This document shows, piece by piece, positions 1 to 46,455 of a stretch of 46,455 bases of DNA. Made by a program: the position numbers and the translations under genes. The stretch is from Candidatus Neomicrothrix sp. (GTDB lineage: Bacteria; Actinomycetota; Acidimicrobiia; Acidimicrobiales; Aldehydirespiratoraceae), in contig JAFMKU010000013.1 in NCBI GenBank assembly GCA_017852795.1, forward strand, positions 1 to 46,455. Reading direction: 5' to 3'. The notes beneath the pieces are model-generated. The model had not been told where the DNA came from. It was given only the letters and a program-made list of their open reading frames with translations, and did not search any database. Numbering within the stretch: position 1 is the stretch's first letter; each line of letters starts with the position of its first letter.

Positions 1-231
1 AACTGGTCACGTCGTTTCAAGAACCATCAGGAAAAGCTCAAGAGCGGCGACGTTTACCAGGTCGCCGAAGTCGTCCGAAACTTGGCGTTGCGCGATCGGG
101 CCAAAGGGCTCTCCGCTGGCGAAAAGTCGCTCTACACCAAGGCTCGCAACGTGCTGATCTCAGAGTTGGCTTTCGCCCTCGACGTCGACGAAGACTCCGC
201 TACCGAGCGGATCGACAACGTCTTGGCGTAA
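1..231 (+). CDS. carD: CarD-family RNA polymerase-binding regulator (C-terminal part)
   Basis: The reading frame is open from the first base and encodes the last 76 residues of the protein; the N-terminus lies outside the window. The visible part is the helical C-terminal domain, with the family pattern NWSRRxK, VAEVVRNL, RD-x-KGLSAGEKxLYxKAR and SELAxAL. CarD proteins bind the RNA polymerase beta subunit through an N-terminal Tudor-like domain and upstream promoter DNA through this C-terminal domain, stabilising open complexes, notably at rRNA promoters. The next gene faces the other way, so this is the end of its transcription unit within the window. The family call rests on the conserved C-terminal motifs only. 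Confidence 0.9.
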   Translation, partial: NWSRRFKNHQEKLKSGDVYQVAEVVRNLALRDRAKGLSAGEKSLYTKARNVLISELAFALDVDEDSATERIDNVLA

Positions 232-287
232 CGCCAGCTCACCGACCGGTCGAGCAACCCAACTCAACGGGTCATCCACTCACCCGA

Positions 288-1238
288 TCAACGACCGCTG
301 AGACCAGCCCGAACCCGATCGAGAAACAAGCCTTCGTGCCGGGTCAGTTGGGCGTCTACATCTTCGGGCTGCAAACCCGCGACGTGCACCCGCACATTCA
401 CCGTGTCACAGTCGCTTTCCTCAAGCACTGCCAACAACGCGTCCGCCGCAGCCTCCGCGGTCTCCCCCTGAACCAACGACTCATCGGTCCAGTTGCGTTG
501 CGCCGCCTCGCTGGCATAGCTGCGATAGTGGTCCATCTGCGCCGCCATCCGGTCGGCGGGAGGGTCACCGATCCAAACCCGTCGAATCAGCACTCGACCT
601 TCGGTTGCTCCCGCTTCGCGGTGAGCTGCGCCAAGCCGGGCCGAAACGTCCGCCGACTGAAGACTGTCGTAGAGCACCCCACAACCAAGCGCAGCCGCCC
701 GACGACACGCCGGCCCGCTCTGGGCCGCGACCAGAATCGGCATCGGGTCCTCCGCCAGGCGACGAACCGCCCGGTCCGATCCGAGCGGGGTGGGGTCGCT
801 GCCCCGAAGCGCCGCAACCGCCAACGGCAACGCCGTCTTGAAGCGATCCACGATCTCCTCAAACGGCACTTCGGCCAGTTCGAAATCAACCGGCAATGCC
901 CCCGCCGCGAATCCAACCCCCACCCGACCCGGAAACGCAGCGGCCAACCAGGCCAGATCTTCCACGATCAACGCATACGGTTTCAACGGCAACAGCAGCG
1001 GACACGGGGCCGCCCAGCCGGTAGGCATCGCTTCAAGCAGCATTCCCGCCAACTGCACCGGGTTGGGAAGATACCCGGGGAAATCCGCATGGTGTTCGCT
1101 CACCATCACCCCGTCGTAGCCGATCTCGACAGCCCTTCGGGCTTGACGCCGGAGCACTTCAACTTGGGTTACCGGATCGAGATCGTGGGGATAGAGCCGA
1201 AGTGAAACCGACCCAGGGGCCAGCGGGATTGCTGTCAC
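288..1238 (-). CDS. LLM-class flavin-dependent oxidoreductase (luciferase-like)
   Basis: This 316-residue protein belongs to the bacterial luciferase-like monooxygenase superfamily, which uses reduced FMN or F420 to oxidise or reduce small organic substrates in the cytoplasm. Family marks are RRAVEIGYDGVMVSEHH near residues 35-50, a central GRVGVGFAAGA strand and a PILVAAQSG segment before the C-terminal helices. Its ATG overlaps the stop of the upstream SDR gene (ATGA), so the two are cotranscribed and probably translationally coupled, with a thiolase further upstream. The context suggests a role in catabolism of a CoA-linked or terpenoid-like compound. The substrate and the choice between FMN and F420 cannot be read from the sequence. 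Confidence 0.85.
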   Translation of the reverse strand: MTAIPLAPGSVSLRLYPHDLDPVTQVEVLRRQARRAVEIGYDGVMVSEHHADFPGYLPNPVQLAGMLLEAMPTGWAAPCPLLLPLKPYALIVEDLAWLAAAFPGRVGVGFAAGALPVDFELAEVPFEEIVDRFKTALPLAVAALRGSDPTPLGSDRAVRRLAEDPMPILVAAQSGPACRRAAALGCGVLYDSLQSADVSARLGAAHREAGATEGRVLIRRVWIGDPPADRMAAQMDHYRSYASEAAQRNWTDESLVQGETAEAAADALLAVLEESDCDTVNVRVHVAGLQPEDVDAQLTRHEGLFLDRVRAGLSGR

Positions 1239-1996
1239 CGAACGATTCCCCCGCCATCAACCACCAGTGACTGCCCGTTAATCATCGATGCCTGATCCGA
1301 GGACAACCAGACAACCGCTGAGGCGATGTCCTGCGGAGCAATCAACGAACCGTGAATGTTTGACGCGGCGATGATCTTCGCCATTCCTTCATCCCCTGCG
1401 ATGAACGAACGCATCATTGCCGTGTCGGTCGAACCCGGCAGGACCGCATTGACCCGAATGCCTTGTCGGACATATTCCTGAGCGGCGGCCTTGGTGAGCC
1501 CGACCACACCGTGTTTCGCCGCGGTGTAATGCGGGAGCCCAGGGGCGGCAACCACACCAGCCCCCGACGATGTGTTCACGATCGAACCGTTCCCCGCGGC
1601 TGCCATATGTCGAAGTTCGTGCTTCATGCAGTAAAAAACGCTGCTCAGGTTCACGGCGATCATCCGGTCCCAATGCGCCGCGTCGAGTTCGTGGAACTGG
1701 CGAGGGACATCGTTGATCCCGGCGTTGTTAAACGCCGCGTCGAGCCGACCGAAGCGGTCCACGATCTCGTCCACCACTGCGGCCACGGCTTGTTCGTCGG
1801 TGACATCAAGCGCGACCGCACTTCCCGATCCAACCAGCCGACCGACCGTCTCCTCGGCCCCTTCACGATCAAGGTCAGCGACGACCACATGCTCGGCGCC
1901 ACCCACCGAAAACGCTTCGGCGGCAGCACGGCCGATACCGCTCGCCCCGCCCGTCACGAACACAATCTTTCCGACAACTTCAGCTGACATCGTCAC
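1235..1996 (-). CDS. SDR-family NAD(P)-dependent oxidoreductase
   Basis: A classical short-chain dehydrogenase/reductase of 253 residues. The Rossmann glycine motif TGGASGIGRA lies near residues 15-24, followed by NNAG near 90, the catalytic Ser (NTSSGAG) and the YTAAK Tyr/Lys pair near 155-160. An acidic residue in VVADLD after beta-strand 2 suggests preference for NAD over NADP. It would oxidise a hydroxyl or reduce a ketone on an unidentified substrate. It sits between a thiolase upstream and an LLM oxidoreductase downstream, overlapping the latter by 4 nt. In that company a 3-hydroxyacyl-CoA dehydrogenase-like role in a beta-oxidation-type pathway is plausible but not shown. Confidence 0.9.
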   Translation of the reverse strand: MTMSAEVVGKIVFVTGGASGIGRAAAEAFSVGGAEHVVVADLDREGAEETVGRLVGSGSAVALDVTDEQAVAAVVDEIVDRFGRLDAAFNNAGINDVPRQFHELDAAHWDRMIAVNLSSVFYCMKHELRHMAAAGNGSIVNTSSGAGVVAAPGLPHYTAAKHGVVGLTKAAAQEYVRQGIRVNAVLPGSTDTAMMRSFIAGDEGMAKIIAASNIHGSLIAPQDIASAVVWLSSDQASMINGQSLVVDGGGIVR

Positions 1997-2044
1997 CCCT
2001 CACCTTCGCCACCGCACCCGTTCGCCCCCGTACCCGTCCGGCGA

Positions 2045-3196
2045 TCACAGACGTTCGATGATGGTCACGTTGGCTTGACCGCCACCTTCGCACATGGTCT
2101 GGAGGCCGTAACGCCCTCCGGTCCGCTCCAGTTCGTGGAGCAGCGTTGTCATCAACTTGGCACCGGTCGCCCCCAACGGATGACCCAGCGCGATTGCTCC
2201 GCCGTTGACATTGACCTTCTCGTGAGCGATGTCGTGTTCTTTCATCCAGGCCAGCGGCACGCTGGCAAACGCTTCGTTGCATTCGAAAAGGTCAATATCG
2301 GCAATCGACATTCCGGTTTTGGCGAGGGCGTATTCGGTGGCGGGGATCGGTCCGGTCAGCATGAAGATCGGGTCGTCGCCGCGCACGCTCATGTGATGAA
2401 TGCGGGCCCGTGGCGTCAACCCGTGGTCCTTCAACGCTTGCTCGCTGGCGATCAGCAACGCCGCCGAAGCGTCAGAGATCTGGCTTGCGACCGCGGCAGT
2501 GATCCGGCCGCCTTCAACCAACGTCGAAAGCTGCTGCATCTTCTCGATCGAACCTCCCCGACGGGGTCCTTCGTCCATGACGCACTCGCCCACGGGTGAA
2601 ATCTCGGCGTCGAAACGTCCCTCATCGATGGCCTGGATCGCCCGTTCATGGCTTGCGAACGCGAACGCTTCCATGTCGTCTCGGCTGATGTCCCACTTCT
2701 CAGCGATCATCTCTGCGCCACGAAACTGGGAAACTTCTTGTGTCCCGTACCGAGCCACCCACCCGGCCGAACCCGAAAACGGATCATCAAATCCCAACTC
2801 GGCGGCCAACGTCATCGCCGATGAAATGGGGATTTGCGACATCTGCTGAACTCCGCCGGCAACCACCAAATCCTGCACACCGGCCATCACACCCATCGCC
2901 GCAAACGACACCGCCTGCTGCCCTGAACCACATTGACGGTCCACGGTCGTACCCGGAACGTGCTGGGGCAGGCCGGCGGCCAACCAGCAGGTACGGGCAA
3001 TATCGCCCGCCTGTCCACCCACCGAATCAACGTTGCCGAACACCACATCTTCTACTGCGGCTGGATCTACCCCGGTGCGGTTCAGCAGCGCCGAAATGCT
3101 CGCCGCTCCGAGGTCGGCGGGGTGGACGTGAGAGAGACCACCGCCTCGCTTCCCGGTCGGTGTTCGGACAGCGTCAACGATGTAGGCCTCAGTCAT
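2045..3196 (-). CDS. Thiolase (acetyl-CoA acyltransferase)
   Basis: A 383-residue degradative-type thiolase that cleaves 3-oxoacyl-CoA with CoA, or condenses acyl-CoAs. The three active-site elements are present: nucleophile Cys89 in DRQCGSG, His339 in ALGHPLGATGA, and Cys369 in MCEGGGQ near the C-terminus. I start it at the ATG giving MTEAYIVDAVRTP, because thiolases begin within a few residues of this motif; an upstream in-frame ATG would add six non-homologous residues. It heads the minus-strand thiolase-SDR-LLM operon and is divergent from an acyl-CoA dehydrogenase gene 75 bp away, so both units are probably controlled from that short gap. The substrate is not identifiable. Confidence 0.93.
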   Translation of the reverse strand: MTEAYIVDAVRTPTGKRGGGLSHVHPADLGAASISALLNRTGVDPAAVEDVVFGNVDSVGGQAGDIARTCWLAAGLPQHVPGTTVDRQCGSGQQAVSFAAMGVMAGVQDLVVAGGVQQMSQIPISSAMTLAAELGFDDPFSGSAGWVARYGTQEVSQFRGAEMIAEKWDISRDDMEAFAFASHERAIQAIDEGRFDAEISPVGECVMDEGPRRGGSIEKMQQLSTLVEGGRITAAVASQISDASAALLIASEQALKDHGLTPRARIHHMSVRGDDPIFMLTGPIPATEYALAKTGMSIADIDLFECNEAFASVPLAWMKEHDIAHEKVNVNGGAIALGHPLGATGAKLMTTLLHELERTGGRYGLQTMCEGGGQANVTIIERL

Positions 3197-3270
3197 GGCC
3201 CAAGTCTGCCCCAAGATCTCGTCTGGCCCAAGCTGTCAGCAGAGCACGCCGACCACTACAGTCCCAAGCC

Positions 3271-4488
3271 ATGGCCGAAGACCAACCCGTGGAAAGCCCT
3301 GAAGAGTTCCGCACCCGGGTTGCCGCGTGGTACGCAGCCAACGCCACCCCACGGCAAGAAACCGATCCTTGGGCTGTGAACCTCCAGACCGACCCAGCCG
3401 AAGCCGCCAAACATTTTGAAACGAGTCGCCAGTGGCAGGCGAAACTCGCAGATGCCGGCCTGATGGGTTTGGCGTGGCCCGCCGAATACGGAGGCGGAGG
3501 CGGACCGGGGTGGATGACTCGGATCGAGCGCGAAATCTCCCGCGACTACGAGGAATACACCGGTTTCGCGGGTGCTACCACCGCCATGCTCGGCCCCGCT
3601 TTGCTCCGCCACGCCAGCGAAGAACAGAAACAGACGTTTCTGCCGGCGTTGCTGTCGGCCCGTTTAACGTTCTGCCAGTTGTTTAGCGAACCCGGTGCCG
3701 GTTCAGATTTGGCGTCGCTCGGAACCCGTGCCGTGCGCGACGGTGACGAATTTGTGCTCAATGGACAGAAGGTATGGAACAGCGCCGCACAGTTTTGTGA
3801 CTGGGCGTTTGTGCTGGTGCGTACCGATCCCGATGCGCCGAAACATCGAGGCATCACCTTCCTGCTGCTCGACATGAAAAGCCCCGGGGTTGAGGTCCGT
3901 CCTCTGGTGCAAATCAACCGTGCCACCCACTTCAACGAGGTGTTCCTCACCGACGTTCGGGTACCGGTCGCCAACGTGATCGGCGAGATCAACGAAGGTT
4001 GGTCGGTAGCTCGCACCGTGCTGGCCAACGAGGCCGCGTTTATCGGGGGCGGCCCCAAAGCTCCGGCCAGCGACAACCTTCGTTCGCTGGCTCGCGAAAG
4101 TGGCGCGGACAAGCACCCCGTCCTTCGGCAGTCGCTTGCCGATCTGATCACCCGCGAACGGGTGGTGGGTTGGATGGGAGAACAAATCCAAGCCGCGATA
4201 CGTCGAGGCGAGATGCCCCCGATGGACCCAGGGCTCATCAAGTTGATGACCGCCGATATTCGAGCCCGTAGCGGAACGCTCGCCATGGAGCTCCGGGGAG
4301 CGGCCGGCCTCGCCGGCGATGAACCAGAAACATTCTGGGCGCAGAGCGAACTCGTCGGCCGGTTCGCGATCTCAATCGGTGGTGGCACCAACGAGGTTCT
4401 GAGAAACAACCTCGGGGAACGCGCCCTGGGCCTGCCCCGAGAACCTGGTTTCAGCAAAGACCAACCGTGGAAAGACATTCCGCGCTAA
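3271..4488 (+). CDS. Acyl-CoA dehydrogenase, larger partner (FadE-like)
   Basis: A 405-residue FAD-dependent acyl-CoA dehydrogenase that introduces an alpha-beta double bond into an acyl-CoA thioester. Family marks are the FSEPGAGSDLASL flavin/substrate segment, VLNGQKVWNSAA, the middle beta-domain (HRGITFLLLDM) and a C-terminal GGGTNEVLRNNLGERALGLP. The frame stays open upstream, but I start at MAEDQPVESPEEF because the upstream part overlaps the divergent thiolase and is not family-like. A TACAGT hexamer ends 8 nt before this ATG with no Shine-Dalgarno sequence. The next gene is a shorter dehydrogenase; such pairs form alpha2beta2 enzymes in actinobacterial steroid side-chain degradation (ChsE type), so a heteromer is likely. 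Confidence 0.92.
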   Translation: MAEDQPVESPEEFRTRVAAWYAANATPRQETDPWAVNLQTDPAEAAKHFETSRQWQAKLADAGLMGLAWPAEYGGGGGPGWMTRIEREISRDYEEYTGFAGATTAMLGPALLRHASEEQKQTFLPALLSARLTFCQLFSEPGAGSDLASLGTRAVRDGDEFVLNGQKVWNSAAQFCDWAFVLVRTDPDAPKHRGITFLLLDMKSPGVEVRPLVQINRATHFNEVFLTDVRVPVANVIGEINEGWSVARTVLANEAAFIGGGPKAPASDNLRSLARESGADKHPVLRQSLADLITRERVVGWMGEQIQAAIRRGEMPPMDPGLIKLMTADIRARSGTLAMELRGAAGLAGDEPETFWAQSELVGRFAISIGGGTNEVLRNNLGERALGLPREPGFSKDQPWKDIPR

Positions 4489-4534
4489 GCCCACCAACTT
4501 TTCGTTCCCGCTCTGCACCGACAAGGATGTCTTC

Positions 4535-5566
4535 ATGCGAACACGACTCTCCGACGACGAACTCGCCGTACGCGACGCATTCCAAAGCTTTTTTCAGAAC
4601 GAATGCAGCCCTGCGGTTGTGCGCGCCGCTGCCGAAGACACCGGTTTTGATCCCCACCTCTGGGAGGCACTGGCCGCCATGGGAGCACCCGGGATGGCGC
4701 TTGCCGAATCGGTCGGTGGCGCCGAGGCAACCCTGAGCGACCTCGCGGTCGTTGCCGAGGTTGCTGGCGCCCACTTGGCTCCGGTGCCGTTGATTGAGCA
4801 CGCCGTAGCGGCCCGGGCTATCCATCGGGCCGGTGGCCATGATGATCTCGTTGGCGAACTCGCGGCCGGTACCAAATTGGCGACCTTGGCCTTGCGGCCC
4901 CCCATTGACCAAACCGCCCGGTTGGTTCCGGCGGGTGCGGTTGCCGACGTCGTGGTCGTTCCCACCGTTGATGGCCTGATGGTCAGCGAAGGCACACCGT
5001 CAAAGCTGCGGATCCCAAACACCGCCGATCTTCCGCTCGCCGACCGTGACGTATCAAACGCGGCCCCGCTCTCTGGGGGCACCACCAACCGCGAACAGGC
5101 GCTTGACGAGTGGCGGGCGCTCACCGCGGTGGCCTACGTCGGGCTGGCTCGTCAGGCGATTGAGATCGGCGTCAACTACGCCAAGGAACGAACCCAGTTC
5201 GACGTGTTGATCGGCACGTTCCAGGCGCTTCAGCATGGCTATGCCGACGCTGCGACTCAGGTCGAAGGTGGCCGACTGCTGGCCTACCGAGCCGTGTGGG
5301 CCCTCGAAACTGGGCAGCCTGACGGCTCTCGACTGGCGGGAATGGCGCTGCTGTTCGCCGCTCAAGCCGCTCGTTTCGCCACTGACCGATCACTGCAGTA
5401 CCACGGTGGATACGGCTTCTCCGAGGAGTACGACATCCAACTCTTCCATCGACACGCAACCGCATGGACCCTGCAACTCGGTGAACCAGCCCTTGAATAT
5501 GCCCGTCTAGCCGACGCCGAGTTTGGTGCCCGAACCGTCAGCGCCGATCAAGGAGGAGCGGCCTAA
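4535..5566 (+). CDS. Acyl-CoA dehydrogenase, smaller partner (FadE-like)
   Basis: A 343-residue acyl-CoA dehydrogenase-family protein, shorter and more divergent than its neighbours, particularly in the middle domain around residues 115-185. It keeps a recognisable N-terminal helical domain and the C-terminal HGGYGFSEEYDIQLFHRHA segment. Short divergent members next to a normal-length gene are typical of two-gene alpha2beta2 dehydrogenases such as ChsE1-ChsE2, where one subunit supplies most of the FAD site and the other the catalytic base. It follows the 405-residue gene by 46 bp, and its TAA shares one base with the ATG of the next dehydrogenase (TAATG), so all three are one operon. The partner assignment is inference. 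Confidence 0.88.
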   Translation: MRTRLSDDELAVRDAFQSFFQNECSPAVVRAAAEDTGFDPHLWEALAAMGAPGMALAESVGGAEATLSDLAVVAEVAGAHLAPVPLIEHAVAARAIHRAGGHDDLVGELAAGTKLATLALRPPIDQTARLVPAGAVADVVVVPTVDGLMVSEGTPSKLRIPNTADLPLADRDVSNAAPLSGGTTNREQALDEWRALTAVAYVGLARQAIEIGVNYAKERTQFDVLIGTFQALQHGYADAATQVEGGRLLAYRAVWALETGQPDGSRLAGMALLFAAQAARFATDRSLQYHGGYGFSEEYDIQLFHRHATAWTLQLGEPALEYARLADAEFGARTVSADQGGAA

Positions 5567-6732
5567 TGGATTTCAGTTTCCCTCCCCAAGCCGAGACATT
5601 CCGTAGCGAAGTGCAGGCGTTCCTCGCCGAACACCTCAACGAAGACATGATCCGTGCCACCCACGACGGAACGATCCACGCGCCAGCGTTGCACGCCGCG
5701 ATGGCCGACCGGGGATGGTTGTCAGGTCCGGTTCCGGCCGAACTCGGTGGAGGCGGACGCAGCGCACTCGAATCGGTGGTGCTCAACGAAGAGATGCAGT
5801 TGGCACGCGCCCCGATCGACGCGATGGCGGTCACCATCGTGGTCGCCGCGATTTTGCTTGAGCACGCCAACGACACCGTCAAAGAAACGGTTGTGCCTCG
5901 TTTGCTTGACGGGACAGCGTTGGGCTGCTTTGGCTACACCGAACCCGAGTCGGGTTCTGACGTTGCCGCCGCCGCAACCAAAGCGGTGCGCGACGGTGAC
6001 GAATGGGTTATCAACGGCGCAAAGATGTGGACGACGATGGCCCACATCGCTGATTACGTGATCCTGTTGACCCGCACCGATCCGGAGGTGCCCAAGCACA
6101 AAGGTTTGACGTTCTTTTTGGTACCGCTCGACACTCCCGGGATCGAGATCCGGCCGGTGCCGACGATGGCTACCGAGCGTTCAAACGCCACGTTCTACGA
6201 CGATGTGCGACTCAGCGACCAGTGGCGGATCGGTGAGGTGAACGGCGGATGGGCCGTAATGAAGACGGCACTGAAATATGAGCGAGGTATCGCCGGTGGC
6301 CAGTTCCCGTCCCCTCCGGTCATTGACGCAGCAGTGGACTGGGCTCGAACGCACGTGCGGCCCGACGGAACCCACCCGATCGACGATCCCGCGGTTCGTG
6401 AACGGCTGATGCGGGCCCTGATCGACGTTGAGGTCTGTCGCGGGTTTGCCTATCACTGCGCCGATCTAGCGAACGAAGGTGCCATGTTCGGGGTTGAGGG
6501 TTCGATGACCAAACTGTTCGCCAGCGAAAGTTACAAGCGTCACTGTCGAGATTTTCATGACCTGATGGGGGCCGAAGGGCTACTCACCCACGAAGCAGTC
6601 GATGCCCACCTCGGGGGTCGGATCGAAGAGAACCTCCGTCACTCCCCGGTGACCGCGATTTACGGCGGTACCAGCGAAATCAACCGAAACTTGGTAGCCG
6701 AAGTACATCTCGGCCTTCCCCGGATTCGCTAA
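5566..6732 (+). CDS. Acyl-CoA dehydrogenase (third in operon)
   Basis: A 388-residue acyl-CoA dehydrogenase. It has the usual three domains: N-terminal helices, a beta-domain with YTEPESGSDVAAAATKAVRDGDEWVINGAK and KHKGLTFFLVPLD, and a C-terminal helical domain ending in IYGGTSEINRNLVAEVHLGLPR. It is translationally coupled to the preceding dehydrogenase by the TAATG overlap. Its 3' end overlaps the 3' end of the convergent SsuD-like gene by 4 bp. Three adjacent dehydrogenases with a divergent thiolase and SDR suggest stepwise shortening of one branched or cyclic acyl-CoA; which substrate cannot be told. Confidence 0.92.
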   Translation: MDFSFPPQAETFRSEVQAFLAEHLNEDMIRATHDGTIHAPALHAAMADRGWLSGPVPAELGGGGRSALESVVLNEEMQLARAPIDAMAVTIVVAAILLEHANDTVKETVVPRLLDGTALGCFGYTEPESGSDVAAAATKAVRDGDEWVINGAKMWTTMAHIADYVILLTRTDPEVPKHKGLTFFLVPLDTPGIEIRPVPTMATERSNATFYDDVRLSDQWRIGEVNGGWAVMKTALKYERGIAGGQFPSPPVIDAAVDWARTHVRPDGTHPIDDPAVRERLMRALIDVEVCRGFAYHCADLANEGAMFGVEGSMTKLFASESYKRHCRDFHDLMGAEGLLTHEAVDAHLGGRIEENLRHSPVTAIYGGTSEINRNLVAEVHLGLPRIR

Positions 6733-7805
6733 GACCTCAACCGGGGTCGCAGCGGGGCGTGGTCAAGCGCCGGGAGCACATATCGGGCGACCAGATCGCA
6801 TTCGTCTCGATGGGTGTACCCCGACAAGATGAACGCTTCGATACCGGCGTGTTGATAGGCCCGCAGTTTGGCCACGACCTGGTCGGGGTCCCCCACGATC
6901 GCGGCCCCCGCTCCGGAACGGGCTCGACCGATCCCGGTCCACAGGTTGGCTTCGGCGTACCCATCTCCATCCGAACCGTCACGTAATGCGGTCTGCCGGG
7001 CCACTCCGGCTGACACGGCGTCAAGCGACCGTTCTCGGATTGCCTGACCAGTTTCGACGTCGAGTCGGGAAACGAGCCGCTGCGCGGCAGCCTGCGCCTC
7101 CGCTTCGGTTTCTCGCACGATCACGTGGGTTCGAAGCCCGTAACGCAGAGAACGGCCATGCCGGGTGGCTCGAAGTTGCATGTCTTGGACGGTTGCCGCC
7201 ACCTGGGCCACCGTGTCAGGCCAGGTTAAGAACACATCGGCGGCGGCTGCCGCGGTTTCCTTCGCCGCGTCAGAAAACCCGCCGAAGTACAGCGGAGGGC
7301 AACCCGGTGCAACCGTCGCGATCCGGGGCGGGTCAAGGTGAAGTTTGACAAACTCGCCGTCGAGTTCAAGCGGTTCACCGTCGAGCAACGCCCGCAGCCC
7401 AGTCATGTGTTCCAACGTTCGCTGGTAACGAGGTTCCGAAGCGAGGGATTGGCCGGGCAGATCAGAGCTGATCACGTTGATGGTGAGTCGGCCGTCGGTC
7501 ATCTGGTCGATGGTGGCTAATTGCCGGGCCAGTTGCGGAAGCCACATCTCGCCCATACGAACCGCCAACAGGAGGTGAATGTTTCTGGTCTGGGGACCGA
7601 TGCCCCCCGCGAACGCCACCGAGTCGATACCTAGTTGGTACCCCGACGGGAGCAGCACGTTGTCGAATCCGTTGGCATCGGCCGCCAACACGATGTCTCG
7701 ACAGTGTTGCCAGGAACTGAGCAGGTGAGGTTCAGCGACGCCAAGCAGTTCGTAGTCGTCGTCGCAGAGGGCCGCGAACCACGAAACCTCAACCGGTCCG
7801 GTCAC
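6729..7805 (-). CDS. SsuD-like FMN-dependent monooxygenase
   Basis: A 358-residue LLM-class protein that resembles alkanesulfonate monooxygenase more than the generic luciferase group. SsuD-like segments are VLLPSG near residue 50, INVISSDLPGQ, PPLYFGGFSDAAKETAAAAADVFLTW, THVIVRETEAEA, NLWTGIGRARSGAGAAIVGDPDQV and AFILSGYTHRDE near the C-terminus. SsuD enzymes use FMNH2 and oxygen to release sulfite from alkanesulfonates, but relatives act on other substrates such as dimethylsulfone or heterocycles. No sulfonate transporter, flavin reductase or sulfur gene lies nearby, so the sulfonate role is uncertain. The gene overlaps the upstream aldo/keto reductase gene by 4 nt (ATGA). Confidence 0.85.
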   Translation of the reverse strand: MTGPVEVSWFAALCDDDYELLGVAEPHLLSSWQHCRDIVLAADANGFDNVLLPSGYQLGIDSVAFAGGIGPQTRNIHLLLAVRMGEMWLPQLARQLATIDQMTDGRLTINVISSDLPGQSLASEPRYQRTLEHMTGLRALLDGEPLELDGEFVKLHLDPPRIATVAPGCPPLYFGGFSDAAKETAAAAADVFLTWPDTVAQVAATVQDMQLRATRHGRSLRYGLRTHVIVRETEAEAQAAAQRLVSRLDVETGQAIRERSLDAVSAGVARQTALRDGSDGDGYAEANLWTGIGRARSGAGAAIVGDPDQVVAKLRAYQHAGIEAFILSGYTHRDECDLVARYVLPALDHAPLRPRLRS

Positions 7806-8710
7806 GGCAGAGGCACACCTTCGCTGGCTTGCACGATGCGATAGACGTCGGCGCGGTCAAGGTGCACTCGCAGCGACGCTGTTGCGCTATGAAGACGCTC
7901 CGGGCTCTGGGTACCGAGCAGCGCGACCGGTGCGGCTGGATGGGCCAGCACGAAAGCAACGCAGATAGCGGCACGATCGACCGCTTCGCGTTCGGCGAGT
8001 TCATCAAGGACATCCAGCAGTTCGCGAGGCAGTTCATGGCCGGACAGGAGACGTCCTCCGGCGAGCGGGCTCCAGGCCAACGGGACCACACCGTCGCGCA
8101 TGCAGAGGTCAAAGGTGCCATCGCGCAGCGGATCGAGATGCGCTACCGAGAACTCCGGTTGGGTGGTGGCCAGGGGGACGTCGAGATGGGCAACGAGGGC
8201 CTGGTGTTGCGCCGGTGTGTGATTCGAAATGCCCACCGCCCGAACCTTGCCGTCAGCGACGAGCGCCGAAAGCGTGTCAGCGACCCGAGCCGGGTGGGTG
8301 AAAAGGTCGGGGCGGTGAATCTGGTAGAGGTCAATGACGTCGGTGCCGAGTCGGCGCAGGCTGGCCTCTACGGCGGCGCGGAGGTATTGGTCACTGGAGT
8401 CGTAAGGCACCGGGGGTGCGATCCCACCTTTGGTGGCCAACACCATGCGGCCCCGTAGCGACGGTGTCGCGGCTAACACCTGGCCAAGCAGCTCCTCGTT
8501 CCCTCCGAACCCGCTGCCGCCGTAATCAAGTCCGTAAACGTCGGCGGTATCGATCAGGTTCATGCCAAGATCAAGCGCCGTTTCGATCAGTTCGGTTGCG
8601 GCTTCAACGCTGGTGTTCGTGAACCGCCAACACCCGAACCCGAGCGGCCCGATCGGATCAAGGCCAGCAGGAAGCGGGCGGTTCGCGGTTTGGGCCAGAG
8701 GTTGCACCAT
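7802..8710 (-). CDS. Aldo/keto reductase
   Basis: A 302-residue TIM-barrel aldo/keto reductase, which reduces aldehydes or ketones with NADPH. The catalytic Asp and Tyr are in NLIDTADVYGLDYGG (residues about 54-68), the Lys in MVLATKGG near 92, and the His-containing DLYQIHRPD segment near 127. It is the first gene of a two-gene minus-strand operon with the SsuD-like monooxygenase. A TAGCCT hexamer at 8718-8723 ends 7 nt before the ATG and no Shine-Dalgarno sequence is visible, so the transcript may be leaderless. The physiological substrate is unknown. Confidence 0.9.
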   Translation of the reverse strand: MVQPLAQTANRPLPAGLDPIGPLGFGCWRFTNTSVEAATELIETALDLGMNLIDTADVYGLDYGGSGFGGNEELLGQVLAATPSLRGRMVLATKGGIAPPVPYDSSDQYLRAAVEASLRRLGTDVIDLYQIHRPDLFTHPARVADTLSALVADGKVRAVGISNHTPAQHQALVAHLDVPLATTQPEFSVAHLDPLRDGTFDLCMRDGVVPLAWSPLAGGRLLSGHELPRELLDVLDELAEREAVDRAAICVAFVLAHPAAPVALLGTQSPERLHSATASLRVHLDRADVYRIVQASEGVPLP

Positions 8711-8744
8711 GGGCCGTAGGCTAACCGACGAACGATGGGCGGAT

Positions 8745-8777
8745 ACCCGCTCAGTAACCCGCTCAGTAACCCGCTCA
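8745..8777. repeat. 12-bp tandem repeat, about 2.75 copies
   Basis: The unit ACCCGCTCAGTA occurs twice exactly (8745-8756, 8757-8768) and a third time in part (8769-8777). It lies in the 115-bp divergent gap between the aldo/keto reductase and the Gfo/Idh gene. It may be a regulator-binding array or only a replication-slippage expansion. Confidence 0.8.
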
Positions 8778-8825
8778 AGTGCACCAACCTAAACCGGCTG
8801 GTTGACCGTCATGGAAGGAGGGGCG

Positions 8826-9887
8826 ATGCTCCGTTACGGCATCATCGGCACCGGAATGATGGGGATCGAACACATCGAGAACCTGCGTCGCACCGATGGC
8901 GTAACGGTGGTGGCCATTGCCGACCCGCATCCGCCGAGCCGCGAAAGAGCGGCTGCGCTCGTACCTGACGCACAACATTTCGTCTCGCATCAAGAACTGA
9001 TCGCGGCCGAGATGTGCGATGCCGTGGTCGTGGCCTCACCGAACATGACCCATGTCGACGTGCTGTCTGATGTGCTGACCACCCCGTTGCACGTTTTGGT
9101 CGAGAAACCGTTGTGCACCACGGTCGCCGACTGTCAGCGAGTCATGAAACTCGCTGAAGGTCGTCAGGCGGTGACCTGGGTTGGGTTGGAATACCGCTAC
9201 ATGCCGCCGATCGCCCGGTTGATCGCCGAAACCGACGCGGGCGCGGTCGGCCGTCCGCGCATGGTTTCGATTCGTGAACACCGGTTCCCATTCCTCCAAA
9301 AGGTTGACGACTGGAACCGTTTCTCGGCCAACACCGGTGGGACACTGGTGGAAAAGTGCTGCCATTTCTTCGATCTGATGGTTCGGATCATGCCCGGACA
9401 GCCGATCCGCGTGATGGCTTCAGGTGGGCAGGATGTCAACCATCTAGACGAGTCCTACCACCAGAAGACGCCGGACATCCTCGACAACGCATTTGTCATC
9501 GTCGAGTTCGACGACGGTGGACGAGGAATGCTTGACCTCTGCATGTTCGCCGAAGCCACGCACAACCAGGAGGAACTCAGCGTGGTGGGTGAACTTGGCA
9601 AAGTGGAGGCGTTGATCCCCGATGATGTTGTGCGAATCGGCCGACGCGGCGAACACTGGATCGGTGAAGTCGAGCAGTTTTCGGTCAGCGATCCCGATAT
9701 TGCCTACCTCGGTCATCATTCGGGTTCGTCGTTTGTTGAGCACCAGAAGTTTCGCGACGCCATCTTGGGTCTGACCCCGGCCGAAGTAAGCCTCTCCGAC
9801 GGTCTCCTTTCGGTAGCGATCGGTCAAGCAGCCCACCGCTCGATCGATGAGCACCGGCCGGTTGCTCTCGCCGAGATCCTCGGTTGA
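8826..9887 (+). CDS. Gfo/Idh/MocA-family oxidoreductase
   Basis: A 353-residue NAD(P)-dependent oxidoreductase of the glucose-fructose oxidoreductase / inositol 2-dehydrogenase family. The Rossmann motif YGIIGTGMMGIEH is at residues 3-15, VLVEKPLCTT (with the conserved EKP Lys) is near residue 91, and the C-terminal half is the usual beta-sheet domain. I chose the ATG at 8826 rather than 8802 because a strong purine-rich Shine-Dalgarno stretch (GGAAGGAGGGG, 8813-8823) lies immediately upstream of it, and the protein then starts just before the glycine motif as is normal. Substrates in this family are mostly sugars, cyclitols and their derivatives; the exact one is not readable here. It appears to be a single-gene unit. 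Confidence 0.9.
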   Translation: MLRYGIIGTGMMGIEHIENLRRTDGVTVVAIADPHPPSRERAAALVPDAQHFVSHQELIAAEMCDAVVVASPNMTHVDVLSDVLTTPLHVLVEKPLCTTVADCQRVMKLAEGRQAVTWVGLEYRYMPPIARLIAETDAGAVGRPRMVSIREHRFPFLQKVDDWNRFSANTGGTLVEKCCHFFDLMVRIMPGQPIRVMASGGQDVNHLDESYHQKTPDILDNAFVIVEFDDGGRGMLDLCMFAEATHNQEELSVVGELGKVEALIPDDVVRIGRRGEHWIGEVEQFSVSDPDIAYLGHHSGSSFVEHQKFRDAILGLTPAEVSLSDGLLSVAIGQAAHRSIDEHRPVALAEILG

Positions 9888-9962
9888 GTAACTCACGTCA
9901 CCAAGACGCCCACTGACCTCAGCCGTCTAACACCGACTTGAGGGCGCTACGCTGCTCCTCTT

Positions 9963-10039
9963 CGGGACGTGGCGCAGGCTGGTAGCGCACCTGCTTTGGG
10001 AGCAGGGGGTCGTGGGTTCAAATCCCGCCGTCCCGACCA
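9963..10039 (+). tRNA. tRNA-Pro (anticodon TGG), CCA encoded
   Basis: A complete 77-nt cloverleaf. The acceptor arms are CGGGACG and CGTCCCG, the anticodon arm is CCTGC-TTTGGGA-GCAGG with anticodon TGG, and the T arm contains GGTTCAAATCC. The 3' end ACCA is encoded. The 3' flank up to 10277 holds no convincing gene; an open frame on the minus strand there runs into the tRNA and is not credible. Confidence 0.97.
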
Positions 10040-10277
10040 ATAAGAGTCCGGCTGAACTCTGGAGCCAACCGCGGCGTCGACTTCAGTTGGCCGCTGGCCG
10101 GACTAGGTCGTCTACCTTCGGCCCGAGGACAACGGGTGCCTCGGCGGCGACGGTTGCGCTCAACGAACCGGTCGTACGAGGTCAGAACGTCACGTTTGCC
10201 GACCGGAACGACCCATAGGTTGTGCACGGCCACAATCGCCGGGCGTAGGCTCATGGCCTGCCGACTCGACCACGACT

Positions 10278-10811
10278 ATGACGCATCCTCTCACCACCCT
10301 TTTTTCCGGTAATCGTTCACAGCGTCAGTGGGCCGCGACCGTCGCCGTGCACGCGCTCGCAACGTGGTTCCTGGTCGGCTTGATCTGGACCATTCACGTC
10401 GTTCACTATCCACTCTTCGCCGAAGTTGGGCCAGACAACTACACGGCCTTCCAACGCGCTCATGTGGCGCGGATCGGCCCGCTCCTAGCTCTGCCGTGGA
10501 TCACCGAAGGAATCACCACGCTCGGCTTGCTGCTTCTCGCCCGATCTCGACGAGAACGGTTGCTGGTCGGAATCGCCTGCGCTGCTGCGGCCGGGGTGCT
10601 ACTCATCAGCGGTTTCGCTTCCGCTCCCGCTCACGGCGAGTTGGCCGACGGTTTCGATCAACAGGTTCACGGACGGTTGATGGACTGGAACCTACTCCGG
10701 GCACTGTTGTGGACCGCTAAGGGGGCGATCGGTGCAGCCCTGCTCTGGGATGTGGCCGTCACCTCTCGATTGGCTCCACAACCCGAAGCACAGCGATCAG
10801 CCACTGGATAA
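10278..10811 (+). CDS. Four-helix integral membrane protein, function unknown
   Basis: A 177-residue protein with four predicted membrane helices, at about residues 19-41, 65-87, 93-112 and 137-158. A conserved-looking IHVVHYPLFAEVG segment follows helix 1, and an E in LPWITEGITT lies at the start of helix 2. I recognise the pattern from uncharacterised bacterial membrane proteins but know no function for it. It begins 238 bp after tRNA-Pro and ends 42 bp before the next lipoprotein gene on the same strand, so cotranscription is possible. Confidence 0.75.
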   Translation: MTHPLTTLFSGNRSQRQWAATVAVHALATWFLVGLIWTIHVVHYPLFAEVGPDNYTAFQRAHVARIGPLLALPWITEGITTLGLLLLARSRRERLLVGIACAAAAGVLLISGFASAPAHGELADGFDQQVHGRLMDWNLLRALLWTAKGAIGAALLWDVAVTSRLAPQPEAQRSATG

Positions 10812-10853
10812 CTACGGTTGTTAGTATCTGGAGTCCACGGTTCGGGAGGGTCG

Positions 10854-12005
10854 ATGCGACGAGTTTTGATCATGGGAGTAGCGCTAGTGCTTCTGGCAAG
10901 CGCCTGCGGTAGCGACGGCGACACGCAAACCGCCGGGGAGCCAGCTTCAAACGCGGACACGGCTAGCGCCACGGACACAACAACCACATCAGCGCCTACG
11001 ACCATCCCCCCGACCACCACCGAAGCATCGGAACCAACGCCCAGTTGGGTACAGATCAACGCCGAGGGTTGCGTGTGCTCCGACGGTTCGGACTACACCT
11101 ACTGGCTTCGCGAAGCCGACCCGACCCGAGTCATGTTGTTCTTCGACGGAGGCGGCGCCTGCTTCTCTGCTGAAACCTGCAACCCTGATGATCCGGCATA
11201 CTCAACCCAAGCCGACGACAACATGACAGAGGCCGACACGGGAGTGTTCGACCTCGCGAACCCCGCCAACCCGGTAGCCAACTGGTCGATGATCTTCATG
11301 CCGTACTGCACCGGCGACGTCCACCTCGGCACCAACACCGAAGTGGATTACGGCGATGGGATTGTCGTGAACCACCTCGGGTATACCAATGCCGAAAACG
11401 GTCTCGATGCGCTGATCTCTAGGTTCCCGAACGCTGAACAGATTCTCGTTACCGGGTCGAGTGCCGGTGGTGTCCCTACTCCCCTGTTTGCCGGCCTCGT
11501 TGCCGACGCCTTTCCCGACGCTGATGTGATGGGCTTGCCCGACGGAAGTGGTGGCTACCCCAGCAACCCGGGACTCAACGCGTTGATCGGCAACCTGTGG
11601 GGAACCTCCGGAGCGATCCCCGACTGGACCTCTACCGCAGACGTCACCGCCGCTGAGTTCGGAATCCCCGACCTGTACGGCCTCGCAGCAACCGAATTCC
11701 CTGCCATCCGCTGGGCTCGATTCGACCATGCCTACGACGGAACCCAAGCCACCTTTTCTGCACTCGCAGGGTTAGCTGACTCAACGGTAAAGGCCGTGTT
11801 GGACATCAACGAAGCTCTGGCTGAAAGCAGCGGTATCGACCTTGACGTCTATGTCGCTCCCGGCACCGAACACACGATCCTGGCTCGACCAGAAATGTAT
11901 GACCTTGAGGTCAATGGGACCCGGTTCGTTGACTGGTTCAGCGCATTCCTCGCCGGAGACGACATTTCCGACGTGGTCTGTGTCGACTGCGAACAACCCG
12001 GCTAA
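10854..12005 (+). CDS. Pectinacetylesterase/Notum-like lipoprotein (copy 1)
   Basis: A 383-residue predicted lipoprotein. The N-terminal hydrophobic stretch ends in the lipobox LLASAC (Cys18), followed by a Thr/Pro-rich linker to about residue 62. The rest matches the pectinacetylesterase family, an alpha/beta-hydrolase group that removes ester-linked acyl groups: FFDGGGACF (oxyanion region), YCTGDVHLG, the nucleophile Ser203 in GSSAGG, DGSGGYPSN and a C-terminal APGTEHTIL with the catalytic His. I chose the ATG at 10854 because GGGAGGG lies just upstream and the signal peptide then starts correctly. A second, closely similar gene lies at 13113, with a PASTA gene between them. The substrate could be an O-acylated glycan or lipid; pectin itself is unlikely to be the only target. 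Confidence 0.85.
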   Translation: MRRVLIMGVALVLLASACGSDGDTQTAGEPASNADTASATDTTTTSAPTTIPPTTTEASEPTPSWVQINAEGCVCSDGSDYTYWLREADPTRVMLFFDGGGACFSAETCNPDDPAYSTQADDNMTEADTGVFDLANPANPVANWSMIFMPYCTGDVHLGTNTEVDYGDGIVVNHLGYTNAENGLDALISRFPNAEQILVTGSSAGGVPTPLFAGLVADAFPDADVMGLPDGSGGYPSNPGLNALIGNLWGTSGAIPDWTSTADVTAAEFGIPDLYGLAATEFPAIRWARFDHAYDGTQATFSALAGLADSTVKAVLDINEALAESSGIDLDVYVAPGTEHTILARPEMYDLEVNGTRFVDWFSAFLAGDDISDVVCVDCEQPG

Positions 12006-12057
12006 CCGGCCTCTCGGTGCTTCACTCCACCGAAAAGCGCAGCCCCTTGGCTAGGTG

Positions 12058-12083
12058 AAAAAGTTTTTGGGAAAAGTGTCCAC
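12058..12083 (+). promoter_or_regulatory. ECF-type promoter-like element upstream of PASTA gene 1
   Basis: The element is AAAAAGTTTTT, a 7-nt spacer, then GTGTCCAC (12076-12083). It matches, ungapped from the AA(C/G)TTTT box onward, the element upstream of the paralogous PASTA gene at 16788-16814. ECF sigma factors typically read an AAC-type -35 and a GTC-type -10 box. A 13-nt match, TCGTTGCTCATGG at 12095-12107, lies the same 12 nt downstream in both leaders. The start codon is 72 nt downstream, so the mRNA has a long leader. Confidence 0.6.
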
Positions 12084-12155
12084 TACCTGATTCCTCGTTG
12101 CTCATGGCCCCTGAACGGCACCAACCAGTGGTGCCACAACCAAAGGAACAGTGCC

Positions 12156-12956
12156 ATGAACACCCAGATCAACAACCAAACCGACCCGAACCTCACCACC
12201 ACCCACGAACCGATTCCGACGGTTGAGTCAAACACCGTGTTCACGGCTCCGGTCGCCGGACCAGTTTCGGCTCCCACCCGCAACCGGTTCCGACTCATGG
12301 CCGCATCGGGCCTGGCCGGGCTCTTCGTGATCGGTGGTGCAATCGGACTTGCCACTACCGGCGGCTCCGCCACCACTTCCGAAACTGACATTGCCCTTAC
12401 CCAAGCCGCTGACAGTGTTGACAGCGAACTGGTGGGTGCCGAAGTCCTCGTCGCCGACCCCGTCTCCCCCGCCGGAAACTCCACCGATAGCAACGCTGCT
12501 GTGGTCCCAGCTGACGGTTCCCCGACCGAAGAAGCCCCCGCCGAGGAAGCTCCGGTTGCGGAAGCCCCCGCTGAGGAAGCTCCCACCGAAGAAGCCCCGG
12601 TTGAAGAAACCCCGGCCGACACCACCGGCGACAATCCGTTCGACTTCGGTTTCGGTATCGAACTCCCCACCGGAAGCCTGTTTGACAACCTCACCGATCC
12701 TGAACTCTCAAACAATCTGCCCGATTTCGAGCTGGTTCAGGGTCTCGTGTTCATGCCCGACGTCATCAACATGAACCGCACCCAAGCCGCAATCCTGCTC
12801 TCCGACCTCGGCCTGAATGTCACTATCCGAGAGGTGATCGTGTTCAGCGGCGAAAACAACACGGTGCGAAGCGCCAGCATCGAAGCCGGAACGCTTGTGA
12901 CTGAAGGCCAGGCGGTCACCCTTGAAGTGATCAAGAACATGAACCCGTTTGACTGA
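12156..12956 (+). CDS. Single-pass membrane protein with C-terminal PASTA domain (copy 1)
   Basis: A 266-residue protein with an N-terminal cytoplasmic tail (1-46, ending in the basic TRNRFR), one membrane helix (about 47-66), an acidic Pro/Ala/Glu repeat region of EEAP units (122-152), a Phe/Gly/Asp-rich spacer and one PASTA domain (about 199-260) with MPDVINMNRTQA and SGENNTVRSA. PASTA domains of penicillin-binding proteins and Ser/Thr kinases contact peptidoglycan, so the protein probably displays one on the outer face on an extended stalk. The start is supported by AAGGA 8-9 nt upstream and by the MNTQ-x-NN start shared with the paralog at 16887. There is no kinase or penicillin-binding domain. 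It lies between two paralogous esterase genes. Confidence 0.85.
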   Translation: MNTQINNQTDPNLTTTHEPIPTVESNTVFTAPVAGPVSAPTRNRFRLMAASGLAGLFVIGGAIGLATTGGSATTSETDIALTQAADSVDSELVGAEVLVADPVSPAGNSTDSNAAVVPADGSPTEEAPAEEAPVAEAPAEEAPTEEAPVEETPADTTGDNPFDFGFGIELPTGSLFDNLTDPELSNNLPDFELVQGLVFMPDVINMNRTQAAILLSDLGLNVTIREVIVFSGENNTVRSASIEAGTLVTEGQAVTLEVIKNMNPFD

Positions 12957-13012
12957 GTCACCAACATCGTGATCCCCGGCTGTTCCTGCAGCCAGAAGGT
13001 CACCGCTCCACC

Positions 13013-13043
13013 AGAGGCCGGCAGCTACCAGCTGCCGGCCTCT
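13013..13043 (+). terminator. Perfect 14-bp hairpin after PASTA gene 1
   Basis: AGAGGCCGGCAGCT and its exact inverse flank a 3-nt loop, 57 bp after the PASTA stop codon. The following tract (GACCTTTCC) is only weakly T-rich, so termination may be partial. It separates the PASTA gene from the next esterase gene. Confidence 0.65.
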
Positions 13044-13112
13044 GACCTTTCCGACCAGTATCGAATCGCTCAATCAACTAGTTTCTTGCCACCAGGCGGA
13101 AGGAACAGATGC

Positions 13113-14246
13113 ATGCACCGACTCGCGGCAATTGGGATTATTGGCGTACTGCTGGCCTCGGCCTGCGGGGGTACGAACACCGAGGTTCGGGGCGAGGTGC
13201 CGATCAGCACGTCGTCGACAACCACCAGCGACGCTCCGGCCCCCACCGCCTCGAGCTCTACCGATCCCCTCTCAGCCGATAGAAGCTGGGAAAAGTTCCT
13301 CCCCGAGGACTGCAAATGCGCCGACGGATCCGACTACGCCTACTGGCTCGTTCAAGGTGACCCCCAAAGAGTCTTGGTGTACCTCGATTCCGGTGGTGCT
13401 TGTTTTTCGGCGGAAACCTGCGGCCCTGATGACCCGACCTACAGCCGATCGATCCTCGAAAGATCGGACCTGCCGGACAAAGGACTCTTCCAACTAGACA
13501 ACCCGGAGAACCCGGTTGCTGACTGGTCAGTGGTCTACATCCCGTATTGCACCGGCGATGTCCACGTCGGCACTCGTCGGGGGGTCGACTACGGCGACGG
13601 GGTCGTCATGGATCACACCGGTTTCCTCAATGCTCAGAACGGACTCGAAACCTTGGCCAGCAGGTTCCCAGACGCCGAACAAATCCTCGTCGCCGGATCC
13701 AGCGCCGGTGCAGTTGCCACCCCATTGTTCGCAGGCCTCGTTGCCGACGACTTCCCCAATGCCGATGTCATGTCGCTTCCCGACGGTGGAGGAGGCTTTC
13801 CTAGCAATCCAATCCTGAACGAGCAGATCGGCAACCTGTGGGGAACAGCCGCCGTCATACCCGATTGGGAGTCGACAGCAGGATTGACGGTTGCCGAGTT
13901 TGGCATTCCCGACGTCGTCGCGCTGGCCGCGGCCAACCATCCCAACATTCGCTGGGCCCGCTACGACAACGCCTTCGACGGGGTACAAGCCCGCTACCTG
14001 CGACTTGCCGGGTTCCCGGACCAGCCCATCAAGGAAGTGCTTGACAACAACGAGGCCTTGGCCGAAAACCAGGGGGTGGACTACGACGTCTATGTCGCCC
14101 CCGGCGTCGATCACGTCATCTTGGACAGTGAGAACATGTACGGGATAACGGTCAACGAGGTGCGTTTCGTTGACTGGCTCGCGGCGTTCGTCGCTGGAGA
14201 AGAAATCGACGACGTGGTCTGCATCGACTGCGAACCACCGAACTAA
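13113..14246 (+). CDS. Pectinacetylesterase/Notum-like lipoprotein (copy 2)
   Basis: A 377-residue paralog of the gene at 10854, alignable along its length. It has a lipobox LLASAC (Cys18), a Ser/Thr/Pro-rich linker to about residue 55, YCTGDVHVG, the nucleophile Ser197 in GSSAGA, DGGGGFPSN and a C-terminal APGVDHVIL. The oxyanion segment is LDSGGACF here against FFDGGGACF in copy 1, and the residue after GSSAG is Ala rather than Gly, so activity or specificity may differ. I start it at 13113 because GGAAGGA lies 9 nt upstream and the ATG leads straight into the lipoprotein signal; the open frame begins earlier but crosses a hairpin. The function is inferred from family motifs only. Confidence 0.85.
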   Translation: MHRLAAIGIIGVLLASACGGTNTEVRGEVPISTSSTTTSDAPAPTASSSTDPLSADRSWEKFLPEDCKCADGSDYAYWLVQGDPQRVLVYLDSGGACFSAETCGPDDPTYSRSILERSDLPDKGLFQLDNPENPVADWSVVYIPYCTGDVHVGTRRGVDYGDGVVMDHTGFLNAQNGLETLASRFPDAEQILVAGSSAGAVATPLFAGLVADDFPNADVMSLPDGGGGFPSNPILNEQIGNLWGTAAVIPDWESTAGLTVAEFGIPDVVALAAANHPNIRWARYDNAFDGVQARYLRLAGFPDQPIKEVLDNNEALAENQGVDYDVYVAPGVDHVILDSENMYGITVNEVRFVDWLAAFVAGEEIDDVVCIDCEPPN

Positions 14247-14354
14247 CCCGGCGACCGAAGCACCGATACCGAGGGCACCACCGGTGATGAAAGCAAATCG
14301 TGGTTCAGCCAGGCCTCGACTGTTTCACATCGGTGCGGGCTCTACCCACCGAAA

Positions 14355-14879
14355 TCAGCTAGCGGTTCCGAAAAGCATCTCGAAGGTGGCCTGTTCGAAC
14401 GACGAGAACGAACTGGCCGTTTCAACGAGCCGCTTCGATGCGCCAGATTCGGGGCTCACAACATCAACCACGATCCCCGCTTCGGCGAGTTTCGCAACCG
14501 CATCGGCAAAGATGCCGTCGCCAGAAGCAACGACCACCCGGTCAAAGCGTTCGGCAACGTTTTCTTGGTCGATCACTTCAAGCAGCGCAAGGTCGGCTCC
14601 GTTGGGACCGGATTTCATCAGGATCCGTCCGCCTACCCAGGCGAACATGGCGACCTTGGCCGCGTGATGGCTTACCGCCACAACCACGTGTGCTTGTGGA
14701 TCGTTGGTTACTGAGGCAACAAGGATCTGAGCCCATTGGCATTCGGCCAACGACGGGTCACCGGAACCGCACAAATTCTCCAAGTCGACCAGCACTATGG
14801 TGCGGCCAGTTGCCAGCTCTCCTCCGGATCGGAACCGAGGCATCTGGTTGCGGGGGAATGTAGAGACGGGGAAGTGCAT
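14355..14879 (-). CDS. NYN-domain (PIN-like) putative ribonuclease
   Basis: A 174-residue protein with the NYN fold of PIN-like nucleases. The acidic residues expected to hold the catalytic metal are visible: Asp32 in IVLVDLENL, Asp96 in GPNGADLAL and Asp121/Asp126 in ASGDGIFADAV. The order of these motifs fits NYN proteins such as those related to LabA and Limkain-b1. The C-terminal 30 residues are not recognisable. A Shine-Dalgarno AAAGGAA lies 7 nt before the ATG. It is a lone minus-strand gene downstream of the sigma-factor gene, separated from it by 137 bp with no recognisable feature. The RNA target is unknown. Confidence 0.85.
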   Translation of the reverse strand: MHFPVSTFPRNQMPRFRSGGELATGRTIVLVDLENLCGSGDPSLAECQWAQILVASVTNDPQAHVVVAVSHHAAKVAMFAWVGGRILMKSGPNGADLALLEVIDQENVAERFDRVVVASGDGIFADAVAKLAEAGIVVDVVSPESGASKRLVETASSFSSFEQATFEMLFGTAS

Positions 14880-15016
14880 GGGTATTCCTTTCGTGAAGAG
14901 CGTCCTGCTAACCCGTAACGGCGCCAGCGAAGAACACTGAGCGGATAACCGAGCGTGACAGGTGGGTGTGACAGTGGCGGCTCAGGCCCGTTGGCAACGG
15001 GCGCGCCAGCCAGGAA

Positions 15017-16648
15017 TCAACTCCGCTCCTGACAGCTCTTCACGAAAAAGTCTTCGTTCTGCAGGTTGTCCGGTGGGCTCCGGAATGTCTTGTTTCCCGC
15101 CTCATCGGTGACGGTCAAGGTCATGATCAGCCGTTCCCGACCCAACACGGTTCGTGCCGGGATCCGAAGCGACCCGTTCCATAACGTGTCACCTGGGGCT
15201 CGGGTCAGCTCGATGGTTCCTTCGGGTTTAGCAACCCCAGGACGGTCCAGTTGCCAACGAAGCAACACCGACTGAACAGCGACATTGTCCGATGCTTCCA
15301 CCATCACCGGTGCATCATCCTCACCGCAGCCCCCGAGCTCCCACATGTCGATCCCTGGGACTTTCACGTTGAAACTGAGAACCACGGGCGGCTCCGAGTC
15401 CACAACCGCGGGCATCGTGGTCGTGGTGCTCGTGGTGGTTGTCGTGGTGCTCGTGGTGCTCGTTGACGTCGTCGTACTCGTACTGGTGGACGTCGTCGTG
15501 ATGGTGCTGGTGGACGTGGATGCCGGTGCGGTAGTGCTCGATACTGCCGTGGGGTCAGAAACTCCGGGCACGAACGGATCAGGATCGGTGTCGGTTCGAG
15601 TTTCGGTCGGGGCCAGCCCATCATCGGCGACCGCAACCGTCGGTGAAGTGTCGGTCGCTGATGGTTCCTGACGGGTGCCATCCCCGACCGATACCGCCCA
15701 TCCAGCCACGACAACCACCGCGGCACCGACGCCAATCGCCAAACGAGTCGCCCAGGTGGCCAATATCCCCCGCCGGACCGGGTCGGCCACCGGGAAACCA
15801 TCGGGACGCCACGAGACCAGCTCGACCGACGGGGCCACGCCCGGACCGGCCAACAACTCGGCAACGCTGCTGCGGAGGGCAGCGGGAACCGGCTGCATGG
15901 GCATCGCTGATGCCAGCCCCCCAGGATCGAGCAGCGCCTTGCGGCGGCGAGTACACGAATCACAGTCGTCGATATGGCGGCTCACCCGCTTACGAAGCAC
16001 CGGAGTAACAACCGGTTCGCCACTACCCAACAGCGCCTGAAGTTCCTCGCACTCGCGTCGGCCAAACCGCATCACCAGCAGTACCCCAAGCGACCGTTCA
16101 ACCCGACTGCGGACCCGCTGGAGCAACTTGTAGGCATTCTGGGTCGACACCCCAAGCACATCAGCGAGTTCGTCGCCGTCAAGACCGTGGCGAAGGTGTA
16201 GCTGCAAAATCTCTTGATCTCGCTCGTTCAACCCAGCCTGAGCTTGAGCAATGAGGTCACGAAGTTCGTCGCGCACCACGGACTGGGTCATGTCGACCTC
16301 AAATCCTGGGTCGAGCACGCTGACCTCGGAAGACTTTGCGCCTCCTGCGGTGACCGTGTCTCCGACCAGCACCGTTCGCTTCTGGCCTCGGATCCGGGCC
16401 CGGCACTGGTTTCGGGCGATGCTGTACAACCAAGACTTGAGTCGGTCCGGCTCCCGCAGCTGGTGCAACTTCTGCGTGGCGGTAAGGAAGGTGTCCTGGA
16501 ATGCGTCCGCTGCTTCGTCCTCGCTGTGCAGGATGGAACGACAGAGGCTGTAGACGGGATCGGCGTAGCGCTCGTAGATCGCCGCAAACGCCTGACGGTC
16601 GCCGCGCAGGTGCTGCGCAATGAGTTCTGCGTCGCTTGGCTTAGCCAC
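15017..16648 (-). CDS. ECF sigma factor fused to ZAS-like zinc finger, membrane helix and external domain
   Basis: A 543-residue fusion. Residues 20-90 are sigma region 2 (AIYERYADPVYSLC, DAFQDTFLTA, LKSWLYSIARN) and about 128-190 are region 4 (LNERDQEILQLHL, LADVLGVSTQNAYKLLQRVRSRV). Next come Cys200 and a His225-x3-Cys229-x2-Cys232 motif, the zinc-binding signature of ZAS anti-sigma domains. A membrane helix follows at about 297-321, then a Ser/Thr-only linker (about 370-411) and an external C-terminal domain of about 130 residues with a Cys pair (441, 539) and a beta-sandwich look. Sigma and anti-sigma are normally separate proteins; here one chain would tether the sigma to the membrane. 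Release by proteolysis or a conformational change is inference. The nearby PASTA genes carry candidate target promoters. Confidence 0.9.
   Translation of the reverse strand: MAKPSDAELIAQHLRGDRQAFAAIYERYADPVYSLCRSILHSEDEAADAFQDTFLTATQKLHQLREPDRLKSWLYSIARNQCRARIRGQKRTVLVGDTVTAGGAKSSEVSVLDPGFEVDMTQSVVRDELRDLIAQAQAGLNERDQEILQLHLRHGLDGDELADVLGVSTQNAYKLLQRVRSRVERSLGVLLVMRFGRRECEELQALLGSGEPVVTPVLRKRVSRHIDDCDSCTRRRKALLDPGGLASAMPMQPVPAALRSSVAELLAGPGVAPSVELVSWRPDGFPVADPVRRGILATWATRLAIGVGAAVVVVAGWAVSVGDGTRQEPSATDTSPTVAVADDGLAPTETRTDTDPDPFVPGVSDPTAVSSTTAPASTSTSTITTTSTSTSTTTSTSTTSTTTTTTSTTTTMPAVVDSEPPVVLSFNVKVPGIDMWELGGCGEDDAPVMVEASDNVAVQSVLLRWQLDRPGVAKPEGTIELTRAPGDTLWNGSLRIPARTVLGRERLIMTLTVTDEAGNKTFRSPPDNLQNEDFFVKSCQERS
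15415..15540. repeat. Low-complexity GTGGTCGT/GCTCGTGGT tract coding a Ser/Thr linker
   Basis: The plus strand here is almost only G, T and C in short GTGGT and GTCGT units. It is the coding sequence, read on the minus strand, of the Thr/Ser linker between the membrane helix and the external domain of the sigma fusion. Such tracts change length easily by slippage. Confidence 0.75.
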
Positions 16649-16714
16649 GAAAGTTGATCATAGTGAGCGGTTGCTTGTCGCTTCATGTCCTACCTGATGC
16701 ACGACCAGGTCTCC

Positions 16715-16737
16715 GTGGACAGAAAGGCGAAGATTCC
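16715..16737 (-). promoter_or_regulatory. Possible autoregulatory ECF-type promoter of the sigma fusion gene
   Basis: Read on the minus strand, GGAAT is followed after 11 nt by TGTCCAC, 67 bp before the sigma gene's ATG. The TGTCCAC box equals the -10 box upstream of both PASTA genes, and GGAAT resembles the classical ECF -35 GGAAC. The -35 box differs from the AAAAA(C/G)TTTT of the other two, so this is a weaker match. Confidence 0.35.
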
Positions 16738-16787
16738 TGTCGCGCTGCGTGTTCGGTACGTCAGCAAACCCAACGCCTCAAGGTGGC

Positions 16788-16814
16788 AAAAAACTTTTCG
16801 AGATTTGTGTCCAC
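16788..16814 (+). promoter_or_regulatory. ECF-type promoter-like element upstream of PASTA gene 2
   Basis: AAAAAACTTTT is followed by an 8-nt spacer and GTGTCCAC (16807-16814). It aligns without gaps to the element at 12058-12083. The shared downstream block TCGTTGCTCATGG (16826-16838) keeps the same 12-nt distance. The AAC and GTC cores are those expected of an ECF sigma promoter, and the only sigma gene seen in the window starts 140 bp away on the other strand. Confidence 0.6.
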
Positions 16815-16886
16815 GGTCGAAGAGTTCGTTGCTCATGGTGTTCGAACAGCACCCAACGGGGGTGCGAAACCGAGAGGACAATGACA

Positions 16887-17657
16887 ATGAACACCCAAAG
16901 CAACAACCCAGCCGCCAACACCACCCGACGGATCAAGACCTCCCATGCTGCCGTTGCTGGCCTTGCCGCACTCTTCGCCCTTGGCGGAGTGATCGGTCTT
17001 GCCACAAGCGGCTCCTCGGAGGCAGCGGCCGATCCGGCACAGATCGAAGAGTCGATCGTCGACGACGCCAGCGAAACACTCGTCACCGAGTCCACGTCCA
17101 ACGCCGTGCCCGCAACGGTTACCGCCGCGAACAACGAATCGGCAGCGGCCAAGGAAACCCCCGCCGAAGACGCCCCGGCCGATGAACCAGCACCGACTGA
17201 AGCAGCTGCCGCCGAAGACGCCCCGGCCGATGAGCCAGCACCGGCTGAAGCAGCTCCCGCCGACGACGCACCCGCCGAAGACGCACCCGCTGAAGACGCA
17301 CCCGCCGATGACGCACCCGCCGATGGCGGCGATGCAGGCTTCGACTTTGGTCTCGGTCTCGATTTCGAACTCGGACCAAACCTGGGCTTCGGTGGGTTCC
17401 CCAACCCATACGAGATTCCTGAACTCAACTTCGACGATCTCATGCTGGTGTTGAGCGTCCCTGACGTGATCGGACAGCACTACTCCGAAGCCGAATCCAC
17501 GTTGACCAACCTGGGGTTCGTCGTTGAACGGGTCGATGTCTTTCGGTCCAGCGGTGAGACCGGTTCGGTTGTCGATAGCGACGCTGCCGCTGGTTCACTC
17601 CGGCGAATTGGTTCCACCATCACTCTGACGGTGGTGATCGTCCTCCCTGGCCTGTAA
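16887..17657 (+). CDS. Single-pass membrane protein with C-terminal PASTA domain (copy 2)
   Basis: A 256-residue paralog of the gene at 12156: a short basic cytoplasmic tail (1-20), a membrane helix (about 21-40), a long acidic EDAPADEPAP repeat stalk (92-147), a Gly/Phe/Asp spacer and one PASTA domain (about 188-252) with VPDVIGQHYSEAE and SGETGSVVDSD. I start it at the second of two close ATGs: GAGAGGA lies 8 nt before it but only 2 nt before the first, and MNTQ-x-NN then matches the paralog. The frame is open further upstream through the promoter element, which is therefore not coding. It is divergent from the sigma fusion gene. It is probably anchored in the membrane with PASTA facing the wall; its ligand is unknown. 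Confidence 0.85.
   Translation: MNTQSNNPAANTTRRIKTSHAAVAGLAALFALGGVIGLATSGSSEAAADPAQIEESIVDDASETLVTESTSNAVPATVTAANNESAAAKETPAEDAPADEPAPTEAAAAEDAPADEPAPAEAAPADDAPAEDAPAEDAPADDAPADGGDAGFDFGLGLDFELGPNLGFGGFPNPYEIPELNFDDLMLVLSVPDVIGQHYSEAESTLTNLGFVVERVDVFRSSGETGSVVDSDAAAGSLRRIGSTITLTVVIVLPGL
17166..17261 (+). repeat. 48-bp tandem duplication in the PASTA 2 stalk
   Basis: Two adjacent 48-bp copies (17166-17213 and 17214-17261) differ at about three positions and encode EDAPADEPAPxEAAxA units. They are followed by shorter GACGCACCCGC-type units to about 17327. This is a likely recent in-frame expansion of the stalk. Confidence 0.8.
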
Positions 17658-17690
17658 CCCGACCGACACAGCATTCCTTTGGTCCCTCAG

Positions 17691-17735
17691 AAGGTACGGA
17701 CCGGCTCGGCAACGGGCCGGTCCGTACCTTTTTTG
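17691..17735 (+). terminator. Strong intrinsic terminator after PASTA gene 2
   Basis: AAGGTACGGACCGGC (17691-17705) pairs perfectly with 17716-17730 across a 10-nt loop, and the right arm runs into a T tract (CCTTTTTT). It lies 33 bp after the PASTA stop and just before the convergent gene ending at 17769. It could act in both directions, since the left arm starts with AA on the other strand. Confidence 0.9.
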
Positions 17736-17768
17736 GGTTGGGTGGTGTAACGATTCCGCTGAGCGGTG

Positions 17769-18965
17769 TTACCGGCCGAACCGTCGACGCACGTGCCGTC
17801 GCCGAGCAGCTCGCTGGTCGTCGCGATCGGCGGGTGTCACCACGCAGTTAGCAAACCCAGGGATCACCTCAGGCAACTCTGCGACGCTCACCAGACGAGC
17901 AGTCGGATGCTGCTCGGGTTCGGGGGCCTCGGCTAACCCGTCGTAGCGCAGATGCACGACCCCTCGAGCCAACCCGGTCGGATCGAGCCAGTTGGCATAG
18001 CCAGGATCGTTCAAGGCAACAACCAGATAACGGTTCTGATCCGGGGCGACGAGGGCCTGCTCGCCGGAAAGGCTTGATGTTGCGCTGGAGTACTCCAGAC
18101 TGGCGAACCAGCGATCGGCCAATTGCGCCCCTTGATAGCGAGCCGCAGTCGGGGGCATGGTGATCAGCAAGGCATGATCGCCGTCAATCTCGTACTGGCC
18201 GAGCGAAATCCACCGACCCAAAACCCCACCCTTGGCCGCTGGGGTCCGAAGCGGCAGCAGCGTGTTAACGGGCCGCGCTGCTTCGATCCCGTTCTGCACC
18301 AGTTCGGGCCAGCAGGTAGCCGATGCTCGAAGGTCGTCGGCCGCGCCGCGCCACCGACGGGCCACCACCTCGGCAGATTCGACCGTGACTGCGGCTCCTT
18401 CACTGCCGACCCGGTCGATGAACACTGACCCGCAATCAACCTCACTCCAGTCACCGTAAATTTGCCGAACTTGAAGGATCGTCGCTTCTGAAGGGTTATC
18501 GAGCGCGGACCGACCCGAACGGCCCGGGCCGACGCGTATCGAAAAGGAGCCGTCGGCTGCGAAATCAATGTCCTCGTCGGCCAGATAGCCGAGGCTCACA
18601 TCCTCTGCGCCGTAAGGTTCCCGCCGGTACAACTGCACCTCCAAGCGCGATGCCGAGCCTTTCGAACCCCAAACCTCATAGTCCACACCACCATGAATTG
18701 GGGCGAACCCATAGCGCTGGTCGGGGTTGTCGCCGCCGGTTCGCACCCGATCATCAAGAATCCGAAAGCGGGGCAGGTCAGGGTCGGCCAACAGGTGGTT
18801 TTCCATCGCGCTCAACACTTGACGGCCGAGATGAAGATATCCCCGGGCCGCACTCAACGAGTCACCCGCAGCATCCACGTTGCGCAACGCCTGTTCGGCC
18901 TCAACGGCTTGCCGCACAAAGTAGGCAAACGCCTCAGCCAGCTCCGATGTCGGATCGGTATCCAT
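17769..18965 (-). CDS. DUF1214-like protein, function unknown
   Basis: A 398-residue protein. The N-terminal 70 residues look helical (SELAEAFAYFVRQAVEAEQAL); the rest is mostly beta. The C-terminal part has DHALLITMPPTAARYQGAQLADRWFASLEY and RYLVVALNDPGYANWLDPTGLARGVVHLRYDG, a pattern I associate with DUF1214-type proteins. I start it at the ATG for MDTDPTSELAEAF because GGGGAGAA precedes it; an in-frame ATG 22 codons upstream gives a low-complexity extension. No signal peptide is visible, so it is probably cytoplasmic. It lies downstream of a small conserved gene on the same strand. No catalytic residues are evident. Confidence 0.7.
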   Translation of the reverse strand: MDTDPTSELAEAFAYFVRQAVEAEQALRNVDAAGDSLSAARGYLHLGRQVLSAMENHLLADPDLPRFRILDDRVRTGGDNPDQRYGFAPIHGGVDYEVWGSKGSASRLEVQLYRREPYGAEDVSLGYLADEDIDFAADGSFSIRVGPGRSGRSALDNPSEATILQVRQIYGDWSEVDCGSVFIDRVGSEGAAVTVESAEVVARRWRGAADDLRASATCWPELVQNGIEAARPVNTLLPLRTPAAKGGVLGRWISLGQYEIDGDHALLITMPPTAARYQGAQLADRWFASLEYSSATSSLSGEQALVAPDQNRYLVVALNDPGYANWLDPTGLARGVVHLRYDGLAEAPEPEQHPTARLVSVAELPEVIPGFANCVVTPADRDDQRAARRRHVRRRFGR

Positions 18966-19033
18966 CACGGTTCTCCCCGTTGACAACCGCCCCAGACCAG
19001 CACTCCCCAACGGCGAACGCAACCAGACCACGC

Positions 19034-19375
19034 CTAGGGCTCAAGCACCACCCAACCGCGACGCTGCAATTCGGCAGCCAACAGTTCACTCGATGCCGCC
19101 TGAACCGCCTTTTCGGCAGCCGACAACCGCACCGGGCGGTCCGGCGCCACCGGCGGGTTCCCACCATCGCTGCCTGCTTCGGCTTCGGCTTCCAACCGGG
19201 CGATCAAGGCGTCGGCTTCATCACGGGTGAAGCGACCACCGGCCTGTCGCTGGTTCAAACCCAGCGGACCTCGGGCGTCGCGAAAGTCGACATGCCCAGC
19301 CGCCTGAAGCAGTTCAAGCAGCCGCTTTACCTGCCGTTGATGAGCCGGTGGACCAGGATTCGCGCCGAAAGCCAT
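19034..19375 (-). CDS. Small conserved actinobacterial protein, function unknown
   Basis: A protein of about 113 residues, starting at [23 protein letters not shown]. The conserved-looking core is [34 protein letters not shown], which I recognise from uncharacterised actinobacterial proteins; the C-terminus ([14 protein letters not shown]) is helical. It is charged and soluble, without signal or membrane segments. An upstream in-frame ATG at 19429 would add 18 residues; I prefer the shorter form because the family pattern starts there. It is divergent from bioB and 68 bp upstream of the DUF1214-like gene, probably in one transcript. Confidence 0.6.
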
Positions 19376-19475
19376 ACCCGAGGTTGCCACAACAACGCCC
19401 GAATCCCTTCCCCATCGTGGACAACCCACCGAGGATCGTCCTCCGAACTGGACCCCAGGTTACGATTCGGCCACC

Positions 19476-20453
19476 ATGGAGCCAATGACCGAACCCCGTT
19501 ACGACTGGTCGGTAGATGAGGTCCTGGCGATTATCGAACGCCCCTTCCATGACCTTCTCTCCGACGCCAATGCCTGCCATCGCGAACGTTTCAACCCCCA
19601 TGAGATCGAAGGGGCGAAATTGCTTTCGATTAAAACCGGGGCCTGTCCAGAAGATTGCGCGTACTGCCCGCAGTCCGTCCACCACAACAACGACCTCAAA
19701 CCAGAACCGTTGATGGACCGGGACGAAATCCTGCGGGCCGCGCAACAGGCTCATGACGAAGGAGCGACCCGGTTCTGTATGGGTGCTGCTTGGCGTTCGC
19801 CAACCGACCGGCAGGTGGGCATCGTCGCTGAGTCGGTAACCGCAGTGGCCGAACTTGGGATGGAAACCTGCGTGACGCTGGGAATGCTCACTCCAACCCA
19901 AGCGCAAACGCTGGCCGACGCGGGACTCGATTTCTACAACCACAACCTCGACACCTCCCCCGATTTCTACGGTGAGATCATCACCACCCGGACCTATGAG
20001 GACCGGTTGGACACCTTGCAGGCCTGCCGAGACGCGGGCCTGAGCCTCTGCGCCGGCGGAATTGTGGGAATGGGCGAAAGCCGTCGGCAGCGAGCCGGGC
20101 TACTCCAACAACTAGCGACGCTCAACCCTCATCCGGAAAGCGTCCCGATCAACTTGTTGATTCAAGTCCCGGGCACCCCACTGGATGGGCTACCCGAGTT
20201 CGAACCGCTGGAGTTGGTTCGGACCATCGCGGCAGCCCGCCTGGTTATGCCCGGTTCGGTGGTGCGCCTCAGCGCAGGACGGTCATCAATGTCTGAAGAA
20301 CTCCATGCCCTTTGCCTGCACGCCGGGGCAAGCAGCATCTTCCTTGGTGATCGCCTGCTGACCGCCGACAACAACGGTGACGAGTCCGATCAGGCGATCC
20401 TCGCCCAACTCGACACGGCACTCAAGACGCTCGACCCGGCGGCAACGAAGTGA
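19476..20453 (+). CDS. bioB: Biotin synthase
   Basis: A 325-residue radical SAM enzyme that inserts sulfur into dethiobiotin to make biotin. The radical SAM cluster motif is Cys57-x3-Cys61-x2-Cys64 in [13 protein letters not shown]. Other family marks are [59 protein letters not shown] and [10 protein letters not shown], and the length is typical. The other biotin genes (bioF, bioA, bioD) are not in the window. The TGA stop overlaps the GTG start of the heliorhodopsin gene (GTGA), so the two are read from one mRNA. A TACGAT hexamer lies 9 nt before the ATG and there is no clear Shine-Dalgarno sequence. Confidence 0.97.
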
Positions 20454-21247
20454 CCTCCGCGAACCCCACCTCGGCTGCCGTTTCCAACGAGCAGATCGGC
20501 GGGCTGCGCCGGTTCAACTTGGTGATGGGGGTGTTGCATCTGTTGTCAGGGGCCGCCATGTGGCTGATCGGCAACGACTTTCACCTACAGGTCAGTTCGT
20601 TCACCCTTAACGGACCACCGGGCACACCGCTGAGCGACGGTGAGTTTTTCGAAGCGCTGTCGTTCCCGCTGGCGTTCTGGACCGCCATGTTCCTGTTTCT
20701 CTCAGCCGCGGCGCATCTCACCATGGCCACCTTCGGTTTCTCGTTCTACCGTTCCGAACTGATCGCGGGCCGTAACCGATTGCGCTGGTTTGAGTACTCG
20801 CTTTCGGCCACCTTGATGATCGTGCTCATCGGCGCGGTTTCGGGCGTCACCGACGCGGCGGCGCTCATTGCGATCGCCGGTGCCAACGTTTCCATGATCC
20901 TGTTCGGTTGGCTGATGGAGATGGCAAACCGACCCGGTCAACCGGTCTGGTGGACACCGTTCTGGTTTGGGTGCGTGGCCGGGATTGTTCCCTGGTTGGC
21001 GATCGGAACCTCGGTGGCGTTGAGCGTTTCCGAAGCTGACGACGGTGGCCCACCCGGGTTCGTGTACGGGATCTTGGTGACCATTTTCGTGATGTTCAAC
21101 TGCTTCGCGATCAACCAGTGGCTTCAGTATCGGGGCCGGGGTCGCTGGGCGGAGTACGCGTTCGGGGAACGGGTGTACATCTGGTTGAGCTTGATCGCCA
21201 AGAGCCTTCTGGCCTGGCAGATCTTCGCCAATACCTTGATCGAATAG
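20450..21247 (+). CDS. Heliorhodopsin
   Basis: A 265-residue seven-helix retinal protein of the heliorhodopsin family, which sits in the membrane with its N-terminus inside, opposite to type-1 rhodopsins. Diagnostic segments are [16 protein letters not shown] with the counterion Glu115, and [15 protein letters not shown] with the retinal-binding Lys251. His30 and His89 match the two conserved histidines of the prototype 48C12 (H23, H80; E107 and K241 there) with nearly constant offsets. The start is GTG overlapping the bioB stop, so translation is probably coupled to biotin synthase. A FabH-like gene follows 45 bp later. The function of heliorhodopsins is unsettled: signalling and enzyme-regulating roles are proposed, and most do not pump. 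Confidence 0.95.
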
Positions 21248-21292
21248 CGAGCCTGTGGGCCAACGACCGACTTTTCGCCGAGGTACGCAGCC

Positions 21293-22363
21293 ATGGGGAC
21301 AGTGATTGTCGGCTCCGGCACCGCGTTGCCGGAGCTAGAAGTCAGCAATGACCAGCTCGCTGAGGTCATGGACACCAGCGACGAATGGATCCGCAGTCGC
21401 TCCGGAGTTCACATGCGGCGATACAGCGATCCAGGTACGGGTTCGGCAACGCTTGGTGCTCAAGCTGTCCTCGCAGCCATCGCTGACGCCGGGATCAGCC
21501 CCGATGAGGTTGATCTGTTGATCTCGGCCACCATGACCCCCGATCTGCTTGCCCCCGGAAACGCCCCGCTGATCCAGCATCAAGCCAACCTCGGCCCGAT
21601 CGCGGCGTTCGACATTCGTCAACAATGCGCTGGGTTTCTTTACGGCTTGGAACTCGCCGATGCCATGCTGAGCAGCGGTCGAGCAACGACGGCGGTGGTA
21701 GTCGGGGCTGAAGCCCATGCCGGTTATCTGCCGTTCGGTCCCTCAGTTTGGGGCCGCCTACGAGGCGAGCACGCAAACCCGGTGAGCGACGCCGACTATC
21801 AACAGGCCACCAAGTACCGGGCTTGGTCGGTGCTCTTCGGCGACGGGGCCGGGGCGATGGTGCTTCGTCGGGATCCCGATCCGACGCGAGGCTTTCTCGG
21901 AGGCCGACTGTTTAGCGACGGTTCGCTGTTCGATTTGATCTGGGTCGAAGGGGTCGGTTTTCGCCACCAGCCCTACGTCGATCAAACCCAGCTTGACGCC
22001 GAAATGCATCTCCCGTCGATGAACGGAATGGAATTGTTTCGCCAAGCGGTTCGGTTGATGCCTGATTCGGTGGCTGCGGTGGCCGACGAGCACGGACTCC
22101 GTGTCAACGATCTTGATCTGGTGCTGGCCCATCAAGCCAACGAGCGGATCATTGCCGCCATGCGCAAGCAGTTCGGTTTTGATGACGGTGAGGATCGGGT
22201 TCCGTGCAACATCGCCCACCACGGCAACACCACCGCGGCGACGCTTCCGCTGCTCTACCAAGATCTCCGCGACGAGTCTCGAATCGTGCCCGGTCAGTTG
22301 CTGTCCTTCACCGCTTTCGGAGCCGGTGCCCACTGGGGAGCCAACCTCTACCGGGTGCCGTAG
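21293..22363 (+). CDS. 3-oxoacyl-ACP synthase III (KAS III, FabH-like)
   Basis: A 356-residue thiolase-fold condensing enzyme. The KAS III triad is complete: Cys112 in RQQCAGFLYGL, His280 in LAHQANERII and Asn312 in HHGNTTAATLPLL. FabH condenses an acyl-CoA starter with malonyl-ACP to begin fatty-acid synthesis, but relatives make polyketide or other natural-product starters or beta-lactones. It is longer than housekeeping FabH (about 317-335 residues), with an insertion around residues 145-180 (WGRLRGEHANPVSDADYQQ). No other fatty-acid genes lie nearby. It follows the heliorhodopsin gene on the same strand, probably in the same transcript, so it need not be the primary FabH. Confidence 0.9.
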   Translation: MGTVIVGSGTALPELEVSNDQLAEVMDTSDEWIRSRSGVHMRRYSDPGTGSATLGAQAVLAAIADAGISPDEVDLLISATMTPDLLAPGNAPLIQHQANLGPIAAFDIRQQCAGFLYGLELADAMLSSGRATTAVVVGAEAHAGYLPFGPSVWGRLRGEHANPVSDADYQQATKYRAWSVLFGDGAGAMVLRRDPDPTRGFLGGRLFSDGSLFDLIWVEGVGFRHQPYVDQTQLDAEMHLPSMNGMELFRQAVRLMPDSVAAVADEHGLRVNDLDLVLAHQANERIIAAMRKQFGFDDGEDRVPCNIAHHGNTTAATLPLLYQDLRDESRIVPGQLLSFTAFGAGAHWGANLYRVP

Positions 22364-22462
22364 CCAGCCGTTTAGTTGCTGCCTCGTTGGCTGGTTTGTT
22401 CAGAAACACGCCGCCAAGTGACGATTTCACCCTTTTCGGGTGGATCGGCAAGACTGCGCGCT

Positions 22463-23725
22463 ATGCGCACCCATCGTTCACTGCTCCGTTCACTGCTCGC
22501 TCTGCTGCTCGTTGGTCTCTTTGCCGCTAGCTGCGCAACGAGCGACACCACAACACCCGCACAAGACGACACCGGAATCGATGAGTCCGGCGATGCCGAA
22601 GCCACCGACACCGAATCGGAACCAGAAGCAACTGACGACGCAGAAGCCACCGACGACACCCCTATCCCGGACCTCCCAGAGTTGGAACTGATCGAACGAG
22701 GACCGTACACGGTGGGGGTGACCACCATCACCGTGACCGACACCGATCGTCAGCGTCCGCTCACCGTTGAAGTCTGGTTCCCGGTAGCGCCTGACACCGC
22801 TGGAGACCCAGCCAACTATTCCTTCATCACTGGCGACTACTACCCGTCACCGAACGCCATCGCCGCAGACCCGTCAGCGATCGCCACCGATCAACGCTTC
22901 CCTCTCGCGATCTACACCCACGGTTCGGGTGGTCTGCGATTTATCGACTCGAACTTCACCGAAATGTTGGCCAGCCACGGGTACGTCGTGGCCGCCGCCG
23001 ACCACACTGGCAACACCGCCGTCGAGTTGGTGTTCGAGATGGAAATCGACACCGACCAGGTTCTGCTTGACCGACCGCTCGACGTGAGCGCAGTGATCGA
23101 CGCCATGATCGACCCGGCCAACCCAGACACCGCCTCGTTTGCCAAGGCAATCGACGCTGAAAGCATCGCGGTGGCTGGTCATAGCCTTGGTGGCACGACC
23201 GCATTTGAGGTCGTGGCTGGGTTTAGCAACGACTACGGAACGAGCCCAGCCGACACCCGGGTTGGCGCCATCGTGACGTTTGCTCCTGCGGTTGGTGATG
23301 GAAGCGCCGACGCGCTGGTACCCGCCGAATCCCTCAAGAACGTGACGGTTCCGCTCCTGATCGTGTCCGGTACCGACGACAAGACCACCCCCGTGGACCC
23401 CAACGTGGAAACCGCCTGGGAATACAGTGCCTCGTCACCGTTCTACCGGGTCGAGTTGACGGCCGCTGAGCATCAGAGCTTCACCGACATGTGCGCCTAT
23501 CAGGACTGGATCCCGTCGCTTCCCGCCGCCAACCCGCTGCTTGTCGCCACCGTCAACGAAAGTGCCATCGCTGGTTGCTCGGCCGACGACATGCCGATTG
23601 ACCGGGTGAAGGACCTGACCAACACGTTCGTGATTTCTTTCCTTGATTCGATCTTTCGGGGAACGGTCATGCCACAACCCGATTCGTTCAGCATCCCTGA
23701 CGATCTGACCTACAGGGTTCGCTGA
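22463..23725 (+). CDS. Secreted alpha/beta-hydrolase lipoprotein (PAF-acetylhydrolase/DLH-like)
   Basis: A 420-residue predicted lipoprotein: a basic start, a hydrophobic stretch and the lipobox LFAASC (about residue 25), then an acidic Thr/Glu/Asp linker to about residue 70. The hydrolase domain has LAIYTHGSGGLR (oxyanion region), SHGYVVAAADHTGN, the nucleophile elbow VAGHSLGGTT, LLIVSGTDDKTTP with the acidic residue, and a His in AAEHQSF. This order resembles platelet-activating-factor acetylhydrolase and dienelactone-hydrolase-like esterases. I start at 22463 because the upstream open frame overlaps the KAS III end and lacks a signal. The substrate is unknown. Confidence 0.85.
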   Translation: MRTHRSLLRSLLALLLVGLFAASCATSDTTTPAQDDTGIDESGDAEATDTESEPEATDDAEATDDTPIPDLPELELIERGPYTVGVTTITVTDTDRQRPLTVEVWFPVAPDTAGDPANYSFITGDYYPSPNAIAADPSAIATDQRFPLAIYTHGSGGLRFIDSNFTEMLASHGYVVAAADHTGNTAVELVFEMEIDTDQVLLDRPLDVSAVIDAMIDPANPDTASFAKAIDAESIAVAGHSLGGTTAFEVVAGFSNDYGTSPADTRVGAIVTFAPAVGDGSADALVPAESLKNVTVPLLIVSGTDDKTTPVDPNVETAWEYSASSPFYRVELTAAEHQSFTDMCAYQDWIPSLPAANPLLVATVNESAIAGCSADDMPIDRVKDLTNTFVISFLDSIFRGTVMPQPDSFSIPDDLTYRVR

Positions 23726-23874
23726 CGCGTTGAGCATCGGGTGGCTCGCCCCCTCATCGAAATGAAATCTCCGCGCTGATGTAACAAACAGGCCGCGCCC
23801 ACCGATAGCCGTGAGGTAAGCTTCACACCACTTGGCGATTCTGGCCGCCTGCCAATCACTGCAAGGAGTAAAAA

Positions 23875-23979
23875 ATGGTCGGGTTTCGGATGGGATTGGT
23901 AAGTCACAGTGCTGCTCACGCCCTTCCTAGCCAGCGCTGTTCACCCTGGGAACCCAGCGAGTATCGTGATCCGAAGTGA
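23875..23979 (+). CDS. 34-residue ORF, possible leader peptide of the subtilase gene
   Basis: A short frame starting MVGFRMGLVSH with a near-perfect Shine-Dalgarno AAGGAGT placed 6 nt before its ATG. It ends in GTGA, where the TGA stop overlaps the GTG start of the subtilase. The subtilase start has no good ribosome-binding site of its own, so translation of the protease may depend on this ORF. The peptide has no recognisable domain. It may be a coupling leader or a real small protein; alternatively the Shine-Dalgarno match is fortuitous. Confidence 0.5.
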   Translation: MVGFRMGLVSHSAAHALPSQRCSPWEPSEYRDPK

Positions 23980-26900
23980 ATGCATCGCGTCGGGTTCTGG
24001 CACTCATAGCGACGGCCGCACTCGCCGCTTCGATCACGGTGTCAACCGGCGCGGCCCAAGCCAACACCAAAGCCGGCACCAACACCGCGACTGAGACCGG
24101 GCCCCCAACTGATAGCAAAGTGCTTGACCTTCCGATCACGGCCAGCGGTTCGCTCGCCGGTTCCGTCGCTCAAAATCTGCTGGCCCGCCAACCGAACCTG
24201 GTCAGAAACCCGTACTCGTTGTTGATCGAATTCGCTGCGGGTGCCGATCCGGAATCGGTCCTCGGGCTCCTTAAGGAGACAAACACCCGCCTGGTGCAGC
24301 AGTTCAGCGAAACCAATGTGTACCAACTGGAAACCACCGGCGACCTTGGAACGATCCGCTCACTGCTGGCCCGCGACGATCAGGTGCTCTGGGTCGACTT
24401 TGACAACATCGTGAGTGCGACCGCAACCAAGGAACCCAGCCCGGCCCCCGACGTTTCCATCCAACTATCCAATGACTCGATGGCGAGCCAGTTGTGGGGG
24501 CTTTTCGGGAGCAACGGGATCAGGGCAGAAGCGGCATGGGCGGCAACGGCTTCGGTTCAGGACGTAGTCATCGCGGTTATCGACAGCGGGGTCATGATCG
24601 AGCACCCAGATCTCGCCGCCAACATCTGGACGAATCCCGGAGAGATTGCAGGCAACGGGATCGACGACGACAACAACGGCTTCGTTGACGACCTTCACGG
24701 TTGGGATTTCGTCGATGGCGATAACCAACCAAACGATCTCGCGGGCCACGGGACCCATGTTGCTGGCACGATTGCGGCGGTTCGCGACAACGGGATCGGT
24801 GTGGCCGGGGTCGCCCATAACGCCAAGATCATGCCGATCCGGTTCCTTGATGCCAACGGGCAAGGCTTCGTTTCTGATGCCCTCAGCGGACTTGACTACG
24901 CGCTGCGTAACGGAGCAAAAGTCTCGAACAACTCGTGGGGTGGAGGGGCGCCATCCTCGGCGTTCTCGGCGACCCTCGACCGGGCCAACTCCGAAGGGCA
25001 TCTGTTTGTGGCCTCAGCCGGAAACGAATCGACCGACATCGACGATTCCCCGAGTTTTCCGGCCTCTTACCCGCAATCCAACATCTTGTCGGTCGCGTCA
25101 CTCACCTCAGGAGGGCAGCTTTCATCGTTTTCCAACTTCGGAACGACCTCGGTTGATATCGCTGCGCCCGGCTCGTCCATTCGTTCAACCTATTCATTGA
25201 CCGACCCTTCTATCTCAGGGATCGAAATCGAAAACGGTGCGGCCTACATTTCCCTAAATGGGACGTCAATGGCGGCTCCACACGTCTCCGGAATTGCCAG
25301 TCTGCTCTACGGACTTGACCCGACGCTTACCCCGCAGCAAGTAATCGAGTTGATCATTGACGGTGGGCGAACCCTCTCTACATTGAATTCGCTGCGTTGG
25401 AGCAAGACCGTTGACGCAGAAAAATCCATTGCCTTGTTGAACACGGTTCCACCTTCCATTTCCATCAGTGGTGCAAGTAACGGAGACGAACTGTTCCTTG
25501 GAGAGTCGGTAACGCTCACCGCTACCGCCAGCAGCTCGCTCGGAGCCAACTTGTCCAACTCGGTTACTTGGCGAACACCCAACGGTGTCGTCGCCCACAC
25601 CGGTTCCTCATTCACCTTCACCCCCACTTCGATCGGTTCGAATACGGTGATCGCCTCAATCGTCGAAGCTAACGGCCGGTCGGCGACCACCAGCGTCACG
25701 CTTAGCGTCTCCGAGATGCGCTTCCGGGTCCTTTCTCCCACCAACCCAGTGCCGTTGGTTGTGGGAGACAACCTGACCGCCACTTGGGCCTGGCCCGGCC
25801 AATCGAACCAAACCGGTGAAGTCGCGATCGAATCCATCTACCGCTATGAGGTGGAACCGAACAGTTCCGCCGGTGCGATCGTTGACAATCGTTCGACCTC
25901 GGTTGCCCTCAACGTTGGCGAGTCGTTTTTGGTCGGCATCGTAAGCGTCGGGCTACGACTCAGCCACTCCTACGTTGGAGACTTGACAATCTCGCTGACC
26001 AGCCCGTCGGGGGAACGAGTCAACCTTTATCAAGAAGATGGCGGAAGCGGGAACAACTTTGGTTCGGGGGACCGTAGCTGTGACGGAGAGCTCACCATCT
26101 TCACTGAAGCCGCCGATGACTTCGTCTCTAACCTGTCGGCACCCTACCTCGGGCCGGTTCGGGCGTCTGAATCTCTCACCGCAATGGAGAACACATCCGC
26201 CAACGGCCAATGGGTGTTGACCGTCACCGATAATGCTGTAGAAGATACGGGAACGATTCATTGCGTGGAACTTGACCTAACTAACGCATCTAGCCGCAAA
26301 ATCATCGGTACCGGCGTTCCTCTGGTCGACGAGTCGTTCACGATCACGCATACCACCGCCCTCAACAACACCCTTGCCCCCGAAAGCCGGCTGGTATTGA
26401 GCGCTCAAGGATTCCCGAAAGTTGCCAGCTTGGGCACGCTCCTCGATGCCACCAAATTGGTTCCCACTCCCCCTCGACAAGTGGTGACCTCCCCCAATGG
26501 CACCCCAAACCAGCTGCGAGTGAGTTGGATTCCGCCTCTGTCGCGCGGTGGCGGTCCGGTTACCGGGTTCCAGGTGCGCGAAGGCGACAGCGTCGTTTGC
26601 CAAACGACCTCCACCAGTTGCTTTGTCGGCCTCTACGCCAGTGGTTCTGTCCATAGCTTCACCGTCACCGCGTCCAACAGCTTCGGAACCAGCATCCGTT
26701 CAGATACGTCACCACCGGGAGTAGTCCCGACCCTCCGGACGTCGGCGGAGACCGGCGTTGACTGCTACATGCCGCAGATCCACGACTTTCTGGATGTGAG
26801 GGCCGTGCTGCGAGTGACCAACGACGTTGGCTGTATCGCTCAGCTGGGGATCACCACCGGAACCTCCCCCACCGCCTTCAGCCCCAACGATGCGGTGCTA

Positions 26901-27332
26901 CGAGAACAGATGGCGGCTTTCCTAGCCCGACTCAACACCAAGATGATCGGGGATGGGTGTAGCGAAACGTATCCCTTTACTGACGTTTCAAGCAGTTCGT
27001 ACGCCGCCAAGTCGATCGGTTGCCTCAGCCAGCTTCAGGTGACCAGAGGCACCACGCCGACCACCTTCGCTCCCAAATCGGTGGTGACTCGCGAACAGAT
27101 GGCTGCGTTCCTGGCCCGCTATTACCAAGCCATTACCGCAACATCGTGCACTGGCAGCCACCCGTTCACTGATATCGGTCCAGCATCGTATGCCTACACA
27201 TCGGTTGGGTGCATCTACGAGTTGGGGATCACCACCGGAACCTCCCCCACCACCTTCTCCCCCAAAGACCCGGTAACCCGCGAGCAGATGGCCTCGTTCC
27301 TGGCTCGAATTTACCGAGCCCTCACCGCCTGA
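23976..27332 (+). CDS. Secreted subtilisin-like protease with P domain, Fn3 and SLH repeats
   Basis: A 1118-residue exported S8 serine protease. It has a Sec signal peptide (about 1-30, ending AAQA), an I9-like propeptide region (about 78-146), and the catalytic domain with Asp203 (IAVIDSGV), His258 (AGHGTHVAG), oxyanion Asn350 (SAGNES) and Ser431 (NGTSMAAPHVSG). It then has an Ig-like segment, a proprotein-convertase P domain (about 640-770, HSYVGDLTISLTSPSG), a fibronectin III domain (about 830-918), and three SLH-like repeats (about 928-1118) with TREQMA-FLAR. The SLH repeats should hold it to the cell wall. The start is GTG, overlapping the stop of a 34-residue ORF. Its substrates are unknown. 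Confidence 0.93.
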   Translation: MNASRRVLALIATAALAASITVSTGAAQANTKAGTNTATETGPPTDSKVLDLPITASGSLAGSVAQNLLARQPNLVRNPYSLLIEFAAGADPESVLGLLKETNTRLVQQFSETNVYQLETTGDLGTIRSLLARDDQVLWVDFDNIVSATATKEPSPAPDVSIQLSNDSMASQLWGLFGSNGIRAEAAWAATASVQDVVIAVIDSGVMIEHPDLAANIWTNPGEIAGNGIDDDNNGFVDDLHGWDFVDGDNQPNDLAGHGTHVAGTIAAVRDNGIGVAGVAHNAKIMPIRFLDANGQGFVSDALSGLDYALRNGAKVSNNSWGGGAPSSAFSATLDRANSEGHLFVASAGNESTDIDDSPSFPASYPQSNILSVASLTSGGQLSSFSNFGTTSVDIAAPGSSIRSTYSLTDPSISGIEIENGAAYISLNGTSMAAPHVSGIASLLYGLDPTLTPQQVIELIIDGGRTLSTLNSLRWSKTVDAEKSIALLNTVPPSISISGASNGDELFLGESVTLTATASSSLGANLSNSVTWRTPNGVVAHTGSSFTFTPTSIGSNTVIASIVEANGRSATTSVTLSVSEMRFRVLSPTNPVPLVVGDNLTATWAWPGQSNQTGEVAIESIYRYEVEPNSSAGAIVDNRSTSVALNVGESFLVGIVSVGLRLSHSYVGDLTISLTSPSGERVNLYQEDGGSGNNFGSGDRSCDGELTIFTEAADDFVSNLSAPYLGPVRASESLTAMENTSANGQWVLTVTDNAVEDTGTIHCVELDLTNASSRKIIGTGVPLVDESFTITHTTALNNTLAPESRLVLSAQGFPKVASLGTLLDATKLVPTPPRQVVTSPNGTPNQLRVSWIPPLSRGGGPVTGFQVREGDSVVCQTTSTSCFVGLYASGSVHSFTVTASNSFGTSIRSDTSPPGVVPTLRTSAETGVDCYMPQIHDFLDVRAVLRVTNDVGCIAQLGITTGTSPTAFSPNDAVLREQMAAFLARLNTKMIGDGCSETYPFTDVSSSSYAAKSIGCLSQLQVTRGTTPTTFAPKSVVTREQMAAFLARYYQAITATSCTGSHPFTDIGPASYAYTSVGCIYELGITTGTSPTTFSPKDPVTREQMASFLARIYRALTA

Positions 27333-27338
27333 TCGAAC

Positions 27339-27367
27339 CAGGTCAGGTCAGCGCAGGTCAGGTCAGC
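27339..27367. repeat. Two 14-bp direct repeats between subtilase and CoA-transferase ends
   Basis: CAGGTCAGGTCAGC occurs at 27339-27352 and 27354-27367, each itself built from CAGGT units. The second copy overlaps the stop codon of the convergent CoA-transferase gene. No terminator hairpin is seen in this 25-bp gap. Confidence 0.7.
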
Positions 27368-29802
27368 ACACCAGCTACCGCCAGATCGGCTATCTCCTGA
27401 TCGCTGAAACCAAGCAGGTCGGCGAGCACCTGCTGACTGTGCTCCCCGATCGTCGGCCCTGCCCGCCACGCCTGGGCTGGAGTGCGCGACAGTATCGATA
27501 CGGGACCATCGAAGGCCGCGTCGATCACCTGGTGTTCCAACGGGGTAAAGAAGTGCCGATAGGCAAGTTGTGGGTCGCGGTGAAGGTCCGTGGCCCGCAT
27601 CGAAACGTAGGCCGGGCAACCTGCTGCGAGCAGATCTTGCTGAACCACAAACACGTCACGGACGCTCAGCCATTCAGCGAACACCGTCTCAATCTCACGG
27701 CGTTGCTCAAGTCGTTCGGGTGCGGAGAGTCCGGCAAAGCGTCGCATCGGTTCGACCACCGAAACCATCGCGTCCCAAGCCGGTGTTCCAAGCACCGACA
27801 CGGTCAAATACCGTTCGCTTCCCGCCCCGCCAAACACCCCGCTGGGTGCCCCAGCCTCAGAGGAGACACCGGGCCGAACGAGCAGCGAACCGCGTTGGGA
27901 GTATTCGGCAATCAACGGGCCAAGGTGATGCACCCCGGTTTCGTTTTGGGAAACGTCGATGTATTGACCTTGGCCTGTTTTCGCCGCTCGACGCAGGGCC
28001 GCAAGCAACGCAGCGAGGGCAAACCGGGGTGACACGAAATCGGTGTAGGCCCCCCAAGGAGCGATGGGTGCTCGATCTGCCCACCCGGTGATGTCAACGA
28101 ACCCAGCCAGCGCTGCACCGTGCAGGCCAAACCCGGTCAGGGTTGCCTCGGGACCGGTTTGGCCTCGCATCGACGTCGAAAGCATCACCGCCCGAGGGTT
28201 TCGGGCCTGCACGTGATCCCACCCGAACCCGTAGCGAGCGGCCAGCCCGGGTCGAAAGTTTTCTACCACCACGTCGGCCCAATCGATCAGGCGATCAATG
28301 ACCGCAACGGCCTCCGGACGACCGAAATTGCAGGCCAACCCCAGCTTGCTCTGGTTGACGTTGGCCGCCGGTAGCCCCGTGTCGGTTCCGACTTGTTCGC
28401 CATGAAATGGTGGCAACCAACGCATGGTGTCCACGTGAGCCATCGTCTCGATGTGCACCACGGTCGCGCCATGATTGGCCAACTCTCGGGTGATGATCGG
28501 ACCGGCCGCCATCCAGGTCAGGTCCACAACCTTGACCCCTTCCAACGGTCTCGCCGCTACTGCTGGCACCGTCGGCGCAGCACTGCCGCCGGCCGGTGCA
28601 GCTGGTATCCACGTTTCGACTTCGGCCTGATCGGCGCCCAGCGCCGGTGCCCCTCGGTCATAACGGATCGGGGTTTCGCTGAGCACCGCAAAGGGGCCAG
28701 GTATCGCCATCCCTTCCACGTCTACCCAGAAGCCTCGAGCTCGCAGTTGTGGATCAGCCAGCAGATCAGCGGCGTTGTTGCACGGCGCGATCAGCATCTT
28801 GTCCGAAACCGACCGCTGATGGATTTCGGCTTTGGTTCGAGTCTTGATGAAGGCCAGAAGTTGATCCATCGCCCGACGGCCATCCTCAACCGGAAGGACC
28901 CCTGACTTCATCTCTTCGATCCAGTCGACCCACTCACGACCGCACAAATCAGCGTCGAGCGCTCCGGCTTCTTCCACCCAACGCATCGCAGCCGCGAACG
29001 CCGCGTTGCCTTGAGCGCCGAGCACAAACGTCATCACCACATGCCCATCAGCGCAGGGCTCAACGACAGGGTTACGAATCCCAGCAACGACCTCTCCGCC
29101 CCGGTCGCGTGACGCCTGCGATCGGTCATCGCCGGTAAAGGAAGGGTTGCGGTCCAGCGCCGCATAGCTGCTCGTCCACAGCAACGTCCCGACCACAGCC
29201 GCCTGCATCGACGTGTCGAGATGCTGACCTAACCCCGACCGGTCTCGTTCGTACAGTGCCACCATGACATCGGCGGCCGCCTGCACCGCCCCATGATGGG
29301 CAGTTTCGGGAAAGCCGATCGGGATCGGAGGACGATCCTTGTCTCCTTGATGGTTGAGCAGTCCACCCGCAGCCGAAAGCGTGAGGTCGCTGGCTGGGGC
29401 ATCGGCGAGCGGCCCGTCGATCCCGAACGCCGTGATGCTGGCGTGGATCAGTTGCGGATACCGAACCGCGACCTGTTCGGGCACGATTCCCCAAGACAAC
29501 CGTTGACTGGACGTCGCAGATTCCAAAAGCACATCGGCCTGGACAAGCAGGCGATGGAGTTGCTCGACCCCGGACGGAGCCGCAAGATCAAACACCACCG
29601 AGCGTTTACCTCGACCCCACACCTTCCAGTAGTAGGAGGTCCCGTCATCAGCGAGCGGTCCCCGACGTCGACTCTGTCCGCCTTCTGGTGGTTCAACCTT
29701 GATCACGACGGCCCCCAGATCGGCCAGCACGCGACCGGCGGCTTCGGCAAGGTCACCGCAGAGATCGACGACCCGCAGTCCGTCCAGTAGCGCCGCTGTC
29801 AC
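27358..29802 (-). CDS. Double-domain family III CoA transferase (CaiB/BaiF)
   Basis: An 814-residue protein with two CaiB/BaiF domains in tandem (about 1-395 and 418-814) joined by an Ala/Pro linker. Each begins with the family start: LDGLRVVDLCGDLAEAAGRVLADLGA and LEGVKVVDLTWMAAGPIITRELANHGA. Family III enzymes move CoA between acyl acids through an active-site Asp. Domain 2 has an Asp at the expected place (Asp588 in AYTDFVSP); domain 1 has Glu166 (FPETAHHG) instead, so domain 1 may be altered or structural. Family III enzymes are normally interlocked dimers, and the fusion may mimic one. It is downstream of, and overlaps by 4 nt, a DinB-like gene. The substrate is unknown. Confidence 0.88.
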   Translation of the reverse strand: MTAALLDGLRVVDLCGDLAEAAGRVLADLGAVVIKVEPPEGGQSRRRGPLADDGTSYYWKVWGRGKRSVVFDLAAPSGVEQLHRLLVQADVLLESATSSQRLSWGIVPEQVAVRYPQLIHASITAFGIDGPLADAPASDLTLSAAGGLLNHQGDKDRPPIPIGFPETAHHGAVQAAADVMVALYERDRSGLGQHLDTSMQAAVVGTLLWTSSYAALDRNPSFTGDDRSQASRDRGGEVVAGIRNPVVEPCADGHVVMTFVLGAQGNAAFAAAMRWVEEAGALDADLCGREWVDWIEEMKSGVLPVEDGRRAMDQLLAFIKTRTKAEIHQRSVSDKMLIAPCNNAADLLADPQLRARGFWVDVEGMAIPGPFAVLSETPIRYDRGAPALGADQAEVETWIPAAPAGGSAAPTVPAVAARPLEGVKVVDLTWMAAGPIITRELANHGATVVHIETMAHVDTMRWLPPFHGEQVGTDTGLPAANVNQSKLGLACNFGRPEAVAVIDRLIDWADVVVENFRPGLAARYGFGWDHVQARNPRAVMLSTSMRGQTGPEATLTGFGLHGAALAGFVDITGWADRAPIAPWGAYTDFVSPRFALAALLAALRRAAKTGQGQYIDVSQNETGVHHLGPLIAEYSQRGSLLVRPGVSSEAGAPSGVFGGAGSERYLTVSVLGTPAWDAMVSVVEPMRRFAGLSAPERLEQRREIETVFAEWLSVRDVFVVQQDLLAAGCPAYVSMRATDLHRDPQLAYRHFFTPLEHQVIDAAFDGPVSILSRTPAQAWRAGPTIGEHSQQVLADLLGFSDQEIADLAVAGVLT

Positions 29803-30422
29803 CGGCGGGCGACCAGTTCGTCAACTCCCGGGCCGGTGAGCTGCGGATCGAACGCCGAGCGTCCGCAACCAGCGAGCAGCAGCGCGGCAGCCGGTCCGAC
29901 CACTTCGGGTCCGGTGCCGTAATGCCAGTCAATGTCGGTGGCCACCAACCGCAGACCGGTGACCCGACGGCGAGAGTCGATGGCACCGCCGGTGCTGACC
30001 ATGCCATCGGCCATCCACCGCAGCCGTTCTGGATCAGCAACCATCGGTCGCTCGAGAGGCACGGCGATATCGAGTTGGTGCACGAACGCATCAATGGCGG
30101 ACTCAACCCGGCGACCCATCGGTGCGATGACATCGGAAGCCACCAGCTTCGCACTGTCTTCAAGATGAACCGCGGGTGCCTGATTGCCCCGTTTCGGCAC
30201 GGTCCGGGCCATGTAGCGGTTGACGTTCCCACCAAACCGCAAGACCCCAAGCACCAGCTGTGGCCGTGAAACGCTGACCAGCAGGTTGGCGTGGGCAACT
30301 ACGTCGCGCACCCGCCAATGTTCACACAACGACGGGTGGTCCCATTGCGTGATTGTCAGCGAACTCGCAAGATCAAGCAACGATTGCCGTTCGGCTCGCA
30401 GTGCTGCGGTTTCGTCACGCAT
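29799..30422 (-). CDS. DinB-like / maleylpyruvate isomerase family protein
   Basis: A 207-residue protein of the mycothiol-dependent maleylpyruvate isomerase N-terminal superfamily. The start MRDETAALRAERQSLLDLASSL and the segment WDHPSLCEHWRVRDVVAHANL (residues about 27-47) are typical, including the metal-binding His in DVVAHA; a second possible metal site is the His in FVHQLDIAVPL. Members are metal-dependent and often use mycothiol, the actinobacterial thiol, for isomerisation or conjugation. It overlaps the CoA-transferase start by 4 nt, so the two probably serve the same pathway. The specific reaction is not readable. Confidence 0.8.
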   Translation of the reverse strand: MRDETAALRAERQSLLDLASSLTITQWDHPSLCEHWRVRDVVAHANLLVSVSRPQLVLGVLRFGGNVNRYMARTVPKRGNQAPAVHLEDSAKLVASDVIAPMGRRVESAIDAFVHQLDIAVPLERPMVADPERLRWMADGMVSTGGAIDSRRRVTGLRLVATDIDWHYGTGPEVVGPAAALLLAGCGRSAFDPQLTGPGVDELVARR

Positions 30423-30523
30423 GGTGAGAGCTAAACGTCATGTCGGATGGATCCTTGAGTTGCGGGGCCTAATCGTCTACCGGAATGCGCTAGCGCGCAA
30501 GCCCTGAGACTAGGGTCGCAGCA

Positions 30524-31771
30524 ATGACTGAAGGGCTGAGTTCCGACGGGCGATTCAGCGCACTCGCCGCTCCGGAGTTCCGACGCCTCTGGTGGGGTGG
30601 CGTTTTTGTCTTCCTCGCGATGCAAACCCAGCAGGTGGCGCGCAGTTGGTTGGCCTATGAACTCACCGGAACCAACACCGCGCTCGGTGGGGTGCTCATC
30701 GGTTTTGGTGTCGCTGGACTGGTTGCTATCCCCGCCGGCGGAGTGCTCGCCGACCGGTTCGACAAACGCTCCATCCTGTTTTTCTGCCAGACCATCAACA
30801 CGATCACTGCGATCGTCGTTGGGATCGCGATTGAGACCGGAGTAATCGCTTACTGGATGATCGTGGCAGCCTCGGTCATTGGGGGAAGCACCATTTCAAT
30901 CCTGGCTCCGGCCCGAATTGCCATGACCGCCGAACTTATTTCCGCTGACCGGCTCACCAACGCCATCATGTTGGGATCAATGAGCACGCAGGCCACTCGC
31001 GTTATCGGTCCGGCGATCGCGGGCACCATGATCGGTGTCGCCGTCTTCGGGATTGAAGGTGTCTATTACCTTTCGGCGCTGCTCTCCGCGGTGGCGGTGC
31101 TGCTCACCCTTCGCCTGCCGACAAGTCGCCCCTCCCGGCGGATCGATCATGGACCGTTCGACGATCTGAAAGCGGGTTTCGCTTACACCCGAAGCCGGCC
31201 CGACCTAGTCCGGCCGCTGATCCTGTCGTTGCTGGTGGTGATGTTTGGGTTCGCCCATCAGGCCTTCCTCCCGACCGTCGTCGACGAGTTCTTCGGGCGA
31301 GGGGCCCAAGGGCTCGGGTTGATCACCACGACCGCGGCGAGCGGTGCGGTCGTGACATCCATCCTGCTAGCCAACACTCGACGCGAGGACCTCAATGGCC
31401 GTCAAAGCGTTGCGGCCTACGCCTTCGGAGGTTTCCTGATTTTGTTCGCGGTCGCCCCGAACTTCTTCTTGGCGCTCACCGCCATGTTTTTCGTTGGCTG
31501 CGCCATGGCCGCGTTCCAAACGCTCAACAGTTCGTTGATCCTTTCCACCGCCGATATGGAATATCACGGACGGGTGCAATCGCTGATCATGTTGAGCTAC
31601 TCGGCGTTTGGTCTGGCCGCACTGCCGTTTGGGATCGTGGCCGACCAGGTTGGTTTACAGGAGACGATGGTGGGAATGGGCTTGGCGGTGGTCCTTGCCG
31701 CCGGGCACAACCATCTCTGGGGTCTCCGCTCGGGCCGCGGTGCCGCTACACGATCAATCGATGGGCTCTAA
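30524..31771 (+). CDS. MFS transporter
   Basis: A 415-residue major facilitator with about 12 membrane helices. The segment GVLADRFDKRSILF between helices 2 and 3 is the MFS signature (G-x-L-a-D-R-x-x-x-R). The overall shape, with LAAPEFRRLWWGGVFVFLAMQTQQVARSWLAYELTG at the N-terminus, resembles EntS-like and macrolide-type exporters. It probably exports a small molecule by proton antiport; the substrate is unknown. A TAGGGT hexamer at 30511-30516 ends 7 nt before the ATG, without a Shine-Dalgarno sequence. A SnoaL-like gene follows after 9 bp. Confidence 0.9.
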   Translation: MTEGLSSDGRFSALAAPEFRRLWWGGVFVFLAMQTQQVARSWLAYELTGTNTALGGVLIGFGVAGLVAIPAGGVLADRFDKRSILFFCQTINTITAIVVGIAIETGVIAYWMIVAASVIGGSTISILAPARIAMTAELISADRLTNAIMLGSMSTQATRVIGPAIAGTMIGVAVFGIEGVYYLSALLSAVAVLLTLRLPTSRPSRRIDHGPFDDLKAGFAYTRSRPDLVRPLILSLLVVMFGFAHQAFLPTVVDEFFGRGAQGLGLITTTAASGAVVTSILLANTRREDLNGRQSVAAYAFGGFLILFAVAPNFFLALTAMFFVGCAMAAFQTLNSSLILSTADMEYHGRVQSLIMLSYSAFGLAALPFGIVADQVGLQETMVGMGLAVVLAAGHNHLWGLRSGRGAATRSIDGL

Positions 31772-31780
31772 GGTTGTGCC

Positions 31781-32179
31781 ATGCCAGCCGCTGACCAGTC
31801 ACCGATTGACGTCGCTTCGGCCGAGAACGCGCTCGTTGAGTACTGGAACCGGTTGTGGGTCGCCGCGGATGCATCCGGTATCGATCAGATCCTGTCCGAC
31901 CCGTTCGTCACTCACGGCCCGGACGGAACGACGTCTCGCTCCCCTGCGGTGCAGGCGGCGCATGTGCTGGCTGTCACCGAGCATCTTCGAGGGACCTCGG
32001 TGGTCTTTGATCTGCTCGACGCAATCGACGACCGGCTCCACGCCCGGTTCACGCTGCACGGGGTGAACCTCCGGAGCGGTCAGACGGTGACGGTGGCAAC
32101 GTTGGGCCAGTACCGGCTTGAGCAAGGGCGGCTCGCCGAAGCGTGGATCCTTCGCGAAACCGGGTTTGCTTGGACATGA
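31781..32179 (+). CDS. SnoaL/NTF2-like protein
   Basis: A 132-residue protein with the look of the NTF2-like fold: a helical start (ENALVEYWNRLWVAADASGIDQILSDPFVTHGPDGTT), then alternating strands and helices (VVFDLLDAIDDRLHARFTLHGVNLRSGQTVTV). Members bind small hydrophobic ligands or act as isomerases and cyclases; no specific activity can be inferred. It lies between the MFS gene and the potassium channel gene. Its TGA stop overlaps the channel's ATG (ATGA). Confidence 0.7.
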   Translation: MPAADQSPIDVASAENALVEYWNRLWVAADASGIDQILSDPFVTHGPDGTTSRSPAVQAAHVLAVTEHLRGTSVVFDLLDAIDDRLHARFTLHGVNLRSGQTVTVATLGQYRLEQGRLAEAWILRETGFAWT

Positions 32180-33201
32180 GGATCAAGCGGCGGAATCGTG
32201 ACCGGGCCACAGCGCACAGCGACCCATGGTGGCGGGTACGGATCGCAATGGCGATTCTGGTCGGTGTGGTGGTGGGTGGTGTAGTCGGGTATCGCCTTCT
32301 TGGGTTGAGCTTGTTCGACGCTTTCTACCAAACCACGATCACCGTCACCACCGTTGGTTTCAGTGAGACCGGCCCCGCGTCCGAGATCGACACGTCCTAC
32401 CGGGCGTTCACGATGGTGCTGGCGTTCATCGGCGTCAGCGGTGCGCTCTACACCTTGGGGGTCACCGTGGAGGCCCTTGTCGAAGGCTCAATCAATGACG
32501 GATTCCGCTTCCGAAAGGAGCACAGGATGATTGAACACATGTCTGACCATCTCATCGTGGCCGGCGCCGGACGGGTGGGGCGCTCGATTATCCACTACGT
32601 CAGTCGTCATGGAGCCGACGTGGTGCTGATCGATCGACTCCCGCAACCTGACGAGCAATGCCCGATGGTGGTCGGCGAAGCAACCGAGGATGAAGTGTTG
32701 AAGTTGGCCGGGATCGAACGCGCCCGAACCCTCATCGCCGCGCTCAACTCTGATGCCGACAACGTGTACGTGACGCTGTCGGCGCGGGCACTCAACCCTG
32801 ATCTGCACATCGTGGCCCGGACCCACGACCAAGCCAACGAGCAGAAGTTCTTTCAGGCCGGGGCGAACCGGGTTGTGAACCCTCACGAAATCGGTGGTTC
32901 ACGTATGGGAGCGCTCGCGTTGCATCCGACGCTGGCCGAGTTTCTCGACGAGGTGCTTCATGATGAGAGTCACGGGGTGCGAGTTGACGAGATCACCATC
33001 GAAGCGGACTCAGCCGGAGTTGGCAGAACGGTCGGCGAGGTCATTGGGCCACGTGGTCTACCGCTGGTGATCGCGCTTCGTGATCAGGACCACGGGTATG
33101 TGCCGACCCCGGCCCCGACCGCAGTCCTGCGGGCCGGTTCGGTGCTTGTGGTGATTGGCAGCGATGCTGTTGTCGACGCACTTCGTCGCGACGTGACCTG
33201 A
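32176..33201 (+). CDS. RCK-gated potassium channel (MthK-like)
   Basis: A 341-residue two-helix potassium channel. It has a membrane helix at about 22-42, a pore helix with the selectivity filter TTVGF (58-62, where most channels have TVGYG), a second helix at about 76-100, then a RCK N domain (about 125-240) with the GAGRVGR dinucleotide motif at 130-136, and a RCK C domain (about 255-340). I start it at 32176, whose ATG overlaps the previous stop. Inside the gene a strong Shine-Dalgarno (AAAGGAG, 32514-32520) precedes an in-frame ATG at 32527 (Met118), just after the second helix. That is where MthK has its internal start for a separate RCK subunit. Confidence 0.88.
   Translation: MRIKRRNRDRATAHSDPWWRVRIAMAILVGVVVGGVVGYRLLGLSLFDAFYQTTITVTTVGFSETGPASEIDTSYRAFTMVLAFIGVSGALYTLGVTVEALVEGSINDGFRFRKEHRMIEHMSDHLIVAGAGRVGRSIIHYVSRHGADVVLIDRLPQPDEQCPMVVGEATEDEVLKLAGIERARTLIAALNSDADNVYVTLSARALNPDLHIVARTHDQANEQKFFQAGANRVVNPHEIGGSRMGALALHPTLAEFLDEVLHDESHGVRVDEITIEADSAGVGRTVGEVIGPRGLPLVIALRDQDHGYVPTPAPTAVLRAGSVLVVIGSDAVVDALRRDVT
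32527..33201 (+). CDS. Predicted internal product: soluble RCK subunit of the channel
   Basis: Translation from the internal ATG (Met118) would give a 224-residue soluble protein with only the RCK N and C domains. The Shine-Dalgarno AAAGGAG sits 6 nt upstream, far stronger than that of the full-length start. In MthK four full-length subunits and four free RCK domains form the octameric gating ring. The existence of the short form here is inferred. Confidence 0.5.
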   Translation: MIEHMSDHLIVAGAGRVGRSIIHYVSRHGADVVLIDRLPQPDEQCPMVVGEATEDEVLKLAGIERARTLIAALNSDADNVYVTLSARALNPDLHIVARTHDQANEQKFFQAGANRVVNPHEIGGSRMGALALHPTLAEFLDEVLHDESHGVRVDEITIEADSAGVGRTVGEVIGPRGLPLVIALRDQDHGYVPTPAPTAVLRAGSVLVVIGSDAVVDALRRDVT

Positions 33202-33211
33202 TCGCAGCACC

Positions 33212-33269
33212 TACCTTCGAGACCGGGTCTTGGATGCCAGTGGCACCCAAGACCCCAGTCCCGAAGGTA
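33212..33269. terminator. Long hairpin between convergent channel and rhodopsin genes
   Basis: TACCTTCG and GGGTCTTGG in the left arm (33212-33233) pair with CCAAGACCC and CGAAGGTA in the right arm (33247-33269), with a small internal mismatch and a loop of about 13 nt. It sits between two convergent genes and has no clear T tract on either side, so it is a likely bidirectional terminator of moderate strength. Confidence 0.65.
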
Positions 33270-33279
33270 AGGCGAACCG

Positions 33280-33993
33280 CTAGGCCGCCGAGTCGCTGCG
33301 GGCCTTGGCGATACCTAGCACCATGAGGCCGTAGAGGCCCTTCGCGGTGATATCGGCCAAGGTGTACCCGACCTGCCGAAGGGTTTCGAGGCCACCAGAG
33401 GAGTCGTCAAAGACCGGGAACAGGTAAGCAATTGGGTAGACCATCCAGGTCACCAGCAAGACGACGGTCGCTTTGCGAATCGCACCAGCCACAGCCGAGC
33501 TTTCACGCTGAGCAGCTGCTTGAAGCTGGCCGTACAAGACCCAAAGGATGTAGGCGAAGGGGATCATGGCCAAGACCCAGAAGAGCCACTTGGTGCCGGT
33601 GCTTTCCGCAACCTCACCCGGGTAACCCAAACCGATCATCAGAACAGTGGCCGGGACCAAGGTCTTCATGAGCTTCTTGCGCTGATCGCTTGCTACGCCG
33701 AGCACGATGAGCAGTTCGATGACCAGAAGGGGAACGGTGATCAGCCAGTCGGCATACCGGTAGCCCTCGTTCATGTGCCCGTGACCGAACGCATCCCAGA
33801 TCCGGTAGTAGTGATAGCCAGCAATACCGACAACCACTGCCGAGGCAGCAACCGCAGGGCGATACTGCTTCGCTACCGAGTTCATCTGGGTAAGGAAGTA
33901 AACGAAGGCGCCGAGCATAACTGCGGTGCCAAACGAGAGCGCGTTGTAGACCAGCGTGTACTGGTCGTCGCTCAACAGTTCAATCGGGTTCAT
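33280..33993 (-). CDS. Proton-pumping type-1 rhodopsin (proteorhodopsin/actinorhodopsin-like)
   Basis: A 237-residue seven-helix retinal protein. Helix C has RYADWLITVPLLVIE with Asp82 (proton acceptor), Thr86 and Glu93 (proton donor), the DTE motif of outward proton pumps. His61 lies where proteorhodopsin has the His that pairs with the acceptor. Helix G has LADITAKGL with the retinal Lys218 and Asp214. The tuning position eight residues after Asp82 is Leu90, which predicts green absorption. The helix E region (134-143) has Trp/Leu/Phe and no Gly where antenna-carotenoid binders have one, so antenna binding looks unlikely. No retinal-synthesis gene is nearby. It is a lone gene with a convergent channel gene downstream. 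Confidence 0.95.
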   Translation of the reverse strand: MNPIELLSDDQYTLVYNALSFGTAVMLGAFVYFLTQMNSVAKQYRPAVAASAVVVGIAGYHYYRIWDAFGHGHMNEGYRYADWLITVPLLVIELLIVLGVASDQRKKLMKTLVPATVLMIGLGYPGEVAESTGTKWLFWVLAMIPFAYILWVLYGQLQAAAQRESSAVAGAIRKATVVLLVTWMVYPIAYLFPVFDDSSGGLETLRQVGYTLADITAKGLYGLMVLGIAKARSDSAA

Positions 33994-34015
33994 ACTTTGT
34001 GGCCTTTCTTTAGCC

Positions 34016-34040
34016 TTGACGGGCGGATTTCTCCCGTCAA
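34016..34040 (-). promoter_or_regulatory. Inverted repeat in the rhodopsin upstream region
   Basis: TTGACGGG and CCCGTCAA are exact inverses separated by 9 nt, 23 bp before the rhodopsin start codon. It could be a hairpin in the mRNA leader or a regulator site; TTGACG may also be a -35 box, but no good -10 follows. The remaining upstream DNA (34041-34237) shows no gene. Confidence 0.45.
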
Positions 34041-34237
34041 CAAACCATTCTTACCCATTTCTAAACGTGATACCGGATTTCAAGGAAAACGATACTTAGA
34101 CATGAACTAAGCGCGGATGTTCGAGTCAACCACCGAAGAACCAATGGGCAAGTCGCCGGGTACGAACGCAGCCGACCTGAACTGGCCCCTCGAGCGCAGA
34201 CGTCGCACCAGCCACCGATCCCCTACCCGCTCAGATT

Positions 34238-34313
34238 TGGTACCCCGTACGGGATTTGAACCCGTGCTACCACCTTGAGAGGGTGGCGTCCTGGGCCGCT
34301 AGACGAACGGGGC
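34238..34313 (-). tRNA. tRNA-Glu (anticodon CTC), CCA encoded
   Basis: A 76-nt cloverleaf on the minus strand. The acceptor arms are GCCCCGT and ACGGGGT (one G-U pair), the anticodon arm is CCACC-CTCTCAA-GGTGG with anticodon CTC, the T arm is GGTTCAAATCC, and the 3' ACCA is encoded. It is downstream of tRNA-Gln, and gltX, whose product charges it, lies upstream on the same strand. Confidence 0.96.
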
Positions 34314-34402
34314 AAGTTCGAACCACTCCCGTGGTCGGCGTGGCGAGTCTAGCGGTGGCGACTAACCGCTCCAACTGCCCACCAAACCGGCTGGCAAAAC
34401 GA

Positions 34403-34429
34403 GAAACGGCGCCCGGAGGGCGCCGTTTC
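34403..34429 (-). terminator. Perfect 12-bp hairpin between tRNA-Gln and tRNA-Glu
   Basis: GAAACGGCGCCC pairs exactly with its inverse across a 3-nt loop. On the minus strand it is followed by a T-rich tract (TTTCTCGTTTTG), so it should terminate transcription after tRNA-Gln and separate the two tRNAs. Confidence 0.85.
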
Positions 34430-34433
34430 GATG

Positions 34434-34505
34434 CTCGGGGAGGAGGACTCGAACCCCCAATGACTGGACCAGAACCAGTTGTGTTACCAATTACACCATC
34501 CCCGA
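34434..34505 (-). tRNA. tRNA-Gln (anticodon CTG), CCA not encoded
   Basis: A 72-nt cloverleaf on the minus strand. The acceptor arms are TCGGGGA and TCCCCGA, the anticodon arm is ACTGG-TTCTGGT-CCAGT with anticodon CTG, and the T arm contains GGTTCGAGTCC. The discriminator is G and the genomic 3' flank is not CCA, so CCA must be added enzymatically, unlike the two other tRNAs in this window. Confidence 0.95.
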
Positions 34506-34538
34506 AGGGCACGGCAAAGGTTATCGGTTGATTCGCAT

Positions 34539-35177
34539 TCAGCCGACGCTTCCAAACCAGTTGTCAACTCTTCGGTACCCCACAATGCGCCCCAGACTCA
34601 CCGCGGCTGTCTCCCGCACCAACTGCTTAAACGACGACGAACCCGCCGTCGAAGCAATCGAAGCGCTCAACCCAACCTCATCAGCGATCTGACGCAACCG
34701 CATCGCATGGTATGGATCAGACACCAGCACCACCTCGTCCAAGCCTCGCTGTTTCAGCACCCGGGCGGTCGCAGCTAGTTGCTCCCACGTTGACGCACCA
34801 TCGTCGACCACAAGCACCGCTGATTCGGGCAGATTGCGATACCGAAGGTAGGCGTATCCGGCGTAACCCTCGGTGTAGGCATCACCTTCCTGTTTCGAAC
34901 CGGTGGTTACCACCAGCGGGGCGATGTCAGCCCGCCAAAGGTCGTAGGCACGATCCAGCCGCCTCGCCAAAACCGGTGAAGGGTTTCCGTTGTACTGCGC
35001 GGCACCAAGCACCACGATGGCGTCGGCCGGTTGCGGATCGTTTGTCCCATCCGCAGCGAGCACCTGAGCGAACGTCAGACCGATGTAGAGCGCCAGCAAG
35101 ATCGGCAGCGCAAGCAACACCGCCACCACTTGAACCCACCGCTTCGCAATCCACCGTTTTGCATCCCACCGAGACAT
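34539..35177 (-). CDS. YdcF/SanA-like membrane protein (DUF218)
   Basis: A 212-residue protein with one N-terminal membrane helix (about 14-36) and a DUF218 domain outside or inside the membrane. The domain pattern is ADAIVVLGAAQYNGNPSPVLARRLDRAYDLW, PLVVTTGSKQEGDAYTEGYAGYAYL, a short acidic segment VVDDGASTWEQLAATARVL, and VVLVSDPYHAMRL. SanA and YdcF relatives affect envelope integrity or bind nucleotides, but the biochemical role is unsettled. I start it at MSRWDAKRW, 7 bp after the gltX stop; the longer open frame would overlap gltX. It lies between gltX and the tRNA genes. Confidence 0.85.
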   Translation of the reverse strand: MSRWDAKRWIAKRWVQVVAVLLALPILLALYIGLTFAQVLAADGTNDPQPADAIVVLGAAQYNGNPSPVLARRLDRAYDLWRADIAPLVVTTGSKQEGDAYTEGYAGYAYLRYRNLPESAVLVVDDGASTWEQLAATARVLKQRGLDEVVLVSDPYHAMRLRQIADEVGLSASIASTAGSSSFKQLVRETAAVSLGRIVGYRRVDNWFGSVG

Positions 35178-35184
35178 TGCTCGC

Positions 35185-36600
35185 TCATTCCATTCGGTCG
35201 CGTGCCATCTGAAGACGGTACAACGTCTCCTCACGGCCCAGCAGGCAGGTGGCCTGCCAGAGCGGGATCCCACCCCCAACCCCTGTCAACGCCACCCGCA
35301 CCGGTGCCTGAGACAACACCCGCTCACCGAGTTCAGCCGACAGCGCCTCGCCGGCACCCATCACCACTCGCTCAATGCGATCCGGGTCGTCGAAGGACTC
35401 CTCGGCAAGCCCAGCGAGCACCGCGTCCAGTACCCGATCGGCGGCGCGGCCCTTGACCATTGCTTTCTGCCAGGCCTTGTCCTCATAGTCGGCTACCGGA
35501 GCGAACAACCAGGCCAACCAGTTCGGGGCCTCGGCCAACGTGGCGATCCGTTGCTGCACCTCCCCGGCCAGCACCTCCACCACCTCGGGTCGATAACGGT
35601 CGGCAGGCCACGGTGCATCATCAGCGGTCATCCACGGTTCAACCGCAGCCACAAACTCCGCCGGTGACAGGCCTTTGATGTATTCCGCATTGATGTGATC
35701 CAACTTCTTGAGATCGAAAAAGGCCGGAGCCTTTGTCACCGCTTCCAACGTAAACCGCTCGATGATTTCGGCAATCGGGCGAACCTCGACCTCGTCGGGA
35801 GGGCCCCAACCCAGCAGCGCCAAGGCGTTCACCATCGCTTCCGGCAGGTAACCGCCAGCGACGAAATCGCTGAGCGCCACATCGTCGCGACGTTTCGAAA
35901 GTTTCTTGCGCTGCTCGTTGACCAGCAGCGGAAGGTGGGCATACACCGGCGACGGCCCGTACCCCAACGCTTCCCAAAGCATCATAACTTTGGGGGTGGT
36001 GTTCAACAGGTCCTCACCCCTGATCACATGGCTGATCGCCATGTCGTGATCGTCGACCGCGTTGGCGATCAAAAAGGTTGGGCTTCCGTCGCCACGGCGG
36101 ATCTCAAAATCTTCGATGGTTTCGTTGGCAAACTCCACCCGGCCCCGCACCACATCGTCAACGACCGTGATGCCTTCGTCGGGAGCCCGGAAACGAACCA
36201 CTACCCCGGGGCCGTCCTGGACGGCGCGATCACGAGACCAGCCGTGGTAGCCGTCCGGCAGGCCTGCCTCTTTCGCTTTCGATTCGATGTCCTCACGGGA
36301 CAGGTCGCAGAAGTACGCGTGGCCATCGGCGACCAACCGGTCGATCGCTTCCCGATAGAGGTCCAGACGCTCCGACTGGAAGTAGGGGCCTTCGTCCCAT
36401 TCCAGGCCAAGCCACCGCAACGGTTCGACGATGGCGTCGACAAACTCATCGGTCTTTTTGGCAGCATCAGTGTCTTCAACCCGCAACACCAGCGTGCCTT
36501 GGGTACTGCGGGCATAAAGCCAGTTGAACAACGCCGAACGGGCGCTGCCAACATGCAAAAAACCGGTTGGGGCTGGGGCGAAACGAACTCGGGGACTCAC
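35185..36600 (-). CDS. gltX: Glutamyl-tRNA synthetase
   Basis: A 471-residue class I aminoacyl-tRNA synthetase that charges tRNA-Glu, and in bacteria without GlnRS also tRNA-Gln, for later amidation by GatCAB. The HIGH-type motif is FLHVGSAR near residue 15, and the KMSKS-type motif is KLSKRRD near residue 240. Other marks are VLRVEDTDAAK and FLIANAVDDHDMAISHVIRGEDLL. The start is GTG; a TAGCCT hexamer at 36608-36613 ends 7 nt before it and no Shine-Dalgarno sequence is visible. Next downstream on the same strand are a YdcF-like gene, tRNA-Gln and tRNA-Glu. This arrangement is also found in other Actinomycetota. Confidence 0.97.
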   Translation of the reverse strand: MSPRVRFAPAPTGFLHVGSARSALFNWLYARSTQGTLVLRVEDTDAAKKTDEFVDAIVEPLRWLGLEWDEGPYFQSERLDLYREAIDRLVADGHAYFCDLSREDIESKAKEAGLPDGYHGWSRDRAVQDGPGVVVRFRAPDEGITVVDDVVRGRVEFANETIEDFEIRRGDGSPTFLIANAVDDHDMAISHVIRGEDLLNTTPKVMMLWEALGYGPSPVYAHLPLLVNEQRKKLSKRRDDVALSDFVAGGYLPEAMVNALALLGWGPPDEVEVRPIAEIIERFTLEAVTKAPAFFDLKKLDHINAEYIKGLSPAEFVAAVEPWMTADDAPWPADRYRPEVVEVLAGEVQQRIATLAEAPNWLAWLFAPVADYEDKAWQKAMVKGRAADRVLDAVLAGLAEESFDDPDRIERVVMGAGEALSAELGERVLSQAPVRVALTGVGGGIPLWQATCLLGREETLYRLQMARDRME

Positions 36601-36630
36601 GGCTTGCAGGCTATCCCCGGTAAGAAACGC

Positions 36631-37158
36631 TCAGTCCTCCAGATGAAATGCCCGCCGCCAGTCGGCCGCCAGCTCTACAAAGGCCTGCTGGGTCGGCAAA
36701 CGCAGAAGGTCATCACGGACCCGACCCGCGATTTCACGGGCCGCGAAGTAATGCACCGCAGTGTGATGCACCTCCGCGAACAGACGACGGCGAAACTTGA
36801 CCAATTCGGTCGGGGCTTCGTCAAGAAAGCCATAGACCCGCAAACCCAACTCGACGTCGTCTCGCACCGGACCGCGTCCGTACAGCGACGCCCGCCGAAG
36901 CGCGACCGCGGCCGCACCCGCGATCGCATCGGCTGAGTGTTCCACCGGAGTCAGGACCAACCGTCCCCGGAACGCCTCCGCCAGTTTCAAGACATAACCC
37001 TGATCTGGACCCTGATTACCCAACGCCAAACCCGTTGGAAAGGGTGCTCCGATGGTTTCGCCTGGCCGACCAGCCCGCCACGACCCATCCCTTCGCGGTG
37101 GTGACGAATAATGCTTCGTCTGCGTGGGGCTTGTCGGGACTCGGTCGGGTGCGGACAT
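36631..37158 (-). CDS. Conserved actinobacterial protein of unknown function
   Basis: A 175-residue protein, soluble by appearance. The conserved core is GAPFPTGLALGNQGPDQGYVLKLAEAF (residues about 37-63), then a charged, mostly helical C-terminal half with AVALRRASLYGRGPVRDDVELGL and HHTAVHYFAAREIAGRVRDDLL. I recognise the PTGLALGNQGPDQGY core from uncharacterised actinobacterial proteins often found near gltX and leucine genes; no function is known to me. A TACGAT hexamer at 37165-37170 ends 6 nt before the ATG, which again suggests a leaderless mRNA. It lies between gltX and the homocysteine methyltransferase gene. Confidence 0.7.
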   Translation of the reverse strand: MSAPDRVPTSPTQTKHYSSPPRRDGSWRAGRPGETIGAPFPTGLALGNQGPDQGYVLKLAEAFRGRLVLTPVEHSADAIAGAAAVALRRASLYGRGPVRDDVELGLRVYGFLDEAPTELVKFRRRLFAEVHHTAVHYFAAREIAGRVRDDLLRLPTQQAFVELAADWRRAFHLED

Positions 37159-37206
37159 GACGGCATCGTAGCGACCGGAACGGGACCGCAGGTGACTCCA
37201 GAACCG

Positions 37207-38139
37207 CTAACCCTCAAATGTGTTTTGGTACTGGGCGACTGTTTCGCCAATCTCGACCAGATGGCGAGGCATCACACCACAGCAACCCCCAACAATCGTG
37301 GCTCCCGCCGCCAACCAGGCCGTAACGAAATCAGGCCAGCGCCCCGATTCGAGGTCGTGGCGATGCTCCGACAGCACCTCGTTGGCCGCCCCACGAGCCG
37401 ACACTGGTTCGAACGCGTTGGCGTACACCCCAACCGCGACCTTCGATCCCGCCCCCGAAACGGCTTCCAGCACCGAAACGGCTTCTCGCACCGCGGTCTC
37501 CATCACCTCGGGGCGCGAACAGTTAAACAACACCGCCGCGGCACCAACTTCGACCGCCATTTCTACGAACGCCGTGATCGACTCACCGCTGCGCAGACAC
37601 CCAGGTCCATCAGCAACCGGAACCTCGTCACGCAACGAGGCAGCCAGCCACACCGGTTTTCCGTATTCGGCGACCGCGGCCGCTGAAGCTCGAGCTTCAG
37701 CAACGGACGATTGAGTTTCGGCCAGAAACAGATCAACCCACGGATCCAGCGCCGCCGCAATGTCAGCCAGCATGGCCGGTGCACGCTGCGGGTCGAACCG
37801 TTCAGGCTGATACGACCCAAAGAGCGGAGGGATCGACCCGGCAACCATCACCCGGTGCTTGCTGTGTTCGGCGGCACGGCGAGCCAGCTCCCCTGCCAAC
37901 CCAACCAACCGTTGGCCCTCATCAGCAAACCGCTGCTCACCAATGTGAAACGGAACCACCGCGTAGTTGTTGGTGGTGATGACCTGCGCCCCCGCGTCAA
38001 TAAACGCGCCATGGACCTGTTCCACCCATTCCGGCGCTTCCATCAACGCCAGCGCCGACCATTCCGGTTGACGAAACGGCGCCCCCGCCTCAAAGAGGGC
38101 CTTGCCCATCCCTCCGTCGAGCAGGGTAATCCGGGACAC
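37207..38139 (-). CDS. Homocysteine S-methyltransferase family protein
   Basis: A 310-residue zinc-dependent methyltransferase of the homocysteine-binding (HMT/MetH N-terminal) family. The start is ITLLDGGMGKALFEAG, and the zinc ligands are the Cys in LFNCSRPE near residue 208 and the Cys pair in VGGCCGV near 285, as in HMT enzymes. Family members move a methyl group from S-methylmethionine, betaine or methylcobalamin to homocysteine to make methionine. It ends a compact run with cimA (1-bp gap) and ilvE, so it may be cotranscribed with the branched-chain genes. The methyl donor cannot be told. Confidence 0.88.
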   Translation of the reverse strand: MSRITLLDGGMGKALFEAGAPFRQPEWSALALMEAPEWVEQVHGAFIDAGAQVITTNNYAVVPFHIGEQRFADEGQRLVGLAGELARRAAEHSKHRVMVAGSIPPLFGSYQPERFDPQRAPAMLADIAAALDPWVDLFLAETQSSVAEARASAAAVAEYGKPVWLAASLRDEVPVADGPGCLRSGESITAFVEMAVEVGAAAVLFNCSRPEVMETAVREAVSVLEAVSGAGSKVAVGVYANAFEPVSARGAANEVLSEHRHDLESGRWPDFVTAWLAAGATIVGGCCGVMPRHLVEIGETVAQYQNTFEG

Positions 38140-38140
38140 G

Positions 38141-39775
38141 TCAGTCGTTGGCGTGCAACAGGCCGTACACCAACGAATCGACCAAAGCCTGCCAGGACGC
38201 CTCGATGATGTTTTCGCTCACCCCGATCGTCGTCCACTCCCGTCGACCATCCGTTGAATCAAGCAGAACTCGGGTCACTGCTCCCGTCCCCCGACCGGTG
38301 TCAAGCACCCGCACTTTGTAGTCGGTCAACGTGATGCGATTCAGGTTCTCCACGTCACCGTCCAACGCCGAACGCAGCGCAGAGTCAAGCGCATTGACTG
38401 GACCGTTGCCTTCGCCGACCGCCATCCGGCGCTCGCCACCAACCCAAACCTTGACCGTGGCCTGTGTCTCCACATCGACCGATGAACCATCCCACTGGCG
38501 GGGGTCACCGTCTGAACGATGATCGGTGCGCACCGAGAACGACTCGAGCGCAAAAAACGGCTGCACCCAACCACCAGCGCCGCGCATCAACAACTCCAGC
38601 GAGGCGTCCGCCGCCTCGAAATGGTACCCCTCGTGTTCCAACCGCTTCAGCGTGTCGATGACTTCGCTGATCGTCTGCCCATCGAGCGAAATGCCCAACG
38701 CTTCGGCTTTCATCTCCAAGGTCGAACGGCCCGCCATCTCCGAGACCAACACCCGGGTCCCGTTTCCGACCAGGTCCGGGTCGACGTGTTCGTAGGCATC
38801 GCTGGCCCGGCTCAACGCCGACGTGTGCAGCCCGGCCTTATGGGCAAAGGCGGTAGCTCCCACATAGGGCTGCTGAGGATCAACGCTGAAGTTCACCAAC
38901 TCGGCCACGTGATGGGCAACCGAAGTCAACTGAGCCAGACGGCCCTCAGGGAGGCACCGAATCCCCATCTTGAGTTCTAGGTTGGCCATGATCGGCACCA
39001 GATCGCAGTTACCGACTCGCTCGCCGTACCCGTTGATGGTGCCCTGCACCTGCCGGGCACCGGCCCGAACCGCCGCCAACGCGTTGGCGACACCACAGCC
39101 CGTGTCGTTGTGAAGATGAATTCCGACAACACAGTCAAGGTGGGCCACCACGGCCTGAACCGCCGACTCGATGTCGGGTGGCAGCGAACCCCCGTTGGTG
39201 TCACACAACACCACCGCTTCTGCGCCCGCCATCGCCGCAGCCTCCACTACCCGAAGGCTGTACTCGGGGTTGCGCCGGTACCCATCGAAGAAATGCTCTG
39301 CGTCAAAAAACACCCGTTTGCCTTGGCCAACCAGGTACGCAACCGAGTCCGACACCATCGCTACACCCTCATCGAGGGTGGTGTTCAGCGCTTCGGTGAC
39401 GTGATAATCCCAGCACTTGCCCACGATGCAGACCACGTCGGTCCCGGCAGCAACCAGGTTGGCCAACGTCTGGTCCGAATCGACCTTGCCTTTCGCCCGC
39501 CGCGTGGAACCGAACGCCACCAACTTCGAGCGATCCAACGCCAGCTCGTCGCGAGCCCGCTGAAAGAACTCGTCGTCTTTCGGGTTGGCGCCCGGCCAAC
39601 CACCTTCGATAAACGCCACACCGAGACGGTCCAACTGTTCGGCAATCCGAAGTTTGTCGTCGACGGTCAGCGAAATGCCTTCCAGTTGGCTGCCATCACG
39701 CAACGTGGTGTCGTAAATGTCGACCGCATCAGGCCAATCAGGGTTATGGACGGGTGAGCGGTCAATGGCAACCAT
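38141..39775 (-). CDS. cimA: Citramalate synthase
   Basis: A 544-residue enzyme of the DRE-TIM metallolyase family that condenses pyruvate and acetyl-CoA to (R)-citramalate, the first step of the threonine-independent isoleucine route. Marks are DIYDTTLRDGSQLEGISLTVDDK, FIEGGWPGANPKDDEF, the metal-site segment HLHNDTGCGVANALAAV, and a C-terminal regulatory domain with TLTDYKVRVLD. This long form is the TIGR00977 type, distinct from leuA. The start is the ATG for MVAIDRSPVH, one base after the ilvE stop; a longer frame overlaps ilvE. With LeuC/LeuD and LeuB it would make 2-oxobutanoate. Confidence 0.92.
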   Translation of the reverse strand: MVAIDRSPVHNPDWPDAVDIYDTTLRDGSQLEGISLTVDDKLRIAEQLDRLGVAFIEGGWPGANPKDDEFFQRARDELALDRSKLVAFGSTRRAKGKVDSDQTLANLVAAGTDVVCIVGKCWDYHVTEALNTTLDEGVAMVSDSVAYLVGQGKRVFFDAEHFFDGYRRNPEYSLRVVEAAAMAGAEAVVLCDTNGGSLPPDIESAVQAVVAHLDCVVGIHLHNDTGCGVANALAAVRAGARQVQGTINGYGERVGNCDLVPIMANLELKMGIRCLPEGRLAQLTSVAHHVAELVNFSVDPQQPYVGATAFAHKAGLHTSALSRASDAYEHVDPDLVGNGTRVLVSEMAGRSTLEMKAEALGISLDGQTISEVIDTLKRLEHEGYHFEAADASLELLMRGAGGWVQPFFALESFSVRTDHRSDGDPRQWDGSSVDVETQATVKVWVGGERRMAVGEGNGPVNALDSALRSALDGDVENLNRITLTDYKVRVLDTGRGTGAVTRVLLDSTDGRREWTTIGVSENIIEASWQALVDSLVYGLLHAND

Positions 39776-39776
39776 G

Positions 39777-40697
39777 TCAACTCCGTGCGAGTTCGTTCCA
39801 GGCTCGATACTTCTCGTTGCGGCCACGCACCAAATCAGCGTAGGCCGTCGCGAGCGCCTGCGTCGCTGGGCCCGGACACGGAACGACCCGATCATCGACC
39901 GAGTTGACCGCGCTCACTTCGGCCGCGGTGCCAACAACGAAGATCTCGTCAGCCACGTACAGGTCGCTACGGGCCAGATCTCCGATCCGGATTTCGATCC
40001 CGAGATCCGCCGCCAACTGCATCACCGTGTGCTGGGTGATACCGGGCAGCGCCCCCGACGAAGTCGGCGGGGTCAAAAACACCCCGTTGCGGGAGCAGAA
40101 AATGTTTTCACCGCTGCATTCGCTGACCAGTCCGGCCCGGTTCAACATGACCGCTTCGTCGTAACCAGCCTTGAGCGCCTCCATCTTGGCCAACGTGCTG
40201 TTGACGTAGTTCCCGGTGGTTTTCGCGGCTGGCGGCATGATGTTGTGGTCGTGGCGTTGCCAAGAACTGACCTTGAGCCGCACCCCTTTGGAGACGGCAT
40301 CGTCGCCGAGGTACGCCCCCCACGGCCAGGCCGCGATGGCAACGTCAACCTTGCAGGCCCCAGTGGCCAACCCCATCTCGCCGTACCCGTAGTATGCAAT
40401 TGGGCGCAGGTAGCAGGCATCGAGTCCGCTATCGGCCACCACGTCCTTGCAGGCCTGCGAAATCTCGGCCACCGAATACGGCAGCTCCATGCCCAAGATC
40501 CGGGCCGACGCGTCAAGCCGTTCGATGTGTTCGGTCAGCCGGAAAATCGCGGGTCCTTGATCGGTCTCGTAGGCGCGGATCCCTTCGAAAACGCCGGTCC
40601 CGTAATGCAGGGTGTGCGTGAGGACATGGATTTTGGCGTCCTCCCACGGCACAAGTTCACCGTTCATCCAGATGCTGGGGGTAGGGGTAATAGGCAT
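39777..40697 (-). CDS. ilvE: Branched-chain amino-acid aminotransferase
   Basis: A 306-residue class IV PLP aminotransferase that makes valine, leucine and isoleucine from their oxo-acids. Marks are the start SIWMNGELVPWEDAKIHVLTHTLHYGTGVFEGIRAYET, the PLP Lys in PAAKTTGNYVNS, and SECSGENIFCSRNGV followed by LPGITQHTVM. I start it at MPITPTPSIW because GAGGAGA is 7 nt upstream and the frame above it overlaps leuB. It lies directly downstream of leuB (10 bp) and immediately upstream of cimA, giving a tight leuB-ilvE-cimA operon. Confidence 0.95.
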   Translation of the reverse strand: MPITPTPSIWMNGELVPWEDAKIHVLTHTLHYGTGVFEGIRAYETDQGPAIFRLTEHIERLDASARILGMELPYSVAEISQACKDVVADSGLDACYLRPIAYYGYGEMGLATGACKVDVAIAAWPWGAYLGDDAVSKGVRLKVSSWQRHDHNIMPPAAKTTGNYVNSTLAKMEALKAGYDEAVMLNRAGLVSECSGENIFCSRNGVFLTPPTSSGALPGITQHTVMQLAADLGIEIRIGDLARSDLYVADEIFVVGTAAEVSAVNSVDDRVVPCPGPATQALATAYADLVRGRNEKYRAWNELARS

Positions 40698-40707
40698 ACG
40701 TTTCTCC

Positions 40708-41691
40708 TCAGAGACGAGCGACGATGAGATCGCCGATCTCGCTAGTAGTTCCAACAAGGGTGTTCGGTTCGGCACACGCCGACCGAATTCGATTGGCAGC
40801 CTCGGACTCGCCGAGGTGGTCAAGCATCATGGCACCGGAAAGCACGGCCGCGATCGGGTTGGCTTTCCCGGTCCCGACGATGTCGGGAGCTGAACCGTGC
40901 ACTGGTTCGAACATTGATACCTGGCCGGGGTTCAGGTTGGCGGTCGGGGCGAGGCCGATACCGCCCGACACCGCACCGCCAAGGTCGGTCAGGATGTCAC
41001 CGAAAAGGTTGTCGGTCACGATCACGTCGTAGCGCTGCGGGTCCTGCACAAAGTAGATACAGGCCGCATCGACATGGTTGTAGGCCGTTTCCACCTCCGG
41101 GTAGTCGGCGGCGACCTCGTTGAAGGTTCGTTCCCACAAATCACCGGAGAACGTCAGCACGTTCGTTTTGTGCACCATGGTCAGATGGCGGCGGCGACCC
41201 ATCGCCAACTCGAAGGCATAACGGCAGGCCCGTTCAACCCCCATGCGGGTGTTGACCGAACCCTGCGTGGCCACCTCATGGGGTGTATTGGCCCGAAGCA
41301 ACCCGCCTTCGCCGGCGTAGGTCCCTTCGGTGTTTTCGCGAATCACCACGAAATCGTGACCTTCAGCACCTTCATCGGCAGCCTTCAAAAATGGCCGGTA
41401 GTTGATGTACAAGTCGAGATCGAAGCGCATCTTCAACAGCAGACCGCGTTCGATGACCCCCGGGGGAACGTCGGGGGTGCCGACCGCCCCGCAGTACAAG
41501 GCATCCAAGCCTCGCCATTCGGCAACCACCGAATCGGGAAGGATCGTCCCGTCCTTGAGGAACCGTTCGCCTCCAAGGTCGTAATCGACGCAATCCAGCT
41601 CGACTCCCGCCGCGGCGATCACCTTTAGACCCTCGGCCACGACTTCAGGACCGATCCCGTCGCCACCCATAATTCCCACACGATGTGTCAT
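40708..41691 (-). CDS. leuB: 3-isopropylmalate dehydrogenase
   Basis: A 327-residue beta-decarboxylating dehydrogenase that oxidises 3-isopropylmalate to 2-oxoisocaproate, and can act on the methylmalate of the citramalate pathway. Marks are IMGGDGIGPEVVAEG at the start, RGLLLKMRFDLDLYINYRPF, FVVIRENTEGTYAGEGG, VHKTNVLTFSGDLW, and the metal-binding IVTDNLFGDILTDLGGA with FEPVHGSAPDI. The closest pattern I recall is the short actinobacterial LeuB. The start is at MTHRVGIMGG; GGGAA precedes it. It is the first gene after a leader holding a short ORF and two hairpins. Confidence 0.93.
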   Translation of the reverse strand: MTHRVGIMGGDGIGPEVVAEGLKVIAAAGVELDCVDYDLGGERFLKDGTILPDSVVAEWRGLDALYCGAVGTPDVPPGVIERGLLLKMRFDLDLYINYRPFLKAADEGAEGHDFVVIRENTEGTYAGEGGLLRANTPHEVATQGSVNTRMGVERACRYAFELAMGRRRHLTMVHKTNVLTFSGDLWERTFNEVAADYPEVETAYNHVDAACIYFVQDPQRYDVIVTDNLFGDILTDLGGAVSGGIGLAPTANLNPGQVSMFEPVHGSAPDIVGTGKANPIAAVLSGAMMLDHLGESEAANRIRSACAEPNTLVGTTSEIGDLIVARL

Positions 41692-41710
41692 CGTTCCCAG
41701 TCCTTCCACA

Positions 41711-41742
41711 AACAAAGAAAAACCGCCCACCGAGGTGGACGG
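41711..41742 (-). terminator. Intrinsic terminator in the leuB leader (attenuator-like)
   Basis: On the minus strand CCGTCCAC-CTCG-GTGGGCGG is followed by TTTTTCTTTGTTTG. It is a compact terminator hairpin only 20-30 nt before leuB, after a short ORF and a second hairpin. A terminator placed between a promoter and the gene it feeds is the signature of transcription attenuation. CCGAG upstream and CTCGG in the loop could form a competing 5-bp pair. Confidence 0.8.
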
Positions 41743-41749
41743 CTCGGAT

Positions 41750-41769
41750 GCACGCCGAAAGCGGCGTGC
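41750..41769 (-). promoter_or_regulatory. Perfect 8-bp hairpin in the leuB leader
   Basis: GCACGCCG and CGGCGTGC flank a 4-nt loop and begin 1 nt after the TAG of the 11-residue leader ORF on the minus strand. A ribosome at that stop codon would cover its 5' arm. It is the likely pause or antiterminator partner of the downstream terminator. Confidence 0.7.
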
Positions 41770-41770
41770 C

Positions 41771-41806
41771 CTACGAAATCTCTACAGCGAACGTCGCAGC
41801 AGTCAT
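41771..41806 (-). CDS. 11-residue leader peptide ORF upstream of leuB
   Basis: The frame MTAATFAVEIS ends in TAG just before the leader hairpin. Its ATG lies 7 nt after the TAGAGT box of a good promoter, so the mRNA would begin at or near the start codon (leaderless). It has one Val and one Ile codon but no Leu codon, so it is not a classical leucine-rich leader. It is too short for a database-style call; its placement is the only evidence. Confidence 0.5.
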   Translation of the reverse strand: MTAATFAVEIS

Positions 41807-41813
41807 AGGTTCC

Positions 41814-41842
41814 ACTCTACCGGGACTGTCCTGTCCGCTCAA
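41814..41842 (-). promoter_or_regulatory. Sigma-70-type promoter of the leuB operon
   Basis: TTGAGC (41837-41842) and TAGAGT (41814-41819) are separated by exactly 17 bp on the minus strand. Transcription would start at or near the ATG of the leader ORF. The same interval also carries the greA upstream region on the other strand. Confidence 0.7.
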
Positions 41843-41867
41843 TCAGAGCCAGCGCTAGCCTTTCGGT

Positions 41868-42344
41868 ATGCCAAAGGCGCATCAACTCTCTCAAACCGCC
41901 TACGACCGGTTGAAAGCCGAACACGAAGACCTGACGACGCGCGGCCGGATCGACATCGCCCGCAAAATCGAAGCTGCCCGTGAACTCGGCGACCTGTCAG
42001 AAAACGGCGACTATCACGCAGCCAAAGAAGAGCAAGGCAAGATCGAAGGCCGGATCATGCACCTGTCCCGCATGATCGAAAACGCCGTCATTGTCGAAGC
42101 CACGGCCGGAGCCGAACAGGTAGGGCCGGGCGCCATAGTTACCGTCGTCTTTGACGGTGACAGCGAAGAAGACTCGGAGCGCTACCTCGTGGGTTCCATC
42201 GAAGAAAAGGTCGATGGCATCACAGTGGTCTCGCCTGGTTCGCCAATGGGCGAAGCGCTGCTGGGATCAAAAACCGGTGACACCGTGTCTTATGAGGCGC
42301 CAACCGGGGCAACGCTCACGGTCAAGGTGTTGGCCATCGACTGA
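41868..42344 (+). CDS. greA: Transcription elongation factor GreA
   Basis: A 158-residue protein that binds the RNA polymerase secondary channel and stimulates cleavage of backtracked RNA. The N-terminal coiled coil (about 1-78) carries the acidic tip ELGDLSENGDYHAAKEEQGKIEGRI; the C-terminal FKBP-like domain has GAIVTVVFDGDSEEDSERYLVGS and PMGEALLGSKTGDTVSYEAP. Its length is that of the family. A TAGCCT hexamer (41856-41861) ends 6 nt before the ATG, with no Shine-Dalgarno sequence. It is divergent from the leuB leader and is followed by the cupredoxin gene after 61 bp. Confidence 0.95.
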   Translation: MPKAHQLSQTAYDRLKAEHEDLTTRGRIDIARKIEAARELGDLSENGDYHAAKEEQGKIEGRIMHLSRMIENAVIVEATAGAEQVGPGAIVTVVFDGDSEEDSERYLVGSIEEKVDGITVVSPGSPMGEALLGSKTGDTVSYEAPTGATLTVKVLAID

Positions 42345-42405
42345 GCCGGTGATCGGTCACCGGCCAACACCGAGCTTGGTCGATGCACCCGCTACCGTGG
42401 CCACG

Positions 42406-42927
42406 ATGCCAAAGAAACTCGCTGCACTTACGATTGCCGGACTGGCCTTCTGCGCCACCACCGCCTGTGCCGCTGACGACCCGGTCGGGTTGTTTGCCGG
42501 GGAACGCGCCGCCTCAACCGACCGTGTCGTTTCCGAAACCGAGGAACTCGACGTTGACTTGGAAGCGATCGGGAGCGCAGATAGCGACCCGGCGAGCACC
42601 CCAACCCCCATCGACATCCCCGACGATGCGCTCGATCTCACCGGGTTCGAAACGGTCAACATCGACATTCAAGACAACGCGTTTGTGCAACGGGTCGTGG
42701 TCGTTTCCGAAGGCACCGAGATCATCTGGACCAATCAGGGCCGTAACGAACACAACGTGCGACCGGCGATCCCCGATGCCTTTGAGCCGATCCCTTCGTC
42801 TCTGCTGGCTAGCAAAGACAGTCAGGCCTCTCTGCAGTTCAACACGGCGGGCGACTACCCCTACTTTTGTTCGATCCATGGCACCGCGACCCGAGGCCAA
42901 ACCGGTCGGGTCATCGTCGTTGATTGA
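42406..42927 (+). CDS. Exported cupredoxin with a predicted Gln axial ligand
   Basis: A 173-residue exported protein: a basic-hydrophobic signal with a borderline lipobox (TTAC, Cys21), an acidic Ser/Asp/Thr linker to about residue 75 and a cupredoxin domain. Expected type-1 copper ligands are His116 (RNEHNVRP), Cys155 and His158 (YFCSIHG). The position where plastocyanins have an axial Met is Gln165 (RGQTGRVIV), as in stellacyanin, which usually lowers redox potential. The start at 42406 is chosen because the frame above overlaps greA; a TACCGT hexamer lies 7 nt upstream. It is followed by two more exported genes and may pass electrons to or from the di-heme protein. Confidence 0.85.
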   Translation: MPKKLAALTIAGLAFCATTACAADDPVGLFAGERAASTDRVVSETEELDVDLEAIGSADSDPASTPTPIDIPDDALDLTGFETVNIDIQDNAFVQRVVVVSEGTEIIWTNQGRNEHNVRPAIPDAFEPIPSSLLASKDSQASLQFNTAGDYPYFCSIHGTATRGQTGRVIVVD

Positions 42928-43010
42928 CCGTCGGATTATCCACGCTGAGGATTTGTCACCAACCGAACGCCGCCTACTACTGTGAAATCGCTCGCAAACA
43001 AGGGGGACCC

Positions 43011-44372
43011 ATGCGACGTTTGATGATTGCTCTACTCACCTTCGTGCTGTTCGCCGCTGCCTGTGGTGGCGGCGACGAGGCAGAAACCGCGACGGAACCC
43101 GACACTGGAAGCGACGACGTCGCCACGGACGAGACCGACACGACCGACGACGAAGCTGTTGTCGAAGACGAACCTGCTGCTCCCGCCGCGGTTGTGCATC
43201 GAGTTCCTGAAGATTTCGCCACGATCCAAGCCGCAGTTGATGCTGCCGCTCCGGGCGAGATGGTGCTTATCGGCGAAGGGGTCTACAACGAATCGGTCGT
43301 TGTCGAAACCGAAAACCTGGTGATCCGCGGTGTTGACCGCAACAAGGTCATTCTCGATGGCGAACATTCCGAAGAGATGGCCAACGGCATCATCGTCTTC
43401 GCCAACGGGGTGGCGGTTGAGAACCTGACGGTGCGCAACTACTCCAGCAACGGCCTGTTCTTCACCGGGGATTACGACTCGGACTTCGTGCTTCACGGCT
43501 ACCGGGCCAGCTACATCACCGCCCACAACAACCGCAAGTACGGCATCTACGCCTTCAACGCCGAATACGGCGTCATCGAGCACAGCTACGCCTCCGGTCA
43601 GACCGACTCCGGCTACTACGTCGGGCAGTGCCAGCCCTGCAACGCGGTGCTGCACAACAACATCTCGGAAGCCAACACCCTCGGGTATTCCGGAACCAAC
43701 GCCGGTGGCAACCTGTACATCGTCAACAACGAGTTCCGTAACAACCGGGCTGGCATCGTCCCCAACACCCTCGACTCCGAAGAACTCGCCCCGCAACGCA
43801 CCGCGGTGTTCGCCGGCAACTGGGTGCACGGAACCGGTAACCCTGAAACTCCGGCCAGCGACAACGCCCTCTGGGAGTTGATGTTCGGTATCGGCATCGT
43901 GCTCCCCGGCGCCAACGACAACCTCGTGACCCGCAACATCATCGAGTCCAGCGCTTCGGCTGGCATCGCCATCTCGTGGTTGCCGGATGAAAACACGTGG
44001 ACCGCTGAACGTAACGAGGTCCGAGGCAACGTGTTCCGCAACAACCCGACCGACGCGGTGCTCGTGGTGCTCGAAGGAACCGATCCGCTTGGCAACTGCT
44101 TCAGCGACAACGAGCTGAGCTCATCAGTTCCCGCCGACATCCAGACCGTCGCTCCTTGTGACGGTGCCGCAGCGGTGATCACCGATTTTGCTCCGATCAC
44201 GTTCGTGTCCCCGCCCGCTGATGACGCCAACCTTGATTACACCCTGGTGGCGGCACCCGGCGACCAGCCCAATATGCCCAACGCGCTGACCGCGGAACCT
44301 TCCCCGGCCAACGTGCTGTCCGCCTTTGACAGTTTCGATCTTGATGCGATCGAACTCCCGACCGGCGCCTAA
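43011..44372 (+). CDS. Lipoprotein with right-handed parallel beta-helix (NosD-like fold)
   Basis: A 453-residue lipoprotein: basic start, lipobox LFAAAC (Cys18), and a Glu/Asp/Thr-rich linker to about residue 58. Then VPEDFATIQAAVDAAAPGEMVLIGEGVYNESVVV begins a parallel beta-helix, with repeated short N-rich rungs (NGIIVFANGVAVENLTVRNY, NDNLVTRNIIESSASAGIAI). Such solenoids are common in polysaccharide lyases and in NosD; no lyase catalytic residues are evident. A CQPC pair lies mid-protein. The Shine-Dalgarno AAGGGGG precedes the ATG. It lies between the cupredoxin gene and the di-heme oxidoreductase gene, and its 3' end overlaps the latter by 29 nt. Confidence 0.85.
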   Translation: MRRLMIALLTFVLFAAACGGGDEAETATEPDTGSDDVATDETDTTDDEAVVEDEPAAPAAVVHRVPEDFATIQAAVDAAAPGEMVLIGEGVYNESVVVETENLVIRGVDRNKVILDGEHSEEMANGIIVFANGVAVENLTVRNYSSNGLFFTGDYDSDFVLHGYRASYITAHNNRKYGIYAFNAEYGVIEHSYASGQTDSGYYVGQCQPCNAVLHNNISEANTLGYSGTNAGGNLYIVNNEFRNNRAGIVPNTLDSEELAPQRTAVFAGNWVHGTGNPETPASDNALWELMFGIGIVLPGANDNLVTRNIIESSASAGIAISWLPDENTWTAERNEVRGNVFRNNPTDAVLVVLEGTDPLGNCFSDNELSSSVPADIQTVAPCDGAAAVITDFAPITFVSPPADDANLDYTLVAAPGDQPNMPNALTAEPSPANVLSAFDSFDLDAIELPTGA

Positions 44373-45744
44373 GTACCGACCGGTCCGAATCCCGATCCTT
44401 GTCGGTGTTCTCGTTGTTGCCTCCGTGGGTGCTGCCTGCGGAGGTAACAACGGGGAGCCGGTAACCCGGCCGGTCGTTACCGAACCGTCAAGTACCAGCG
44501 CCGCCTCAGCACCGGACTGGCTCATTGCTCGAGCCGGTTCCGCAACCACCACCTTCGAGGTCAGCGAACGGTCCTACAACCTGTCGGCCCGCAACGTCGG
44601 CCTGACCGCCCGCATCCGGTTTGCCGACGGTGACGAAGTTTTCGAAGCGTTCTTCGATGAAGCCACCGGACTCGGACACGACTACAGCGCTGAAGGTTGT
44701 ACCTCGTGTCATGTCAACAACGGCCGCCAAGCCGAACGAGTCGTTGACGGTCCACTCCCGGTCGGCCCGGTAGTGCACGTCTCCGCCTCCGAATCCGAAG
44801 AAAACACCGTCCCCACTCCCCTGCCCGGCTACGGCACCCGCCTGCAAACCGACGCCAACCAGGGCGCACCCGAAGCAACGATCACCGTCCGCTGGGACAC
44901 GATCGACGGCACCTACCCGGACGGGACGGCCTACCAGTTGCGCCGACCCACTCTGACCATCGCAGGACGTGACGGAGCCTTCCCCAGCGACGCCCAAATT
45001 TCGCTGCGTATCCCACCTCAGGTCGCCGGTCCAGGTCTGCTCGAATTCGTGCCCGACGCCGACCTGATCGCCGCAGCCGACCCCGACGACCGAGACGGTG
45101 ACGGCATCTCCGGAGAAATCCAATGGGTTCCTGACGGAGACACCATGCGGATCGGACGCCACGGCTGGAAAGCCGAAAACGCTGACCTCACCCACCAATC
45201 CGCCAACGCCCTCGCCGATGACATGGGGATCTCCACGTCGCTTCGTCCGTTTGACACACCGATCGAACTGTCCGACCCTGACCTCGCCGATCTCGCGTTC
45301 TATGTCGAAGCACTCGCCATTCCCGCCGGTCGAGACATCGATGATCCGGACGTGATCGCCGGTGCGAACCTTTTCGAAACGGTGGGTTGCGCCGACTGCC
45401 ACACCCCCCAGCAGCGGACCGGTGAAACCAACACGCCTGAACTCGACGATCTGGTGATCCTGCCGTTCACCGACCTGCTGTTGCACGACATGGGGCCCGG
45501 ACTTTCCGACGGGAGACCAGTGCTGGCGGCTTCGGGCCGCGAATGGCGGACCGCGGCACTTTGGGGAGTCGGGCTGTTGGAGATCGTCAACGGCCACGCC
45601 TCGCTGCTGCACGACGGCCGGGCCCGATCAGTTGAAGAAGCGATCCTGTGGCATGGGGGCGAAGCGCAGGCCAGCAACGATGCCTTTCAGGCTCTTGACC
45701 GCAGCGATCGGGCCAAACTGCTGCGTTTCGTGCAAAGCCGCTGA
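44344..45744 (+). CDS. Di-heme oxidoredictase (DHOR)-family lipoprotein
   Basis: A 466-residue exported c-type cytochrome. It has a lipobox SVGAAC (Cys32) after a hydrophobic stretch, then two CxxCH heme sites: CTSCH (119-123) and CADCH (349-353). The segment LLHDMGPGLSDGRP and the C-terminal LLHDGRARSVEEAILWHGGEA are typical of the DHOR (DUF1111) family. Members are thought to be thiol or peroxide-related redox enzymes, but the reaction is unsettled. I start at the ATG at 44344 because it is the first ATG before the signal; an upstream TTG is possible. It overlaps the beta-helix gene by 29 nt, so the two are coupled. Confidence 0.9.
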   Translation: MRSNSRPAPKYRPVRIPILVGVLVVASVGAACGGNNGEPVTRPVVTEPSSTSAASAPDWLIARAGSATTTFEVSERSYNLSARNVGLTARIRFADGDEVFEAFFDEATGLGHDYSAEGCTSCHVNNGRQAERVVDGPLPVGPVVHVSASESEENTVPTPLPGYGTRLQTDANQGAPEATITVRWDTIDGTYPDGTAYQLRRPTLTIAGRDGAFPSDAQISLRIPPQVAGPGLLEFVPDADLIAAADPDDRDGDGISGEIQWVPDGDTMRIGRHGWKAENADLTHQSANALADDMGISTSLRPFDTPIELSDPDLADLAFYVEALAIPAGRDIDDPDVIAGANLFETVGCADCHTPQQRTGETNTPELDDLVILPFTDLLLHDMGPGLSDGRPVLAASGREWRTAALWGVGLLEIVNGHASLLHDGRARSVEEAILWHGGEAQASNDAFQALDRSDRAKLLRFVQSR

Positions 45745-45748
45745 GCGG

Positions 45749-45907
45749 TCAACCAACGAGCGCGTGCACGACGAAGGCCAGAACCACCAGCGAAACCGAC
45801 GCGAGCACCAGCCGCAGCGCCCAAAGCATGACGGGACCGAGTTCACGGCGGGTGATCTCCGATAGCCGTTGCCCATCCGGGCTCGCTGGGTCAACTTCGT
45901 CAGCCAT
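45749..45907 (-). CDS. Small membrane protein (52 residues)
   Basis: A 52-residue protein: an acidic start (MADEVDPASPDGQRLSEITRREL) and one C-terminal membrane helix (VMLWALRLVLASVSLVVLAFVVHAL). I chose the internal ATG at 45907, since the longer open frame is Arg-rich and not protein-like. It is convergent with the DHOR gene with a 4-bp gap. No family is recognised. Confidence 0.55.
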   Translation of the reverse strand: MADEVDPASPDGQRLSEITRRELGPVMLWALRLVLASVSLVVLAFVVHALVG

Positions 45908-46069
45908 CAGCAACCAGACTAGGCCCGGCCATCGTTCACCGTCGCCCCCCGCTCCTTGACGTTTACACTCTGTAAGGGCCAAACCCATCCGAACCACGCA
46001 CCTTTGCGACGCACGGTTCGATCGGGAACTGCGCCAGACGTCGCTCAATCAACAAGAACCGGGAAGCCA

Positions 46070-46455
46070 ATGTCCGCACCTCGAACCCTTAGCCAGAAAA
46101 TCTGGGACCGACACGTCGTTACCCCGGGAGTCAACGACGGACCCGATCTGCTCTACATCGACCTTCACCTCATTCACGAAGTGACCTCCCCGCAGGCATT
46201 CGACGGGCTACGGATCAACGGTCGACCAGTCCGGCGACCCGACCTGACCATCGCCACCGAAGACCACAACGTTCCCACCGCCGACATTGACCAGCCAATC
46301 GCCGATGAGGTCAGCGCCAAACAGGTCGACACGCTCCGAGCCAACGCCAGCGAATTCGGAATCACCAACTACCCGATGGGGCACCCCAAACAGGGAATCG
46401 TCCACGTCATCGGACCGGAGCAGGGACTCACCCAACCCGGGATGACCATCGTGTG
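46070..46455 (+). CDS. leuC: 3-isopropylmalate dehydratase large subunit (N-terminal part)
   Basis: The first 128 residues of LeuC, cut by the window end just before the expected CGDSHT motif (visible up to PGMTIV). Marks are [46 protein letters not shown] and [25 protein letters not shown]. LeuCD isomerises 2-isopropylmalate to 3-isopropylmalate through a [4Fe-4S] cluster and can serve citramalate. GGGAAG lies 6-8 nt before the ATG. The 162-bp upstream region holds a short palindrome TTAC-N5-GTAA near 45964-45976, a possible operator; I see no leader ORF. Confidence 0.93.

Follow-up and report, generated by a model that had tools for sequence, protein, structure and literature searches.

A predicted membrane-tethered ECF sigma factor with a fused class I zinc anti-sigma domain and an Ig-like outer domain in Candidatus Neomicrothrix

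Sigma factors fused to their inhibitors

Fusions of an ECF sigma factor to a zinc finger and one or two transmembrane helices have been described in actinobacteria as groups ECF48, ECF52 and ECF53 (PMC8999054, PMC5826349). Many actinobacteria are predicted to encode fused ECF/anti-sigma proteins; among the actinobacterial groups, SCO4117 (ECF52) was the only one found to be characterized in the literature searched, and neither its signal nor a direct promoter has been established. For fusions of this type, SCO4117 being the example, release of the sigma by proteolysis has been proposed (PMC5826349, PMC8999054). In IutY (ECF243) of Pseudomonas putida, a sigma factor is likewise fused to a membrane-bound anti-sigma, and regulated proteolysis by Prc and RseP has been shown (PMC8999054). 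SigW and RsiW form a comparable pair, but as two separate proteins.

The stretch of DNA analyzed here (46,455 nucleotides of Candidatus Neomicrothrix sp., hereafter “the window”) encodes one such chain on its minus strand, with a C-terminal zinc finger and a transmembrane helix in an actinobacterium, as in the described fused groups. Like SCO4117 and the ECF48 and ECF53 proteins, it joins sigma, zinc finger, transmembrane helix and a long low-complexity outer part. The fused architecture is thus not novel in itself, and the initial annotation was right to state that the class has precedents. The differences lie outside the membrane and in the promoter: ECF52 combines a Pro-rich stalk with a carbohydrate-binding module, whereas in the present protein the stalk is Thr-rich and bears an Ig-like domain with two Cys; the motif reported for SCO4117 is CSGYN-17-SRHA, and the one found here is GTGTCCA[CG]-N15/16-[CG]NTC. 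Membership of ECF52 was considered and rejected, as Pfam returned no match in the outer domain, the stalk is Thr-rich, and the predicted fold is Ig-like in place of a carbohydrate-binding module. IutY differs in serving Gram-negative iron/siderophore cell-surface signaling, where an outer-membrane receptor takes part; no partner of that type was seen here. The gene and its parts are as follows (all on the minus strand).

15017-16648, minus: fused ECF sigma/anti-sigma/membrane/outer-domain protein, 543 aa, GTG start (open reading frame and related fusions)
16361-16633, minus: sigma region 2 domain, residues 6-96 (Pfam Sigma70_r2, AlphaFold2 helices, VIA)
16064-16291, minus: sigma region 4 domain, residues 120-195 (Pfam Sigma70_r4_2, AlphaFold2)
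15845-16063, minus: class I zinc anti-sigma domain, residues 196-268 (invariant ligands, RsiW/ChrR profile match, AlphaFold2 helices)
15791-15811, minus: juxtamembrane WRxDGFP motif, residues 280-286 (conserved in group A, the closest relatives)
15683-15781, minus: predicted transmembrane helix, residues 290-322 (AlphaFold2 helix, hydropathy)
15398-15682, minus: predicted Thr/Ser-rich extracellular stalk, residues 323-417 (sequence)
15020-15397, minus: predicted Ig-like outer domain, residues 418-543 (AlphaFold2, conserved C441/C539, VIA)

Domains and predicted structure

Both sigma regions named in the initial annotation were above the Pfam cut-off: Sigma70_r2 was matched at residues 24-92 (E=9e-16) and Sigma70_r4_2 at residues 132-182 (E=3e-6). 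The ECF model TIGR02937 scored 85.8 bits against a cut-off of 42.9, identifying the chain as an ECF sigma, and NCBIfam applied to the whole chain gave no specific group name. The gene is present in a single copy in its own 2.3-Mb genome, where two further matches were ordinary ECFs.

Behind region 4, the zinc ligands C200, H225, C229 and C232, whose residue numbers the initial annotation had given exactly, are invariant across about 80 relatives, and all aligned members, the most distant at 25% identity, keep the motif. Their spacing (C-x24/25-H-x3-C-x2-C in this protein and its relatives) is the class I (ASDI/ZAS) signature, and the four residues are predicted to bind zinc. The Pfam family zf-HC2, proposed earlier as a check by hmmscan, fell short of the threshold when the whole chain was searched (E=0.96), reached E=0.015 with the isolated segment, and matched the best relative at E=8.5e-6. 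A profile of residues 187-271 built from 40 sequences was searched against 177,635 PDB sequences and returned only four matches, all of them anti-sigma factors, at modest E-values (RsiW, the best, 0.0065; ChrR twice, 0.13-0.14; DdvA, 0.77). The RsiW alignment extends through helix 4, the helix that in class I anti-sigmas binds sigma region 2 (PMC7406223). Judged from this profile comparison, the cytoplasmic part C-terminal of the sigma is homologous to a class I anti-sigma domain including helix 4.

Residues 1-325 were modeled with AlphaFold2 from 25 sequences (pLDDT 81, pTM 0.61). The model contains sigma2, sigma4, anti-sigma helices at residues 201-207, 216-228, 230-240, 242-248 and 256-267, and one long helix at 290-322; pLDDT is low from about residue 251, making the last anti-sigma helix (helix 4) a low-confidence element. 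Region 2 gave a VIA Z of 15.1 with region 2 of sigmaE (4lup). Sigma2 and sigma4 superposed jointly on RsiW-bound SigW at 3.8-3.9 A over 157-158 residues and on CnrY-bound CnrH at 2.9 A over 144 residues, compared with 25-28 A for sigma factors in RNA polymerase. The two domains are thus placed as in anti-sigma-bound sigmas, and the predicted form is the inhibited one, with the caveat that AlphaFold2 may favor closed sigma forms. The likeness to SigW/RsiW covers the homologous anti-sigma region, helix 4 included, and a predicted closed sigma arrangement, here in one chain that also bears an Ig-like outer domain.

The membrane helix, placed earlier at about residues 297-321, was recovered as the single AlphaFold2 helix at 290-322 with a hydropathy maximum of 2.3 at residues 303-321. 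Just before it, W280, R281 and D283-P286 are invariant in the group A alignment, and variants of the motif (WRGDGFP, DGFPP, GGFP) occur in many order-level relatives. The stalk had been called Ser/Thr-only, which was slightly overstated: it is nearly so at about residues 378-411, and residues 327-377 also contain P, A, D and V. The outer domain, estimated earlier at about 130 residues, comprises 126, and was predicted as a seven-strand Ig-like sandwich (AlphaFold2 pLDDT 77.5). C441 and C539 are invariant in 10 aligned members and are candidates for a disulfide. VIA matches to Ig/PKD-like domains were middling (Z up to 9.3) and named no function.

Relatives, promoter motif and predicted targets

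Relatives were found at E<=1e-12 in 22 of 51 genomes of the same family. Wider searches extended this to the order, where 68 of 397 genomes hold a related fusion (E<=1e-40), and to the phylum, with 44 of 396 (E<=1e-25); such recurrence marks the gene as conserved and not a product of chance. The genomes with names are Acidimicrobiia/Acidimicrobiaceae metagenome-assembled genomes and Mycobacterium deserti. The members of group A have in common the sigma, the zinc domain, the membrane helix, the Thr-rich stalk and the two-Cys Ig-like outer domain. Across the wider family, the sigma/anti-sigma core is constant and the outer parts vary (Ig-like, BACON/HYDIN-like plus Ig-like, alpha-helical, PASTA, CAP, or Pro-rich tails), being conserved inside clades and exchanged between them.

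In a tree of the core, group A formed one clade (99/97), mycobacterial members shared a larger clade with it (80/88), and members that we take to be Streptomyces-like, partly from recognition of their sequences, formed a separate clade (100/99). The mycobacterial relatives within the larger clade are 43% identical to the present protein, and the ECF48 example given in a review is mycobacterial (PMC8999054). On sequence evidence, the protein belongs to a large acidimicrobial branch, nearer to the mycobacterial than to the Streptomyces fusions and having exchangeable outer domains, that is apparently undescribed: neither the branch, its outer domain nor its promoter and regulon was found in the literature searched, which was mostly non-subscription and had the ECF classification paper outside it.

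Several relatives had features of their own. One fused sigma of the same order (L150, genome G083) carries PASTA repeats outside, a sensor version of the domain found in the predicted targets described below. A sister clade (L016-L021, L025, L026) combines the same sigma/zinc/membrane core with a different outer domain, which is small and helical (FCxxAxEL...C), and lacks the GTGTCCA promoter. Two adjacent fused sigma genes having Pro-rich tails only occur divergently in M. deserti (L068) and in tandem in a Mycobacterium-like genome (L239). Several metagenome contigs (L008, L010, L011) stop partway through the fused sigma gene, two within the Thr-codon repeat; since contigs break within the gene, the family is probably under-counted in metagenome assemblies.

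The upstream regions of the group A sigma genes are scarcely alignable, yet they have in common GTGTCCA[CG], followed by TC 17-18 bases on. Three sites in the window fit this motif.

16696-16721, minus: putative autoregulatory ECF promoter, TGTCCAC-N15-CATC, before the sigma gene
16804-16834, plus: putative divergent ECF promoter, TTTGTGTCCAC-N16-GCTC
16881-17657, plus: predicted target PASTA 1, membrane-anchored or secreted, 258 aa, divergent from the sigma gene (Pfam PASTA, 6e-12)
12073-12103, plus: putative ECF promoter, AAAGTGTCCAC-N16-GCTC, before the second PASTA gene
12156-12956, plus: predicted target PASTA paralogue 2, 266 aa, 30% identical to PASTA 1 (Pfam PASTA, 1e-9)

The two plus-strand sites also have A-rich DNA in common (GTGTCCAC and CGTTGCTCATGG). 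The pattern TGTCCA[CG]-N15/16-[CG]NTC was present in all seven distinct group A upstream regions (shuffle mean 0.02) and in none of 66 upstream regions of other family members. Its presence before all seven distinct closest sigma genes points to autoregulation. Across the 51 genomes, the strict form with TTTGTGTCCAC had 13 matches against 0 in reversed-pattern controls, and a second form, AAAGTGTCCAS, had 15 against 4; a match was found in 10 of the 10 genomes where a group A gene start was found. Part of this evidence is circular, as the motif was defined on the sigma genes' own upstream regions. The non-circular, weaker test is the comparison of sites away from the sigma gene, which occurred in 7 of 11 genomes with a group A sigma and in 5 of 40 without (p=0.0015). 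Matches in G001, G021 and G024 look like chance. TGTCCAC-N13/17-CGTC, in which the -10 element was too strict, had no match in the window, and TGTCCAC alone was not above its chance frequency. A relaxed motif was rejected as a regulon list for being too unspecific (39 matches in the protein's own genome).

These comparisons suggest a new bipartite ECF-type promoter, GTGTCCA[CG]-N15/16-[CG]NTC, before the sigma gene, the PASTA genes and surface-protein genes of relatives, and the fused sigma itself probably reads it. That the motif belongs instead to another ECF or to a repressor, the fused sigma having other targets, is unlikely: the genomes do contain other ECFs, and sites occur in G041 and G044, where no group A sigma was found, but the motif stands before all group A sigma genes and before none of the other family members, its two blocks are spaced as in ECF promoters, and it is enriched in genomes with a group A sigma.

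The genes behind the sites point to the cell surface: away from the sigma gene, the PASTA, SLH, acidic and lipoprotein products that they encode carry a hydrophobic segment at the N-terminus. A fourth site in the same genome (contig 43) precedes the gene of an acidic low-complexity protein with an N-terminal hydrophobic segment, and other sites precede proteins of the same description. The divergent gene bearing the site encodes a secreted SLH-domain protein in G026 and G029, a third SLH protein lies behind a site in G038, and in G039, G040 and G044 the site stands before a lipoprotein gene. At most non-sigma sites, about 50-64 nt separate the -10 element from the gene start that follows it. 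Homologues of the PASTA proteins were sought in relatives as a regulon test, and none was convincing outside the protein's own genome; the targets thus differ by species and have only their surface location in common.

Other genes in the window were recorded as well. An 1118-aa subtilase (23976-27332, plus) bears a P-domain, fn3 and C-terminal SLH repeats; SLH proteins are also among the predicted targets in relatives. Two pectinacetylesterase-like proteins (10818-12005 and 12969-14246, both plus) flank the second PASTA gene. A heliorhodopsin gene (20450-21247, plus; Pfam E=4e-90) adjoins a biotin synthase-like radical SAM gene with a BATS domain (19476-20453).

Mode of action and significance

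The reading we prefer, at a probability of roughly 0.68, is that the protein is an autoinhibited, membrane-tethered envelope sensor, likely released by proteolysis, that controls its own gene and surface-protein genes. The initial annotation had proposed a self-inhibited, membrane-tethered sigma with a sensing domain outside; the anti-sigma homology, the inhibited-form model and the failure to find a separate anti-sigma gene, or any conserved neighbor, beside the fused sigma genes of relatives all support it. We infer that the class I zinc anti-sigma domain behind region 4 would keep the ECF sigma inactive in cis, with one helix anchoring this module to the inner membrane face and the stalk extending the Ig-like domain into the cell wall or through it. 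The outer domain would respond to some change, most probably one of the envelope or cell wall, and the sigma module would then be set free, most likely through regulated intramembrane proteolysis in two steps and cytosolic degradation of the anti-sigma part. The freed sigma would then act at GTGTCCA[CG]-N15/16-[CG]NTC promoters. Its own gene would provide positive feedback; further outputs would be the divergent PASTA gene and its paralogue and, in relatives, the secreted SLH, acidic low-complexity and lipoprotein genes.

Proteolysis is favored by analogy with IutY and with what has been proposed for SCO4117 (PMC8999054, PMC5826349). The genome does encode a site-2 protease, but such proteases are near universal, and its presence says little. 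Conformational activation of the same protein, in which a pull from the outer domain or the stalk would reach the anti-sigma domain across the membrane and the sigma would work tethered and uncleaved, appears improbable. The invariant juxtamembrane WRxDGFP could relay such a signal, and no cleavage site is identifiable from the sequence; against this, proteolysis substrates typically have a single-pass helix adjoining a disordered stalk. The better-studied precedents, too, favor cleavage, which was shown for IutY and inferred for SCO4117 (PMC8999054). A role of the zinc site in cytoplasmic redox or metal sensing, as in RsrA/ChrR, with the outer part serving only as an anchor, is very improbable: the CHCC motif is invariant and ChrR is among the PDB matches, but outer domains kept within clades and swapped between them are what is expected of sensors, the predicted targets are surface proteins, and a zinc motif is present in about half of membrane-bound anti-sigmas, where it may be structural (PMC7406223).

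In the present case, comparative sequence analysis by itself supplies a promoter motif and a handful of targets, so that simple reporter constructs could probe both the input (outer domain) and the output (surface proteins). A constant sigma/anti-sigma core with interchangeable outer domains would also lend itself to designing single-protein transmembrane switches. More tentatively, the Acidimicrobiia branch of single-chain sigma receptors may be a compact envelope-homeostasis circuit, in which the Ig-like domain would monitor the wall and a very small regulon would consist of the sigma itself and wall-binding PASTA/SLH proteins, several of them encoded adjacently; exchange of the outer domain, including for PASTA in one relative, would rewire the signal and leave the output logic unchanged.
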